A stretch of DNA of 42,139 nucleotides, from positions 1 to 42,139 of the forward strand of contig JAFWQA010000023.1 of NCBI GenBank assembly GCA_017509255.1, read 5' to 3'. Shown here one piece after another: positions 1 to 42,139 of the stretch. Below the pieces are notes generated by a model. That model was not told where the DNA came from and did no database searches. It saw only the letters and a list, made by a program, of their open reading frames with translations. Within the stretch, counting starts at the first letter, position 1. The number at the start of each line of letters is the position of its first letter. Made by a program: the position numbers and the translations under genes. This DNA is from Clostridia bacterium. Its GTDB lineage: Bacteria > Bacillota > Clostridia > Christensenellales > Aristaeellaceae.

Positions 1-76
1 TAAGAAAAGAGTGAAATAGAAATAATAAATAGGATGAGTGGAGAAAAAAACTGGGTCAAAATTTGGTCACGAGGCA

Positions 77-120
77 AAAAGAAAACCCGGAGTCCGTTGA
101 GAAATAATGGACTCCGGGTT
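77..120 (-). terminator. Intrinsic terminator of guaA
   Basis: A perfect 12-bp inverted repeat has arms at 84-95 and 109-120 and a 13-nt loop. Read on the minus strand, the hairpin is followed by a T-rich tract (TTCTTTTT). It starts 8 nt past the guaA stop codon. Confidence 0.9.
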
Positions 121-128
121 TTGCGCAA

Positions 129-1109
129 TCATTCCCACTCGATGGTGGCGACGGGCTTGGGGCTCAGGTCGTAGAGGACGCGGTTGACGCCCTTGACCTC
201 GGCCAGGATGCGGTTGACGATCCTGCCCAGCAGCGCGTAGGGGATCTCTTCGACCGTGGCGGAGGTGGCATCCACGCTGTTGACGGCGCGGAGGATGACC
301 GGCCAGTCCCAGGTGCGCTTGTTGTCCTTGATGCCGGTGGACTTGATGTCCGGCACGACGGTGAAGTACTGCCAGACCTTGCCCTCCAGGCCGGCGGCGG
401 CGAATTCTTCGCGCAGGATGGCATCGGATTCGCGGACGGCTTCCAGACGGTCACGGGTGATGGCGCCGACGCAGCGGACGCCCAGGCCGGGGCCGGGGAA
501 GGGCTGGCGGTAGACCATGCCGTCCGGCAGGCCGAGGGCCTTGCCGACCACACGGACTTCATCTTTATAAAGGAACTTGACGGGCTCGACGAGCTCGAAG
601 TTCAGTTCGGGAGGCAGCCCGCCGACGTTGTGATGGCTTTTGACACCGACGGACTCGAGAATGTCGGGATAGATCGTGCCCTGGGCGAGGAACTCGATAC
701 CGTTCTGCTTGGCGGCTTCCTCGGCGAAGACATCAATGAATTCCTTGCCGATGATCTTGCGCTTCTGCTCCGGATCGGAAACGCCGGCCAGCTTGTCCAG
801 GAAGCGATCCACCGCATCCACATAGATGAGGTTCGCGTTCATCTGGTTGCGGAAGACCTCGATGACCTGTTCCGGTTCCCCCTTGCGGAGAAGGCCGTGG
901 TTCACATGAACGGCGACGAGGTTCCGGCCGATCGCCTTGATCAGCAGGGCCGCGCAGACGGAGCTGTCCACACCGCCGGACAGGGCCAGAAGGACTTTCT
1001 TATCGCCGACCTGGGCACGGATCTCTGCGATCTGTTCCTCAATAAAAGCATTGGCCAGCTCGGGGGTGGTGATGCGCTGCAGGGTGTCGGGGCGCTTGTT
1101 GTTATCCAT
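129..1109 (-). CDS. guaA: GMP synthase, ATP-pyrophosphatase and dimerisation subunit, without GATase domain
   Basis: This protein should convert XMP to GMP using ATP and ammonia in purine synthesis. The 326 residues cover only the C-terminal two thirds of a normal bacterial GuaA (about 510-525 aa). Visible motifs are the PP-loop SGGVDSS, the lid motif KSHHNVGGLP, FPGPGLGVRC, and the C-terminal dimerisation domain ending in the conserved ATIEWE. The N-terminus reads FIEEQIAEIRAQVGDKK, which is where the synthetase domain begins in fused enzymes, and no class I glutaminase triad precedes it. The ATG at 1109 was chosen because GGGAGG lies 8 nt upstream and a good promoter follows. A longer frame to 1283 exists, but its extra 58 residues resemble no GATase and would span the promoter. 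Either the enzyme uses free ammonia or a separate glutaminase subunit is encoded elsewhere, as in archaea. Confidence 0.95.
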   Translation of the reverse strand: MDNNKRPDTLQRITTPELANAFIEEQIAEIRAQVGDKKVLLALSGGVDSSVCAALLIKAIGRNLVAVHVNHGLLRKGEPEQVIEVFRNQMNANLIYVDAVDRFLDKLAGVSDPEQKRKIIGKEFIDVFAEEAAKQNGIEFLAQGTIYPDILESVGVKSHHNVGGLPPELNFELVEPVKFLYKDEVRVVGKALGLPDGMVYRQPFPGPGLGVRCVGAITRDRLEAVRESDAILREEFAAAGLEGKVWQYFTVVPDIKSTGIKDNKRTWDWPVILRAVNSVDATSATVEEIPYALLGRIVNRILAEVKGVNRVLYDLSPKPVATIEWE

Positions 1110-1149
1110 GAAGATTGCCTCCCAAATCAAAGTCTGAAATAACTTCAAC

Positions 1150-1178
1150 AGAATAATCAAAAAGGGCCTGTATGTCAA
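1150..1178 (-). promoter_or_regulatory. Sigma-A promoter of guaA
   Basis: On the minus strand TTGACA (1173-1178) and TATTCT (1150-1155) are separated by 17 nt. The expected start near 1143 leaves a short leader of about 35 nt, so there is little room for a purine riboswitch. Confidence 0.8.
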
Positions 1179-1379
1179 GGGCCGGAAGGGTTCCGGAGAA
1201 ATCCGGGAATCCTTTTTTTTCGCGAAAAAAAACGGCTGATACCGGACGGCCGGAGCCGGGGGAGAAGATAAAATATATCTCAAAATAATAGTTTATTTTT
1301 TAACAAAGCAATAAAGCTGTCAACCATTCGGTAAAGCGCCGGAAGAGACAGGCCGGAAACTACAAATACGGAGCTTCCG

Positions 1380-1392
1380 GTACAAGTTGTAC
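1380..1392. promoter_or_regulatory. 13-nt palindrome upstream of the mannoside transporter promoter
   Basis: GTACAAGTTGTAC is a perfect palindrome around a central G, the same geometry as the operator further downstream. It ends 41 nt before the -35 box, a position suited to an activator or an auxiliary operator. A nearby imperfect hairpin (CCGGAA/TTCCGG, about 1353-1380) was also seen. The rest of 1179-1379 is AT-rich and I see no gene in it. Confidence 0.35.
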
Positions 1393-1433
1393 GTTCTGAA
1401 TCCGCAATCGTTTACAACAATAAATGAGGAGGA

Positions 1434-1462
1434 TTGACAATATATGATTAAGTTTTTATAAT
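1434..1462 (+). promoter_or_regulatory. Consensus sigma-A promoter of the oligosaccharide ABC transporter operon
   Basis: TTGACA (1434-1439), a 17-nt spacer and TATAAT (1457-1462) give a full-consensus promoter. Transcription should begin near 1469, inside the operator. Such a strong promoter needs tight repression. Confidence 0.9.
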
Positions 1463-1466
1463 TCGC

Positions 1467-1495
1467 TTAACAAGGTTAACTTGTTAAGTTAACAA
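1467..1495. promoter_or_regulatory. Double palindromic operator over the transcription start
   Basis: Two overlapping palindromes lie here. TTAACAAG (1467-1474) pairs with CTTGTTAA (1480-1487) around a 5-nt centre. TTGTTAA-G-TTAACAA (1481-1495) is perfect around G1488. The centres are 11 nt apart, about one helical turn. The core GTTAAGTTA recurs at the promoter of the epimerase gene (4867-4875). The LacI-family protein encoded at 6101 is the likely ligand. Confidence 0.75.
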
Positions 1496-1513
1496 AATAA
1501 GGAGGAAACCCAA

Positions 1514-2842
1514 ATGAAGAAGATCCTGTCCCTGGTTCTGGCTCTGTGCCTGACGCTCGGCATGGCATCCTTCGCTGCCGCGGAGGAGGCTCTGCCCACC
1601 TTTGATCAGCTGGTGTACGGCGAGAACGCCGATATCACCGCATCGATCCTGTTTGCCTATCACCGTACGGACATTCCCGAAAAGCTGAATGGCTATGTGG
1701 ATGAATTCCGGAAGACCTATCCCAACGTGACGATCGAGTATGACCTGATCACCGACTATGCCGAGAATGCCCTGAACCGGGTGAAGACGGCTGACTGGAC
1801 CATCATGGGCATTCCCGCGGTGGATAAGGACGAGCTTTCCGGCTTCTTTGTTCCGCTGGGAGCGACCGATGTGCTGTCCGAGAAATACGCCTTCATGGAT
1901 GCCTGGAACTTTGACGGCGTCACCTACGGCATGCCTTCCACCGGCAATGCGCAGGGCATTGTTTACAACAAGGCCGTGTTTGCCAAGGCGGGCGTGACCG
2001 AGATCCCGAAGACCCCCGATGAATTCATCGCTGCCCTGAAGGCTATCAAGGCCAACACGGACGCCATCCCGCTGTACACCAACTACGCCGCGAACTGGAC
2101 CATGGGCGCCTGGGATGCCTACATCGGCGGAAGCGCCACCGGCGATGCCAACTACATGAACAATGTGCTGCTGCACAAGGCCAATCCTTTCTCCGACAAC
2201 GGCGACGGCACTGGCCCCTATGCGGTATATAAGATCCTGTACGACGCGGTGAAGGAAGGCCTGATCGAGGAAGACTATACCACCACCGACTGGGAAGGCT
2301 GCAAGGGCATGATCAACAACGGGCAGATCGGCTGTATGGTGCTCGGCTCCTGGGCGTTCACCCAGATGCGGGATGCCGGTGAACACGGCGACGACATCGG
2401 CTACATGAGCTTCCCGATCACCGTGAACGGCAAGCAGTACGCTTCCGCCGGCGCAGACTACAGCTTCGGCGTCAACGTGAAGGCGACCTACGAGCAGAAG
2501 CTCGCTTCCCTGTACTACATCAAGTTCCTGACCGAGCAGAGCGGCTTTGCCTACAGCGAAGGCGGCCTGCCGATCGACAAGACCGGCGAGTATCCGGCGC
2601 TGTACGAAGCCTTCAACGGCATCGAGTTCGTGGCTGACGCTCCCGCCGCCGAAGGTGAGGAAGCCCTGTTCAACGAGCTGAACGCGGAGAGCGAGCTGGC
2701 CATCAACGCCGGCGGAAACACCAAGATCCAGAAGATCATCGAGCACGCGTTCAACGGCGACAAGGAATTCGACGACATCATGGCTGAGTGGAACGAAGCC
2801 TGGACCGCCGCGCAGGAAGCCCTGAACGTGGAGATCAGATAA
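1514..2842 (+). CDS. Extracellular solute-binding protein, family 1 (manno-oligosaccharide ABC importer)
   Basis: This 442-residue protein has a signal peptide (residues 1-23, cleavage expected after AAA in FAAAEE) and the aromatic-rich, periplasmic-binding-protein type II fold expected of MalE-like family 1 proteins, for example GVTYGMPSTGNAQGIVYNK. It should capture oligosaccharides outside the cell and deliver them to the two permeases that follow. The start has AAGGAGG 7 nt upstream. The signal sequence has no clear lipobox, which is unusual for a Gram-positive binding protein, so anchoring is uncertain. Manno-oligosaccharide specificity is inferred only from the adjoining epimerase and GH130 genes. 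Confidence 0.85.
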   Translation: MKKILSLVLALCLTLGMASFAAAEEALPTFDQLVYGENADITASILFAYHRTDIPEKLNGYVDEFRKTYPNVTIEYDLITDYAENALNRVKTADWTIMGIPAVDKDELSGFFVPLGATDVLSEKYAFMDAWNFDGVTYGMPSTGNAQGIVYNKAVFAKAGVTEIPKTPDEFIAALKAIKANTDAIPLYTNYAANWTMGAWDAYIGGSATGDANYMNNVLLHKANPFSDNGDGTGPYAVYKILYDAVKEGLIEEDYTTTDWEGCKGMINNGQIGCMVLGSWAFTQMRDAGEHGDDIGYMSFPITVNGKQYASAGADYSFGVNVKATYEQKLASLYYIKFLTEQSGFAYSEGGLPIDKTGEYPALYEAFNGIEFVADAPAAEGEEALFNELNAESELAINAGGNTKIQKIIEHAFNGDKEFDDIMAEWNEAWTAAQEALNVEIR

Positions 2843-2862
2843 TACCCGCAGAGACGGAAAAC

Positions 2863-2893
2863 CGGGGGCCGCAGGTGTAACCCGTGGCCCCCG
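2863..2893 (+). promoter_or_regulatory. GC-rich hairpin between binding protein and permease
   Basis: CGGGGGCC (2863-2870) pairs with GGCCCCCG (2886-2893), with no T-run after it. Hairpins at this place in ABC operons often protect the upstream mRNA, so that the binding protein is made in excess over the permeases. Confidence 0.6.
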
Positions 2894-2929
2894 TTCCATT
2901 CCCGGACAAAGCAAGGGAGGTGCAGGACT

Positions 2930-3889
2930 GTGACCAATGCGGCCGCCCCCGATCTGAGGCAGCGCAGGAAGAAGATCAACGGGCAGAAGGTGCTGCTGAT
3001 CGTGACCTTTTCCGTGATCCCGCTTTTTCTGCTGGCACTGTTTACCTATGTGCCGTTTTTCAGGATGATCCGGTTCAGCTTCTACAATATGAGCTACACC
3101 AAGAACAAAGGGTTCGTGGGGCTGGACAATTATGTGAAGATCTTTACCCGGGAGGAATATGTTTCCGCCATGCTGCTGAGCCTGTATTACATGGCAGGCG
3201 CAGCCATCCAGCTGTCGCTGGCGCTGTTTTTTGCCACGCTGCTGACCTCAGGCCTGAAGGGAAGCGGCCTTTTTAAGGGGATCATGTTCTTTCCGTTCCT
3301 GGTGAACGGCATCGCGATCGGCTATATGTTCAAGTTCTTTTTTACCCGCGGGTTTGTGCTGGATACGGTGCTGCAGAGCCTGGGGATCTCCCTGGAGTCG
3401 CTGCCTTACTGGCTGCGGGATCAGAGTGTGAACAACTGGTCACTGGTATTTACTTCCGTGTGGAAATACTGCGGACAGAACATGGTGCTGTTTGTGGGCG
3501 CCATCGCCTCCATCGATCCCACGCTTTACGAGGCGGCGACGATCGACGGCGCGAATAAATGGCAGCAGTTCAAAGCGATCATCCTTCCCGGTATCAAAAC
3601 GGTATTCATGCTGAATCTGATCCTGTCCATCACGGGCTCCCTTTCCGCGTTCGAGCCGGCCTATGTGGTCGGGAGCATGGGGGCCAACGGGACCGCCACC
3701 TTCTTTATCAAGATCCATCAGATGGCCCATGTGCACAACAAGGTCGGGATGGCCTGCGCCATGGCGATGGTGCTGATGATCCTGATCCTGGTCTTTACGG
3801 TGGCACAGCGGCTGTTCTTCCGCTATGTGATGAAGGATTCCGAAAACACCTTTAACGGCAAGGCCAACAGGGCCAAGGCGCTCTGGTAA
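2930..3889 (+). CDS. ABC sugar permease, MalF/UgpA type
   Basis: This 319-residue membrane protein has about six hydrophobic segments, the first at residues 23-45. The binding-protein-dependent transport signature lies in LYEAATIDGANKWQQFKAI (EAA loop, about residues 199-217), which contacts the ATPase. A GTG start at 2930 is preceded by GGGAGG at a 9-nt spacing. It pairs with the next gene to form the membrane channel. No ATPase gene lies in the locus, so a shared MsmK/MalK-type ATPase encoded elsewhere is likely, as is common for Firmicute oligosaccharide importers. Confidence 0.9.
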   Translation: MTNAAAPDLRQRRKKINGQKVLLIVTFSVIPLFLLALFTYVPFFRMIRFSFYNMSYTKNKGFVGLDNYVKIFTREEYVSAMLLSLYYMAGAAIQLSLALFFATLLTSGLKGSGLFKGIMFFPFLVNGIAIGYMFKFFFTRGFVLDTVLQSLGISLESLPYWLRDQSVNNWSLVFTSVWKYCGQNMVLFVGAIASIDPTLYEAATIDGANKWQQFKAIILPGIKTVFMLNLILSITGSLSAFEPAYVVGSMGANGTATFFIKIHQMAHVHNKVGMACAMAMVLMILILVFTVAQRLFFRYVMKDSENTFNGKANRAKALW

Positions 3890-3902
3890 GGAGGGAAAGG
3901 GA

Positions 3903-4796
3903 ATGACGACGCATGCTGCGGGAAACCGGGGCCTGACTCAGAACCGCCGCGCAGTGGCCAGGAAGACCCTGCTGAGGATACTGGCTTATGTATCCCTGCT
4001 GCTGGCCTGCTTTATCGCTCTGCTGCCGCTCTGGTCGGCTTTTACCGTTTCCTTCAAAACCGCGGAGGAGTATTCCTCCACCAACGCGATGACCCTGCCG
4101 CAGAACTGGATGAACCTGGAAAACTACGCGCAGGTATGGCGGGGAAACCAGCCGTCCCAGAGCCTGCTGCGGGCATTTGCCACATCCGGGCTTGTGGTTG
4201 TGATCGTGGTGACCGTATCGGTGATGATGGGGTCCATGCTGGGATATGTTCTCAATCGCTTCCGCTTTCCCGGCAACGGGCTGATCCGGAACCTTTTCCT
4301 GATCGCCACGCTGATCCCCGGCATCGCCATGCAGGTATCCACCTATCAGATCATGACCGACCTGAAAATGGTGAATACGCTGTGGGGCTACATGATCCTG
4401 ATGTCCGGCACGGACGTGATCTCCATTTACATCTTTCTGCAGTTCTTCGAGAACCTGGACGTGGCGCTGGATGAGTCCGCGGTGCTGGAGGGCTGCACCT
4501 ATTTCGGCGCTTTTTTCAGGATCCTGCTTCCCCTGACCGTGCCCGCCATCGTGACGGTGGCCGTGCTCAAGGGCGTGGGCGTATACAACGAGTATTACAA
4601 CGCGAACCTGTATCTGAATTCCGGAAAATATTACACGGTTTCCACCGCTCTGTATTCCTTTTCGGGCCCGTACAAGTCGCAGTACAATATCATCTGCGCG
4701 GGCGTGCTGCTGACGCTGCTGCCGCCCCTGATCGTATTCCTGGTGTTCCAGAAGCAGGTGTACGCCGGCCTGGCCAGCGGGTCGGTCAAGGGCTGA
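3903..4796 (+). CDS. ABC sugar permease, MalG/UgpE type
   Basis: This 297-residue membrane protein is the second channel subunit. It has an N-terminal membrane segment (about residues 24-46) followed by five more, and an EAA-like loop around DESAVLEGCTYFGAFFRILL. It starts 14 nt after the preceding permease behind an AAGGAGGG site, so the two are translated from one mRNA. The next gene has its own operator-controlled promoter 30 nt downstream. Confidence 0.9.
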   Translation: MTTHAAGNRGLTQNRRAVARKTLLRILAYVSLLLACFIALLPLWSAFTVSFKTAEEYSSTNAMTLPQNWMNLENYAQVWRGNQPSQSLLRAFATSGLVVVIVVTVSVMMGSMLGYVLNRFRFPGNGLIRNLFLIATLIPGIAMQVSTYQIMTDLKMVNTLWGYMILMSGTDVISIYIFLQFFENLDVALDESAVLEGCTYFGAFFRILLPLTVPAIVTVAVLKGVGVYNEYYNANLYLNSGKYYTVSTALYSFSGPYKSQYNIICAGVLLTLLPPLIVFLVFQKQVYAGLASGSVKG

Positions 4797-4826
4797 AAAA
4801 ACTCAGCGAATAATAACGTTTGCATA

Positions 4827-4854
4827 TTGACAAAAACCCGAAATAATTTATAAT
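4827..4854 (+). promoter_or_regulatory. Sigma-A promoter of the epimerase-GH130 operon
   Basis: TTGACA (4827-4832), a 16-nt spacer and TATAAT (4849-4854). It lies between the permease gene and the epimerase gene and gives the catabolic genes their own transcript. The predicted start falls in the adjoining operator. Confidence 0.88.
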
Positions 4855-4881
4855 TTAAGTTAACGGTTAAGTTACCGGTTA
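4855..4881. promoter_or_regulatory. Second copy of the TTAAC-type operator
   Basis: TTAAGTTAA (centre G4859) is followed by a 21-nt imperfect palindrome centred on G4871, with core GGTTAAGTTACC and outer arms TAAC/GTTA. It directly abuts the -10 box, just as the operator at 1467-1495 does, and shares GTTAAGTTA with it. The same repressor probably controls both promoters. Confidence 0.7.
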
Positions 4882-4920
4882 GCATCCCGGATGACCGGCC
4901 GGGGAGAGGGGACCGAAACG

Positions 4921-6084
4921 GTGCTGCGTAACGAGCTGAAGGAACATCTGACGGAAAAGATCCTGCCCTTCTGGGAAAGGCTTGCCGATCCGGAGCACGG
5001 AGGGTTCTTCGGATATGTGGACAAGGAGCTGAACGTGAAGAAGGATGCGGACAAGGGCTGCATCCTGCACGCGCGTATCCTGTGGACTTTCGCCACGGCA
5101 GCGCGCCTGCTCGGCGATGAGACGTACCGGAGATACGCGGAATATGCCCGGGAATCGCTGAAGCTGTTTGGAGATCCGGAAAACGGGGGCGTGTACTGGA
5201 GCATCACCTTTGACGGCAAGCCCGCGGACACGACCAAGCATACCTACTGCCAGGCATTTGCCATATATGGGCTGGCGGCTTATTACCGCCTGACCGGGCG
5301 GGAGGAGGCGCTTCGCGGAGCGATGAACCTTTTCCGGACGATCGAGAAGCAGTGCACTGTTTACAACGGCTACGGCGAAGCCTACAAAGCCGATTTTTCT
5401 CCGGAGAGCAACGAGAAGCTGAGTGAGAACGGCGTGATGGCGACCCGGACGATGAACACGCTGCTGCATGTGCTGGAGGCCTACGCGGAGCTGTACCGCG
5501 CAGGAAGGGACGAAGCGGTGCGGGAGGCCGGGGAAAGGGCGCTGGAGCGCCTGCTGGGCACGATGTACAATCCGGAGAAGCACCGGCTGGAGGTCTTTTT
5601 TGACGATGAGTACCGTCCTCTGCTGGATATGCAGAGCTACGGCCACGACATCGAGTCCGGCTGGCTGATCCGGGATGCCGCGCAGACGCTGCTGCCGGCG
5701 GAAAAGCAGGCACCGTATGACGCGATGTGCCTGGACCTCATCCGGAGCGTATATGACCGGGCGTTTACCGACCACGGGCTGAGAAACGAGTGCGTGGACG
5801 GAGCCAATGACGAGCTGCGGATCTGGTGGGTGCAGGCGGAGACGATGCTGGGCTTAGCCGAGGCGTGGGATATGACCCGGGAGGACAAATGGTCCGAAGC
5901 CCTGAGGACCCAGTGGGCGGCGATCAGAACGATGATCGTGGACAAACGGGAAAACGGGGAATGGTACTGGTCGGTCCGGGAGGACGGCAGCCTGACGGAA
6001 AGACCCATGGTCGAAGAATGGAAATGCCCCTATCACAACAGCAGGATGTGCATGAGGCTGATGCAGAAGGAGCTTCCGATTTAA
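4921..6084 (+). CDS. Cellobiose/mannobiose 2-epimerase (AGE family)
   Basis: The enzyme interconverts the reducing-end glucose and mannose units of beta-1,4-disaccharides. Here the likely role is mannobiose to mannosyl-glucose. The 387 residues match the family length (about 390). The (alpha/alpha)6-barrel histidines are visible: H183, H242 in SYGHDIESGWL and H372 in CPYHNSR, close to the known catalytic pair of Ruminococcus albus cellobiose epimerase. The GTG at 4921 was chosen because GGAGAGGGG precedes it at a normal distance and the protein then begins LRNELKEHL, as in homologues. An upstream ATG at 4891 has no such site. The next gene, the regulator, starts 16 nt downstream. An N-acylglucosamine 2-epimerase role is less likely in this context. 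Confidence 0.9.
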   Translation: MLRNELKEHLTEKILPFWERLADPEHGGFFGYVDKELNVKKDADKGCILHARILWTFATAARLLGDETYRRYAEYARESLKLFGDPENGGVYWSITFDGKPADTTKHTYCQAFAIYGLAAYYRLTGREEALRGAMNLFRTIEKQCTVYNGYGEAYKADFSPESNEKLSENGVMATRTMNTLLHVLEAYAELYRAGRDEAVREAGERALERLLGTMYNPEKHRLEVFFDDEYRPLLDMQSYGHDIESGWLIRDAAQTLLPAEKQAPYDAMCLDLIRSVYDRAFTDHGLRNECVDGANDELRIWWVQAETMLGLAEAWDMTREDKWSEALRTQWAAIRTMIVDKRENGEWYWSVREDGSLTERPMVEEWKCPYHNSRMCMRLMQKELPI

Positions 6085-6100
6085 CAGAGAGGTGGACGGA

Positions 6101-7099
6101 ATGAAGAAACCGACAATGAGGGATATCGGCAAGGCGGTCGGCGTGAGCGCGGTGACGGTGTCCAAGGCGTTGGCCGGGAAGGCCGGTATGAGCGACAAGA
6201 TTCGCAGGCGGATCCAGACAGTGGCGGAGGAAATGGGATATGAGTATCCCTCCGGGGAGAAGGTACGCCGCAGACTGAACCTGGATATCGGCATCCTGAT
6301 CCCGGATCAGTACTTCCAGTCAGATTCCTTTTATTCCGTACTGTATAAGCGGCTCGTGCAGAAACTGGCGGAGAGCAGCCATTTCGGGCTGCTGGAGCTG
6401 CTGAACGCGGAATCGGAGGCTTCGCTCACTCTTCCGAACCTGATCCGCAGCCACAGGGTGGACGGCATGATCCTGCTGGGCCAGCCAAGTAAGGAATACT
6501 ACCGGATGATGGCGCAGCAGGAAACGCCGGTGGTTTTCCTGGACTTCTATGATGAGCACGGCAGCGCGGATTCGGTGGTCGGCGACAATACCTACGGATG
6601 CTACCGGCTGACCAGCCACCTGATCCGCAACGGGCATACGAAGATCGGATTTGTGGGGAATTACCGCGTGACCAGCAGCATCATGGATCGGTATCTTGGA
6701 TTTTACCGCGCGATGCTGCTGGCTGACCTGCCGATCCGGGAGGACTGGATCATTCCGGACCGGCAGGAGCGGACCGGTCTGATCGATCTGGCGCTTCCGA
6801 AGGAGCTGCCCACGGCCTTTGTGTGCAACTGTGACCTGGTTGCCCAGAAGCTGATCGGGCAGTTGGAGGGGATGGGCCTCCGCGTACCGGAGGATATCTC
6901 CGTGACCGGCTATGACGACTTCAGTGTCGGAGAAACGCACGGACCGGCGCTGAGCACCTTCCGCGTGGATACGGAGAGCATGATCGAGCTGGCGGTCAAG
7001 ATGATCGTGGACCGCTGCTCCGGACTGAAAAAGCCCTTCGGGCGGACGGTAGTCAGCGGACAGCCGATCTACCGCGATTCGGAAAAAGCCCTGAAATGA
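6101..7099 (+). CDS. LacI-family transcriptional regulator of the mannoside locus
   Basis: This 332-residue protein has an N-terminal LacI helix-turn-helix (MRDIGKAVGVSAVTVSKAL, about residues 6-24) with the hinge-helix region after it. A type I periplasmic-binding-like effector domain follows and ends with the family's DDFSVGE and LSTFRVD motifs. ATG 6101 has GAGAGG upstream. As the second gene of the epimerase operon it probably represses its own transcription and that of the transporter through the TTAAC operators at 1467 and 4855. The inducer is likely a manno-oligosaccharide or mannosyl-glucose. That link rests on gene order and the shared operator core. Confidence 0.88.
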   Translation: MKKPTMRDIGKAVGVSAVTVSKALAGKAGMSDKIRRRIQTVAEEMGYEYPSGEKVRRRLNLDIGILIPDQYFQSDSFYSVLYKRLVQKLAESSHFGLLELLNAESEASLTLPNLIRSHRVDGMILLGQPSKEYYRMMAQQETPVVFLDFYDEHGSADSVVGDNTYGCYRLTSHLIRNGHTKIGFVGNYRVTSSIMDRYLGFYRAMLLADLPIREDWIIPDRQERTGLIDLALPKELPTAFVCNCDLVAQKLIGQLEGMGLRVPEDISVTGYDDFSVGETHGPALSTFRVDTESMIELAVKMIVDRCSGLKKPFGRTVVSGQPIYRDSEKALK

Positions 7100-7149
7100 C
7101 CGACGAAACACAGGATATATGATTCAAAAGATAAAGGAGAAGAAGAAAA

Positions 7150-8181
7150 ATGGACAAGGTACGTATGCTGAACGTCGGCTCCCTTCCGAATATTCCCTGG
7201 CAGGAAAGGCCTGAAGGCCTGACGGCGGAAACGCCCGTGTGGCGGTATTCCGGCAACCCGGTCATGGGCAGGAATCCCACACCCGAGATCGGGCGGATCT
7301 TCAACAGCGCCGTGGTTCCGTGGGAGGACGGCTATATCGCCGTGCTGCGCGGGGAACAGGTGAACGGGATCCCCTACGTCTATCTGGGCCATTCCAAAGA
7401 CGGCATTCACTGGGACGTGGAGCGGAACAAGGTGCCTTTTACCGATGAGGAGGGCAATCCGAAGATGCCCCGCTATGCCTACGATCCCCGGCTGGTGAAG
7501 GTGGAGGATACCTATTACATCATCTGGTGCGGCGACTTCTTCGGCGCGTCTATCGGCATGGCGAAAACGAAGGATTTCAAAACGTTTACGCGGATCGAGA
7601 ACCCCTTCATTCCCTTCAACCGCAACGCCGTCCTCTTCCCCCGGAAGATCGGCGGCACCTATAAGCTGCTTTCCCGTCCTTCCGACAGCGGGCACACTCC
7701 CTTCGGCGACATCTTCCTGTCCGAGTCCCCGGACATGGTGTACTGGGGCAGGCACCGCCATGTGATGGGCCGGGGCAATGAGTGGTGGGAAAGCGTCAAG
7801 ATCGGCGCGGGCGCGGCGCCCATTGAAACCACCGAAGGCTGGCTGATGTTCTATCACGGCGTGGCAACGACCTGCAACGGATTTGTGTACTCCATGGGCG
7901 CGGCGATCCTGGATATCGACCAGCCCAGCAAGGTGCTCTACCGCTGTGAGAATTATCTGCTGACCCCCGAGGAACCCTATGAGGTGACCGGCTTCGTGCC
8001 GAATGTGGTGTTCCCCTGCGCGACGCTGCAGGACGGAGATACCGGACGCATCGCCATCTATTACGGAGCGGCGGACACGAATGTGGGCCTGGCCTTTACT
8101 ACGGTGGACGCCGTGGTGAACTACGTCAAGAGCCACAGCGTGCTGAACTGGGGCGACGGGGAAGCGGTTCACAACTATTGA
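7150..8181 (+). CDS. GH130 beta-1,4-manno-oligosaccharide phosphorylase (subfamily 2-like)
   Basis: The enzyme should release alpha-mannose 1-phosphate from the non-reducing end of beta-1,4-manno-oligosaccharides in the cytoplasm, using phosphate. The 343 residues fit the shorter GH130 group typified by R. albus RaMP2. Five-bladed propeller motifs are visible, including the conserved Asp in YDPRLVK (D112) expected to act as proton donor, plus GMAKTKD and [13 protein letters not shown]. There is no signal peptide. The gene follows the regulator after 50 nt with AAAGGAG as ribosome binding site. A strong hairpin terminator follows, so the next GH130 gene would be expressed at a lower level. Confidence 0.88.
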
Positions 8182-8188
8182 CAGATCG

Positions 8189-8220
8189 CTGCCCGGGAGA
8201 AGCTGCCCGGGCAGTTTTTT
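8189..8220 (+). terminator. Intrinsic terminator between the two GH130 genes
   Basis: CTGCCCGGG (8189-8197) pairs perfectly with CCCGGGCAG (8206-8214) and is followed at once by TTTTTT (8215-8220). It begins 7 nt past the stop of the first GH130 gene. No promoter was recognised between it and the next start codon, so partial read-through is the likely role. Confidence 0.85.
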
Positions 8221-8267
8221 GCGAAAATAAGAACGGACGCGGCAGGCGCCCGAAAAGGAGGAACCGT

Positions 8268-9440
8268 ATGCGAAGCCGGAGCTTTGAATCCCTGACGGAA
8301 GCGTATGAAAGACTGCTGAACCGGCCGAACCCGGTGGATGAGCACTTCTATAACGGAATCTTCACCCGGTACCGGAACCCCGTGCTGACCAGGGAGCATA
8401 TTCCGCCCTTCTGGATGTATGACGCGAACCCGGAAACCAATCCGTACATGATGCAGCGCATGGGCGTGAACGCGACGCTGAACAGCGGCGCGATCAGACT
8501 GAATGGGAAATACTGCCTGGCGGTGCGCGTGGAGGGCGCGGACCGGAAAAGCTTTTTCGCGATCGCCGAGAGCGACAGGCCGACGGAGGGTTTCCGCTTC
8601 CGGGATTATCCGGTCGTGCTGCCGGACACCGAAAAGGAAGAGACCAACGTCTATGACATGCGGCTGACGCAGCATGAGGACGGATGGATCTACGGCGTGT
8701 TCTGCTCTGAAAGCAAGGACAGGAGCAGCAGCGATCTTTCCGCGGCAACCGCCGCGGCGGGCATCGTGCGCACGAAGGACCTGGAGAACTGGGAACGGCT
8801 CCCGAACCTGGTCACGCTGCATTCCCCGCAGCAGAGGAACGTGGTGCTGCATCCGGAATTCGTGAACGGGAAATACGCCTTCTACACCCGGCCGATGGAC
8901 GATTTTATTGAAACCGGCAGCGGCGGAGGCATCGGCTTCGGGCTGTGTGAGGATATCACAAGGGCGGTGATCGGCGAGGAGAAGATCATTGCGCCGCGCA
9001 GATACCATACGATAACGGAATCCAAAAACGGCGCCGGCACGGTACCGATCAGAACGAAGAAGGGCTGGATCCATATTGCCCACGGCGTGCGGAACACGGC
9101 GGCGGGGCTGCGGTACGTGTTGTATGCTTTCGCGACGGATCTGCAGGACCCTTCCCGGGTGATCGCCGAGCCCGGAGGAATGCTGCTGGGGCCTCTCGGG
9201 CGGGAACGCACAGGGGACGTGAGCAACGTGGTCTTCACCAACGGAGCGATCGCGGATGAGGACGGAAAGGTCTATCTGTATTACGCATCCTCCGACACGC
9301 GGATGCATGTGGCGGAAACGGATACGGACAGGCTGTGCGATTACGTGTTCCACACGCCGGCTGACCCCCTGCGCAGCGCGGACTGCGTCAGGCAGCGCAC
9401 GGAGCTGATCCGCAGGAATCTGGAATACCTGAAAAAGTGA
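8268..9440 (+). CDS. GH130 4-O-beta-D-mannosyl-D-glucose phosphorylase (subfamily 1-like)
   Basis: The expected reaction is mannosyl-glucose plus phosphate to mannose 1-phosphate plus glucose, the step after the 2-epimerase. The 390 residues match the longer GH130_1 enzymes (R. albus RaMP1 and Bacteroides MGP, about 390 aa). The catalytic Asp lies in VYDMRLTQ (D130). [10 protein letters not shown] and a C-terminal [17 protein letters not shown] blade are present. ATG 8268 follows AAAAGGAGG. The open frame runs further upstream, but through the terminator hairpin. The gene ends 10 nt before the esterase gene. There is no signal peptide, so it acts in the cytoplasm. Confidence 0.9.
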
Positions 9441-9450
9441 GGAAGAAACC

Positions 9451-10953
9451 ATGCTGAAGGTTGCACCCATTTTCACGGACGGGGCAGTGCTCTGCCGGCG
9501 GAAGGAGATCCGCATTTTCGGTGAGGCGGAGGAAGGCGCGGAGGTCCGCTGCGAGCTGCGGGACGAAAAGGACCGGCAGCTGGCCCGGGGATGCGGGCAG
9601 AGCATCGGCGGGCAGTTTCTGATCTGCCTTCCCGCACAGGAAGCGGCAGAGGGCTGCACCCTGACCGTGGAGGCGGGAAACGAACGCTTCCGGGCAGGGG
9701 ATCTGGCCGTGGGGGAGGTTTTTCTGGCAGGCGGGCAGAGCAATATGGAGCTGGAGCTGCGCAACGCGGACGGGGGAAAGGAACTGATCCCCGTACACAG
9801 CGATCCGCAGGTCCGGTATTTCAACGTGCCCAAGCGCGCGTATTTCTGCGGGGAAGCAGAGGAAGCCTTCCGGAACGCCCGCTGGAGGAAGGTGGCGCCC
9901 GGCAGCGCGGAAGACATGAGCGCTGTTGCATATTTCTTTGCTGTGAAGCTGCGGCGGGAACTGGACGTGCCGGTGGGGATCATCGACTGCTACTGGGGCG
10001 GTACCTCCGTTACGGCATGGATGAACAGGGATTGGCTCTGCCGCACGGCAGAGGGGAAACGGTATCTGGATGAGTATGAACAAAAGGCCGGGAACAAGGA
10101 CCTGGAGCAGTACCTGAAGGAGGAAGCGGCCTTCCAGGCAGGGGTCGACGCATGGAACGAAAAAGCGGAAAAATACCGCGCGGAGCATCCGCAGGCAACG
10201 GGCGCGGAGGTGAACGCCGCTGTCGGCCACTGCCCCTGGTGCCCGCCGGCCGGCCCCGGATCGCCCTACCGGCCCGCCGCGCTGTTTGATACGATGGTCG
10301 CCCGGGTGGCTCCGGCGGGGCTGAACGGCATTCTTTTCTATCAGGGTGAGGAGGATGCCGGCAGGACGGATCAGTACGACGTTCTGCTGACCGCGATGGC
10401 GGACTGCTGGCGGACCGCTTTCCGGGACAACGGGATCCCGTTCCTGATCGTGCAGCTGCCGATGTGGATCGACGCCGGAGCAAAGGATACCTTTACCTGG
10501 CCGGTGATCCGCCTGGCGCAGGCAAAGGTGCGGGATACGCTGAAGAACTGCGCCATGGTGAGCCTGCCGGATCAGGGCGAATATGACAATATCCATCCGA
10601 CGGACAAAAAGCCGGTCGGAGACCGGCTGTGTGAGCTGGCCAAGGCGGAAATTTACGGGCTGCCCGGCAAAAGATCGCCCCGGGCGGTGAACAAACAGAC
10701 GGACGGGGACGCGCTGAGCGTGATACTGGATATGCCTGTGCGGACAGCGGACGGGAAAGCGCCGGCCCTGCTGGAGATCGCCGGAGACGACGGATGCTTT
10801 GTGCCTGCCGAAGCGGAGGCGGACGGCGCGGTCCTGCGCCTGAAGGCGGCGGATGTGCCGCATCCGTCCCACGCGCGCTATGCCTGGACGGACTACGGAA
10901 CCGTGAATCTTTTCGGGGAAAACGAGCTGCCGCTGGAGCCCTTCCGGATGTAA
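9451..10953 (+). CDS. Intracellular SGNH/SASA acetylesterase, probable acetyl-mannan esterase
   Basis: This 500-residue protein is of the sialate O-acetylesterase (SASA) type. The nucleophile motif is GGQSNME (S97), IIDCYWGGTSVTAW follows, and the C-terminal catalytic pair lies in YDNIHPTDKK (D379/H382). No signal peptide is present. In the mannan locus of Roseburia intestinalis such proteins (CE17) remove acetyl groups from imported acetylated manno-oligosaccharides so that GH130 enzymes can proceed, and the same role is inferred here. The gene closes the mannoside operon. Only 26 nt separate its stop from the -35 box of the T-box leader. A true sialate esterase is unlikely, as no sialic acid genes are nearby. 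Confidence 0.8.
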   Translation: MLKVAPIFTDGAVLCRRKEIRIFGEAEEGAEVRCELRDEKDRQLARGCGQSIGGQFLICLPAQEAAEGCTLTVEAGNERFRAGDLAVGEVFLAGGQSNMELELRNADGGKELIPVHSDPQVRYFNVPKRAYFCGEAEEAFRNARWRKVAPGSAEDMSAVAYFFAVKLRRELDVPVGIIDCYWGGTSVTAWMNRDWLCRTAEGKRYLDEYEQKAGNKDLEQYLKEEAAFQAGVDAWNEKAEKYRAEHPQATGAEVNAAVGHCPWCPPAGPGSPYRPAALFDTMVARVAPAGLNGILFYQGEEDAGRTDQYDVLLTAMADCWRTAFRDNGIPFLIVQLPMWIDAGAKDTFTWPVIRLAQAKVRDTLKNCAMVSLPDQGEYDNIHPTDKKPVGDRLCELAKAEIYGLPGKRSPRAVNKQTDGDALSVILDMPVRTADGKAPALLEIAGDDGCFVPAEAEADGAVLRLKAADVPHPSHARYAWTDYGTVNLFGENELPLEPFRM

Positions 10954-10979
10954 AACAGAAAAGATACAGAAAAACAGGA

Positions 10980-11008
10980 TTGACAAGAGAAAAGAAATGG
11001 TTTAGACT
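10980..11008 (+). promoter_or_regulatory. Sigma-A promoter of the T-box leader
   Basis: TTGACA (10980-10985), a 17-nt spacer and TAGACT (11003-11008). The predicted start near 11015 places the whole T-box structure in the transcript. Confidence 0.82.
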
Positions 11009-11014
11009 TTCCCG

Positions 11015-11290
11015 TAACAGCAGTGACGGAGAGGACTGCGGAGAACCGGTTTCAGAGACACGGCGGTCAGGTGCGAGCCGTGAGAAGGATCCTCAGTTTG
11101 TAGCTCCCGAGCCGGAAGGAAGAAAGGGTCATCCCGAGTAGAACCTTCCCGAACAGGCCGCGTCAGGGCAGAAGGCGTTGATGGACGCTGAGAGTGGCGG
11201 TTTTATACCGCAATTTGAGTGGTACCGCGGGTGTGAATTCACGCTCGTCTCAAAGCAGACTTTGAGACGGGCGTTTTTGTTTTTACCGGA
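11015..11290 (+). promoter_or_regulatory. T-box riboswitch (tRNA-sensing leader)
   Basis: The leader of about 290 nt has the T-box hallmarks. Stem I shows a GACGGAGAGG stretch, CAGAGACACGGC and a distal stem closed by CACGGC/GCCGTG. A small stem GCGGT/ACCGC follows (11197-11211). The conserved T-box AGTGGTACCGCGG lies at 11218-11230. TTTGAG (11214-11219) can pair with CTCAAA (11249-11254) as antiterminator, in competition with the terminator that uses the same bases. The UGGU in the bulge predicts a tRNA with discriminator A. By alignment to the usual stem I pattern, the specifier may be CTC (Leu, 11104-11106). GTA (Val, 11100-11102) is the alternative. The specifier call is tentative. Confidence 0.92.
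11246..11285 (+). terminator. Regulated terminator of the T-box leader
   Basis: CGTCTCAAAG (11246-11255) pairs perfectly with CTTTGAGACG (11260-11269) around a 4-nt loop, then GGCG and a T-rich run to 11285. It ends 23 nt before the start codon of the regulated gene. Confidence 0.92.
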
Positions 11291-11308
11291 CGATGGGAGG
11301 AAAGACGA

Positions 11309-13606
11309 ATGGCACAGATGACGGGACTGAATTTCAAGATCCAGGAGATGGCTCACCGGATCCGGGAGCTGCGCGAGATCGAAAACCTCACGATCGCGGA
11401 GATGGCCGGCAAGACCGGCGTGACGGAGCAGGAATATATCGACTGCGAAATGGGCCGGTCGGACCTGAACTTCGCGTTCCTGTACCGCTGCGCGCTGGCA
11501 TTCGGCGTGGACGTCGGCGATATCATCGAGGGTTCCAGCCCGAACCTGAACTCCTTCACGGTGACCCGGAAGGGCGAAGGCCAGCGCATTGAGGAAGCCC
11601 ACGACATGATCTACTACAACATGGCGGCTTCCTTCCGCAACCGGATCGCGGAGCCCCTGTACGTGCAGGCGGCGTACAGCGCGGAGGCGGAGAAGGAGGA
11701 TATCAAGCTGACCACCCACGAGGGGCAGGAGTGCGATATCGTCATTGAAGGCTCCCTGAAGGTGCAGGTTGGCGAGCATATCAGCATTCTGTATCCCGGC
11801 GACTCCATCTACTACGATTCCGGCACCCCGCACGGCATGATCGCTGTGGGCGGCAAGGACTGCCTGTTTTACGCGATCGTCCTGAACCCCACCGGCGCCC
11901 CGATCCCGGAACTGACGCCGGAAAAGGCCATGCCCGGCACTGCCCTGCAGGAGTTCCCGGCGGAAAACGGCCGCACCCGCGTGTGGCATCGTTACGCGGA
12001 CGTGGAGAAGGACGAAAACGGCACGCCCGTGAAGATCACCTTCAAGAATACCGAGAAGTTCAATTTTGCCTTCGACGTCATCGACGCGATCGCGGACGAA
12101 GTGCCGAACAAGCTGGCCATGCTGCACCTGGACCGGGAGAAGAACGAGCACCGGTTCACCTTCAATGATATGAAGCGCGCGTCCAACCGCTGCGCCAACT
12201 ACTTCAAGTCCCTGGGCATCAGGAAGGGCGACCGTGTGATGCTTGTGCTCAAGCGGCACTACCAGTTCTGGTTCTCCGTGCTGGCGCTGGAGAAGATCGG
12301 CGCCATCGCGATCCCCGCCGTGGCCCAGCTGCAGGAGCATGACTTTGAATACCGCTTCAATGCCGCGGGCGTGAAGGCGATCCTCTGCACCGCGGACGGG
12401 GATACCGCTCATCAGGCGGAGCTGGCCGCGCAGAACGCGCCGAGCCTGGAGCTGAAGCTGATCGTGAACGGGCATCGGGAAGGCTGGCGCAGCTTTGACG
12501 ATGAATACACCATGTTCAGCACGCATTACAACCGCACCGAGGAGACTCCCTGCGGCGATGACCTGATGCTGATGTACTTCACCTCCGGCACCACGGGCTA
12601 TCCGAAGATCGCGGCTCACAGCTACAAGCACCCGCTGGGCCATCTGCATACCGCCAAGTACTGGCACTGCGTGAACCCGAATGGCCTGCACCTGACGATT
12701 TCCGACACCGGCTGGGCCAAGGCCGGCTGGGGCAAGATCTACGGCCAGTGGCTGTGCGAGGCGGCCATTTTCGTATACGACTTCGACCGCTTCGACGCGG
12801 CGGACATCCTGCCGCTGTTCGCGAAGTACAATATCACCACCTTCTGCGCGCCGCCGACCATGTACCGCATGCTGTGCAAGCAGGACCTGAGCAAGTATGA
12901 CCTGAGCTCCGTGACCCATGCCTCCAGCGCCGGCGAAGCGCTGAACGCGGAGGTCTACCGGCAGATCGAGAAGCAGACCGGCCTGCAGATCATGGAAGGC
13001 TTCGGCCAGACGGAGAGCACGATGATCATCGGCAACCTGGCCGGCGCGGACCACAAGCTCGGCTCCATGGGAAAGGTCGCCCCGATCTACCATGTGTGCC
13101 TGCTGGACGCGGACGGCAATCCCGTGCCGGACGGCACCCCGGGCGAGATTTGCGTGGATATCTCGAAGGGCATCCCGATCGGCCTGTTCCGCGGCTATTA
13201 TCGCGATGAGGAAAAGACAAAGGAAGTTATGCACGACGGCTGGTATCATACCGGCGACCTGGCCTGGTGCGATGAGGACGGCTTCTACTGGTACGTGGGC
13301 CGCGCGGACGACGTGATCAAGTCCAGCGGCTACCGTATCGGGCCGTTTGAAATCGAGAGCGTGATCATGGAGCTGCCCTACGTGCTGGAATGCGGCGTCA
13401 GCGCCGCACCGGACGAGGTCCGCGGCCAGGTGGTCAAGGCCAGCATCGTCCTGACCAAGGGCACTGAAGGCACCGAAGAGCTGAAAAAAGAGATCCAGAA
13501 CTATGTGAAGGCGCATACCGCTCCCTACAAGTATCCCCGCATCGTCGTATTCCGCGATGAGCTGCCCAAGACGGTCAGCGGCAAAATTCAGAGGGCAAAG
13601 TTGTGA
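11309..13606 (+). CDS. XRE-HTH / cupin / acyl-CoA synthetase (AMP-forming) fusion protein
   Basis: This single 765-residue chain has three parts. An XRE helix-turn-helix covers about residues 17-75 (LREIENLTIAEMAGKTGV). A cupin covers about 95-195 (THEGQECDIVIEG; GTPHG with H175). An ANL-superfamily ligase covers about 230-765. The ligase shows P-loop TSGTTGYPK (425-433), GFGQTEST, TGDLAW, a GYRIGPFEIE hinge and C-terminal catalytic Lys759 in SGKIQ. Its middle part resembles medium-chain acyl-CoA synthetases (ACSM type). It should activate a carboxylic acid to its CoA thioester. XRE-cupin proteins usually regulate transcription after binding a small ligand, so the chain may sense and activate the same acid. 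T-box control points to amino acid supply, for example isovalerate or isobutyrate for leucine or valine synthesis. The substrate is inferred. ATG 11309 follows GGGAGG. Confidence 0.88.
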   Translation: MAQMTGLNFKIQEMAHRIRELREIENLTIAEMAGKTGVTEQEYIDCEMGRSDLNFAFLYRCALAFGVDVGDIIEGSSPNLNSFTVTRKGEGQRIEEAHDMIYYNMAASFRNRIAEPLYVQAAYSAEAEKEDIKLTTHEGQECDIVIEGSLKVQVGEHISILYPGDSIYYDSGTPHGMIAVGGKDCLFYAIVLNPTGAPIPELTPEKAMPGTALQEFPAENGRTRVWHRYADVEKDENGTPVKITFKNTEKFNFAFDVIDAIADEVPNKLAMLHLDREKNEHRFTFNDMKRASNRCANYFKSLGIRKGDRVMLVLKRHYQFWFSVLALEKIGAIAIPAVAQLQEHDFEYRFNAAGVKAILCTADGDTAHQAELAAQNAPSLELKLIVNGHREGWRSFDDEYTMFSTHYNRTEETPCGDDLMLMYFTSGTTGYPKIAAHSYKHPLGHLHTAKYWHCVNPNGLHLTISDTGWAKAGWGKIYGQWLCEAAIFVYDFDRFDAADILPLFAKYNITTFCAPPTMYRMLCKQDLSKYDLSSVTHASSAGEALNAEVYRQIEKQTGLQIMEGFGQTESTMIIGNLAGADHKLGSMGKVAPIYHVCLLDADGNPVPDGTPGEICVDISKGIPIGLFRGYYRDEEKTKEVMHDGWYHTGDLAWCDEDGFYWYVGRADDVIKSSGYRIGPFEIESVIMELPYVLECGVSAAPDEVRGQVVKASIVLTKGTEGTEELKKEIQNYVKAHTAPYKYPRIVVFRDELPKTVSGKIQRAKL

Positions 13607-14070
13607 TTCAGTCCACATTATGTTATATTTATCGGGAAGACGAGGTGCTTCTGCTTCACCGGACAAAGAAGGCCGGCGATATCAACCGCGACAAGTGGAT
13701 CGGTATCGGAGGCAAGTTTGAGGAAGGGGAAAGCCCGGAGGACTGCCTGCTGCGCGAGGTGCGGGAGGAAACCGGGCTGACGCTGACAGACTGGCGCTAC
13801 CGTGGGATCGTGACGTTCGTTTCGGACCTGCAGGAAACGGAATATATGCATCTGTTCACCTCCGAAAGCTTCGAGGGTACTCTGACGGAGTGCGACGAGG
13901 GCGACGCCGTGTGGATCAGGAAAGCGGATTTCGACGCGCTGCCGCAGTGGGAAGGAGACAAAATATTCCTCCGGCTGCTGGATGAGGATGCCCCTTTCTT
14001 TTCCCTGAAGCTGACCTACACCGGCGACCGGCTGGACAGCGCTGTGCTGAACGGCAGAAAACTGAGCTGA
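13603..14070 (+). CDS. NUDIX hydrolase (MutT/8-oxo-dGTP diphosphatase-like)
   Basis: This 155-residue protein carries a complete NUDIX box from GGKFEEGESP (about residue 36) through REVREETGL, which coordinates Mg2+ for pyrophosphate hydrolysis. The pattern FVSDLQETEYMHLF and the overall size suit the 8-oxo-dGTP or nucleotide-cleaning group. It begins with GTG inside the stop of the fusion gene (GTGA, 4-nt overlap), so it is translationally coupled to it and shares T-box control. The exact substrate is unknown, and a link to CoA or acyl-adenylate housekeeping is possible. Confidence 0.85.
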   Translation: MIQSTLCYIYREDEVLLLHRTKKAGDINRDKWIGIGGKFEEGESPEDCLLREVREETGLTLTDWRYRGIVTFVSDLQETEYMHLFTSESFEGTLTECDEGDAVWIRKADFDALPQWEGDKIFLRLLDEDAPFFSLKLTYTGDRLDSAVLNGRKLS

Positions 14071-14086
14071 AACGGGAGAAAAAAGA

Positions 14087-15007
14087 ATGCGCAAGACAGG
14101 ACAGGCCCGGCGCATAGCCGCAGCATTGCTGCTGGCGGCTTTGCTCGTGCCTGTTTTTTCTTTTGCGCAGGAGCTGACCGGGAGGGAGACGGCGCTGACG
14201 GAGGAGATCCTGATCAAGACCGGGGAAGGCGCCAATTATGACCGGGTCATCGATATCGCCGGAGAAGGCTTCCTCTATTACGCGCAGAACAACGACGTAT
14301 TCCGGATGGCCGGCATCAACGGGGACGACCGCGTGGGAAAGACCGGCTGCGCGGCGACAACACTGGCCACCGTGCTGGTGAACCAGGCGGATTACGAAAT
14401 GATCGATACGGTCGCGGCGCTCGCGCCGGACGCGATCAGGATCGATACGATGAATATCAATACCCATGGAGGAAGACCAACGGAACGGAAATTCCCCGTG
14501 GAAGAAAAATGCGACTACTGCCGATACCTGCCCATCTGCATTCTGAATATCGAGCACAGAAGCCATATGCGGACCAGCTACTTTGACAAGTATCTGAATG
14601 CCTACGGACTGGAATTCCAAAAAACCCGGGACGTGGAGACCTGCCTGACTGAGATCCGGGAAAGGAACGCGCTGGTGATCGTCTGTTCAGGCACAAACGA
14701 AAGTCCGGTCTCCCCGGATTCCGGCCATTATCTGGTGCTGGCAAAGGTGGCGGACGGATATGTATACTGCATGGATACCTATGTGCGTGACAAGTATCCG
14801 GCGGATAAAAAGCATCTGATCGAACTGCTGGAGCCCGGGCTGTTCCGCGTACAGGAGGAACGGGTCAGGGAACTGTTTCTGACCGGGACAAAGTTTATCG
14901 TATATCCCGCCACCGGGCATCGCTGGACGCAGGAGGAATATGACGGGATCGTGGCAGAATCCCTGGCGGTGCTGGAAAAGCACCGGCAGGAGGAACGGAA
15001 AGAATAA
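14087..15007 (+). CDS. Secreted C39-like cysteine peptidase family protein
   Basis: This 306-residue protein has a signal peptide (residues 1-28, hydrophobic core AAALLLAALL). After YYAQNND the pattern fits the Peptidase_C39_2 papain-like fold: Cys88 in KTGCAATTLATVL, His214 in SGHYLVLAKV and an Asp in YVYCMD (D230). A local CxxC cluster (KCDYCRYLPIC, C142/C145/C151) may hold a disulfide or metal. It starts 16 nt after the NUDIX gene, the third gene of the T-box operon unless an unseen promoter intervenes. A bidirectional terminator closes the unit. Whether it is an active protease or an amidase cannot be told. Confidence 0.7.
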   Translation: MRKTGQARRIAAALLLAALLVPVFSFAQELTGRETALTEEILIKTGEGANYDRVIDIAGEGFLYYAQNNDVFRMAGINGDDRVGKTGCAATTLATVLVNQADYEMIDTVAALAPDAIRIDTMNINTHGGRPTERKFPVEEKCDYCRYLPICILNIEHRSHMRTSYFDKYLNAYGLEFQKTRDVETCLTEIRERNALVIVCSGTNESPVSPDSGHYLVLAKVADGYVYCMDTYVRDKYPADKKHLIELLEPGLFRVQEERVRELFLTGTKFIVYPATGHRWTQEEYDGIVAESLAVLEKHRQEERKE

Positions 15008-15019
15008 AACAAAGGAATC

Positions 15020-15052
15020 AAAAAAAGACTTCCCCGCGGGGAAGCCTTTTTT
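15020..15052. terminator. Bidirectional terminator between the C39-like and enolase genes
   Basis: The self-complementary CTTCCCCGCGGGGAAG (15029-15044) is flanked by an A-run (15020-15026) and a T-run (15047-15052), so it can stop transcription from both sides of the convergent gene pair. Confidence 0.9.
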
Positions 15053-15066
15053 GATCACGGACAGGA

Positions 15067-16439
<1,373 letters not shown>

Positions 16440-16702
16440 TCCTCTTTTTGGCTTTGACTTACCGGCTTTCTGCCTATGGATCATTCCCGGACACAGAGGT
16501 AACAGTTCGCTGCGGACGGCGGGTTCTCAGGTTCTTGAGCGCTTTCCACCTCATCCGGCCCTTCGGGCCGCCTTTTCCACGAGGAAGAAGTCCTTTGGCA
16601 GTGCCTGCGTTCCCGCATTATGTACGGGGCGATCAAGCACGAGGCTGTCATGCTGAACAGCAGCTGCCCGGAAGGCAGGAAAAGGAGACCGGGAGGGAGA
16701 AC
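16440..16702. other. Structured intergenic stretch, no gene recognised
   Basis: These 263 bases contain no convincing coding frame. Several hairpins are visible: CGGCCC-TTCG-GGGCCG-like near 16556-16571 followed by CCTTTTCC, and CTCA/TGAG near 16528-16541. A small RNA such as 6S RNA was considered because of the motif GTTCGCTGCGG (16505-16515), but the evidence is too weak to name it. Confidence 0.3.
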
Positions 16703-16744
16703 ATGGAAAACAGCTTGAAAAGGAAGGAAAGACGGATCGAATGA
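16703..16744 (+). CDS. 13-codon leader ORF coupled to the C_GCAxxG_C_C gene
   Basis: ATG at 16703 has GGGAGG 5 nt upstream and encodes MENSLKRKERRIE. Its stop overlaps the next start codon (ATGA, 4 nt). The peptide is strongly basic, with clustered Lys, Arg and Glu. The layout suggests that its translation opens or feeds the start of the downstream gene, whose own ribosome binding site (AGGAAGG) is rather distant. It may also be non-coding chance. Confidence 0.4.
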   Translation: MENSLKRKERRIE

Positions 16745-17208
16745 CACGGTCAGAGCAGGCAAAACAGAATTTTCTGGATGGATACAACTGCGCGCAGTCG
16801 GTGGCGCTGGCGTTCGCGGACCTGATCCCCATGGAAAGGGAGGCGCTGCTGCGCGCCGTTTCCCCGCTGGGCGGGGGAATGAGCCGGCTGCGCGAGACCT
16901 GCGGCGCCGTGACCGCGTCCCTTTTTGCGCTCGGCGCGGTATACGGCTATGACCGGCCGGGAGACGATATCGCCAAGGCAGAGACCTACGCCCGCGCACA
17001 GGAGCTGGCGCTGGCGTTTGAAAAGAAAAACGGGTGCCTTGTCTGCCGTGAGCTGCTGGGCCTGAAGGAAAAGCACAGCGCGCCCGTGCCGGAAGCAAGG
17101 ACGGAGAGATACTACAGTTCCCGCCCATGCGCGGAGCTGATCGCCTCTGCGGCCGAACTGCTGGAAAAGTACCTGGCGGAGCATCCGCCGGAAAAAGCGG
17201 AGGAATAG
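16741..17208 (+). CDS. C_GCAxxG_C_C family redox protein
   Basis: This 155-residue cytoplasmic protein has the cysteine spacing of the C_GCAxxG_C_C family: C17 in GYNCAQSV, C54 in TCGAVTAS, C99 and C102 in GCLVC, and C130 in RPCAEL. Members are small, frequent in anaerobes and sometimes near oxidoreductases. They are thought to bind a metal or act in redox chemistry, but no reaction is established. It is preceded by a 13-codon coupled ORF and followed by a bidirectional terminator. No clear promoter was found. Confidence 0.85.
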   Translation: MTRSEQAKQNFLDGYNCAQSVALAFADLIPMEREALLRAVSPLGGGMSRLRETCGAVTASLFALGAVYGYDRPGDDIAKAETYARAQELALAFEKKNGCLVCRELLGLKEKHSAPVPEARTERYYSSRPCAELIASAAELLEKYLAEHPPEKAEE

Positions 17209-17225
17209 ATCCTTCAGCGCATAGG

Positions 17226-17261
17226 AAAAGCGGTGTCACGAATCGTGACACCGCCCTTTTT
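17226..17261. terminator. Bidirectional terminator
   Basis: GCGGTGTCACG (17230-17240) and CGTGACACCGC (17244-17254) form an 11-bp stem with a 3-nt loop. A T-run (17257-17261) follows on the plus strand, and an A-run (17226-17229) gives Ts on the minus strand. It separates convergent genes. Confidence 0.92.
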
Positions 17262-17277
17262 CATCACAGGAGGCAGA

Positions 17278-18297
17278 TCAGAACTTGCCGGCAGCGGCAG
17301 CTTCTTCCACAGAAACCGCGACGGCGACGGTGGCGCCGACCATCGGGTTGTTGCCCATGCCGATCAGGCCCATCATTTCTACGTGCGCAGGCACGGAGGA
17401 GGAGCCGGCGAACTGAGCATCGGAATGCATTCTGCCCATGGTGTCGGTCATGCCGTAGGAGGCGGGGCCGGCAGCCATGTTGTCCGGGTGCAGCGTACGG
17501 CCGGTGCCGCCGCCGGAGGCCACGGAGAAGTACTTCTTACCGGCTTCGGTGCGTTCCTTCTTATAGGTGCCGGCAACGGGATGCTGGAAGCGGGTGGGGT
17601 TGGTGGAATTGCCGGTGATGGACACGTCGACATTCTCGTACCACATGATCGCAACGCCTTCCTGCACGTCGTTGGCGCCGTAGCAGTTGACCTTTGCGCG
17701 GGGACTTTCCGGATCCTTGGAGTAGCATTTCCGGAAGACTTCCTTCAGCTTGCCGGTGTAGTAGTCATATTCGGTTTCCACATAGGTGAAGCCGTTGATG
17801 CGGGAGATGATCTGCGCGGCATCCTTGCCCAGGCCGTTCAGGATGACCCGGAGGGGCTTCTGACGGACGCGGTTGGCCTTCTCGGCGATACCGATGGCGC
17901 CTTCAGCGGCAGCGAAGGATTCGTGGCCGGCGAGGAAAGCGAAGCACTCGGTGTCCTCTTCCAGCAGCATCTTGCCCAGATTGCCGTGGCCAAGACCGAC
18001 CTTTCTGCGGTCAGCAACGGAGCCGGGAATGCAGAAGGCCTGCAGGCCCTCGCCGATGGCGGCGGCGGCTTCATCAGCCTTGCGGCAGCCCTTCTTGATC
18101 GCGATGGCGGCGCCGACGGTGTAAGCCCACTTGGCGTTTTCGAAGCAGATGGGCTGAATCTTTTCTACCTGGTGATATACATCCAGACCGGCGGCAACCG
18201 TGATGTCACGGGCTTCCTCAATGGAGGAAATGCCATACTCGGCCAGCTTGCTGAGAATTTGCTTTTCTCTGCGCTCGTAAGACTCAAAAAGTTCCAT
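17278..18297 (-). CDS. GGGtGRT protein (conserved, function unknown)
   Basis: This 339-residue soluble protein carries the eponymous motif SGGGTGRT (residues 261-268) of a conserved Firmicute family. Other striking parts are FCIPGSVADRRKVGLGHGNLGKM (residues 88-110, shown here in overlapping pieces as FCIPGSV and GLGHGNLGKM), FLAGHESFAAAEGAIGIAEK and TGNSTNPTRFQHP. No catalytic motif of a known family was recognised, and there are no membrane segments. It lies 14 nt after a NifU/SufU-like scaffold gene and has its own GGGAGG site. The two share a promoter, so a joint role, perhaps with an Fe-S or other cysteine-bound cofactor, is likely but not shown. Confidence 0.85.
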   Translation of the reverse strand: MELFESYERREKQILSKLAEYGISSIEEARDITVAAGLDVYHQVEKIQPICFENAKWAYTVGAAIAIKKGCRKADEAAAAIGEGLQAFCIPGSVADRRKVGLGHGNLGKMLLEEDTECFAFLAGHESFAAAEGAIGIAEKANRVRQKPLRVILNGLGKDAAQIISRINGFTYVETEYDYYTGKLKEVFRKCYSKDPESPRAKVNCYGANDVQEGVAIMWYENVDVSITGNSTNPTRFQHPVAGTYKKERTEAGKKYFSVASGGGTGRTLHPDNMAAGPASYGMTDTMGRMHSDAQFAGSSSVPAHVEMMGLIGMGNNPMVGATVAVAVSVEEAAAAGKF

Positions 18298-18311
18298 TCT
18301 TCAGCCCTCCC

Positions 18312-19004
18312 TTACTCTTTTCTCGGATCCACCAGCCTGACGGCGTCGGCGATACGGCCGTACTGGCCGGAAGCCTTCTGCAGGGCGGTGGCGGGGTCAT
18401 CTCCGTTTTTGATGAAATCCATCATCTTGCCGAAGTTGACATACTTGTAACCGATGATCTGGTTCTCCTCGTCCAGAGCGACCTGGGTCACATAGCCCTC
18501 GGTCATCTCCAGGTAGCGGGGTCCCTTTTCCAGGGTGCCGTACATGGTGCCGACCATGGAACGGTTGCCCTTGCCCAGGTCCTCCAGGCCGGCACCGATC
18601 TGCAGGCCGTTTTCGGAGAACGCGCTCTGGGAGCGGCCGTACACGATCTGCAGGAACAGCTCGCGCATGGCGGTGTTGATGGCGTCGCAGACCAGGTCGG
18701 TGTTCAGAGCTTCCAGCACGGTCAGGCCGGGCAGGATCTCAGCAGCCATGGCGGCGGAGTGGGTCATGCCGGAGCAGCCGATCGTTTCGACCAGCGCTTC
18801 CTGGATGATGCCGTCCTTGACGTTGATGGAGAGCTTGCAGCAGCCCTGCTGCGGAGCGCACCAGCCGATGCCGTGGGTATAGCCGGAAATGTCCTTGACA
18901 TCCTTGGCCTTGACCCAGCGGGCTTCCTCCGGGATGGGCGCAGCACCGTGATGTACCCCCTGAGCAATGGGACACATGTGCTTGACTTCGGTTGAGTAAA
19001 TCAT
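18312..19004 (-). CDS. NifU/SufU-like iron-sulfur scaffold family protein paired with GGGtGRT
   Basis: The 230 residues contain a NifU_N/SufU-like core: IGWCAPQQGCCKLSI (C49, C55, C56) and ETIGCSGMTHSAAMAAEI (C77), plus C11 and C106. Classical scaffolds are about 130-150 residues. This one has an extra N-terminal segment and a C-terminal extension of about 100 residues (GLEDLGKGNRSMVGTMYGTLE). The start at 19004 was chosen for its GGAGGAGG site. An ATG 7 codons upstream lies in that site. No suf or isc genes are nearby, so a special role with the GGGtGRT partner is more likely than general cluster assembly. Confidence 0.8.
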   Translation of the reverse strand: MIYSTEVKHMCPIAQGVHHGAAPIPEEARWVKAKDVKDISGYTHGIGWCAPQQGCCKLSINVKDGIIQEALVETIGCSGMTHSAAMAAEILPGLTVLEALNTDLVCDAINTAMRELFLQIVYGRSQSAFSENGLQIGAGLEDLGKGNRSMVGTMYGTLEKGPRYLEMTEGYVTQVALDEENQIIGYKYVNFGKMMDFIKNGDDPATALQKASGQYGRIADAVRLVDPRKE

Positions 19005-19122
19005 AGTTACCTCCTCCTTGTGCAATATATCCTTCGGAATGGAACGCGCACCCGGGAAAACCGTGCCCGGTTTCCGGTGAGCAGCCGGGAATGAACGGGC
19101 GGCGCGTACACTGCCAAATTTA

Positions 19123-19151
19123 ATTATACTTTATGAATAATGATTTGGCAA
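19123..19151 (-). promoter_or_regulatory. Sigma-A promoter of the scaffold-GGGtGRT operon
   Basis: On the minus strand TTGCCA (19146-19151), a 17-nt spacer and TATAAT (19123-19128). The leader of about 110 nt contains a small CCGGGC/GCCCGG-type hairpin near 19052-19071. Confidence 0.82.
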
Positions 19152-19230
19152 GCATTGTTCCCTTTGAAAATCAACGTATCACGGCGGAGGGAACGGACAG
19201 CGGGACACGCCGTTTTCAGGGGTGCCTGAT

Positions 19231-19259
19231 TTGACAATGCCTCTTCCCCTTTGTATAAT
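19231..19259 (+). promoter_or_regulatory. Consensus sigma-A promoter of the secreted-protein operon
   Basis: TTGACA (19231-19236), a 17-nt spacer and TATAAT (19254-19259) give a full-consensus promoter. The three secreted proteins downstream are probably made at a high level. The space between the two divergent promoters (19152-19230) shows nothing else. Confidence 0.9.
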
Positions 19260-19317
19260 AATAAAACCTGAAAACCAAATTATTCCAAGACAGAAGGACT
19301 GAAGGAGGCTGTTAGGA

Positions 19318-21357
19318 ATGAAAAGGATTCCTGCCCTGCTGCTGGCGTTTGCATGGCTTCTGCTGTGCATACCCGCGTCAGCGGAAGGGAACATCATGAA
19401 GTTTGACACAACGGTCGGCAGGGTTTTCGAGGGGGAGACCCTTCAGACAGTGCTGATCCGCGAAGGCGCGCCCGCCGAAGGCGAGGTGACATACGAGGCG
19501 TCCAACCGGAAGGTCGCGGAAGTGGACAGCCGGGGCGTTATCACCGGCCTGAACAAAGGGCAGACCACGATCACAGCATCCGTGAAAACGGAAAAGAAAA
19601 CCTTCCGGGCTCAGATGACTGTGACGGTTGCCCGCAAGGCGGCGTCCGTGGAAGTCAATACCGAAAAGCTGCCGGTGTACAGCGCGTCGGACGTGCTTGT
19701 CTCCGGCCTTCTGCAGCCGCTGGAGGCGGAGGAAGAAAACGAAGTGCCGGTACTCGTGCTTCCCGTTAAGAGAAACTACGAGCTCCGGGTCACCGTGCTG
19801 CCGAAGGACGCGACCAACCGCCGCGCGACCGTTACCTCCGATAACCCGGACATTGTCCGGGCACGGGGGACGTCGATCTACGGCATGGCGCCGGGAGAAG
19901 CGACCGTTACGGTCGCCAACGAGCTGAGCCCGGAGGTCTGTGTTCAGTACCGTGTGCTGGTGGTCCAGCCGCTGACCCGCATTGCCCTGTCCCTGCCCGA
20001 AAAGAGCGTGGCTGCCGGCGAACAGATCAGCGTCAGCGCTTCGCTGCTGCCGGATGACGCATCCATACCGCAGCTGGTATGGAGCTCCGCGAATCCGGAG
20101 ATCGCCGTTGTGGACGAAAACGGCACGGTCACCGGCGTGGCGAGGGGCAATGCCCGGATCGTCGCTTCCGCTGCAGACGGCAGCAACGTGCGGGCAAACA
20201 TCAGCGTTCGCGTCACGCAGAAAGCGGAGCAGATCCTGCTGGACAGGCAGGAGGTGACAGTTGACACCGGCCGGAGTACAGCTCTGAAGGCAACGGTGCT
20301 GCCGAAGAACGCGGACAACAAGAACGTCATCTGGACCTCTTCCGACGAGGCTGTCGCAACGGTCAGCAACAACGGCCGCATCACCGCCAAAGCGCTGGGC
20401 GACTGCGAGATCGTCTGTACCAGCGCCGAGAACGGGGAAGTGACGGCCACGGCAGCCGTGCATGTGCAGCAGCCGGTCACCCGGATCGTCTTTGACGGGG
20501 AGATCAGCGTGTTTGCCGGCGAGGACGGAAAGGTGGCCTGGACCGTGCAGCCCGATAACGCGACCCATCCCGAGGTCACGTTGACCAGCAGCAAGCCGAA
20601 CATCCTGTCCGTGGATCCGGACGGGACCGTCCACGGGCTTGCAAAGGGCGAAGCCTTTGTGCGGGCTCTGTCCACCGACGGCAGCAACCGGCAGGCTCAG
20701 GTCCGGGTCAGGGTGCTGCAGCACGTGACGGGCGTCCGTATGAAGCGCAGGACTGCCTACGTGGACGTGAACGAGACGAACGCCGCCCACGCAATCCTGG
20801 AGCCGAACAACGCGAGCATTCAGAACGTGCTCTTCTCCGTGGATGACGAAAGCATCGCGAAGATCAGGAGCAAGGGCAACTGCGTTAATATTACGGGCGT
20901 TTCCAAGGGCGAGACCGTGGTCCGGGGCGTCACGGAGGACGGCGGGTATGAAACGTCCATCGCCGTGAAGGTCGGCGACTGGAACAAGGCGCTGCAGTTC
21001 AAGAGCTTTGAGTGGGACAAAAAGGGCGCCTTCGCCCTGCGGGTGAAAAACAACAGCGAGCTGACCATCACCGAGATCACCGCGGAGATCCGGATGTTCG
21101 ACGCTTCTCCGGACGCCGGAAACGCGCCGATCCCGATCAATACCAAGGACGGCAGCCACGTGGTCACAGCGGTCTGGAGGAAGACCCTGCTTCCCGGGGA
21201 GGAGACCAGCCTGAGGAACCCCTGGAAGATGATCAACTACAAAGCGCCGGCTGACATGGACGTGACCCGGGGGACCGTTACGATCCTCAGCTATCAGATC
21301 GATGACGACTGGATCAAAACGATCCGCGAAAAACGCCGTCCGTTCCAGGACTGGTAA
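19318..21357 (+). CDS. Secreted protein with six Big_2-like immunoglobulin repeats
   Basis: This 679-residue protein has a signal peptide (1-22, ending PASAEG). The body is built of about six repeats of roughly 85 residues with the Big_2 signature: a Trp/Thr-Ser-Ser strand, then (V/I)A-x-V-(D)-x-(N/G)-G-x-(V/I)-(T/H)-G-(L/V)-x-(K/R)-G. Examples are VAEVDSRGVITGLNKGQTTI, IAVVDENGTVTGVARGNARI and ILSVDPDGTVHGLAKGEAFV. The last 115 residues are not Big_2-like (VWRKTLLPGEETSLRNPW). No LPXTG or transmembrane anchor is seen. Such proteins act as adhesins or cell-envelope stalks. Good AAGGAGG ribosome site; first gene of the operon. Confidence 0.85.
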   Translation: MKRIPALLLAFAWLLLCIPASAEGNIMKFDTTVGRVFEGETLQTVLIREGAPAEGEVTYEASNRKVAEVDSRGVITGLNKGQTTITASVKTEKKTFRAQMTVTVARKAASVEVNTEKLPVYSASDVLVSGLLQPLEAEEENEVPVLVLPVKRNYELRVTVLPKDATNRRATVTSDNPDIVRARGTSIYGMAPGEATVTVANELSPEVCVQYRVLVVQPLTRIALSLPEKSVAAGEQISVSASLLPDDASIPQLVWSSANPEIAVVDENGTVTGVARGNARIVASAADGSNVRANISVRVTQKAEQILLDRQEVTVDTGRSTALKATVLPKNADNKNVIWTSSDEAVATVSNNGRITAKALGDCEIVCTSAENGEVTATAAVHVQQPVTRIVFDGEISVFAGEDGKVAWTVQPDNATHPEVTLTSSKPNILSVDPDGTVHGLAKGEAFVRALSTDGSNRQAQVRVRVLQHVTGVRMKRRTAYVDVNETNAAHAILEPNNASIQNVLFSVDDESIAKIRSKGNCVNITGVSKGETVVRGVTEDGGYETSIAVKVGDWNKALQFKSFEWDKKGAFALRVKNNSELTITEITAEIRMFDASPDAGNAPIPINTKDGSHVVTAVWRKTLLPGEETSLRNPWKMINYKAPADMDVTRGTVTILSYQIDDDWIKTIREKRRPFQDW

Positions 21358-21396
21358 TCCGTATGCCGGAATAAAAATACTGAGGAGGTTTCCAAG

Positions 21397-22017
21397 ATGA
21401 AAAAACGGTTTGTTTCCATGATACTGGTTCTGATTCTGGCCATCCTCGGACTGCTCCCCGCCGTGACGGCAGAAGACCAGGAAAGCGCGGGTGATCCCGG
21501 ATACTGGTACGTCAACACCGAAAACGGCAAAAGCCTGAACGTGCGCGACGCGCCCGGCGGTGAGATCGTCGGTTCCCTGAGAAACGGCAGCAGGGTACAC
21601 GTTCGTGTTTATACCGACGAGAACTGGGCGATGATCACATACAAATACACCAAGGAAGGCTTCGGCGAAGGCACTTTCCCGGCATGGGTCAACCGCCGCT
21701 TCCTGTCCCGGAAAAAACCGGAAACGTCTGCCTCTGCGAAAAAAACAGAGCAGCCTGCCGCGGATCCGCTGGAGGAGCTCAACAAGGAATTCAAAGAAGC
21801 GGTCAAGATCACGCCCATCAAGGTCACCGTGCGGCCGTCCCGCGCCAGCGGCTGGGTCAATATGCACTGGGCTCCCAGCAACAGCACTGAGGTGATCGCC
21901 ACCTACAAGGCAAACGATACGCTGCTGGCCATCCGTGAGCTGCCGAACTGGTACCAGGTCGAGGATCAGGATACCGGCGACGTGGGCTTTATCAGCAAGC
22001 AGTTCCTGACTGAGTGA
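21397..22017 (+). CDS. Secreted SH3-domain protein
   Basis: This 206-residue protein has a signal peptide (1-25). Two bacterial SH3-like units are visible: about residues 30-105 (WYVNTENGKSLNVRDAPGGE, NGSRVHV, WAMITYKYTKEGFGEGTF) and about 140-206 (KVTVRPSRASGWVNMHWAPS, WYQVEDQDTGDVGFISKQFL). A charged Lys/Glu linker joins them. Such domains bind peptidoglycan or other wall peptides. It follows the Big_2 gene after 39 nt with GAGGAGG upstream. Confidence 0.8.
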   Translation: MKKRFVSMILVLILAILGLLPAVTAEDQESAGDPGYWYVNTENGKSLNVRDAPGGEIVGSLRNGSRVHVRVYTDENWAMITYKYTKEGFGEGTFPAWVNRRFLSRKKPETSASAKKTEQPAADPLEELNKEFKEAVKITPIKVTVRPSRASGWVNMHWAPSNSTEVIATYKANDTLLAIRELPNWYQVEDQDTGDVGFISKQFLTE

Positions 22018-22049
22018 ACGGGACCGGATGAATGAAGGAGGAAAAGGAC

Positions 22050-23138
22050 ATGAGAAAAATCATCGCGCTCTTCCTGTGCTCTGTCATGCTGGTTTGCGCA
22101 GCCGCGTCCGCGGAACAGGCACAGAACGGCAAGGTCAGCATCGGCGTGATCTCCATCAACGGCGCCTTCGATCTGCAGTGCGGCCTGCCGGAAGGCTATT
22201 CCGTCAAGCCCATGGTCGTAAAACAGGATACCCTGATCGCCGTCCTCCTGCCGGAGGATGAGAGCAGGCCGAGCATGTACCTCTCCGTGGCGTTTGACGA
22301 AACCTATTCGGACGTGGACCGGATGAACGATCTGGACGAAGAAGCGCTCGAACTGCTGGAGAAAACCTATACGGACGTGGATCCCACGGTCGAGCTGAGC
22401 TACGGGGAAACCGGCCTGGGCACCCGGCTGCTGATCGCCCGCCAGTCCGGGGACGACGTGACGAATTACATCGACTTCCTGAGCATTTACAAGGGATATT
22501 TCATTGAGTTTATCATGACGGCCGGCGCTTCGGAAAAAGGCCGGAAGCTGTCCGACGACGAATTGAGGCTGTGCATCGATTTCCTGACTGATCTGGACTT
22601 CATTCCGGCAGCCGGATCGGCAGCGGGCGTGGAATATGCCGGCAAGACCTATCCGGCGGTCATCGGCGTCTATAACGCGGCGGACAATACAGCAGCCGTG
22701 ACGCTGCGGGCTCCGGTCATCCTGGACCGGGAAACCGCCGATGCCCTGGAGGTGGGCGGAACGATCGCGCTCGGCGCGGAGAACGAGGAGATCTACGCCG
22801 TCGACAGATCGGAAGACGGATATGTGACCGTGAACGATGAGATCGAGCTGCGCCCACAGGAGGACGGATCTTACAGGGTATATCTCTATGAGCGTGAATA
22901 CCGGACGGATCTGCTGACCGTACAGGCTTTCATACCGGAAACGCTGGTCTTCACGGACAACATCGATCCCGAGTCCCTGGAGCCGCTGGAGGAGCCTCTG
23001 CGGCTGACCGCGGCAGACTTCACGGCGGAGCTGGAATCAGGCGAGGGTGTCGGTTTTGCCGCGGAAAACGTCAACGTTACCTTTGACGAGAACGGCGATC
23101 TGGCGGAGATCAGCAGGGTATACGTACCCTGGCAGTGA
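22050..23138 (+). CDS. Secreted protein of unknown function
   Basis: This 362-residue protein has a signal peptide (1-20, cleavage around AASAEQ). The mature part is acidic, rich in beta-strand-like stretches, and has no Cys pattern or known catalytic motif. The C-terminus ends FDENGDLAEISRVYVPWQ. ATG 22050 was chosen because GGAGG sits 9 nt upstream. An ATG at 22032 is in frame, but its ribosome site is poor. It is third in an operon with Big_2 and SH3 proteins, so an envelope role is likely. A terminator follows. Confidence 0.7.
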   Translation: MRKIIALFLCSVMLVCAAASAEQAQNGKVSIGVISINGAFDLQCGLPEGYSVKPMVVKQDTLIAVLLPEDESRPSMYLSVAFDETYSDVDRMNDLDEEALELLEKTYTDVDPTVELSYGETGLGTRLLIARQSGDDVTNYIDFLSIYKGYFIEFIMTAGASEKGRKLSDDELRLCIDFLTDLDFIPAAGSAAGVEYAGKTYPAVIGVYNAADNTAAVTLRAPVILDRETADALEVGGTIALGAENEEIYAVDRSEDGYVTVNDEIELRPQEDGSYRVYLYEREYRTDLLTVQAFIPETLVFTDNIDPESLEPLEEPLRLTAADFTAELESGEGVGFAAENVNVTFDENGDLAEISRVYVPWQ

Positions 23139-23178
23139 TCCGGCGGAGAACCGGAAAAAACATCGGACCGGACGCTGC

Positions 23179-23212
23179 GCGCCGCTCCCGGAAGGGGGCG
23201 GCGCTTTTCGTT
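23179..23212 (+). terminator. Intrinsic terminator after the secreted-protein operon
   Basis: GCGCCGC (23179-23185) pairs with GCGGCGC (23198-23204), the stem extending inward through TCCC/GGGG to a GGAA-type loop. TTTTCGTTT follows. Confidence 0.82.
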
Positions 23213-23266
23213 TCCGGGATGATCCCGGATACGGTCTCCGGCGCTGCCCTTTTCCTGTGGGAAAGA

Positions 23267-23295
23267 TTGCGGGAAAAGGGCTCATTTGATATAAT
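23267..23295 (+). promoter_or_regulatory. Sigma-A promoter of the MutS-like gene cluster
   Basis: TTGCGG (23267-23272), a 17-nt spacer and TATAAT (23290-23295). The start codon lies about 27 nt after the predicted transcription start. Confidence 0.7.
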
Positions 23296-23328
23296 GGACG
23301 CGAATTCGGACAGATGCGGAGCGGGAAG

Positions 23329-25053
23329 ATGAAAAGAGAGAATCTGACGGTACTGTTTCCCTATCAGGACAGCGTGACCTGGAATGCGCTGACAGAAGAA
23401 ACGCTGCACGATCTGGGGATCGATTTTATCTGCGAAAAAGTGACTGCGGATCCGAAGGAAAGGGTGCTGATCCTGCAGATCCTGGGCAATATGACGGCCG
23501 ACGCGCGGGTCACGCGTTTCCGGTGTGAGGTGTTTGACGATCTGTACCGGAATCCCGATATCCGGAAACGGATGCTGGAGCTTCTGGGCCACGTCAAATT
23601 CCTGAACGATTACGGTACGGTGCGCCGTCCCTCCGAGGAGGCGGCAGGGCTGTGGGACCTGCTGCACAGGCTGGATGAGATCAACGATTATATTTCCACG
23701 GTGGAGGCGCTGGAGGATTGCCTGAAGAATCGGGAACTGCATTCTGAAGGAATGCGGGAGCTTCGCAGGGGGATCGAGGCGATCCGGCATGACAGCGGCT
23801 TTGACGAGCTGAAGAAGGATATTTCCAACCTGAAAACGGACGCGAACAGCCTGAAGAGCGTCACGGTGGGCATCAACCTGAACGAGCGGATGGAGGCGAC
23901 CGGCATCGGACTGATCGCCGCCAACAGCAAGTTTTTTACCAGGTCCAATATCCTGCGTTCCTTCAGCGACGCCATCAGCCGGAAGGATCAGCTGAAGCAG
24001 GAGGCGGAATGGGACGGAAGCATGAACTGGCATCCTGCCACGGGCCTGCTGGACAAGCTGGCGGACGGTATGGAGAATGTGACGTGGCGCGTGCTGCCGA
24101 AGATCAATCCCATTGCCGCGGTGACCATGGCGCGGGTGACGGGTGATGACGGAACGAGGGACATACCCCGCACCATGGATTCCGCTTTGAACAACCTGCT
24201 GTCCGCTACGGTGCGCAAGCTGCGGGATACGCTGAACAAGTATGCTACGGTCAGCATCCGGGAAATGACCGAGCTGATCCCGGAGCTGGTGTTTTACGTC
24301 CGGTGGGCGGAATTTATTGAGCGGCTCCGGGCGAAAGGCTGGCAGTTCTGCGAAGCGGAGGCGGAGGACAGCCCGGACGGAGCGCCGCAAATGGAGGCGA
24401 AAGGCTTCTACAATCTGAAGCTGACCGCGGTGGAAACTCCGGAGAGCACCGTGGCAAACGACCTGGACTTTGACGCGGAAAAACGGGTCTACCTGCTGAC
24501 GGGCGCCAACCGGGGCGGAAAGACGACCGTGACGCAGGCAGTGGGCCAGCTGATGCTGCTGGCGCAGGGAGGGATCTATGTTCCCGCGGAGAGCTTCCGC
24601 TTTACACCGGCGGACGGGATCTACACCCACTTCCCGGCGGACGAGGACAGGACGCTGGATCTGGGACGGCTCGGCGAGGAATGCAAGCGTTTCCGGGAGC
24701 TTTTTGAGAAATGCACGGAAAGCAGCCTGCTGCTGCTGAACGAGACCTTCTCCACCACCTCCTTTGAGGAAGGGTACTATATCGCGGCGGACGCGATCCG
24801 CGCGATCCTCAGCCGGGGAACGCGGACGATCTACAATACGCACATGCATAAGCTGGCCAAGGAGCTGGAGCAGTTCAACCGGGAAGACGGGAAGGCGAAG
24901 GCAGTCTCCCTGATCGTCCGGTCGGAAGGCGGGAAAAGGTCGTTCCGGGTCGAAATCGCGCCGCCGGAGGGTACGTCCCTGGCCAGGGATATCGCCGAGA
25001 AATACGGCGTAACATACGAGGCGCTGACCGGGACGGCGGAGGAACGGAATTGA
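23329..25053 (+). CDS. MutS-family ATPase lacking mismatch-recognition domains
   Basis: This 574-residue protein has a MutS core (helical lever region, about residues 80-330) and a C-terminal ATPase domain. It lacks the N-terminal mismatch-binding and connector domains, so it is not a classical repair MutS (about 850 aa). The Walker A is TGANRGGKTT (about 391-400), where repair MutS has GPNMGGKST. The Walker B is LLLLNETFSTT (about 467-477). ATG 23329 was chosen because GGAG lies 8 nt upstream. An ATG 5 codons earlier overlaps that site. Similar truncated MutS proteins occur in Firmicutes without a settled function, and DNA-junction binding is plausible. The next gene overlaps its stop codon. 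Confidence 0.85.
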   Translation: MKRENLTVLFPYQDSVTWNALTEETLHDLGIDFICEKVTADPKERVLILQILGNMTADARVTRFRCEVFDDLYRNPDIRKRMLELLGHVKFLNDYGTVRRPSEEAAGLWDLLHRLDEINDYISTVEALEDCLKNRELHSEGMRELRRGIEAIRHDSGFDELKKDISNLKTDANSLKSVTVGINLNERMEATGIGLIAANSKFFTRSNILRSFSDAISRKDQLKQEAEWDGSMNWHPATGLLDKLADGMENVTWRVLPKINPIAAVTMARVTGDDGTRDIPRTMDSALNNLLSATVRKLRDTLNKYATVSIREMTELIPELVFYVRWAEFIERLRAKGWQFCEAEAEDSPDGAPQMEAKGFYNLKLTAVETPESTVANDLDFDAEKRVYLLTGANRGGKTTVTQAVGQLMLLAQGGIYVPAESFRFTPADGIYTHFPADEDRTLDLGRLGEECKRFRELFEKCTESSLLLLNETFSTTSFEEGYYIAADAIRAILSRGTRTIYNTHMHKLAKELEQFNREDGKAKAVSLIVRSEGGKRSFRVEIAPPEGTSLARDIAEKYGVTYEALTGTAEERN

Positions 25054-25316
25054 ACTGCACCTATCTTCTGAAATGCGCGGACGGCACCCTGTACTGCGGA
25101 TGGACAAACGACCCGGAAAAACGCCTGGCTGCCCATAACGCGGGAACGGGAGGAAAGTATACACGGTCCCGCCGGCCGGTGGAAATGGTCTGGGTGGAGC
25201 ACTTTGAAACAAAGCGGGAAGCCATGAGCCGGGAGGCGCAGATCAAGCGGATGAAACGGAGCGAGAAGCTGAAGCTGATCGGGGAAGGAAAACCGGGAAA
25301 GGAAAAGGAAAAATGA
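25050..25316 (+). CDS. Small GIY-YIG endonuclease-domain protein (YhbQ/UPF0213-like)
   Basis: This 88-residue protein consists almost wholly of a GIY-YIG domain. The GIY strand appears as TYLLKC and the YIG strand as LYCGWTNDPEKRL, with the conserved Arg. KREAMSREAQIKRMKRSEK is the family's C-terminal helix, followed by a Lys-rich tail. It starts with TTG inside the stop of the MutS-like gene (TTGA overlap) behind GGCGGAGG. That start keeps the full family N-terminus, whereas the next Met codons would delete it. Its pairing with a MutS-like ATPase suggests a DNA-processing role. Confidence 0.85.
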   Translation: MNCTYLLKCADGTLYCGWTNDPEKRLAAHNAGTGGKYTRSRRPVEMVWVEHFETKREAMSREAQIKRMKRSEKLKLIGEGKPGKEKEK

Positions 25317-26134
25317 GCGGAACGGTCTGGGTAACAGGTGCTTCCAGCGGTTTGGGGCTGCATACAGCCATGGCTCTGCAGGACGCCGGGTGGAAGGTGA
25401 TCGCCGGCGCGCGAAGCTTCCGGGAGGAAGGACCGGCGGACGGCATGATCAGGCTGACGCTGGATGTGACAGACGAGGAGAGCGTCAGCGCTTTCTGCGA
25501 AAAGGCGAAGACCTACGGCCGGCCGGACGCGCTGGTGCAGTGCGCCGGGATGCTGGTGCTCGGCTCCTGTGAGGAGACGGCGACGGAGGAATTCCGCCGG
25601 GTGATGGACACCAACTTCCTGGGCATGGTGAGGATGAACCGGCATGTGCTGCCGATGATGCGGGAACAGGGCGGAGGAAAGATCGTGATGTTCTCCTCCA
25701 TCAACGGCCTGATGGGCGTTCCCTTCCAGAACGCTTATACTGCCAGCAAGCACGCTATCGAGGGCTACGCGGAGTGCCTGCTGATGGAGGGAAAGCCTTT
25801 CGGGATCCAGGTGATGCTGGTGGAGCCCGGTGATCACCGCAGCGGCAGCGACGCCTACCGCCCACACGCGAAGGCCATGACGGACGCGTCGCCCTACGCA
25901 TGGGAGTATAAATGCGCCACGGAGAAGATCCATCACGATGAGACCAACGGGAGCGACCCGGACGTGCTGGGGCGGAAGATCGCCCGCACCCTGAAAAAGA
26001 AAAAGATCCCCTTCCGCAAAAGGATCGCGAGCGCGGATCAGCACCTGGCGGTGTACGTGCACAGATTCCTGCCCGCCAAGGTGAACGCGGCCATCCTGCG
26101 GAGCTACTATATCCGGAAAAAAGACAGGGCATAA
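25313..26134 (+). CDS. Short-chain dehydrogenase/reductase
   Basis: This 273-residue Rossmann enzyme has the cofactor motif TGASSGLG (8-15), CAGMLVLG in the place of the NNAG motif, the catalytic Ser in VMFSSINGL and the YTASK motif with Tyr and Lys. A basic stretch near the C-terminus (RTLKKKKIPFRKR) is unusual. The substrate is unknown. It overlaps the GIY-YIG gene by 4 nt (ATGA) and precedes the glycosidase gene by 16 nt, so all four are read as one unit. Confidence 0.88.
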   Translation: MSGTVWVTGASSGLGLHTAMALQDAGWKVIAGARSFREEGPADGMIRLTLDVTDEESVSAFCEKAKTYGRPDALVQCAGMLVLGSCEETATEEFRRVMDTNFLGMVRMNRHVLPMMREQGGGKIVMFSSINGLMGVPFQNAYTASKHAIEGYAECLLMEGKPFGIQVMLVEPGDHRSGSDAYRPHAKAMTDASPYAWEYKCATEKIHHDETNGSDPDVLGRKIARTLKKKKIPFRKRIASADQHLAVYVHRFLPAKVNAAILRSYYIRKKDRA

Positions 26135-26150
26135 GGAGACAACGGAAACG

Positions 26151-27146
26151 ATGAAAAAAAGGATCGCCGCACTGCTGCTGGCAGTTTTGCTGCTGCCGGC
26201 CGGAATGCACGCGGAAGAAGTGACGGAGGAAACCATCACGGAGGAGGAGGTCCTGCCGGCGGAAAGCGGTCCCCTGCTGACCGAGGACGAGGAAAACGGC
26301 ATATGGCGCTATGAATCCCCGGAGCTGAGAATCGAGATCACCCGGTACAACGAGACGGTCAAGATCAAAAAGAAGAATTATCAGCGGATCTACTGTGTGG
26401 CGGAGATCTGGGCATCCGAGGCCTCACCGCTGGGCTTTGTCATGACCGAGGGAAAGATCCCGGGCCGGAAGCAGGTGAGCCCGGAGCTGCTGACGGACAA
26501 ATATCAGCCGGTTTTTGCCATGTCGGACGATATGTACGGGCTGCGCCTGAGAAAGCTGGACGACGGGCGGTACAAATACGATTATCACGGTACGGTGATC
26601 CGCTATGGCGAGATCCTGGCGCGCAAGACCCGGAACAGCGCGAAAAAGCGGCAGTGGCCGAACCTGGACACGATGGCGGTGTTCGGGGACGGGAGCGTGA
26701 AGACCTTCGTCTGCGACGCACATACGCCGGAGGAATATCTGGAAATGGGCGCCGTCCACGTCATGGCCTTCGGCCCCTGGCTCCTGTCGGGGGGAGAAAT
26801 CAATCCGGATGTGCTCGACCCGAATTACTATCCCTATAATGAACCGAGAGCTGCCATCGGCATGGTGGAGCCCTACCATTACGTAGCGATCGCCGCGCAG
26901 GGCCGGCCGGACGGGAAGTATGCCGGTGTGCACCTGGACTGGATGGCGGAAAAAATGAAGGAAATGGGCTGCACCGAAGCGCTGAACCTGGACGGCGGAG
27001 CAACGGTGACCATGTTCTTTAACGGAAAGGTGATCCTGACCGGCCAGGTCAAGACCGTGAAAAAGCAGACCGTTCCGGACCTGAGAAGCCAGGGAAGCCT
27101 GATCGTGTTCGGCCTGCCGGAAAGCGCGCCGGCAGCGGAAAAATAA
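26151..27146 (+). CDS. Secreted phosphodiester glycosidase (NAGPA-domain) family protein
   Basis: This 331-residue protein has a signal peptide (1-22), an acidic linker and a NAGPA/exopolysaccharide-type domain. Family features are MAVFGDGSVKTF, HVMAFGPWLLSGGE, PRAAIGM followed by YVAIAAQGR, and the terminal LNLDGGATVTMFFNGKVI with the conserved Asp-Gly-Gly. The domain is known from mammalian uncovering enzyme and many Firmicute exoproteins, where it is thought to cleave sugar phosphodiesters of wall polymers. Last gene of the MutS-like cluster. No terminator was recognised before the queT promoter. Confidence 0.85.
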   Translation: MKKRIAALLLAVLLLPAGMHAEEVTEETITEEEVLPAESGPLLTEDEENGIWRYESPELRIEITRYNETVKIKKKNYQRIYCVAEIWASEASPLGFVMTEGKIPGRKQVSPELLTDKYQPVFAMSDDMYGLRLRKLDDGRYKYDYHGTVIRYGEILARKTRNSAKKRQWPNLDTMAVFGDGSVKTFVCDAHTPEEYLEMGAVHVMAFGPWLLSGGEINPDVLDPNYYPYNEPRAAIGMVEPYHYVAIAAQGRPDGKYAGVHLDWMAEKMKEMGCTEALNLDGGATVTMFFNGKVILTGQVKTVKKQTVPDLRSQGSLIVFGLPESAPAAEK

Positions 27147-27152
27147 AAAAGC

Positions 27153-27181
27153 TTGATTCCCCTCCGGAAATCGGCTATACT
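27153..27181 (+). promoter_or_regulatory. Sigma-A promoter of queT
   Basis: TTGATT (27153-27158), a 17-nt spacer and TATACT (27176-27181). Transcription would begin near 27188, just ahead of the riboswitch. Confidence 0.78.
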
Positions 27182-27198
27182 CCCCTTTGCCAAAGCGC

Positions 27199-27246
27199 AG
27201 TGAGTTCGTAACCATCCTCACTTAAAACAAAACTAGGGACGGAGAA
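27199..27246 (+). promoter_or_regulatory. preQ1-I riboswitch
   Basis: Stem AGTGAG (27199-27204) pairs with CTCACT (27217-27222) around the loop TTCGTAACCATC. An A-rich tail (AAAACAAAA) and CTAGGGACGGAG follow. This is the layout of a preQ1 class I H-type pseudoknot, in which the tail folds back on the loop. The tail contains the ribosome binding site 7 nt before ATG, so bound preQ1 should block translation of the queuosine-precursor transporter. Confidence 0.85.
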
Positions 27247-27250
27247 TACT

Positions 27251-27739
27251 ATGATGAACAGAAACAAAACCAAGGAACTTGCCCTGAGCGGCATGATCGC
27301 CGCACTCTATGTTGTACTGACCTGGCTGGCAAACGCCATGGGGCTGGCTTCCGGCGCCGTTCAGGTACGGTTTTCCGAAGCGCTGACCATTCTGCCGGTC
27401 TTCTTCACGGCGGCTGTGCCGGGACTGACTGTCGGCTGCATCCTTGCCAATCTGCTGACCGGCTTAGCCCTGTGGGACGTTGTGTTCGGTTCACTGGCCA
27501 CGCTGATCGGCGCGGCCGGCACCCGGATGCTCCGGAACAAGCCGCTGATTGCCTGGATCCCGCCGGTACTCAGCAATATGCTGATCGTTCCCATCGTGCT
27601 GATGAAGGTGTACGGCGCGCCGGAATCCTGGTTCTATCTGGTGCTCACGGTGGGCGCCGGAGAGGTGATCAGCTGCGGTGTGCTGGGCCTCCTGCTTTAT
27701 CACGGACTGAAGAAAGTTGTCAACACGGCGGCTGTGTAA
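27251..27739 (+). CDS. queT: QueT-type queuosine-precursor transporter (ECF S component)
   Basis: This 162-residue membrane protein has about five to six hydrophobic helices. The opening LALSGMIAALYVVLTWL and the segment QVRFSEALTILPVFF are typical of QueT substrate-binding components of energy-coupling factor transporters. It captures preQ1 or a related base. The ATPases and EcfT come from elsewhere. A preQ1-I riboswitch directly upstream supports the substrate. Two adjacent ATG codons (27251 and 27254) are possible starts. Confidence 0.92.
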   Translation: MMNRNKTKELALSGMIAALYVVLTWLANAMGLASGAVQVRFSEALTILPVFFTAAVPGLTVGCILANLLTGLALWDVVFGSLATLIGAAGTRMLRNKPLIAWIPPVLSNMLIVPIVLMKVYGAPESWFYLVLTVGAGEVISCGVLGLLLYHGLKKVVNTAAV

Positions 27740-27772
27740 AAAGCAGCCGGACGAATAAACGCGCTTTGCTGA

Positions 27773-27806
27773 AAATGGCCGCTGTCATCGGAGACAGCGG
27801 CCATTT
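27773..27806. terminator. Bidirectional terminator between queT and the nucleotidyltransferase gene
   Basis: AAATGGCCGCTGTC (27773-27786) and GACAGCGGCCATTT (27793-27806) form a 14-bp stem with a 6-nt loop. The T tracts are short on both sides, but its location between convergent genes fits termination. Confidence 0.75.
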
Positions 27807-27819
27807 ATTGATCCATATG

Positions 27820-28740
27820 TTACTGCCAGAGGGGAGCGGGATAAAGCCCGTTTTCCGCCAGGGCGGCCAGGGCGGCTTTGACCTGCGGCTTGTCCTCCTG
27901 ATAAGTGACGCCCCACCAGCGGTCTTCACTGTAGAGTACGCGGACGGCGGCTTTCTTCTCATCCAGCAGCTCGTTGACCGCGAAGGGCAGGAAGAATTCG
28001 GCCTTGAGCGGGTTCTCCTTCAGGGCGCGGTCCAGGAAAAGCGGGAAGCGCGCTTCCAGCTCGGTGAGCAGGGAGGGGGTAAAGCCCCACATGTTCATGG
28101 AGACGGGCGCGTCGGCCGGCAGTGAACGGTACAGGCCGTCCCCCTCGGTATAGAGGGGACCGTCGCAGGTCGAGATGATATGGGTGCGCTCGGTAATGCC
28201 CTTCAGGGAACCGTCCTCCGATACCTCGCAGACCCCGCGGGAGACGTAGCCGTTCTCCGTCAGCGTGTTTTTCAGGCGGTAGGCGACCATCATAAAGCGC
28301 AGCTTTTCATCATCCTGCAGATGGGTCAGCGCGTCATAGGCGGCCCTGAAGGCGCCGGGTCCGTAATAGTCGTCGGCGTTGATGACGGCGAAGGGGGCGT
28401 CGATCAGATCCTTGCAGCAGAGCACGGCGTGGCCGGTGCCGAAGGGCTTGACGCGGCCTTCCGGGACGGAGTAGCCGGCAGGAAGCATATCCGTTTCCTG
28501 AAAGGCGTAATTCACTTCAATATATTTGCTCAGCCGGTCTCCGACAAAATGCCGGAATTCCGCTTCGATCTGATGCTTGATCAGGAAAATGACACGCCTG
28601 AAGCCTGCGCGGCGGGCGTCAAAAATACTGTAATCCAGGATCACCTCGCCGTTCGGGCCGACGGGATCGATCTGTTTGAGACCGCCGTAGCGGCTGCCCA
28701 TACCGGCAGCCATGATCAGCAGGATCGGTTCCTTATTCAT
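27820..28740 (-). CDS. Sugar-phosphate nucleotidyltransferase family protein
   Basis: This 306-residue protein has a GT-A-type nucleotidyltransferase fold. It shows the N-terminal loop LIMAAGMGSRYGGLKQ (a variant of GxGxRxxPxTxxxPK), FGTGHAVLC, and the metal-binding Asp pair in AVINADDYYG. The product would be an NDP-sugar. Neither sugar nor nucleotide can be inferred, and some members act as regulators or transfer other groups. Start codon at 28740 with GGAGG upstream. It lies 27 nt after the DUF1846 gene on the same strand, as one operon. Confidence 0.82.
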   Translation of the reverse strand: MNKEPILLIMAAGMGSRYGGLKQIDPVGPNGEVILDYSIFDARRAGFRRVIFLIKHQIEAEFRHFVGDRLSKYIEVNYAFQETDMLPAGYSVPEGRVKPFGTGHAVLCCKDLIDAPFAVINADDYYGPGAFRAAYDALTHLQDDEKLRFMMVAYRLKNTLTENGYVSRGVCEVSEDGSLKGITERTHIISTCDGPLYTEGDGLYRSLPADAPVSMNMWGFTPSLLTELEARFPLFLDRALKENPLKAEFFLPFAVNELLDEKKAAVRVLYSEDRWWGVTYQEDKPQVKAALAALAENGLYPAPLWQ

Positions 28741-28767
28741 AGAGATACCTCCTGACGGACGTAAGTT

Positions 28768-30249
28768 TCAGCCGTGAAACAGCTTGTGGGTCTGGTAGGC
28801 CGGGTCGCAGGACAGATTCAGTCCGAGGCGGCGGAAGGTGTTGTCGTCCACGGCGGGAAGGATCACGGTGGAATGCGCCTCGCAGCCCTTGAGCAGCGGG
28901 AGCATGTTCAGGGCCTTCGCCGCGTTCGGATCACTTGCCGCGCAGACCGACAGGGCAACCAGCGCCTCGTCCGAATGCAGCCGGGGATTGTGGTTGCCGA
29001 GATATTTGCACTTCAGCTCCTGAACGGGCTCAATGACCTCGTGGGACATCAGATGCGTCTTCTTCGGAATATCGCCCAGTCGCTTGATGGCGTTCAGAAC
29101 CACGGCGGCGGATGGACCGAGCAGGTCCGAGGTTTTGCCGGTGATGATCTCCCCGTCCGGAAGCTCAATTGCCAGCGCCGGCTGCCCGGTGGCTTCAGCC
29201 CGGTCGCGGGCGGCCTGGATCACGGGACGCAGGTCGTCGCTGATGTCCAGATTCTTGATCAGCAGCTTGATTTTTTCGGCTTCCGCGCGGGAAGCATGCC
29301 CCTGAAGGAAGGAGCAACGGGCCGCGTAATAACGGCGCAGGATCTCTTTCCTGGCGGCGTCGCAGCAGGCTTCGTCATCGGAAATGCACAGGCCCGCCAT
29401 ATTCACGCCCATATCCGTCGGGCTCTTGTAGGGGGACGTTCCCCAGATGCGCTCAAACAGCGCGTTGAGGACCGGGAAGATCTCGATATCCCGGTTGTAG
29501 TTGACGGTGGTCACCCCGTAGGCATCCAGATGGTACGGGTCGATCATGTTCACGTCGCTCAGATCCGCCGTGGCCGCTTCATAGGCGACGTTGACCGGAT
29601 GCTTGAGCGGAAGGTTCCAGATGGGGAAGGTTTCAAACTTGGCGTAACCGGCTTTGATGCCGCGCACGTTTTCCTGATAAAGCTGGCTCAGGCAGGTGGC
29701 CATCTTGCCGCTTCCGGGCCCGGGGGCCGTGATCACCACGAGGGGACGGGTGGTCTCGATATAATCGTTCCGGCCGAAACCGGATTCGCTGACGATGTGC
29801 TCAATGTCGGCCGGATAGCCTTCTATGGTGTAATGACGGTAGGTGCGGATGCCCAGAGCGTTCAGCCGCTGCTCAAAGGCGACGGCCGCCGGCTGGGAGG
29901 CGTAACGGGTGAGGACCACGGAGCCGACGTACAGTCCGATACCCCGGAAGGCGTCGATCAGGCGGAGCGTGTCCGCGTCATAGGTGATGCCGAGGTCGCC
30001 GCGGACCTTGCTCTTTTCAATGTCATCGGCGTTGAGAACGATCAGGATCTCCGCCTGATCCTTCATCTTCAGCAGCATCTGGACCTTGCTGTCCGGATGA
30101 AAACCGGGCAGGACGCGGCTGGCATGGAAATCGTCGAACAGCTTGCCGCCGAATTCCAGGTACAGCTTGCCGCCGAACTGCTCGATCCGCTCCAGGATCT
30201 TTTCTGACTGCAGCCGGGTATATTTGTCATGATCGAAACCGATTTTCAT
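28768..30249 (-). CDS. DUF1846 (UPF0371) family protein
   Basis: This 493-residue cytoplasmic protein matches the family's usual length (about 500). Recognisable parts are the N-terminal MKIGFDHDKYTRLQSEKI, APGPGSGKMATCLSQLY (about residues 173-189), FPIWNLPLKHPVN and the C-terminal half ending with LNLSCDPAYQTHKLF. Structures of the family are known, but no reaction is settled. The glycine-rich APGPGSGK resembles a nucleotide- or phosphate-binding loop. Start 30249 was chosen for its GGGGG/GGAG site. An upstream ATG 10 codons earlier lacks one. Confidence 0.9.
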   Translation of the reverse strand: MKIGFDHDKYTRLQSEKILERIEQFGGKLYLEFGGKLFDDFHASRVLPGFHPDSKVQMLLKMKDQAEILIVLNADDIEKSKVRGDLGITYDADTLRLIDAFRGIGLYVGSVVLTRYASQPAAVAFEQRLNALGIRTYRHYTIEGYPADIEHIVSESGFGRNDYIETTRPLVVITAPGPGSGKMATCLSQLYQENVRGIKAGYAKFETFPIWNLPLKHPVNVAYEAATADLSDVNMIDPYHLDAYGVTTVNYNRDIEIFPVLNALFERIWGTSPYKSPTDMGVNMAGLCISDDEACCDAARKEILRRYYAARCSFLQGHASRAEAEKIKLLIKNLDISDDLRPVIQAARDRAEATGQPALAIELPDGEIITGKTSDLLGPSAAVVLNAIKRLGDIPKKTHLMSHEVIEPVQELKCKYLGNHNPRLHSDEALVALSVCAASDPNAAKALNMLPLLKGCEAHSTVILPAVDDNTFRRLGLNLSCDPAYQTHKLFHG

Positions 30250-30288
30250 TCCAGATCCCCCTCCGTAAACAAAAAACAAACAAAATAT

Positions 30289-30317
30289 ATTGTATGCGTG
30301 CAGGGCAGCAGGGTCAA
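30289..30317 (-). promoter_or_regulatory. Sigma-A promoter of the DUF1846 operon
   Basis: On the minus strand TTGACC (30312-30317), a 17-nt spacer and TACAAT (30289-30294), about 40 nt before the start codon. It is divergent from the SRP RNA promoter. Confidence 0.78.
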
Positions 30318-30350
30318 GGGGTGGGAATGGATATTTTTCGTTTTCCGGGG

Positions 30351-30379
30351 TTGATTTTGGCGACGGAAACCGCTATACT
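30351..30379 (+). promoter_or_regulatory. Promoter of the SRP RNA gene
   Basis: TTGATT (30351-30356), a 17-nt spacer and TATACT (30374-30379). The start is expected about 6-7 nt later, at the base of the SRP RNA stem. Confidence 0.8.
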
Positions 30380-30384
30380 CTACC

Positions 30385-30515
30385 GTGCCGCGAATGTGAT
30401 GACGGTCGGGTCCCGTGCGATCTGTCGGTGTGAACCCTGTCAGGTCCTGACGGAAGCAGCAGTAAGCATTGGATGGATGTGCTGCGGGGCAGCCCGGCTT
30501 GAGCAGGCGCGGTTT
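30385..30515 (+). ncRNA. ffs: Signal recognition particle RNA (4.5S-like / scRNA)
   Basis: The core of domain IV is clear: CCCTGTCAGGTCC (30436-30448), tetraloop TGAC, then GGAAGCAGCAGTAAGC (30453-30468), the conserved SRP54/Ffh-binding element. The ends pair through CCGCG (30388-30392) and CGCGG (30508-30512), and eight Ts (30513-30520) terminate it. The tetraloop is UGAC (URRC type) rather than the common GGAA. The length of about 130 nt lies between the E. coli 4.5S and the long Bacillus scRNA. It guides membrane-protein ribosomes to FtsY. Confidence 0.93.
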
Positions 30516-30542
30516 TTTTTATGTTCCTGACCGCGGAGACCC

Positions 30543-30570
30543 TTGTATCCGCAGGGAATGATGGTATACT
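30543..30570 (+). promoter_or_regulatory. Promoter of glyA
   Basis: TTGTAT (30543-30548), a 16-nt spacer and TATACT (30565-30570), about 30 nt ahead of the start codon. Confidence 0.72.
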
Positions 30571-30605
30571 GTGTTCTATCACTGATGAAGCGGAGGAAGA
30601 CCGGA

Positions 30606-31841
30606 ATGGAATTGGAAGTAATACGCGCAGTTGACCCCGAGGTGACCGAGGCCATCGAGCTGGAGCTTGGCCGCCAGCGGACGCACATTGAGCTGATTGC
30701 CAGTGAGAACTTTGTTTCTCCCGCCGTAATGGCCGCGATGGGCACCTGCCTGACGAACAAGTATGCCGAGGGTTATCCGGGAAAGCGGTACTACGGCGGC
30801 TGCGAGTATGTGGATATCGTGGAAGAGCTTGCCCGCAAAAGAGCCTGCCAGCTTTTCGGCGCTGAGCACGCAAACGTTCAGCCCCACAGCGGCGCGCAGG
30901 CCAACATGGCGGTCTACTTCGCAATGCTCAAGCCCGGGGACACGGTCATGGGCATGAGCCTCTCCAACGGCGGCCATCTGACCCACGGCAGTCCCGTGAA
31001 TATGAGCGGCGCCTATTTCAATTTTGTTCCCTACGGCGTTTCTTCCGAGACGGAAAAGATCGACTATGACGAGGTCCGCCGCATCGCGCTGGAATGCAAG
31101 CCGAAGCTGATCGTTGCCGGCGCCTCCGCCTATCCGAGAACGATCGAGTTTGACAAGCTGCGCGCCATTGCCGATGAGGTCGGTTCGCTGCTGATGGTCG
31201 ACATGGCCCATATCGCCGGCCTGGTAGCGGCGGGAGAGCATCCCAGCCCCGTTCCCTATGCCGATTTTGTGACCACCACCACGCACAAGACGCTGCGCGG
31301 CCCGCGCGGCGGCATGATCCTCTGCCGGGAGCAATACGCCAAGGCGATCGACAAGGCGATCTTCCCGGGTACGCAGGGCGGCCCGCTGGAGCACATTATC
31401 GCGGGCAAGGCCGTCTGCTTCGGCGAAGCGCTGAAGGATGACTTCAAGGCCTATCAGCACCAGATCATCCTGAACGCCAAGGCGATGGAAAACACCTTCC
31501 GCCGCGAGGGCGTCCGCATGGTTTCCGACGGAACGGACAACCACCTGCTGCTGCTGGATTTCACCGGCACCGAGATGACCGGCAAGATGATGGAGGCTCT
31601 GCTGGAGGATGCCAACATCACCGTGAACAAGAACACCGTGCCGAACGAGACCCGCAGCCCCTTCGTGACCAGCGGCATCCGCGTCGGAACGCCCGCCGCC
31701 ACCAGCCGCGGCCTGAAGGAAGCGGAGATGACGAAGGTCGCCGAATGGATCGCCAGGATCCTGCGCGAAGGCGAAACCGCCGTGCCGGCCGTGAAGGCCC
31801 AGGTGGAAGCCCTGATGGCGAACTATCCCCTCTACGCGTAA
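30606..31841 (+). CDS. glyA: Serine hydroxymethyltransferase
   Basis: This PLP enzyme converts serine and tetrahydrofolate to glycine and methylenetetrahydrofolate. It has 411 residues, the normal length. Lys228 in [14 protein letters not shown] carries the cofactor. [20 protein letters not shown] and [14 protein letters not shown] are further signatures. ATG 30606 has GCGGAGG upstream. A longer frame to 30543 overlaps the promoter and is rejected. It is monocistronic with a strong terminator. Confidence 0.98.
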
Positions 31842-31867
31842 ATCGTTCAGAAACCGATGCCTTTCAG

Positions 31868-31898
31868 AAGGAAGAACCGCAAGGTTCTTCCTTTTTTT
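31868..31898 (+). terminator. Intrinsic terminator of glyA
   Basis: AAGGAAGAACC (31868-31878), loop GCAA, GGTTCTTCCTT (31883-31893), followed by further Ts to 31898. Confidence 0.93.
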
Positions 31899-31961
31899 CA
31901 GATAAATCCGAACATTTTACGGAAACGGACAAAAAACATCTTTAAATTGCCAAAAAAGATA

Positions 31962-31990
31962 TGGCCAAAAATCCCTCAATGTGTTAGAAT
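31962..31990 (+). promoter_or_regulatory. Extended -10 promoter of the RNase J gene
   Basis: TAGAAT (31985-31990) is preceded by TG at 31982-31983, an extended -10. TGGCCA (31962-31967) sits at a 17-nt spacing but is a weak -35. The leader of about 90 nt contains a hairpin GAAGTC/GACTTC (32029-32034/32040-32045). RNase J is often autoregulated through its 5' leader, but nothing here proves it. Confidence 0.5.
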
Positions 31991-32084
31991 ACAAAAAAAC
32001 GTAAGCTGAATAGGTTTGGGTTTTTTCGGAAGTCAGGACGACTTCGTATAGTTTTATATGTTTTTATTTGTAGGAGGGAGCGCT

Positions 32085-33761
32085 GTGACTTCTAAAGCGC
32101 GTGAACAGGAGCCCGGAAAGCTGAGGATCGTATCTCTCGGCGGCGTGGATGAGATCGGTAAGAATATGACGGTTTTCGAGTACGGCGATGATATCATCGT
32201 CGTCGACTGCGGCAGCATATTCCCGAAGGAAGACATGCTGGGGGTCGACCTTGTCATCCCGGATATCAGCTATCTCATGGACAAGCGCGACAGGATCCGC
32301 GGATATCTGTTTACCCACGGACACGAAGATCACATCGGCGCCACCCCGTATATTCTGCGGCAGGCCCCTGCCCATATTTACGGGACAAAGCTGACGCTGG
32401 CCCTGGTGGATCTGAAGCTGAAGGAATACCGGGTGGACAATGTCCCGATGCATATCGTCAAGCCGCGGGACGTGGTGCAGCTCGGCTGCTTTACCTGTGA
32501 GTTCATCCACGTCAGCCATTCCATCGCGGGTGCCTGCGCTATCGCGATCACCTGCCCCGCCGGCACCGTGATCGTGAGCGGTGACTTTAAGGTGGACTAT
32601 ACGCCCATTGACGGCCATGTGACAGATCTGCAGACCTTCGCCCGGTACGGCGAGCAGGGCGTGATGTGCCTGCTTTGCGAATCCACCAACGTGGAGCGCT
32701 CCGGCTATACCATGAGTGAAATGAAGATCGGAGAGACCTTTGACAAGATGTTCGCCCAGGCGGGCGGACGGGTCATTGTGGCCATGTTTGCCAGCAATAT
32801 CCACCGTATGCAGATGATCATTGACAACGCGATCCGCTACGGGCGGAAGGTCTGCTTTATCGGGCGCAGCATGGTGAACGTCAGCCGCGTGGCTATGAGC
32901 ATCGGGGAATTGAAGATCCCGGAGGGCTGGCTGATCGACATGGACGTGCTGGATGAGTATCCGGACAACGAGCTGCTGGTAATGACCACGGGCAGCCAGG
33001 GCGAGCCGATGGCGGGCCTGACCAGGATGGCCTATGCCGAGCACCGCAAGCTGCAGATCCGCCAGAGCGATATGGTCATCATATCCGCTACGCCGATCCC
33101 CGGTAATGAGAAATTCATCTCCCGCGTGATCAACCAGCTGTACCGGCTGGGCGCGCAGGTGGTTTACAGCGCCATGGCCGAGGTGCATGTATCCGGCCAC
33201 GCCTGTCAGGAGGAGCTGAAGCTGATCCACGCGCTGGTCCGGCCGAAGTACTTCATCCCGGTCCACGGCGAATACAGGATGCTCTGGCAGCACGCCGTGC
33301 TGGCGGAGTCCATGGGCGTGGGAAGCCAGAACATCGTGATCCCAGAGATGGGGCAGGTGATCGAGATGAACGAGAATACCCTGGCCTTGGGAGAACAGGT
33401 GCCCGTGGGCGGCATTCTTGTGGACGGCCTCGGCGTCGGAGACGTGGGCAACGTGGTTCTCCGCGACCGCAAGCATCTGAGCCAGGACGGCCTGCTGATC
33501 ATATGCCTGGCGATCGACCGGGACGAGGAAAAGCTGGTCAGCGGCCCGGACATTGTCAGCCGCGGATTCATCTATGTGCGGGAGAATGAGGACATCATCG
33601 ACAATACGCAGGAGCTGGTCCGGGAGATCCTCTCTTCCAGCAGCCTGGCCGGCGACAACTGGCCGAACCTGAAGAATACGATCAAGGATGAGGTGCACAA
33701 CTACATCTTTGAGAAGATCAAGCGCAATCCGATGATCCTGCCCATCATCCTTGATGTTTAA
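32085..33761 (+). CDS. rnj: Ribonuclease J
   Basis: This metallo-beta-lactamase/beta-CASP ribonuclease of mRNA decay and rRNA maturation has 558 residues, the family's standard length. The zinc site THGHEDHIG (77-85), SGDFKVDYTP, the beta-CASP region FASNIHRMQ with MTTGSQGEPM, and the HGEYRM motif near the C-terminus are all present. The GTG at 32085 was chosen because AGGAGGG lies 6 nt upstream. An in-frame ATG at 32058 precedes this site. Whether it is the J1 or J2 type cannot be read off. It is followed by a terminator that overlaps the promoter of the next gene. Confidence 0.96.
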   Translation: MTSKAREQEPGKLRIVSLGGVDEIGKNMTVFEYGDDIIVVDCGSIFPKEDMLGVDLVIPDISYLMDKRDRIRGYLFTHGHEDHIGATPYILRQAPAHIYGTKLTLALVDLKLKEYRVDNVPMHIVKPRDVVQLGCFTCEFIHVSHSIAGACAIAITCPAGTVIVSGDFKVDYTPIDGHVTDLQTFARYGEQGVMCLLCESTNVERSGYTMSEMKIGETFDKMFAQAGGRVIVAMFASNIHRMQMIIDNAIRYGRKVCFIGRSMVNVSRVAMSIGELKIPEGWLIDMDVLDEYPDNELLVMTTGSQGEPMAGLTRMAYAEHRKLQIRQSDMVIISATPIPGNEKFISRVINQLYRLGAQVVYSAMAEVHVSGHACQEELKLIHALVRPKYFIPVHGEYRMLWQHAVLAESMGVGSQNIVIPEMGQVIEMNENTLALGEQVPVGGILVDGLGVGDVGNVVLRDRKHLSQDGLLIICLAIDRDEEKLVSGPDIVSRGFIYVRENEDIIDNTQELVREILSSSSLAGDNWPNLKNTIKDEVHNYIFEKIKRNPMILPIILDV

Positions 33762-33779
33762 GCCGAAAAAAGTTATAAT
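33751..33779 (+). promoter_or_regulatory. Promoter of the YlbF-MltG-U32 operon, inside the end of rnj
   Basis: TTGATG (33751-33756), a 17-nt spacer and TATAAT (33774-33779). The start expected near 33786 lies within the 5' arm of the rnj terminator, so RNAs made from here cannot form the full hairpin. Confidence 0.7.
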
Positions 33780-33782
33780 TCC

Positions 33783-33817
33783 GGGAGGAGAAGATTTCTC
33801 CTCCCATTTCTTGTTTT
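33783..33817 (+). terminator. Intrinsic terminator of rnj
   Basis: GGGAGGAGAA (33783-33792) and TTCTCCTCCC (33796-33805) form a 10-bp stem with a 3-nt loop, followed by ATTTCTTGTTTTC. Confidence 0.82.
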
Positions 33818-33834
33818 CAGGGGGAACTGCTTCC

Positions 33835-34185
33835 ATGGATTATTCTCAGGCTTACCGGCTGGCGGACGCGATCCGCGCAGGTGAAGAATATCAGACCTAT
33901 CATGCCCTGAAGGAATCCGTCATGGCGGATGAAACGCAGGCGGCCCTGATCCGGGAATACCGGAGGCTGCAGACGGTCATACAGATGAGCGCCATGTCCG
34001 GACAGAAGCCGCCGGAGGAGGATATGCAGAGATTTTCCGCGCTGAATGCCCTGCTGTATTCCAAACAGGAGGTCATGAATTTTCTCCTTGCGGAAATGCG
34101 GCTGCAGCAGGCGCTGGCAGATATTTTCAAAATCGTGACGGACGCCGCCGACGTGGAGATCACGCTCCCCGGCACGGAGGGATAA
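33835..34185 (+). CDS. YlbF/YmcA-family (DUF964) protein
   Basis: This 116-residue, mostly helical protein has the family pattern AYRLADAIRAGEEYQTYHALKE near the start and a C-terminal LLAEMRLQQALADIFK helix. In Bacillus subtilis, YlbF, YmcA and YaaT form a complex that directs RNase Y, and location next to an RNase J gene is in keeping with RNA processing. ATG 33835 follows AGGGGGA. The open frame extends further up through the terminator hairpin, so the shorter form is preferred. It starts a three-gene unit with mltG and a U32 gene. Confidence 0.85.
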   Translation: MDYSQAYRLADAIRAGEEYQTYHALKESVMADETQAALIREYRRLQTVIQMSAMSGQKPPEEDMQRFSALNALLYSKQEVMNFLLAEMRLQQALADIFKIVTDAADVEITLPGTEG

Positions 34186-34188
34186 GGT

Positions 34189-35370
34189 TTGAACAAGGAT
34201 AAGGATTATACATACCGAAGCATCCGGGATGAAAGGGAATACGGTCCGTACTGGTACAGCGCCCTGTGGAAGGTGCTGCGTCCGGTGCTGGTCGGCCTGA
34301 CCGTGGCGGTCATGGTGGCCGGCCTGTGCATGATGCTGTGGAATAAGGTGGACAGCAGCTTCTTTGCGCCGATGGACAGCGAAGACCGGACCGAGATCCC
34401 GTTCGAGATCGCCTCCGGGGAAAGCCTGACGCGGGTGGCCGGGAACCTGGAGGCCGCCGGACTGATCCACAGCAAGTCCGTATTCAAATATTACTGTGAT
34501 TTTGCCGGGATGGGCCAGAAGATCCAGACAGGCGCCTATACCCTGTCCAGAAGCATGAGCCTGACGGAGATCGCCGACAGGCTGACCACGGGCGACGGAA
34601 ACCCGATCGTGCGCAATGTGACCATGATCCCCGGGGAAACGGTGGAGGATTTCGCGGCGAAGCTGGTCAAGTCCGGTGCCCTGGAGGATCCTTCCGCTTT
34701 GCTGGAGCTGTGCAGGACCGGGACGGCGTTCCGGGATTATTACTATATTCAGGACGTGCTGACGGGCGGCAACGCGGAGCGCCGGAAGTATGTGCTGGAG
34801 GGATATCTCGCCCCCGACACCTACGAGGTATACACCCGGGCGACGGAGGAGGAGATCCTCCGCAAGCTGCTGAGCCAGACGGAGGCAGTGTTTACGGCGG
34901 AGCTGCAGGAGCGGGCAGAGGAAACCGGCATGACCATGGACCAGGTGCTGACGCTGGCCAGCCTGATCGAGAAGGAAGCAAAAACGGCGGACTTTGCCAA
35001 GGTGAGCGCCGTATTCCATAACCGCCTGAAGGCGAGGATGAAGCTGCAGAGCGACGTGACGATCCATTATATCACCGGTGTCAGGAAAATGGCGCTGGAC
35101 GAACGGGACCTGAACGCGAACAGCCCCTACAACACCTATGTATACGAGGGACTGCCGGTGGGACCGGTCTGCAACCCCTCCCGCGCGGCGATCCAGGCAG
35201 CCCTGTACCCGGATGAGATGTATCTGGCGGAAAACTACCTGTATTTCTGCGCCAAGAATCCGGAAAGCGGAGAGCTTTACTTCTCCAAAACGCTGGCAGA
35301 GCACGAGCAGGCGGTAGCCATCTATGCCCCGCTCTGGAAGCAGTTTGACCAGAGCAGAGGGATACAGTAA
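34189..35370 (+). CDS. mltG: Endolytic murein transglycosylase MltG (YceG-like)
   Basis: This membrane-bound enzyme cuts nascent peptidoglycan strands. Of its 393 residues, 30-50 form the single membrane anchor. An outer LysM-like region covers 65-140. The catalytic domain shows LEGYLAPDTYEV (203-214), the catalytic Glu261 in ASLIEKEA, FHNRLKARMKLQSD and SPYNTYVYEGLPVGPVCNPS. The TTG start at 34189 is preceded by GGAGG at an 8-nt spacing and lies 3 nt after the YlbF stop. Its stop overlaps the next start codon by one base. Confidence 0.95.
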   Translation: MNKDKDYTYRSIRDEREYGPYWYSALWKVLRPVLVGLTVAVMVAGLCMMLWNKVDSSFFAPMDSEDRTEIPFEIASGESLTRVAGNLEAAGLIHSKSVFKYYCDFAGMGQKIQTGAYTLSRSMSLTEIADRLTTGDGNPIVRNVTMIPGETVEDFAAKLVKSGALEDPSALLELCRTGTAFRDYYYIQDVLTGGNAERRKYVLEGYLAPDTYEVYTRATEEEILRKLLSQTEAVFTAELQERAEETGMTMDQVLTLASLIEKEAKTADFAKVSAVFHNRLKARMKLQSDVTIHYITGVRKMALDERDLNANSPYNTYVYEGLPVGPVCNPSRAAIQAALYPDEMYLAENYLYFCAKNPESGELYFSKTLAEHEQAVAIYAPLWKQFDQSRGIQ

Positions 35371-36599
35371 TGAATATACCGGAGCTGCTTTCTCCCGCGG
35401 GAAGCATGGAATCGCTGGAAGCCGCGCTGCATTTCGGCGCGGACGCCGTTTACGGCGGCATGAAGAAATACGGCCTGCGGGCGATGGCGGACAACTTTGA
35501 CGGAGCGGAGCTGCGGAAAGCGGTAGCTGCGGCGCACGGGATGGGCAGGAAATTCTACCTGACCATGAATATCTATCCGTTTGACGATGAGCTGGAGGGC
35601 TTTGCTGAGGCAGCCCGCCATGCGCTTGAGGCGGGAGTGGATGCCGCGATCGTCAGCGACCCCGGCGCGATCCGGACGCTGAGGACGCGGGTGCCGGAGC
35701 TGAAGATCCATGTGAGCACACAGGCCAGCACGGTCAATACACCGGCGGCGGAAATGTACCGGGACATGGGCTGCGAGCGCGTGATCCTGGCCAGGGAGGT
35801 CAGCCTGGAACGGATCGCGGAGATGAAGAGACGCCTGGGGGACAGCATCCAGCTGGAGACCTTTGTTCACGGAGCCAGCTGCATGGCATATTCCGGACGG
35901 TGCCTTCTCAGCGCCTACCTGACCGGACGGAGCGGGAACCGGGGCGAATGCGCCCAGCCCTGCCGGTGGAAATATGCCGTGGTGGAGGAAAAGCGCCCGG
36001 GAGAATACATGCCTGTGGCGGAAGACGAAAACGGGACCTACCTGTTCTCCGCGAGGGACCTGTGCCTGATGCCGATCCTGCCGGAGCTGTGTGCCGCGGG
36101 CGTATCCAGCCTCAAAATCGAGGGCCGGATGAAATCGGAATACTATGTGGCGACTGTGACGGGCGCCTACCGGCGCGCACTGGATCTGCTCAGGACCGGG
36201 GAGGAAGCGTTCCGCAGGGCGCTGCCGGAGCTGACGGAGGAACTGAAATGCGCCAGCCACCGGGACAGCGACACCGGCTTTCTGCTCGGGAAGCCGGAGA
36301 CGCCCGGGGAAGCCGAGGGCTTCCATCAGGAGCGGGAATATATCGCCCGCGTGCTGGACGCGGATGCCGGAAACGGGCTCAGCCGCCTGCTGCTGAAGAA
36401 CCGGTTTTTCGCAGGGGATGAGCTGGAGCGGATGGGACGGAACGGCATTACAAAGGTGAAGGCATCTCCCTTCATTCGGGAAAAGACCGGGGAACGGATG
36501 GAAAGCTTCGGCGTGGCCGGGGAAACCGTTCTGATGGAAGTGCCGGGCTGTGAAAAGGGCGATATGCTGCGGGGCCCGGTGAGGAATCACAGAAGATAG
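35370..36599 (+). CDS. U32-family peptidase-like protein (possible tRNA/rRNA hydroxylation factor)
   Basis: This 409-residue protein opens with PELLSPAGSMESLEAAL and GADAVYGG. The U32 signature is clear: ETFVHGASCMAYSGRCLLSAYLTGRSGNRGECAQPCRWKY, read here as ETFVHGASCMAYSGRC, then SGNRGECAQPCR, with cysteines that in relatives bind an Fe-S cluster. LKIEGRMKSEYYVA follows. Relatives such as TrhP and RlhA hydroxylate RNA bases rather than cut peptides, so the peptidase name may mislead. Start and stop overlap with mltG (TAATG), coupling the two. Confidence 0.88.
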   Translation: MNIPELLSPAGSMESLEAALHFGADAVYGGMKKYGLRAMADNFDGAELRKAVAAAHGMGRKFYLTMNIYPFDDELEGFAEAARHALEAGVDAAIVSDPGAIRTLRTRVPELKIHVSTQASTVNTPAAEMYRDMGCERVILAREVSLERIAEMKRRLGDSIQLETFVHGASCMAYSGRCLLSAYLTGRSGNRGECAQPCRWKYAVVEEKRPGEYMPVAEDENGTYLFSARDLCLMPILPELCAAGVSSLKIEGRMKSEYYVATVTGAYRRALDLLRTGEEAFRRALPELTEELKCASHRDSDTGFLLGKPETPGEAEGFHQEREYIARVLDADAGNGLSRLLLKNRFFAGDELERMGRNGITKVKASPFIREKTGERMESFGVAGETVLMEVPGCEKGDMLRGPVRNHRR

Positions 36600-36619
36600 A
36601 AAACAGTCGCAAAAAAAGA

Positions 36620-36648
36620 TTGCAGATTTGTTAATAATATATTAAACT
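36620..36648 (+). promoter_or_regulatory. Promoter of rex with candidate Rex operator
   Basis: TTGCAG (36620-36625), a 17-nt spacer and TAAACT (36643-36648). The spacer holds an imperfect inverted repeat, TTGTTAA (36629-36635) against TTAAACTA (36642-36649). It resembles the Clostridial Rex site but with a longer centre. Autoregulation is likely but unproven. Confidence 0.55.
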
Positions 36649-36695
36649 ATATTCGCCGGATTGGAAAAACATTTTGACGGGAGAGGTGCAGAGAA

Positions 36696-37328
36696 ATGGC
36701 CGGATATGTATCTGACGCTGTGATACGCCGCTTGCCCGGTTATTACCGCCATCTGAGGGAACTGGAGGAGGAAGGCATCATGCAGATCTCTTCCCAGGAG
36801 CTCGGAGAAAGAATGCAGCTGACTCCGTCACAGATCAGGCAGGATATCAACTGCATCGGCGGGTTTGGCCGTCAGGGCTTCGGATACCCCGTGCATGAGC
36901 TGAAGGAGCATATCCGCGGGATCATGGGCCTGAAGACCGAGCACAGGATGGCTATTCTGGGCGCAGGCCGGATCGGCAACGCGGTGTCCGACCATGCCGG
37001 GTTTCAGCGCGAGGGATTCCATACGGTAGCGCTGTTTGATACGGACGATGCCAAACTGCGTGACGGAAAAAACGGACTGCCCGTCTATCCGATGAGTGAG
37101 CTGGAGGACAGGCTTCCGGAACTGAAAGTATCTGTTGTGGCGCTCGCGCTGCCCGCCGCGGCCGCGCAGGAAGCCCTGGACCGTGTATATGCGCTCGGGA
37201 TCCGGGCGATCTGGAATTTTGCGCCGGTGGATCTGAAGTATCCGCGCGACATGGTAGTGGTCAATGTTCATCTGAGCGATTCGCTCTATACCCTCAGCTA
37301 CCGGATGTCGCATATGGAATCCGTCTGA
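36696..37328 (+). CDS. rex: Redox-sensing transcriptional repressor Rex
   Basis: Rex represses fermentation and respiration genes until NADH rises. This one has 210 residues. A winged helix (residues 1-78) contains RRLPGYYRHL, TPSQIRQDINCIGGFGRQGFGY. A Rossmann domain has GAGRIGN (89-95), FDTDDAKL with the NAD-contacting Asp, and WNFAPVDLK near the end. It lies alone behind its own promoter and is followed after 23 nt by the VanW gene, which it may co-transcribe. Confidence 0.96.
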   Translation: MAGYVSDAVIRRLPGYYRHLRELEEEGIMQISSQELGERMQLTPSQIRQDINCIGGFGRQGFGYPVHELKEHIRGIMGLKTEHRMAILGAGRIGNAVSDHAGFQREGFHTVALFDTDDAKLRDGKNGLPVYPMSELEDRLPELKVSVVALALPAAAAQEALDRVYALGIRAIWNFAPVDLKYPRDMVVVNVHLSDSLYTLSYRMSHMESV

Positions 37329-37351
37329 CCGGCGAGCTGAGGAAACGGAGA

Positions 37352-39151
37352 ATGGCAAGAATCAAGCGGTATGACCTGTATGAGGGCGACGGGGAGGTCA
37401 TCGGGGAACAGGAGGGCTGGAACCTTTCCGACCGGAAAGCGCATCAGCCCCTGCCGGGACGCGCGCCGCTGGGCCGCGACGAAGAACTGAAGGAAAAGGA
37501 CCGGCTGGCCCGGGAAAATGAAAAGCCCGCAGGAAGAAGGGTCCGCTACTTTCCGGAAAATGAAGGGGAGGACGCGTATGGCGCGCCCTCTACGCTGTTT
37601 GACGATTTTGACAGGTTTGAGGAACCTCTGCCTCTGAAAAAAGCATATCCCCGGAAAAAGAAGATCAGGCACCGCGGCGCCTGGATCTTTACGATCGTGC
37701 TGTGCTGCCTGTTCCTGACGGTAGCGGGGGTTTTTATGCTGCCGCAGCTGACGGGGATCCGCTATAAATTCCTGCCGAATTACGCGTTTGCCAACGGCAG
37801 CATCATCGAGCTGGACGAAAAGAGGGCGGAAACCTTTCACGATAACGTATCGGAAATCTTTACCGACAGGATCTATACGGGCGTTTTCATCGACGACGTC
37901 GACGTGAGCGGAATGACAAAGAATCAGGCGGCGGCTGCCGTGGCGGCCGTATCCGATACGGCGGGAGAAGTCTTCGACATTACGGTGACGGTGGGGAACC
38001 AGAGCTGGCACGTGAATAACGAAAGGGTCCCCGTCAGCCGGAACATCAGCGAGACGGTGGAAAAGGCGTGGGCCCAGGGCCGAAGAAGCATCAGCATGAC
38101 CCGTGGCAGCGGCGGGATCACCTTTGCGGAGCGCGTCAATATGGCGTCTTCACTGCGGTCCTTCCCGGTCAGCTATTATACGGTGAAGACCTACGACCGC
38201 GAAAAGCTGCGGAATCTGACGGACGGCATTGTGAATTACGTGAACCGGGAGCCGATCAACAGCAACGTGGCTACCTTCGATTTCAATACAAAAGAGTTTA
38301 CCTTTACGGATGACGTGCCGGGCGCGAAGCTGGATCCGGACGATCTGTACAACCGGGTGGCGGAAAAACTGGACAGCGGGGATTACTATGCCCAGATCTA
38401 CGCGGTGCCGGAAAAGGTACTGGCGAGAATGACCAAAACGGAGCTGAAAAACAGCTTCGGACTGATCTCCACCTACACGACAAAAACCACCAACAATAAC
38501 AACCGGAACACGAATATCCGGCTGAGCGCAGACGCCATCAGCGGAACGACGGTCCTTCCCGGAGAGACTTTTTCCTTCAACAGCACGACCGGCGAGAGGA
38601 CGATCGCGAAGGGCTATAAGGAAGCAACGGCCATCTCCGGCGGCGCCAGCCGGGACGAAGTGGGCGGCGGAGTCTGCCAGACGAGCTCCACGCTGTTCAA
38701 CGCCGTGGCTCGTGCGAATCTCGAGATCGTGGAAAGAAGCCCGCATGCCTGGCCGTCCAGCTATGTGGAGAAGGGCTTTGACGCAACGGTCAACTGGCCG
38801 GGCCTCGATTTCAAATTCAAAAACAATACGGAGTGGCCGATTTTTATCATCTCCTATTACCGGGACAGGAAAGTGACGGCCGAGGTCTACGGCATGAGCC
38901 TCGGACCGGACACGAAGATCGACCTGGAGAGCAAAACCGTCAAAACGCTGGCGCAGCCGGAAGGGACAAAATATGAGATCAACCCGGATCTGCCCCTGGG
39001 CACTGAAAAGTTAACAGTGCAGGGCAGGAGCGGCTGCGTGGTGGAGACATGGAAGGTCTGGAAGCAGGGCAACAGGGAGATCAAACGGGAGCTGCTGTTC
39101 AAATCCACCTACAAGGCCTATCAGGAGACTGTGGAATACAACCCCCGCTGA
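37352..39151 (+). CDS. Membrane-anchored VanW-family protein
   Basis: Of 599 residues, a charged cytoplasmic N-terminus (1-110) precedes one membrane helix (about 111-130, WIFTIVLCCLFLTVAGVFML). Outside follow a putative peptidoglycan-binding region (about 170-380) and a VanW domain (about 385-520) with FSFNSTTGERTIAKGYKEA, GGGVCQTSSTLFNA and NNTEWPIFI. The C-terminal 60 residues (LPLGTEKLTVQGRSGCVVE) look like a G5-type end. VanW occurs near vancomycin-resistance genes but is common in Clostridia without them, with function unknown. No van genes are nearby. Confidence 0.88.
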   Translation: MARIKRYDLYEGDGEVIGEQEGWNLSDRKAHQPLPGRAPLGRDEELKEKDRLARENEKPAGRRVRYFPENEGEDAYGAPSTLFDDFDRFEEPLPLKKAYPRKKKIRHRGAWIFTIVLCCLFLTVAGVFMLPQLTGIRYKFLPNYAFANGSIIELDEKRAETFHDNVSEIFTDRIYTGVFIDDVDVSGMTKNQAAAAVAAVSDTAGEVFDITVTVGNQSWHVNNERVPVSRNISETVEKAWAQGRRSISMTRGSGGITFAERVNMASSLRSFPVSYYTVKTYDREKLRNLTDGIVNYVNREPINSNVATFDFNTKEFTFTDDVPGAKLDPDDLYNRVAEKLDSGDYYAQIYAVPEKVLARMTKTELKNSFGLISTYTTKTTNNNNRNTNIRLSADAISGTTVLPGETFSFNSTTGERTIAKGYKEATAISGGASRDEVGGGVCQTSSTLFNAVARANLEIVERSPHAWPSSYVEKGFDATVNWPGLDFKFKNNTEWPIFIISYYRDRKVTAEVYGMSLGPDTKIDLESKTVKTLAQPEGTKYEINPDLPLGTEKLTVQGRSGCVVETWKVWKQGNREIKRELLFKSTYKAYQETVEYNPR

Positions 39152-39161
39152 GATACAGGGC

Positions 39162-39190
39162 TTGCAAAGCCGCAAGGCTTATGGTATAAT
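39162..39190 (+). promoter_or_regulatory. Promoter of tRNA-Leu
   Basis: TTGCAA (39162-39167), a 17-nt spacer and TATAAT (39185-39190), ending 10 nt before the mature tRNA. Confidence 0.8.
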
Positions 39191-39200
39191 CCGTTCCGTT

Positions 39201-39283
39201 GCCGAAGTGGCGGAATGGCAGACGCCGCGGATTCAAAATCCGCTGCCCTCAAAAGCGTGCGGGTTCAAGTCCCGCCTTCGGCA
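39201..39283 (+). tRNA. tRNA-Leu (anticodon CAA)
   Basis: This class II tRNA has acceptor strands GCCGAAG (39201-39207) and CTTCGGC (39276-39282), discriminator A39283, anticodon arm GCGGA-TTCAAAA-TCCGC with anticodon CAA, a variable arm TGCCCTCAAAAGCGT and T arm GCGGG-TTCAAGT-CCCGC. No CCA is encoded. Its 3' half is the probable attachment site of the element that follows. Confidence 0.95.
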
Positions 39284-39287
39284 CGTT

Positions 39288-39322
39288 AAAAACCCTGTGA
39301 AATCAACGTTCACAGGGTTTTT
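39288..39322 (+). terminator. Terminator after tRNA-Leu
   Basis: AAAAACCCTGTGAA (39288-39301) pairs with TTCACAGGGTTTTT (39309-39322) around a 7-nt loop. It begins 5 nt after the tRNA and ends in Ts. Confidence 0.88.
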
Positions 39323-39333
39323 CATTTGCCTTT

Positions 39334-39354
39334 GTACCCAAACCGTACCCAAAC
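39334..39354. repeat. Tandem direct repeat next to the attachment site
   Basis: GTACCCAAAC occurs at 39334-39343 and 39345-39354, an 11-nt period or one helical turn. The repeats lie between the tRNA and the end of the integrase gene, where integrase arm sites are usual. Confidence 0.6.
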
Positions 39355-39363
39355 GGAGAAAAA

Positions 39364-40560
39364 TCATTTGCTGATTCGTTCGTAATAAGCTTGCATTTTA
39401 TCAGCAGACTCTTTCTTCATTCGCTGCGTGACATGGGCGTAAGTGTCCGCAGTAAACCAAACGGAGAAATGGCCGAGATTCTCAGAGACGGTTTTTAATT
39501 CGTCTCCGTTTTGTATGGACAGAGTCGCGTATGTGTGCCGGAGATCGTGAAAACGGAGATCAGGTAGTCCGATGGCCTTTGCTCTTGCTTTGAAATTGTT
39601 ATATACAGTTGGCGAAGCGAGATGATTACCGTTTCGGTCGGTAAAAACGAGATTGTCTTTATTAAAGCCAGGGTCCGAAGATGCAAGCTTTAATTCGTTT
39701 TGCTTCGCTCTAACGTTTTTCAGAATATCAAAAACAATCTTTGCCGGAGTGACAGAGCGTGTCTTTCCATTTTTCAAGCTGTCGAAACGGTATACGTTCC
39801 CTCCTTCAGCTTGTCTTTCACGTTTTAGCTGCTTGGATATAAAGATAATCTGTTGCTTAAAGTCTATACAGTCCCATGTTAGTCCAATGATTTCGGATTC
39901 ACGCAAGCCGGAGAAGACATCAACCATAAAAAGCTCCTCATAGGGTTTCCCGTGAATCTCCTTAAAAAACGCTTTCATGGTGTCATCTGTCAATGTGTGC
40001 ATTTCCTTTTTCTCTATGCGTGGAAGTTTACAGCCCAAACAAGGGTTATCGTGACGATAATTGCAAAGGATGGCTTGTTTGAAAGCACCATGAAGGACAG
40101 AATTAAGATTCTTGATACTCTTTGCAGATAAGCCTTTCGATTCCCGTTCTTTCTTGTCAGAACAAGATATTTTGTGAGGTTTCATCATGGTTTTATAATA
40201 ATCTTGAAGTATGGGAGCGGTTATCTGCTGCAGTTTATAATTGCCGATATATGGCTTTATGTGGGTACGAATTTGATACTGATATTGGCTTTTTGTTGAT
40301 TGCTTTGGAGAATCAAGGTATTTATCGGCCCAGATATCAAGCCATTCTGAAAGAGTTATATCAGTTGGAGTGACATATTCTCCGCTGTCTATATCAGCTC
40401 GGATCTTTGCTAACTTTGCAACAACCTGGTCCCTTGTTTTTCCGTAAACGCTGCGAGATATGAGTTTCCCGTTTTCGTCTCTTCCTTCGGTGTATCGGCC
40501 TTCCCAAAGGCCTTTTTTCCGTTGCCGGATTGATCCTTCTTTGTTACTCCTCTTGGCCAT
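39364..40560 (-). CDS. int: Tyrosine recombinase / integrase
   Basis: This 398-residue site-specific recombinase has an N-terminal arm-binding domain (MAKRSNKEGSIRQRKKGLWEG), a SAM-like core-binding domain (about 65-175) and a catalytic domain with R220 in SGLRESEI, K264, H338 and R341 in HDLRHTYA, H364 in LGH and nucleophile Y374 in ADTYAHV. All catalytic residues are present. ATG 40560 is used with GGAGA 9 nt upstream; a GTG 3 codons earlier is possible. It overlaps the end of the repressor gene by 17 nt and points at the tRNA attachment site. Confidence 0.95.
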   Translation of the reverse strand: MAKRSNKEGSIRQRKKGLWEGRYTEGRDENGKLISRSVYGKTRDQVVAKLAKIRADIDSGEYVTPTDITLSEWLDIWADKYLDSPKQSTKSQYQYQIRTHIKPYIGNYKLQQITAPILQDYYKTMMKPHKISCSDKKERESKGLSAKSIKNLNSVLHGAFKQAILCNYRHDNPCLGCKLPRIEKKEMHTLTDDTMKAFFKEIHGKPYEELFMVDVFSGLRESEIIGLTWDCIDFKQQIIFISKQLKRERQAEGGNVYRFDSLKNGKTRSVTPAKIVFDILKNVRAKQNELKLASSDPGFNKDNLVFTDRNGNHLASPTVYNNFKARAKAIGLPDLRFHDLRHTYATLSIQNGDELKTVSENLGHFSVWFTADTYAHVTQRMKKESADKMQAYYERISK

Positions 40561-41272
40561 TGCTTTCACTCTCCTTCATACGGTTTTTTGTTACTATGAT
40601 TTTCTTTTCAAGGGCATCAAAAGCGAGACGATCAATGATGTCTTTATCAATAACATCTAATGCCGTTATTGGGATTTTTCCCAGATGGATTACTGTTTTA
40701 TCTCCTTCTTGCTCCTGACTGTTTGACCACATGCCTTTAAAAACTGATTTACGCAATGAAGAACATTGCTCTTCAGTAATTTTGTGATCCTGAATAATAT
40801 AGTTTACAAGGTCAATAATGAGATCTGTCAGGTTATGGGCAACAGCATTATTTATAGCTGCAACAAATTTATAAGAGTCAAGGATTTTACGCCATTCGTC
40901 ACCATCGCTATCAGATTCGGAAAAAGCTTTCCACTTTTCACGTGTCCAGTTTTGGCTTTCCCGGAATAATGCTGACTGCCGTAAATAATTCATGGCGTCG
41001 TTACTTAATCCAGTTTCTGCAGCTGCTTTTTTATTATCTGATGAAACGCCTGTAAGAAGCTCATCAATAGAACATCCAATATAATCAGCAATTCTGATTA
41101 AATTATTTACCGGCGGAAAAATTTCAGAGTCTGGATTAAGCCATACAGACATAGCTCCTTGTCCAACACCAAATTTTTCTCCGAAATCCTTTTGACTCAT
41201 TCCCTTTGGCTTGGCATTGTTTAGGATACGAGAGAATGCAGCTTTTGAGTATCTGCTTTTTTTATTTGTCAT
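40544..41272 (-). CDS. XRE-family repressor of the element
   Basis: This 242-residue protein has an N-terminal helix-turn-helix (MSQKDFGEKFGVGQGAMSVW, about residues 25-44) with an IADYIGCSIDELLTG end. A helical C-terminal domain of about 150 residues has no recognised fold and no LexA-like Ser/Lys protease motif, so control is not obviously by RecA-driven cleavage. GGAGG lies 9 nt before the start. It faces the excisionase gene across a 100-nt gap with a palindromic operator and is co-transcribed with int. Confidence 0.85.
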   Translation of the reverse strand: MTNKKSRYSKAAFSRILNNAKPKGMSQKDFGEKFGVGQGAMSVWLNPDSEIFPPVNNLIRIADYIGCSIDELLTGVSSDNKKAAAETGLSNDAMNYLRQSALFRESQNWTREKWKAFSESDSDGDEWRKILDSYKFVAAINNAVAHNLTDLIIDLVNYIIQDHKITEEQCSSLRKSVFKGMWSNSQEQEGDKTVIHLGKIPITALDVIDKDIIDRLAFDALEKKIIVTKNRMKESESNGQEE

Positions 41273-41290
41273 CCTTTTTCGCCTCCAAAT

Positions 41291-41304
41291 ATCTAAATTT
41301 AGAT
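41291..41304. promoter_or_regulatory. Palindromic operator between repressor and excisionase genes
   Basis: ATCTAAATTTAGAT is a perfect 14-nt palindrome, 6 nt before the -35 box of the rightward promoter and 18 nt before the repressor start codon. It is the probable binding site of the XRE repressor. Confidence 0.65.
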
Positions 41305-41309
41305 GGACA

Positions 41310-41339
41310 TTGACCTATTACTAATAAACAGTATATACT
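41310..41339 (+). promoter_or_regulatory. Rightward promoter of the element
   Basis: TTGACC (41310-41315), an 18-nt spacer and TATACT (41334-41339). It would drive the excisionase and replication genes and is next to the operator. Confidence 0.65.
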
Positions 41340-41381
41340 CCAAACAAACCTAAGTCAACCCATAGAAAGGAGAAAATGCAA

Positions 41382-41561
41382 ATGGGTGAAATGAATCTGA
41401 CAGTTGAACAGCTTGCCGAATATCTGAGAATTTCAACCTGGACGGCATATGAACTTGTCCACAAGAAAGGATTCCCATCTTTCAGAGTCGGGAAACGGAT
41501 ACTTGTTGGCATTGAAGACCTGAAAAAATGGACGGATGAACAGAAATCCAAGGGAGTTTAA
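41382..41561 (+). CDS. Excisionase-like / MerR-type small DNA-binding protein
   Basis: The 59 residues form one winged helix-turn-helix of the excisionase (HTH_17) kind: LTVEQLAEYLRISTWTAYELVHKKGFPSFRVGKR, read here as LTVEQLAEYLRIS, then GFPSFRVGKRILV and DLKKW. ATG 41382 is preferred because AAAGGAG lies 9 nt upstream, while the ATG two codons earlier is only 3 nt from it. In such elements this protein helps integrase excise the DNA or regulates early genes. Confidence 0.85.
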   Translation: MGEMNLTVEQLAEYLRISTWTAYELVHKKGFPSFRVGKRILVGIEDLKKWTDEQKSKGV

Positions 41562-41628
41562 ATTAAAAAAAGGGGTGAAATAACGGCCAGAAAGAATACG
41601 GCTAAAAGAGAGCGGACGGGTGACAACT

Positions 41629-41943
41629 ATGGCAAAAGAAAGGCGATTTATTAAGGTTTATTGTGATGATATTTTTGATCGTCATTGGTACAGGACCGAT
41701 AACGGATATCGCGAAAAAGCAGACAGGTTTCATGCATGGGTAGAGCTGAGAGCGTTAGCGCATTGGGAAGGCCCAGTCGGTATAGTACGGGAACCGATTT
41801 CTGATCTGGGTGACCGTTGGAAATGGTCAAGAGACAAGGTAAACGCTTTCTTGAAACGGTTGGAGCGTGAAGGGCGGATAACGTATAAAACCGAGAAGAA
41901 GAAAGGAACAGTGATCATAATAAATGATGAAAAAAATCAGTAA
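41629..41943 (+). CDS. Probable replication-initiator/replisome-organiser N-terminal domain
   Basis: The 104 residues resemble the N-terminal winged helix of phage and plasmid replisome organisers: AWVELRALAHWEGP, RWKWSRDKVNAFLKRLEREGRI, then a beta-hairpin KTEKKKGTVIII. The family normally continues with a longer C-terminal part, missing here because two stop codons follow. A short +1-frame ORF overlaps its end. ATG 41629 is used; GTG 41620 is possible, and both have a weak ribosome site (GGACGG). Confidence 0.6.
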   Translation: MAKERRFIKVYCDDIFDRHWYRTDNGYREKADRFHAWVELRALAHWEGPVGIVREPISDLGDRWKWSRDKVNAFLKRLEREGRITYKTEKKKGTVIIINDEKNQ

Positions 41944-42055
41944 TAAAAAACCCTTTATTTTCAACAGGTTAAGGGTAAGGAACCCTAATAAAAACCTTAA
42001 TAAAAACCTGAATATAATAGATCGTTATATATATCGTCCATATATCCGAAAATGA
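41924..42055 (+). CDS. Small overlapping ORF, possible frameshifted tail of the replication protein
   Basis: The 43-codon frame starts at ATG 41924 inside the preceding gene and ends at TGA 42053-42055. It passes through an A-heptamer (41930-41936). Its Asn/Lys-rich product (NPNKNLNKNLNIIDRYIY) looks like the linker that follows the winged helix in replisome organisers. It may be a shifted remainder of that protein rather than a separate gene. Confidence 0.3.
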   Translation: MMKKISNKKPFIFNRLRVRNPNKNLNKNLNIIDRYIYRPYIRK

Positions 42056-42066
42056 AAATGACAATG

Positions 42067-42084
42067 GTTCGCCTGATGGCGAAC
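42067..42084. other. Small perfect hairpin
   Basis: GTTCGCC (42067-42073), loop TGAT, GGCGAAC (42078-42084), with no T-run. It lies between the replication gene and the next start codon. Its role is unknown. Confidence 0.35.
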
Positions 42085-42115
42085 GACTGAGAATTGTATC
42101 TCATGGGAGAAGAAC

Positions 42116-42139
42116 ATGGATATGATGCAACAGGTGGCA
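42116..42139 (+). CDS. Start of a further gene, cut by the window edge
   Basis: ATG 42116 is preceded by GGGAGAAG at a suitable distance, and the frame stays open for 8 codons (MDMMQQVA) to the edge. In elements of this type a DnaC-like loader or other replication gene would be expected here, but nothing can be identified. Confidence 0.4.

Follow-up and report, generated by a model that had tools for sequence, protein, structure and literature searches.

A predicted valine T-box riboswitch ahead of an HTH-cupin-acyl-CoA synthetase fusion points to starvation-induced valine synthesis from isobutyrate in Clostridia

T-box antitermination turns genes on under amino acid scarcity, with the T-box sequence in the antiterminator bulge pairing with the NCCA end of the tRNA. 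Branched-chain amino acid biosynthesis is a known target of these riboswitches in Clostridia according to PMC2494555, whose main text gave no match in a term search for CoA, acyl or ferredoxin. Within the openly licensed literature, the searched parts of PMC2494555, PMC2700814, PMC10620731 and PMC6418233 contain no link between a T-box and a downstream acyl-CoA synthetase. In rumen fermentation, isobutyrate is described as a precursor of valine and 2-methylbutyrate as one of isoleucine (PMC7356843, citing Allison and co-workers), and labelling studies cited in the same paper established decades ago that rumen bacteria turn these isoacids into valine and isoleucine. The reductive carboxylation considered here concerns the same conversions, which were described there by physiology, whereas here candidate genes are proposed. 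On the enzyme side, the closest solved protein is MacsMa of Methanosarcina acetivorans (PDB 3etc), which is reported to prefer 2-methylbutyrate (PMC10455477).

We analysed a window of 42,139 nucleotides, the whole stretch of DNA under study, from a gut bacterium of the class Clostridia. A sequence-only reading had described a complete T-box ahead of a single 765-residue chain joining a DNA-binding domain, a cupin and an acyl-CoA synthetase. This description held, as the leader matched RF00230 (Rfam) over the full model (positions 1-219) with 77.2 bits (E 3.5e-17) and four Pfam domains lay in one frame (Table 1). Like the known valine and isoleucine leaders of RF00230, it has a Stem I with a specifier loop and an apical AG bulge/GGUG loop, the T-box sequence UGGNACCGCG and a competing intrinsic terminator; unlike them, it is predicted to control an acyl-CoA synthetase. 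The T-box motif GTGGTACCGCG occurs a single time in the window, with 0.03 occurrences expected. The score lies under the Rfam gathering threshold of 93, so the leader is missing from a gathering-level scan of the whole window. None of the seven RF00230 matches in the source genome reaches 93, including those before pheS, ileS and thrS, and an Ile-type leader in a relative (G013) scored 96.4 bits. An alignment of 46 of 121 located leaders, Val and Ile types together, showed compensatory changes in 22 of 34 predicted pairs, indicating a shared structure. In the helix beside the specifier loop, the 580 cells from 145 leaders comprised 572 Watson-Crick pairs, 6 G-U pairs and 2 unpaired positions, a count that is partly built in because the parser demanded at least three of the four pairs. 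The window leader is thus confirmed as a predicted T-box riboswitch, which would bind tRNA and act by antitermination.

Table 1. Features of the T-box leader and the fusion gene, in window coordinates.
Feature	Position	Strand	Basis or remark
Probable promoter	10980..11008	+	TTGACA 10980-10985, 17 nt, TAGACT 11003-11008; read from sequence, unscored
T-box riboswitch leader (predicted), Stem I to antiterminator	11014..11255	+	RF00230; conserved in relatives with covariation
GGAG, 5' strand of Stem I helix beside specifier loop	11028..11031	+	Partner CUCC 11104-11107
Specifier codon GUA (valine), in specifier loop	11100..11102	+	Parser and RF00230 alignment
T-box sequence GUGGUACCGCG, antiterminator bulge	11219..11229	+	Motif search
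Intrinsic terminator, 15-bp hairpin then U-rich run	11241..11274	+	Fold of 11222-11290, z -5.15
HTH-cupin-acyl-CoA synthetase fusion P0001, 765 aa	11309..13606	+	One unbroken frame
XRE-type helix-turn-helix, residues 17-73	11357..11527	+	HTH_19 PF12844, 33.4 bits, cut-off 30.2
Cupin domain, residues 131-190	11699..11878	+	Cupin_2 PF07883, 44.5 bits, cut-off 27.2
Medium-chain-type acyl-CoA synthetase, residues 262-759	12092..13585	+	PF00501 213 bits, PF13193 74 bits
Acyl-pocket segment A470-K-A-G473-W474	12716..12730	+	W474 aligns with MacsMa Trp259

All four domains of P0001 exceed their Pfam cut-offs, the synthetase consisting of AMP-binding (residues 262-631) and AMP-binding_C (681-759). Its closest solved sequence was 3etc (585 bits; runner-up 351), and its AMP-binding and C-terminal domains, its motif III (YHTGD) and its conserved equivalent of Trp259 are those of MacsMa-like enzymes. 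The solved MacsMa chain is without the HTH-cupin part; it has 580 residues and was aligned from residue 51 or 52. Searching for the three-domain architecture, as the sequence-only reading had proposed, identified the fusion in 30 of the 100 genomes sampled from the family, of which 28 have it at full length and 2 have it interrupted by a contig end. Of 291 genomes from the class, 64 have a full-length copy free of stop codons; the source genome is counted in both samples. Ligases truncated at contig ends (L024, L058, L081 and L108) were not scored as fusions, nor was G173, in which the best copy contains two stops. The many full-length copies in relatives rule out a sequencing error, raised beforehand as a caveat, as the origin of the fusion.

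The same genome family also has XRE-cupin and ligase pairs with the same domains adjacent but in separate proteins, and several genomes carry two such pairs with differing pocket motifs. Only three of 41 pairs have a T-box motif close to where they begin, and all three read AUC by eye. XRE-cupin proteins are mostly transcription regulators, and an HTH-cupin gene lies just upstream of all 41 unfused ligases that were fetched, from loci partly picked for such a neighbour. The chain might therefore be mainly a DNA-binding regulator, its ligase domain serving as a sensor or in a minor role. We consider this very improbable, since the conserved motifs of the ligase are kept, including W474, and the acidic HTH of both fused and unfused forms argues weakly against DNA binding. 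The mean net charge of the HTH is -4.9 in the Val type, -5.8 in the Ile type and -6.7 in unfused proteins; as the unfused HTH is equally acidic, its charge is indecisive on DNA binding. Most likely, the HTH-cupin part is a putative sensor of a branched acyl-CoA or amino acid that modulates either the ligase or the expression of its own gene.

Alignment of the leader to the T-box covariance model, another check suggested beforehand, placed GUA, a valine codon, at the specifier. A second fusion in the source genome (L121:7322-9589, minus strand) is preceded by a T-box reading AUC (isoleucine). Among 172 distinct copies, obtained from 181 fusion open frames by a 900-nt key with two repeats of the window (L003 and L008) excluded, a codon-blind parser read 145 leaders, 80 with GUN and 65 with AUC and none with another codon; the homologous Val-type leaders carry GUA, GUC or GUG. 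Of the 27 copies that it left unread, 15 had no T-box motif, one of them being the Val-type fusion of the congener G026, and 12 had the motif but were unparsed. A second pass, biased by its limitation to GUN or AUC, read 8 of these 12, all consistent with residue 470 (see below), and its readings stay outside the 145. As a control, the parser read four of five further T-boxes of the source genome, the Ile paralogue excluded, and all four codons suited the gene that follows: UGG for both a TrpB-like enzyme and a TrpX-like binding protein (223 bits, cut-off 390), UUC for pheS and AUC for ileS. The fifth, before thrS (43.5 bits), was unparsed; its Rfam alignment has CCG, a non-Thr codon, at the specifier and ACC one base upstream. 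These genomes do contain Leu-type T-boxes, which precede a divergent LeuA-like gene. No Leu specifier was found among the 145 fusion leaders read, and we thus reject isovalerate and leucine. Of the two acids put forward by the sequence-only reading, isobutyrate stands as the predicted substrate, with 2-methylbutyrate for the paralogue, and isovalerate is dropped.

The type of leader was mirrored in the acyl pocket. Residue 470, four positions before the equivalent of MacsMa Trp259, is invariably Ala where the leader reads GUN (80 copies) and Gly where it reads AUC (65 copies), tracking the specifier in 145 of 145 cases, but since the copies are related the supported branches give only five independent contrasts, of which five agree (p 0.0625). 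MacsMa has Gly at this position, like the Ile paralogue and in contrast to the Ala of the Val-type fusion, and the Ile paralogue scored 616 bits against 3etc. The ligase tree as a whole did not divide cleanly into Val and Ile types. Because the labels were intermixed on that tree, we tested the protein region by region. Specifier changes numbered 2 on the tree of the HTH-cupin part and 2 on that of ligase residues 421-510, compared with 7 for the ligase minus the pocket and 9 for residues 605-765; residues 97, 102, 117, 121 and 188 of the cupin part also separate the two types. It may be, and we offer this tentatively as a possibility short of a favoured account, that riboswitch and enzyme underwent duplication and re-coding together, with specifier, HTH-cupin sensor and pocket residue matched in each type and the rest of the ligase homogenised between copies, and that the cupin provides a second, ligand-specific control layer within the enzyme. 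If so, a single chain would be controlled twice, its RNA responding to uncharged tRNA and its protein to a branched metabolite.

The neighbourhood of the fusion genes bears on the fate of the acyl-CoA. Same-strand pairs have the Ile gene before the Val gene in 51 of 51 cases. The VorB subunit of a 2-oxoacid:ferredoxin oxidoreductase is encoded downstream of the fusion in 32 loci, and upstream on the opposite strand in a 33rd (L156); the beta subunit is also present in 26 of these 33 loci. Of the 74 loci with enough downstream sequence, only 27 have VorB within 2.5 kb. A neighbour cluster with a branched-chain aminotransferase representative was found in six loci. The window ligase is not adjacent to an oxidoreductase. 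The VorB gene of the source genome lies on another contig (C12), in a four-gene cluster (L222) of which only VorB was model-scored, so that ligase and oxidoreductase, as a reductive carboxylation route would need, occur in one genome. Among the 100 family genomes, hand-sorted from search listings into fused, unfused and no such ligase (30, 32 and 38), VorB exceeded its cut-off in 30/30, 25/32 and 5/38, and ilvC in 1/30, 7/32 and 24/38, respectively.

Neither ilvC nor ilvD was over cut-off in 28 of the 30 family genomes with the fusion, nor in the source genus; the source assembly is 74% complete, and three congeners at 97-99% are likewise without both genes. The ilvC contrast is weak when counted by genus (2/13 versus 15/37). 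Class-wide, ilvC was over cut-off in 15 of 64 fusion genomes; 14 of these have a best match below 67% identity and probably lack a Val-type copy, at least 67% identity of the best match being our hand-sorted guide to the Val type. A branched-chain aminotransferase was over cut-off in three of four genomes of the genus and was not found in the 74%-complete source assembly, and leuB, which bears on whether 2-oxoisovalerate can go on to leucine, was over cut-off in none of eight genomes.

These distributions were weighed against two other fates of the acyl-CoA. The ligases might supply branched acyl-CoA primers to fatty acid synthesis, isobutyryl-CoA starting the iso and 2-methylbutyryl-CoA the anteiso chains, with the T-boxes acting because such primers normally derive from valine and isoleucine. 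Both fates use identical acyl-CoAs, and the best NCBIfam model for P0001 is MbcS (NF047394), which we take to be a methylbutyryl-CoA synthetase serving branched fatty acids in Listeria. The match, however, is to a fused chain under predicted T-box control and reaches 441 bits, about half of the curated cut-off of 850. The loci combining VorB, the beta subunit and the aminotransferase-type cluster, the tracking of the ligase by VorB across genomes and the rarity of ilvC alongside the fusion in the family sample also speak against primer synthesis, which we regard as unlikely. The pathway might also run in reverse, the oxidoreductase fermenting branched-chain amino acids to acyl-CoA and the ligase domain releasing the acid, as 2-oxoacid:ferredoxin oxidoreductases can work in both directions and often act in catabolism. 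Scarcity of the amino acid turns T-box genes on, though, and this is the wrong sign for catabolism; an AMP-forming synthetase would be an unusual energy-conserving exit, and the absence of ilvC together with ilvD from most fusion genomes of the family is a further argument for the biosynthetic direction. We give this reversal hardly any credence.

We consider it highly probable that the window gene is switched on by starvation and serves to make valine from isobutyrate, and that its Ile paralogue likewise serves the conversion of 2-methylbutyrate to isoleucine. The earlier proposal of a branched acid activated on shortage of the matching amino acid, followed by ferredoxin-dependent reductive carboxylation, is supported at the level of sequence by the Val specifier here, the Ile specifier on the paralogue, the tracking by residue 470, the VorB loci and the rarity of ilvC and ilvD; substrates, direction of flux and antitermination are predicted on these grounds. 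Uncharged tRNA-Val would bind the leader at its GUA specifier and at the UGGU bulge, allowing the antiterminator to form and the ligase gene to be transcribed. The ligase domain would then convert isobutyrate to isobutyryl-CoA, with ATP going to AMP, a VorB-family 2-oxoacid:ferredoxin oxidoreductase would turn isobutyryl-CoA into 2-oxoisovalerate by reductive carboxylation, and transamination would yield valine. The paralogue with the AUC specifier would feed 2-methylbutyrate into the same route towards isoleucine.

This reading offers candidate genes for a rumen route long known from physiology and brings an acyl-CoA synthetase into the range of T-box targets. The specifier codon would act as a readable label of the substrate, and residue 470 as a single swappable position, in a fusion found in over a fifth of the sampled class genomes. 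For bacteria that lack ilvC, the reading also suggests a way of making valine.

The fusion gene encodes a single HTH-cupin-acyl-CoA synthetase chain (P0001, whose numbering is used below), and a T-box leader lies ahead of it (table). The leader scores below the RF00230 gathering threshold of 93, and the T-box was therefore missing from the window-wide Rfam scan. The T-box motif occurs once in the whole 42-kb window, against 0.03 occurrences expected, and the specifier loop is closed by the helix GGAG/CUCC. Together, the RF00230 match, the motif and the terminator hairpin bear out the sequence-only reading, which had placed a complete T-box ahead of a 765-residue chain.

Features of the window around the ligase gene
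Feature	Position	Strand	Details
T-box leader	11014-11255	+	RF00230, 77.2 bits, E 3.5e-17
Specifier GUA (Val)	11100-11102	+	three bases ahead of the one-base spacer in the specifier loop
Terminator	11241-11274	+	15-bp hairpin, then U-rich run; folding z -5.15
Fusion gene	11309-13606	+	one 765-aa frame; HTH_19, Cupin_2, AMP-binding and AMP-binding_C, each above cut-off
845-aa open frame	11129-13666	-	antisense to the ligase gene; most likely a shadow frame caused by GC-rich codon use
NUDIX hydrolase gene	13603-14070		4-nt overlap with the ligase gene end; neighbour cluster met in only three loci
Upstream genes	4891-10953		look like sugar epimerase, LacI-type regulator, two glycoside-phosphorylase-like genes, esterase
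Bacterial small SRP RNA	30404-30502		62 bits
tRNA-Leu (CAA) gene	39201-39284		

Of 100 genomes sampled from the family, 30 carry the fusion, 28 of them at full length and 2 truncated where a contig ends; in the class sample, 64 of 291 genomes have a full-length copy free of stops. Both figures are our own tally of search listings and count the genome under study. Named records provided 80 more fusion loci, mostly from metagenome-assembled Clostridia, many of them of ruminant-gut origin. Given these copies in the family and the class, the fusion is genuine, and the possibility raised earlier that it reflects a sequencing error is contradicted by full-length copies in many genomes.

A parser that ignores the specifier letters was applied to 172 distinct fusion copies. 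It read 145 leaders, yielding 67 GUA, 12 GUC, 1 GUG and 65 AUC and no other codon, so the fusion comes in two types, a Val type (GUN) and an Ile type (AUC). Reading the specifier from the leader alignment, as had been suggested, showed that the genome carries both, the window copy (GUA) and a paralogue at L121:7322-9589 on contig C11 (AUC). One structure was common to the aligned leaders of both types (n = 46), with compensatory changes in 22 of the 34 predicted pairs. As a control, the identical parser was run on the five remaining T-boxes of the genome, the Ile paralogue being excluded. Four were read and all four match their gene: UGG ahead of a TrpB-like enzyme and of a TrpX-like binding protein (223 bits, under the family cut-off of 390), UUC ahead of pheS and AUC ahead of ileS. 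The fifth, ahead of thrS (43.5 bits, the weakest of the set), gave no parser reading; the Rfam alignment has CCG at its specifier, with ACC, a codon for Thr, one base 5′ of it. The alignment of this thrS T-box (L007, C23:41500-41694) also lacks the Stem II region that T-boxes usually have.

The specifier codon goes with the acyl pocket. In the protein alignment, residue 470, which is Ala or Gly in all 172 copies, is Ala in 80/80 GUN copies and Gly in 65/65 AUC copies. At residue 473 all 65 AUC copies have Leu, whereas most GUN copies have Met (57) or Gly (11). Residue 470 lies four positions ahead of W474, the equivalent of Trp259 in MacsMa, the medium-chain acyl-CoA synthetase of Methanosarcina acetivorans (PDB 3etc), whose residue aligned with 470 is Gly. 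An excerpt of PMC10455477 gives 2-methylbutyrate as the preferred substrate of MacsMa. The bulkier residue 470 of the Val type would suit an acid one carbon smaller.

To follow the history of the two types, Val-Ile identity within and between genomes was compared in 62 genomes or loci holding both. In the HTH-cupin part it was the same within as between genomes, to about 1 point per 30-residue stretch, and this part retains two separate lineages. Within-genome identity was 1 to 6 points above between-genome identity in ligase stretches 271-390, 511-540 and 631-765, the pattern that gene conversion would leave, and it showed no rise of more than 1 point in stretches 421-510 and 571-600 across this set. 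The fewest specifier changes on trees were 2 for the HTH-cupin part, 2 for 421-510 (5 after removal of 465-475), 9 for 605-765 and 7 for the ligase minus its pocket. In the tree of that pocket-less ligase, supported branches offered 5 independent contrasts, and all 5 agreed (p 0.0625); in the 605-765 tree, 3 of 3 agreed. The codon-pocket match is thus maintained, although independent events are few.

The 100 family genomes were sorted into 30 with the fusion, 32 with an unfused ligase and 38 with no such ligase. VorB, a subunit of 2-oxoacid:ferredoxin oxidoreductase, scored over cut-off in 30/30, 25/32 and 5/38 of them, respectively, and ilvC, of the classical Val/Ile route, in 1/30, 7/32 and 24/38; ilvD did so in 2/30 fusion genomes. 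The ilvC contrast weakens when genera are counted in place of genomes, to 2 of 13 with the fusion versus 15 of 37 others. Class-wide, 1 of the 21 fusion genomes with a best match at least 67% identical, which probably carry the Val type, had ilvC over cut-off, against 14 of the 43 remaining fusion genomes and 139 of 227 without the fusion. The assembly under study is 74% complete; three congeners at 97-99% likewise lack ilvC and ilvD, and a branched-chain aminotransferase is present in them. Leu-specifier T-boxes (CUG or CUC) were seen ahead of a divergent LeuA-like gene in L174, L175, L177, L172 and L190 (in L177, 472 aa and 273 bits versus a cut-off of 532), and leuB exceeded its cut-off in none of 8 genomes checked. 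L170 carries a TPP riboswitch (1870-1972), with a T-box on the other strand some 130 nt away.

The Ile copy was 5′ of the Val copy in 51/51 same-strand pairs on one locus, with a spacing of 250-580 nt and a T-box for each gene in most. A VorB-type subunit (representative, 534 bits versus a cut-off of 399) lies downstream on the same strand in 32 loci, and upstream on the other strand in one more, L156; the last fusion copy was of the Val type in 33/33 of these loci, and the beta subunit was also present in 26/33. Among loci with at least 3.5 kb of downstream sequence, 27 of 74 have VorB within 2.5 kb. The representative of a downstream cluster found in six loci is a branched-chain aminotransferase (444 bits versus 307). 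In the window there is no VorB near the ligase; that of the genome (566 bits) sits on contig C12, in what we read as a four-gene cluster of a 67-aa ferredoxin, VorB, the beta subunit and a 178-aa gamma subunit. In four Ile-Val tandems (L051, L085, L097, L109) the two genes are separated by 7-56 nt and neither has a T-box motif, so these tandems must be under some other control; just 5′ of those in L097 and L051, the sequence seems to be the end of a further AMP-forming ligase gene. No T-box motif lies in the 700 nt ahead of the Val-type copy of congener G026 (L158, upstream of 4021), and the upstream region of this copy shows no significant resemblance to the window leader.

Positions 97, 102, 117, 121 and 188, which fall within the cupin or shortly ahead of it, split the two types fully or almost fully (0.988 to 1.000), so the HTH-cupin part is type specific and is a possible ligand sensor. 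Fused and unfused forms alike have an acidic HTH. An HTH-cupin gene is directly upstream in 41/41 unfused ligase loci, a set chosen partly for such a nearby gene, and 3 of the 41 have a T-box near the start, all three reading AUC by eye.

The portions of the openly licensed T-box literature consulted contain no link between T-boxes and acyl-CoA synthetases, which is not proof of absence. We regard the target as a new type for this classic riboswitch, and its enzyme is fused and has a matched duplicate. PMC7356843 states, with reference to Allison and Peel 1971 and to Robinson and Allison, that in rumen fermentation isobutyrate is a precursor of valine and 2-methylbutyrate of isoleucine. We infer these two acids to be the substrates of the Val- and Ile-type ligases, respectively. 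By established T-box logic, an uncharged cognate tRNA switches the gene on, and the gene should therefore serve to make valine, not burn it. In the best-supported route, the P0001 ligase would activate isobutyrate to isobutyryl-CoA, reductive carboxylation by the ferredoxin oxidoreductase would yield 2-oxoisovalerate, and transamination would then give valine.
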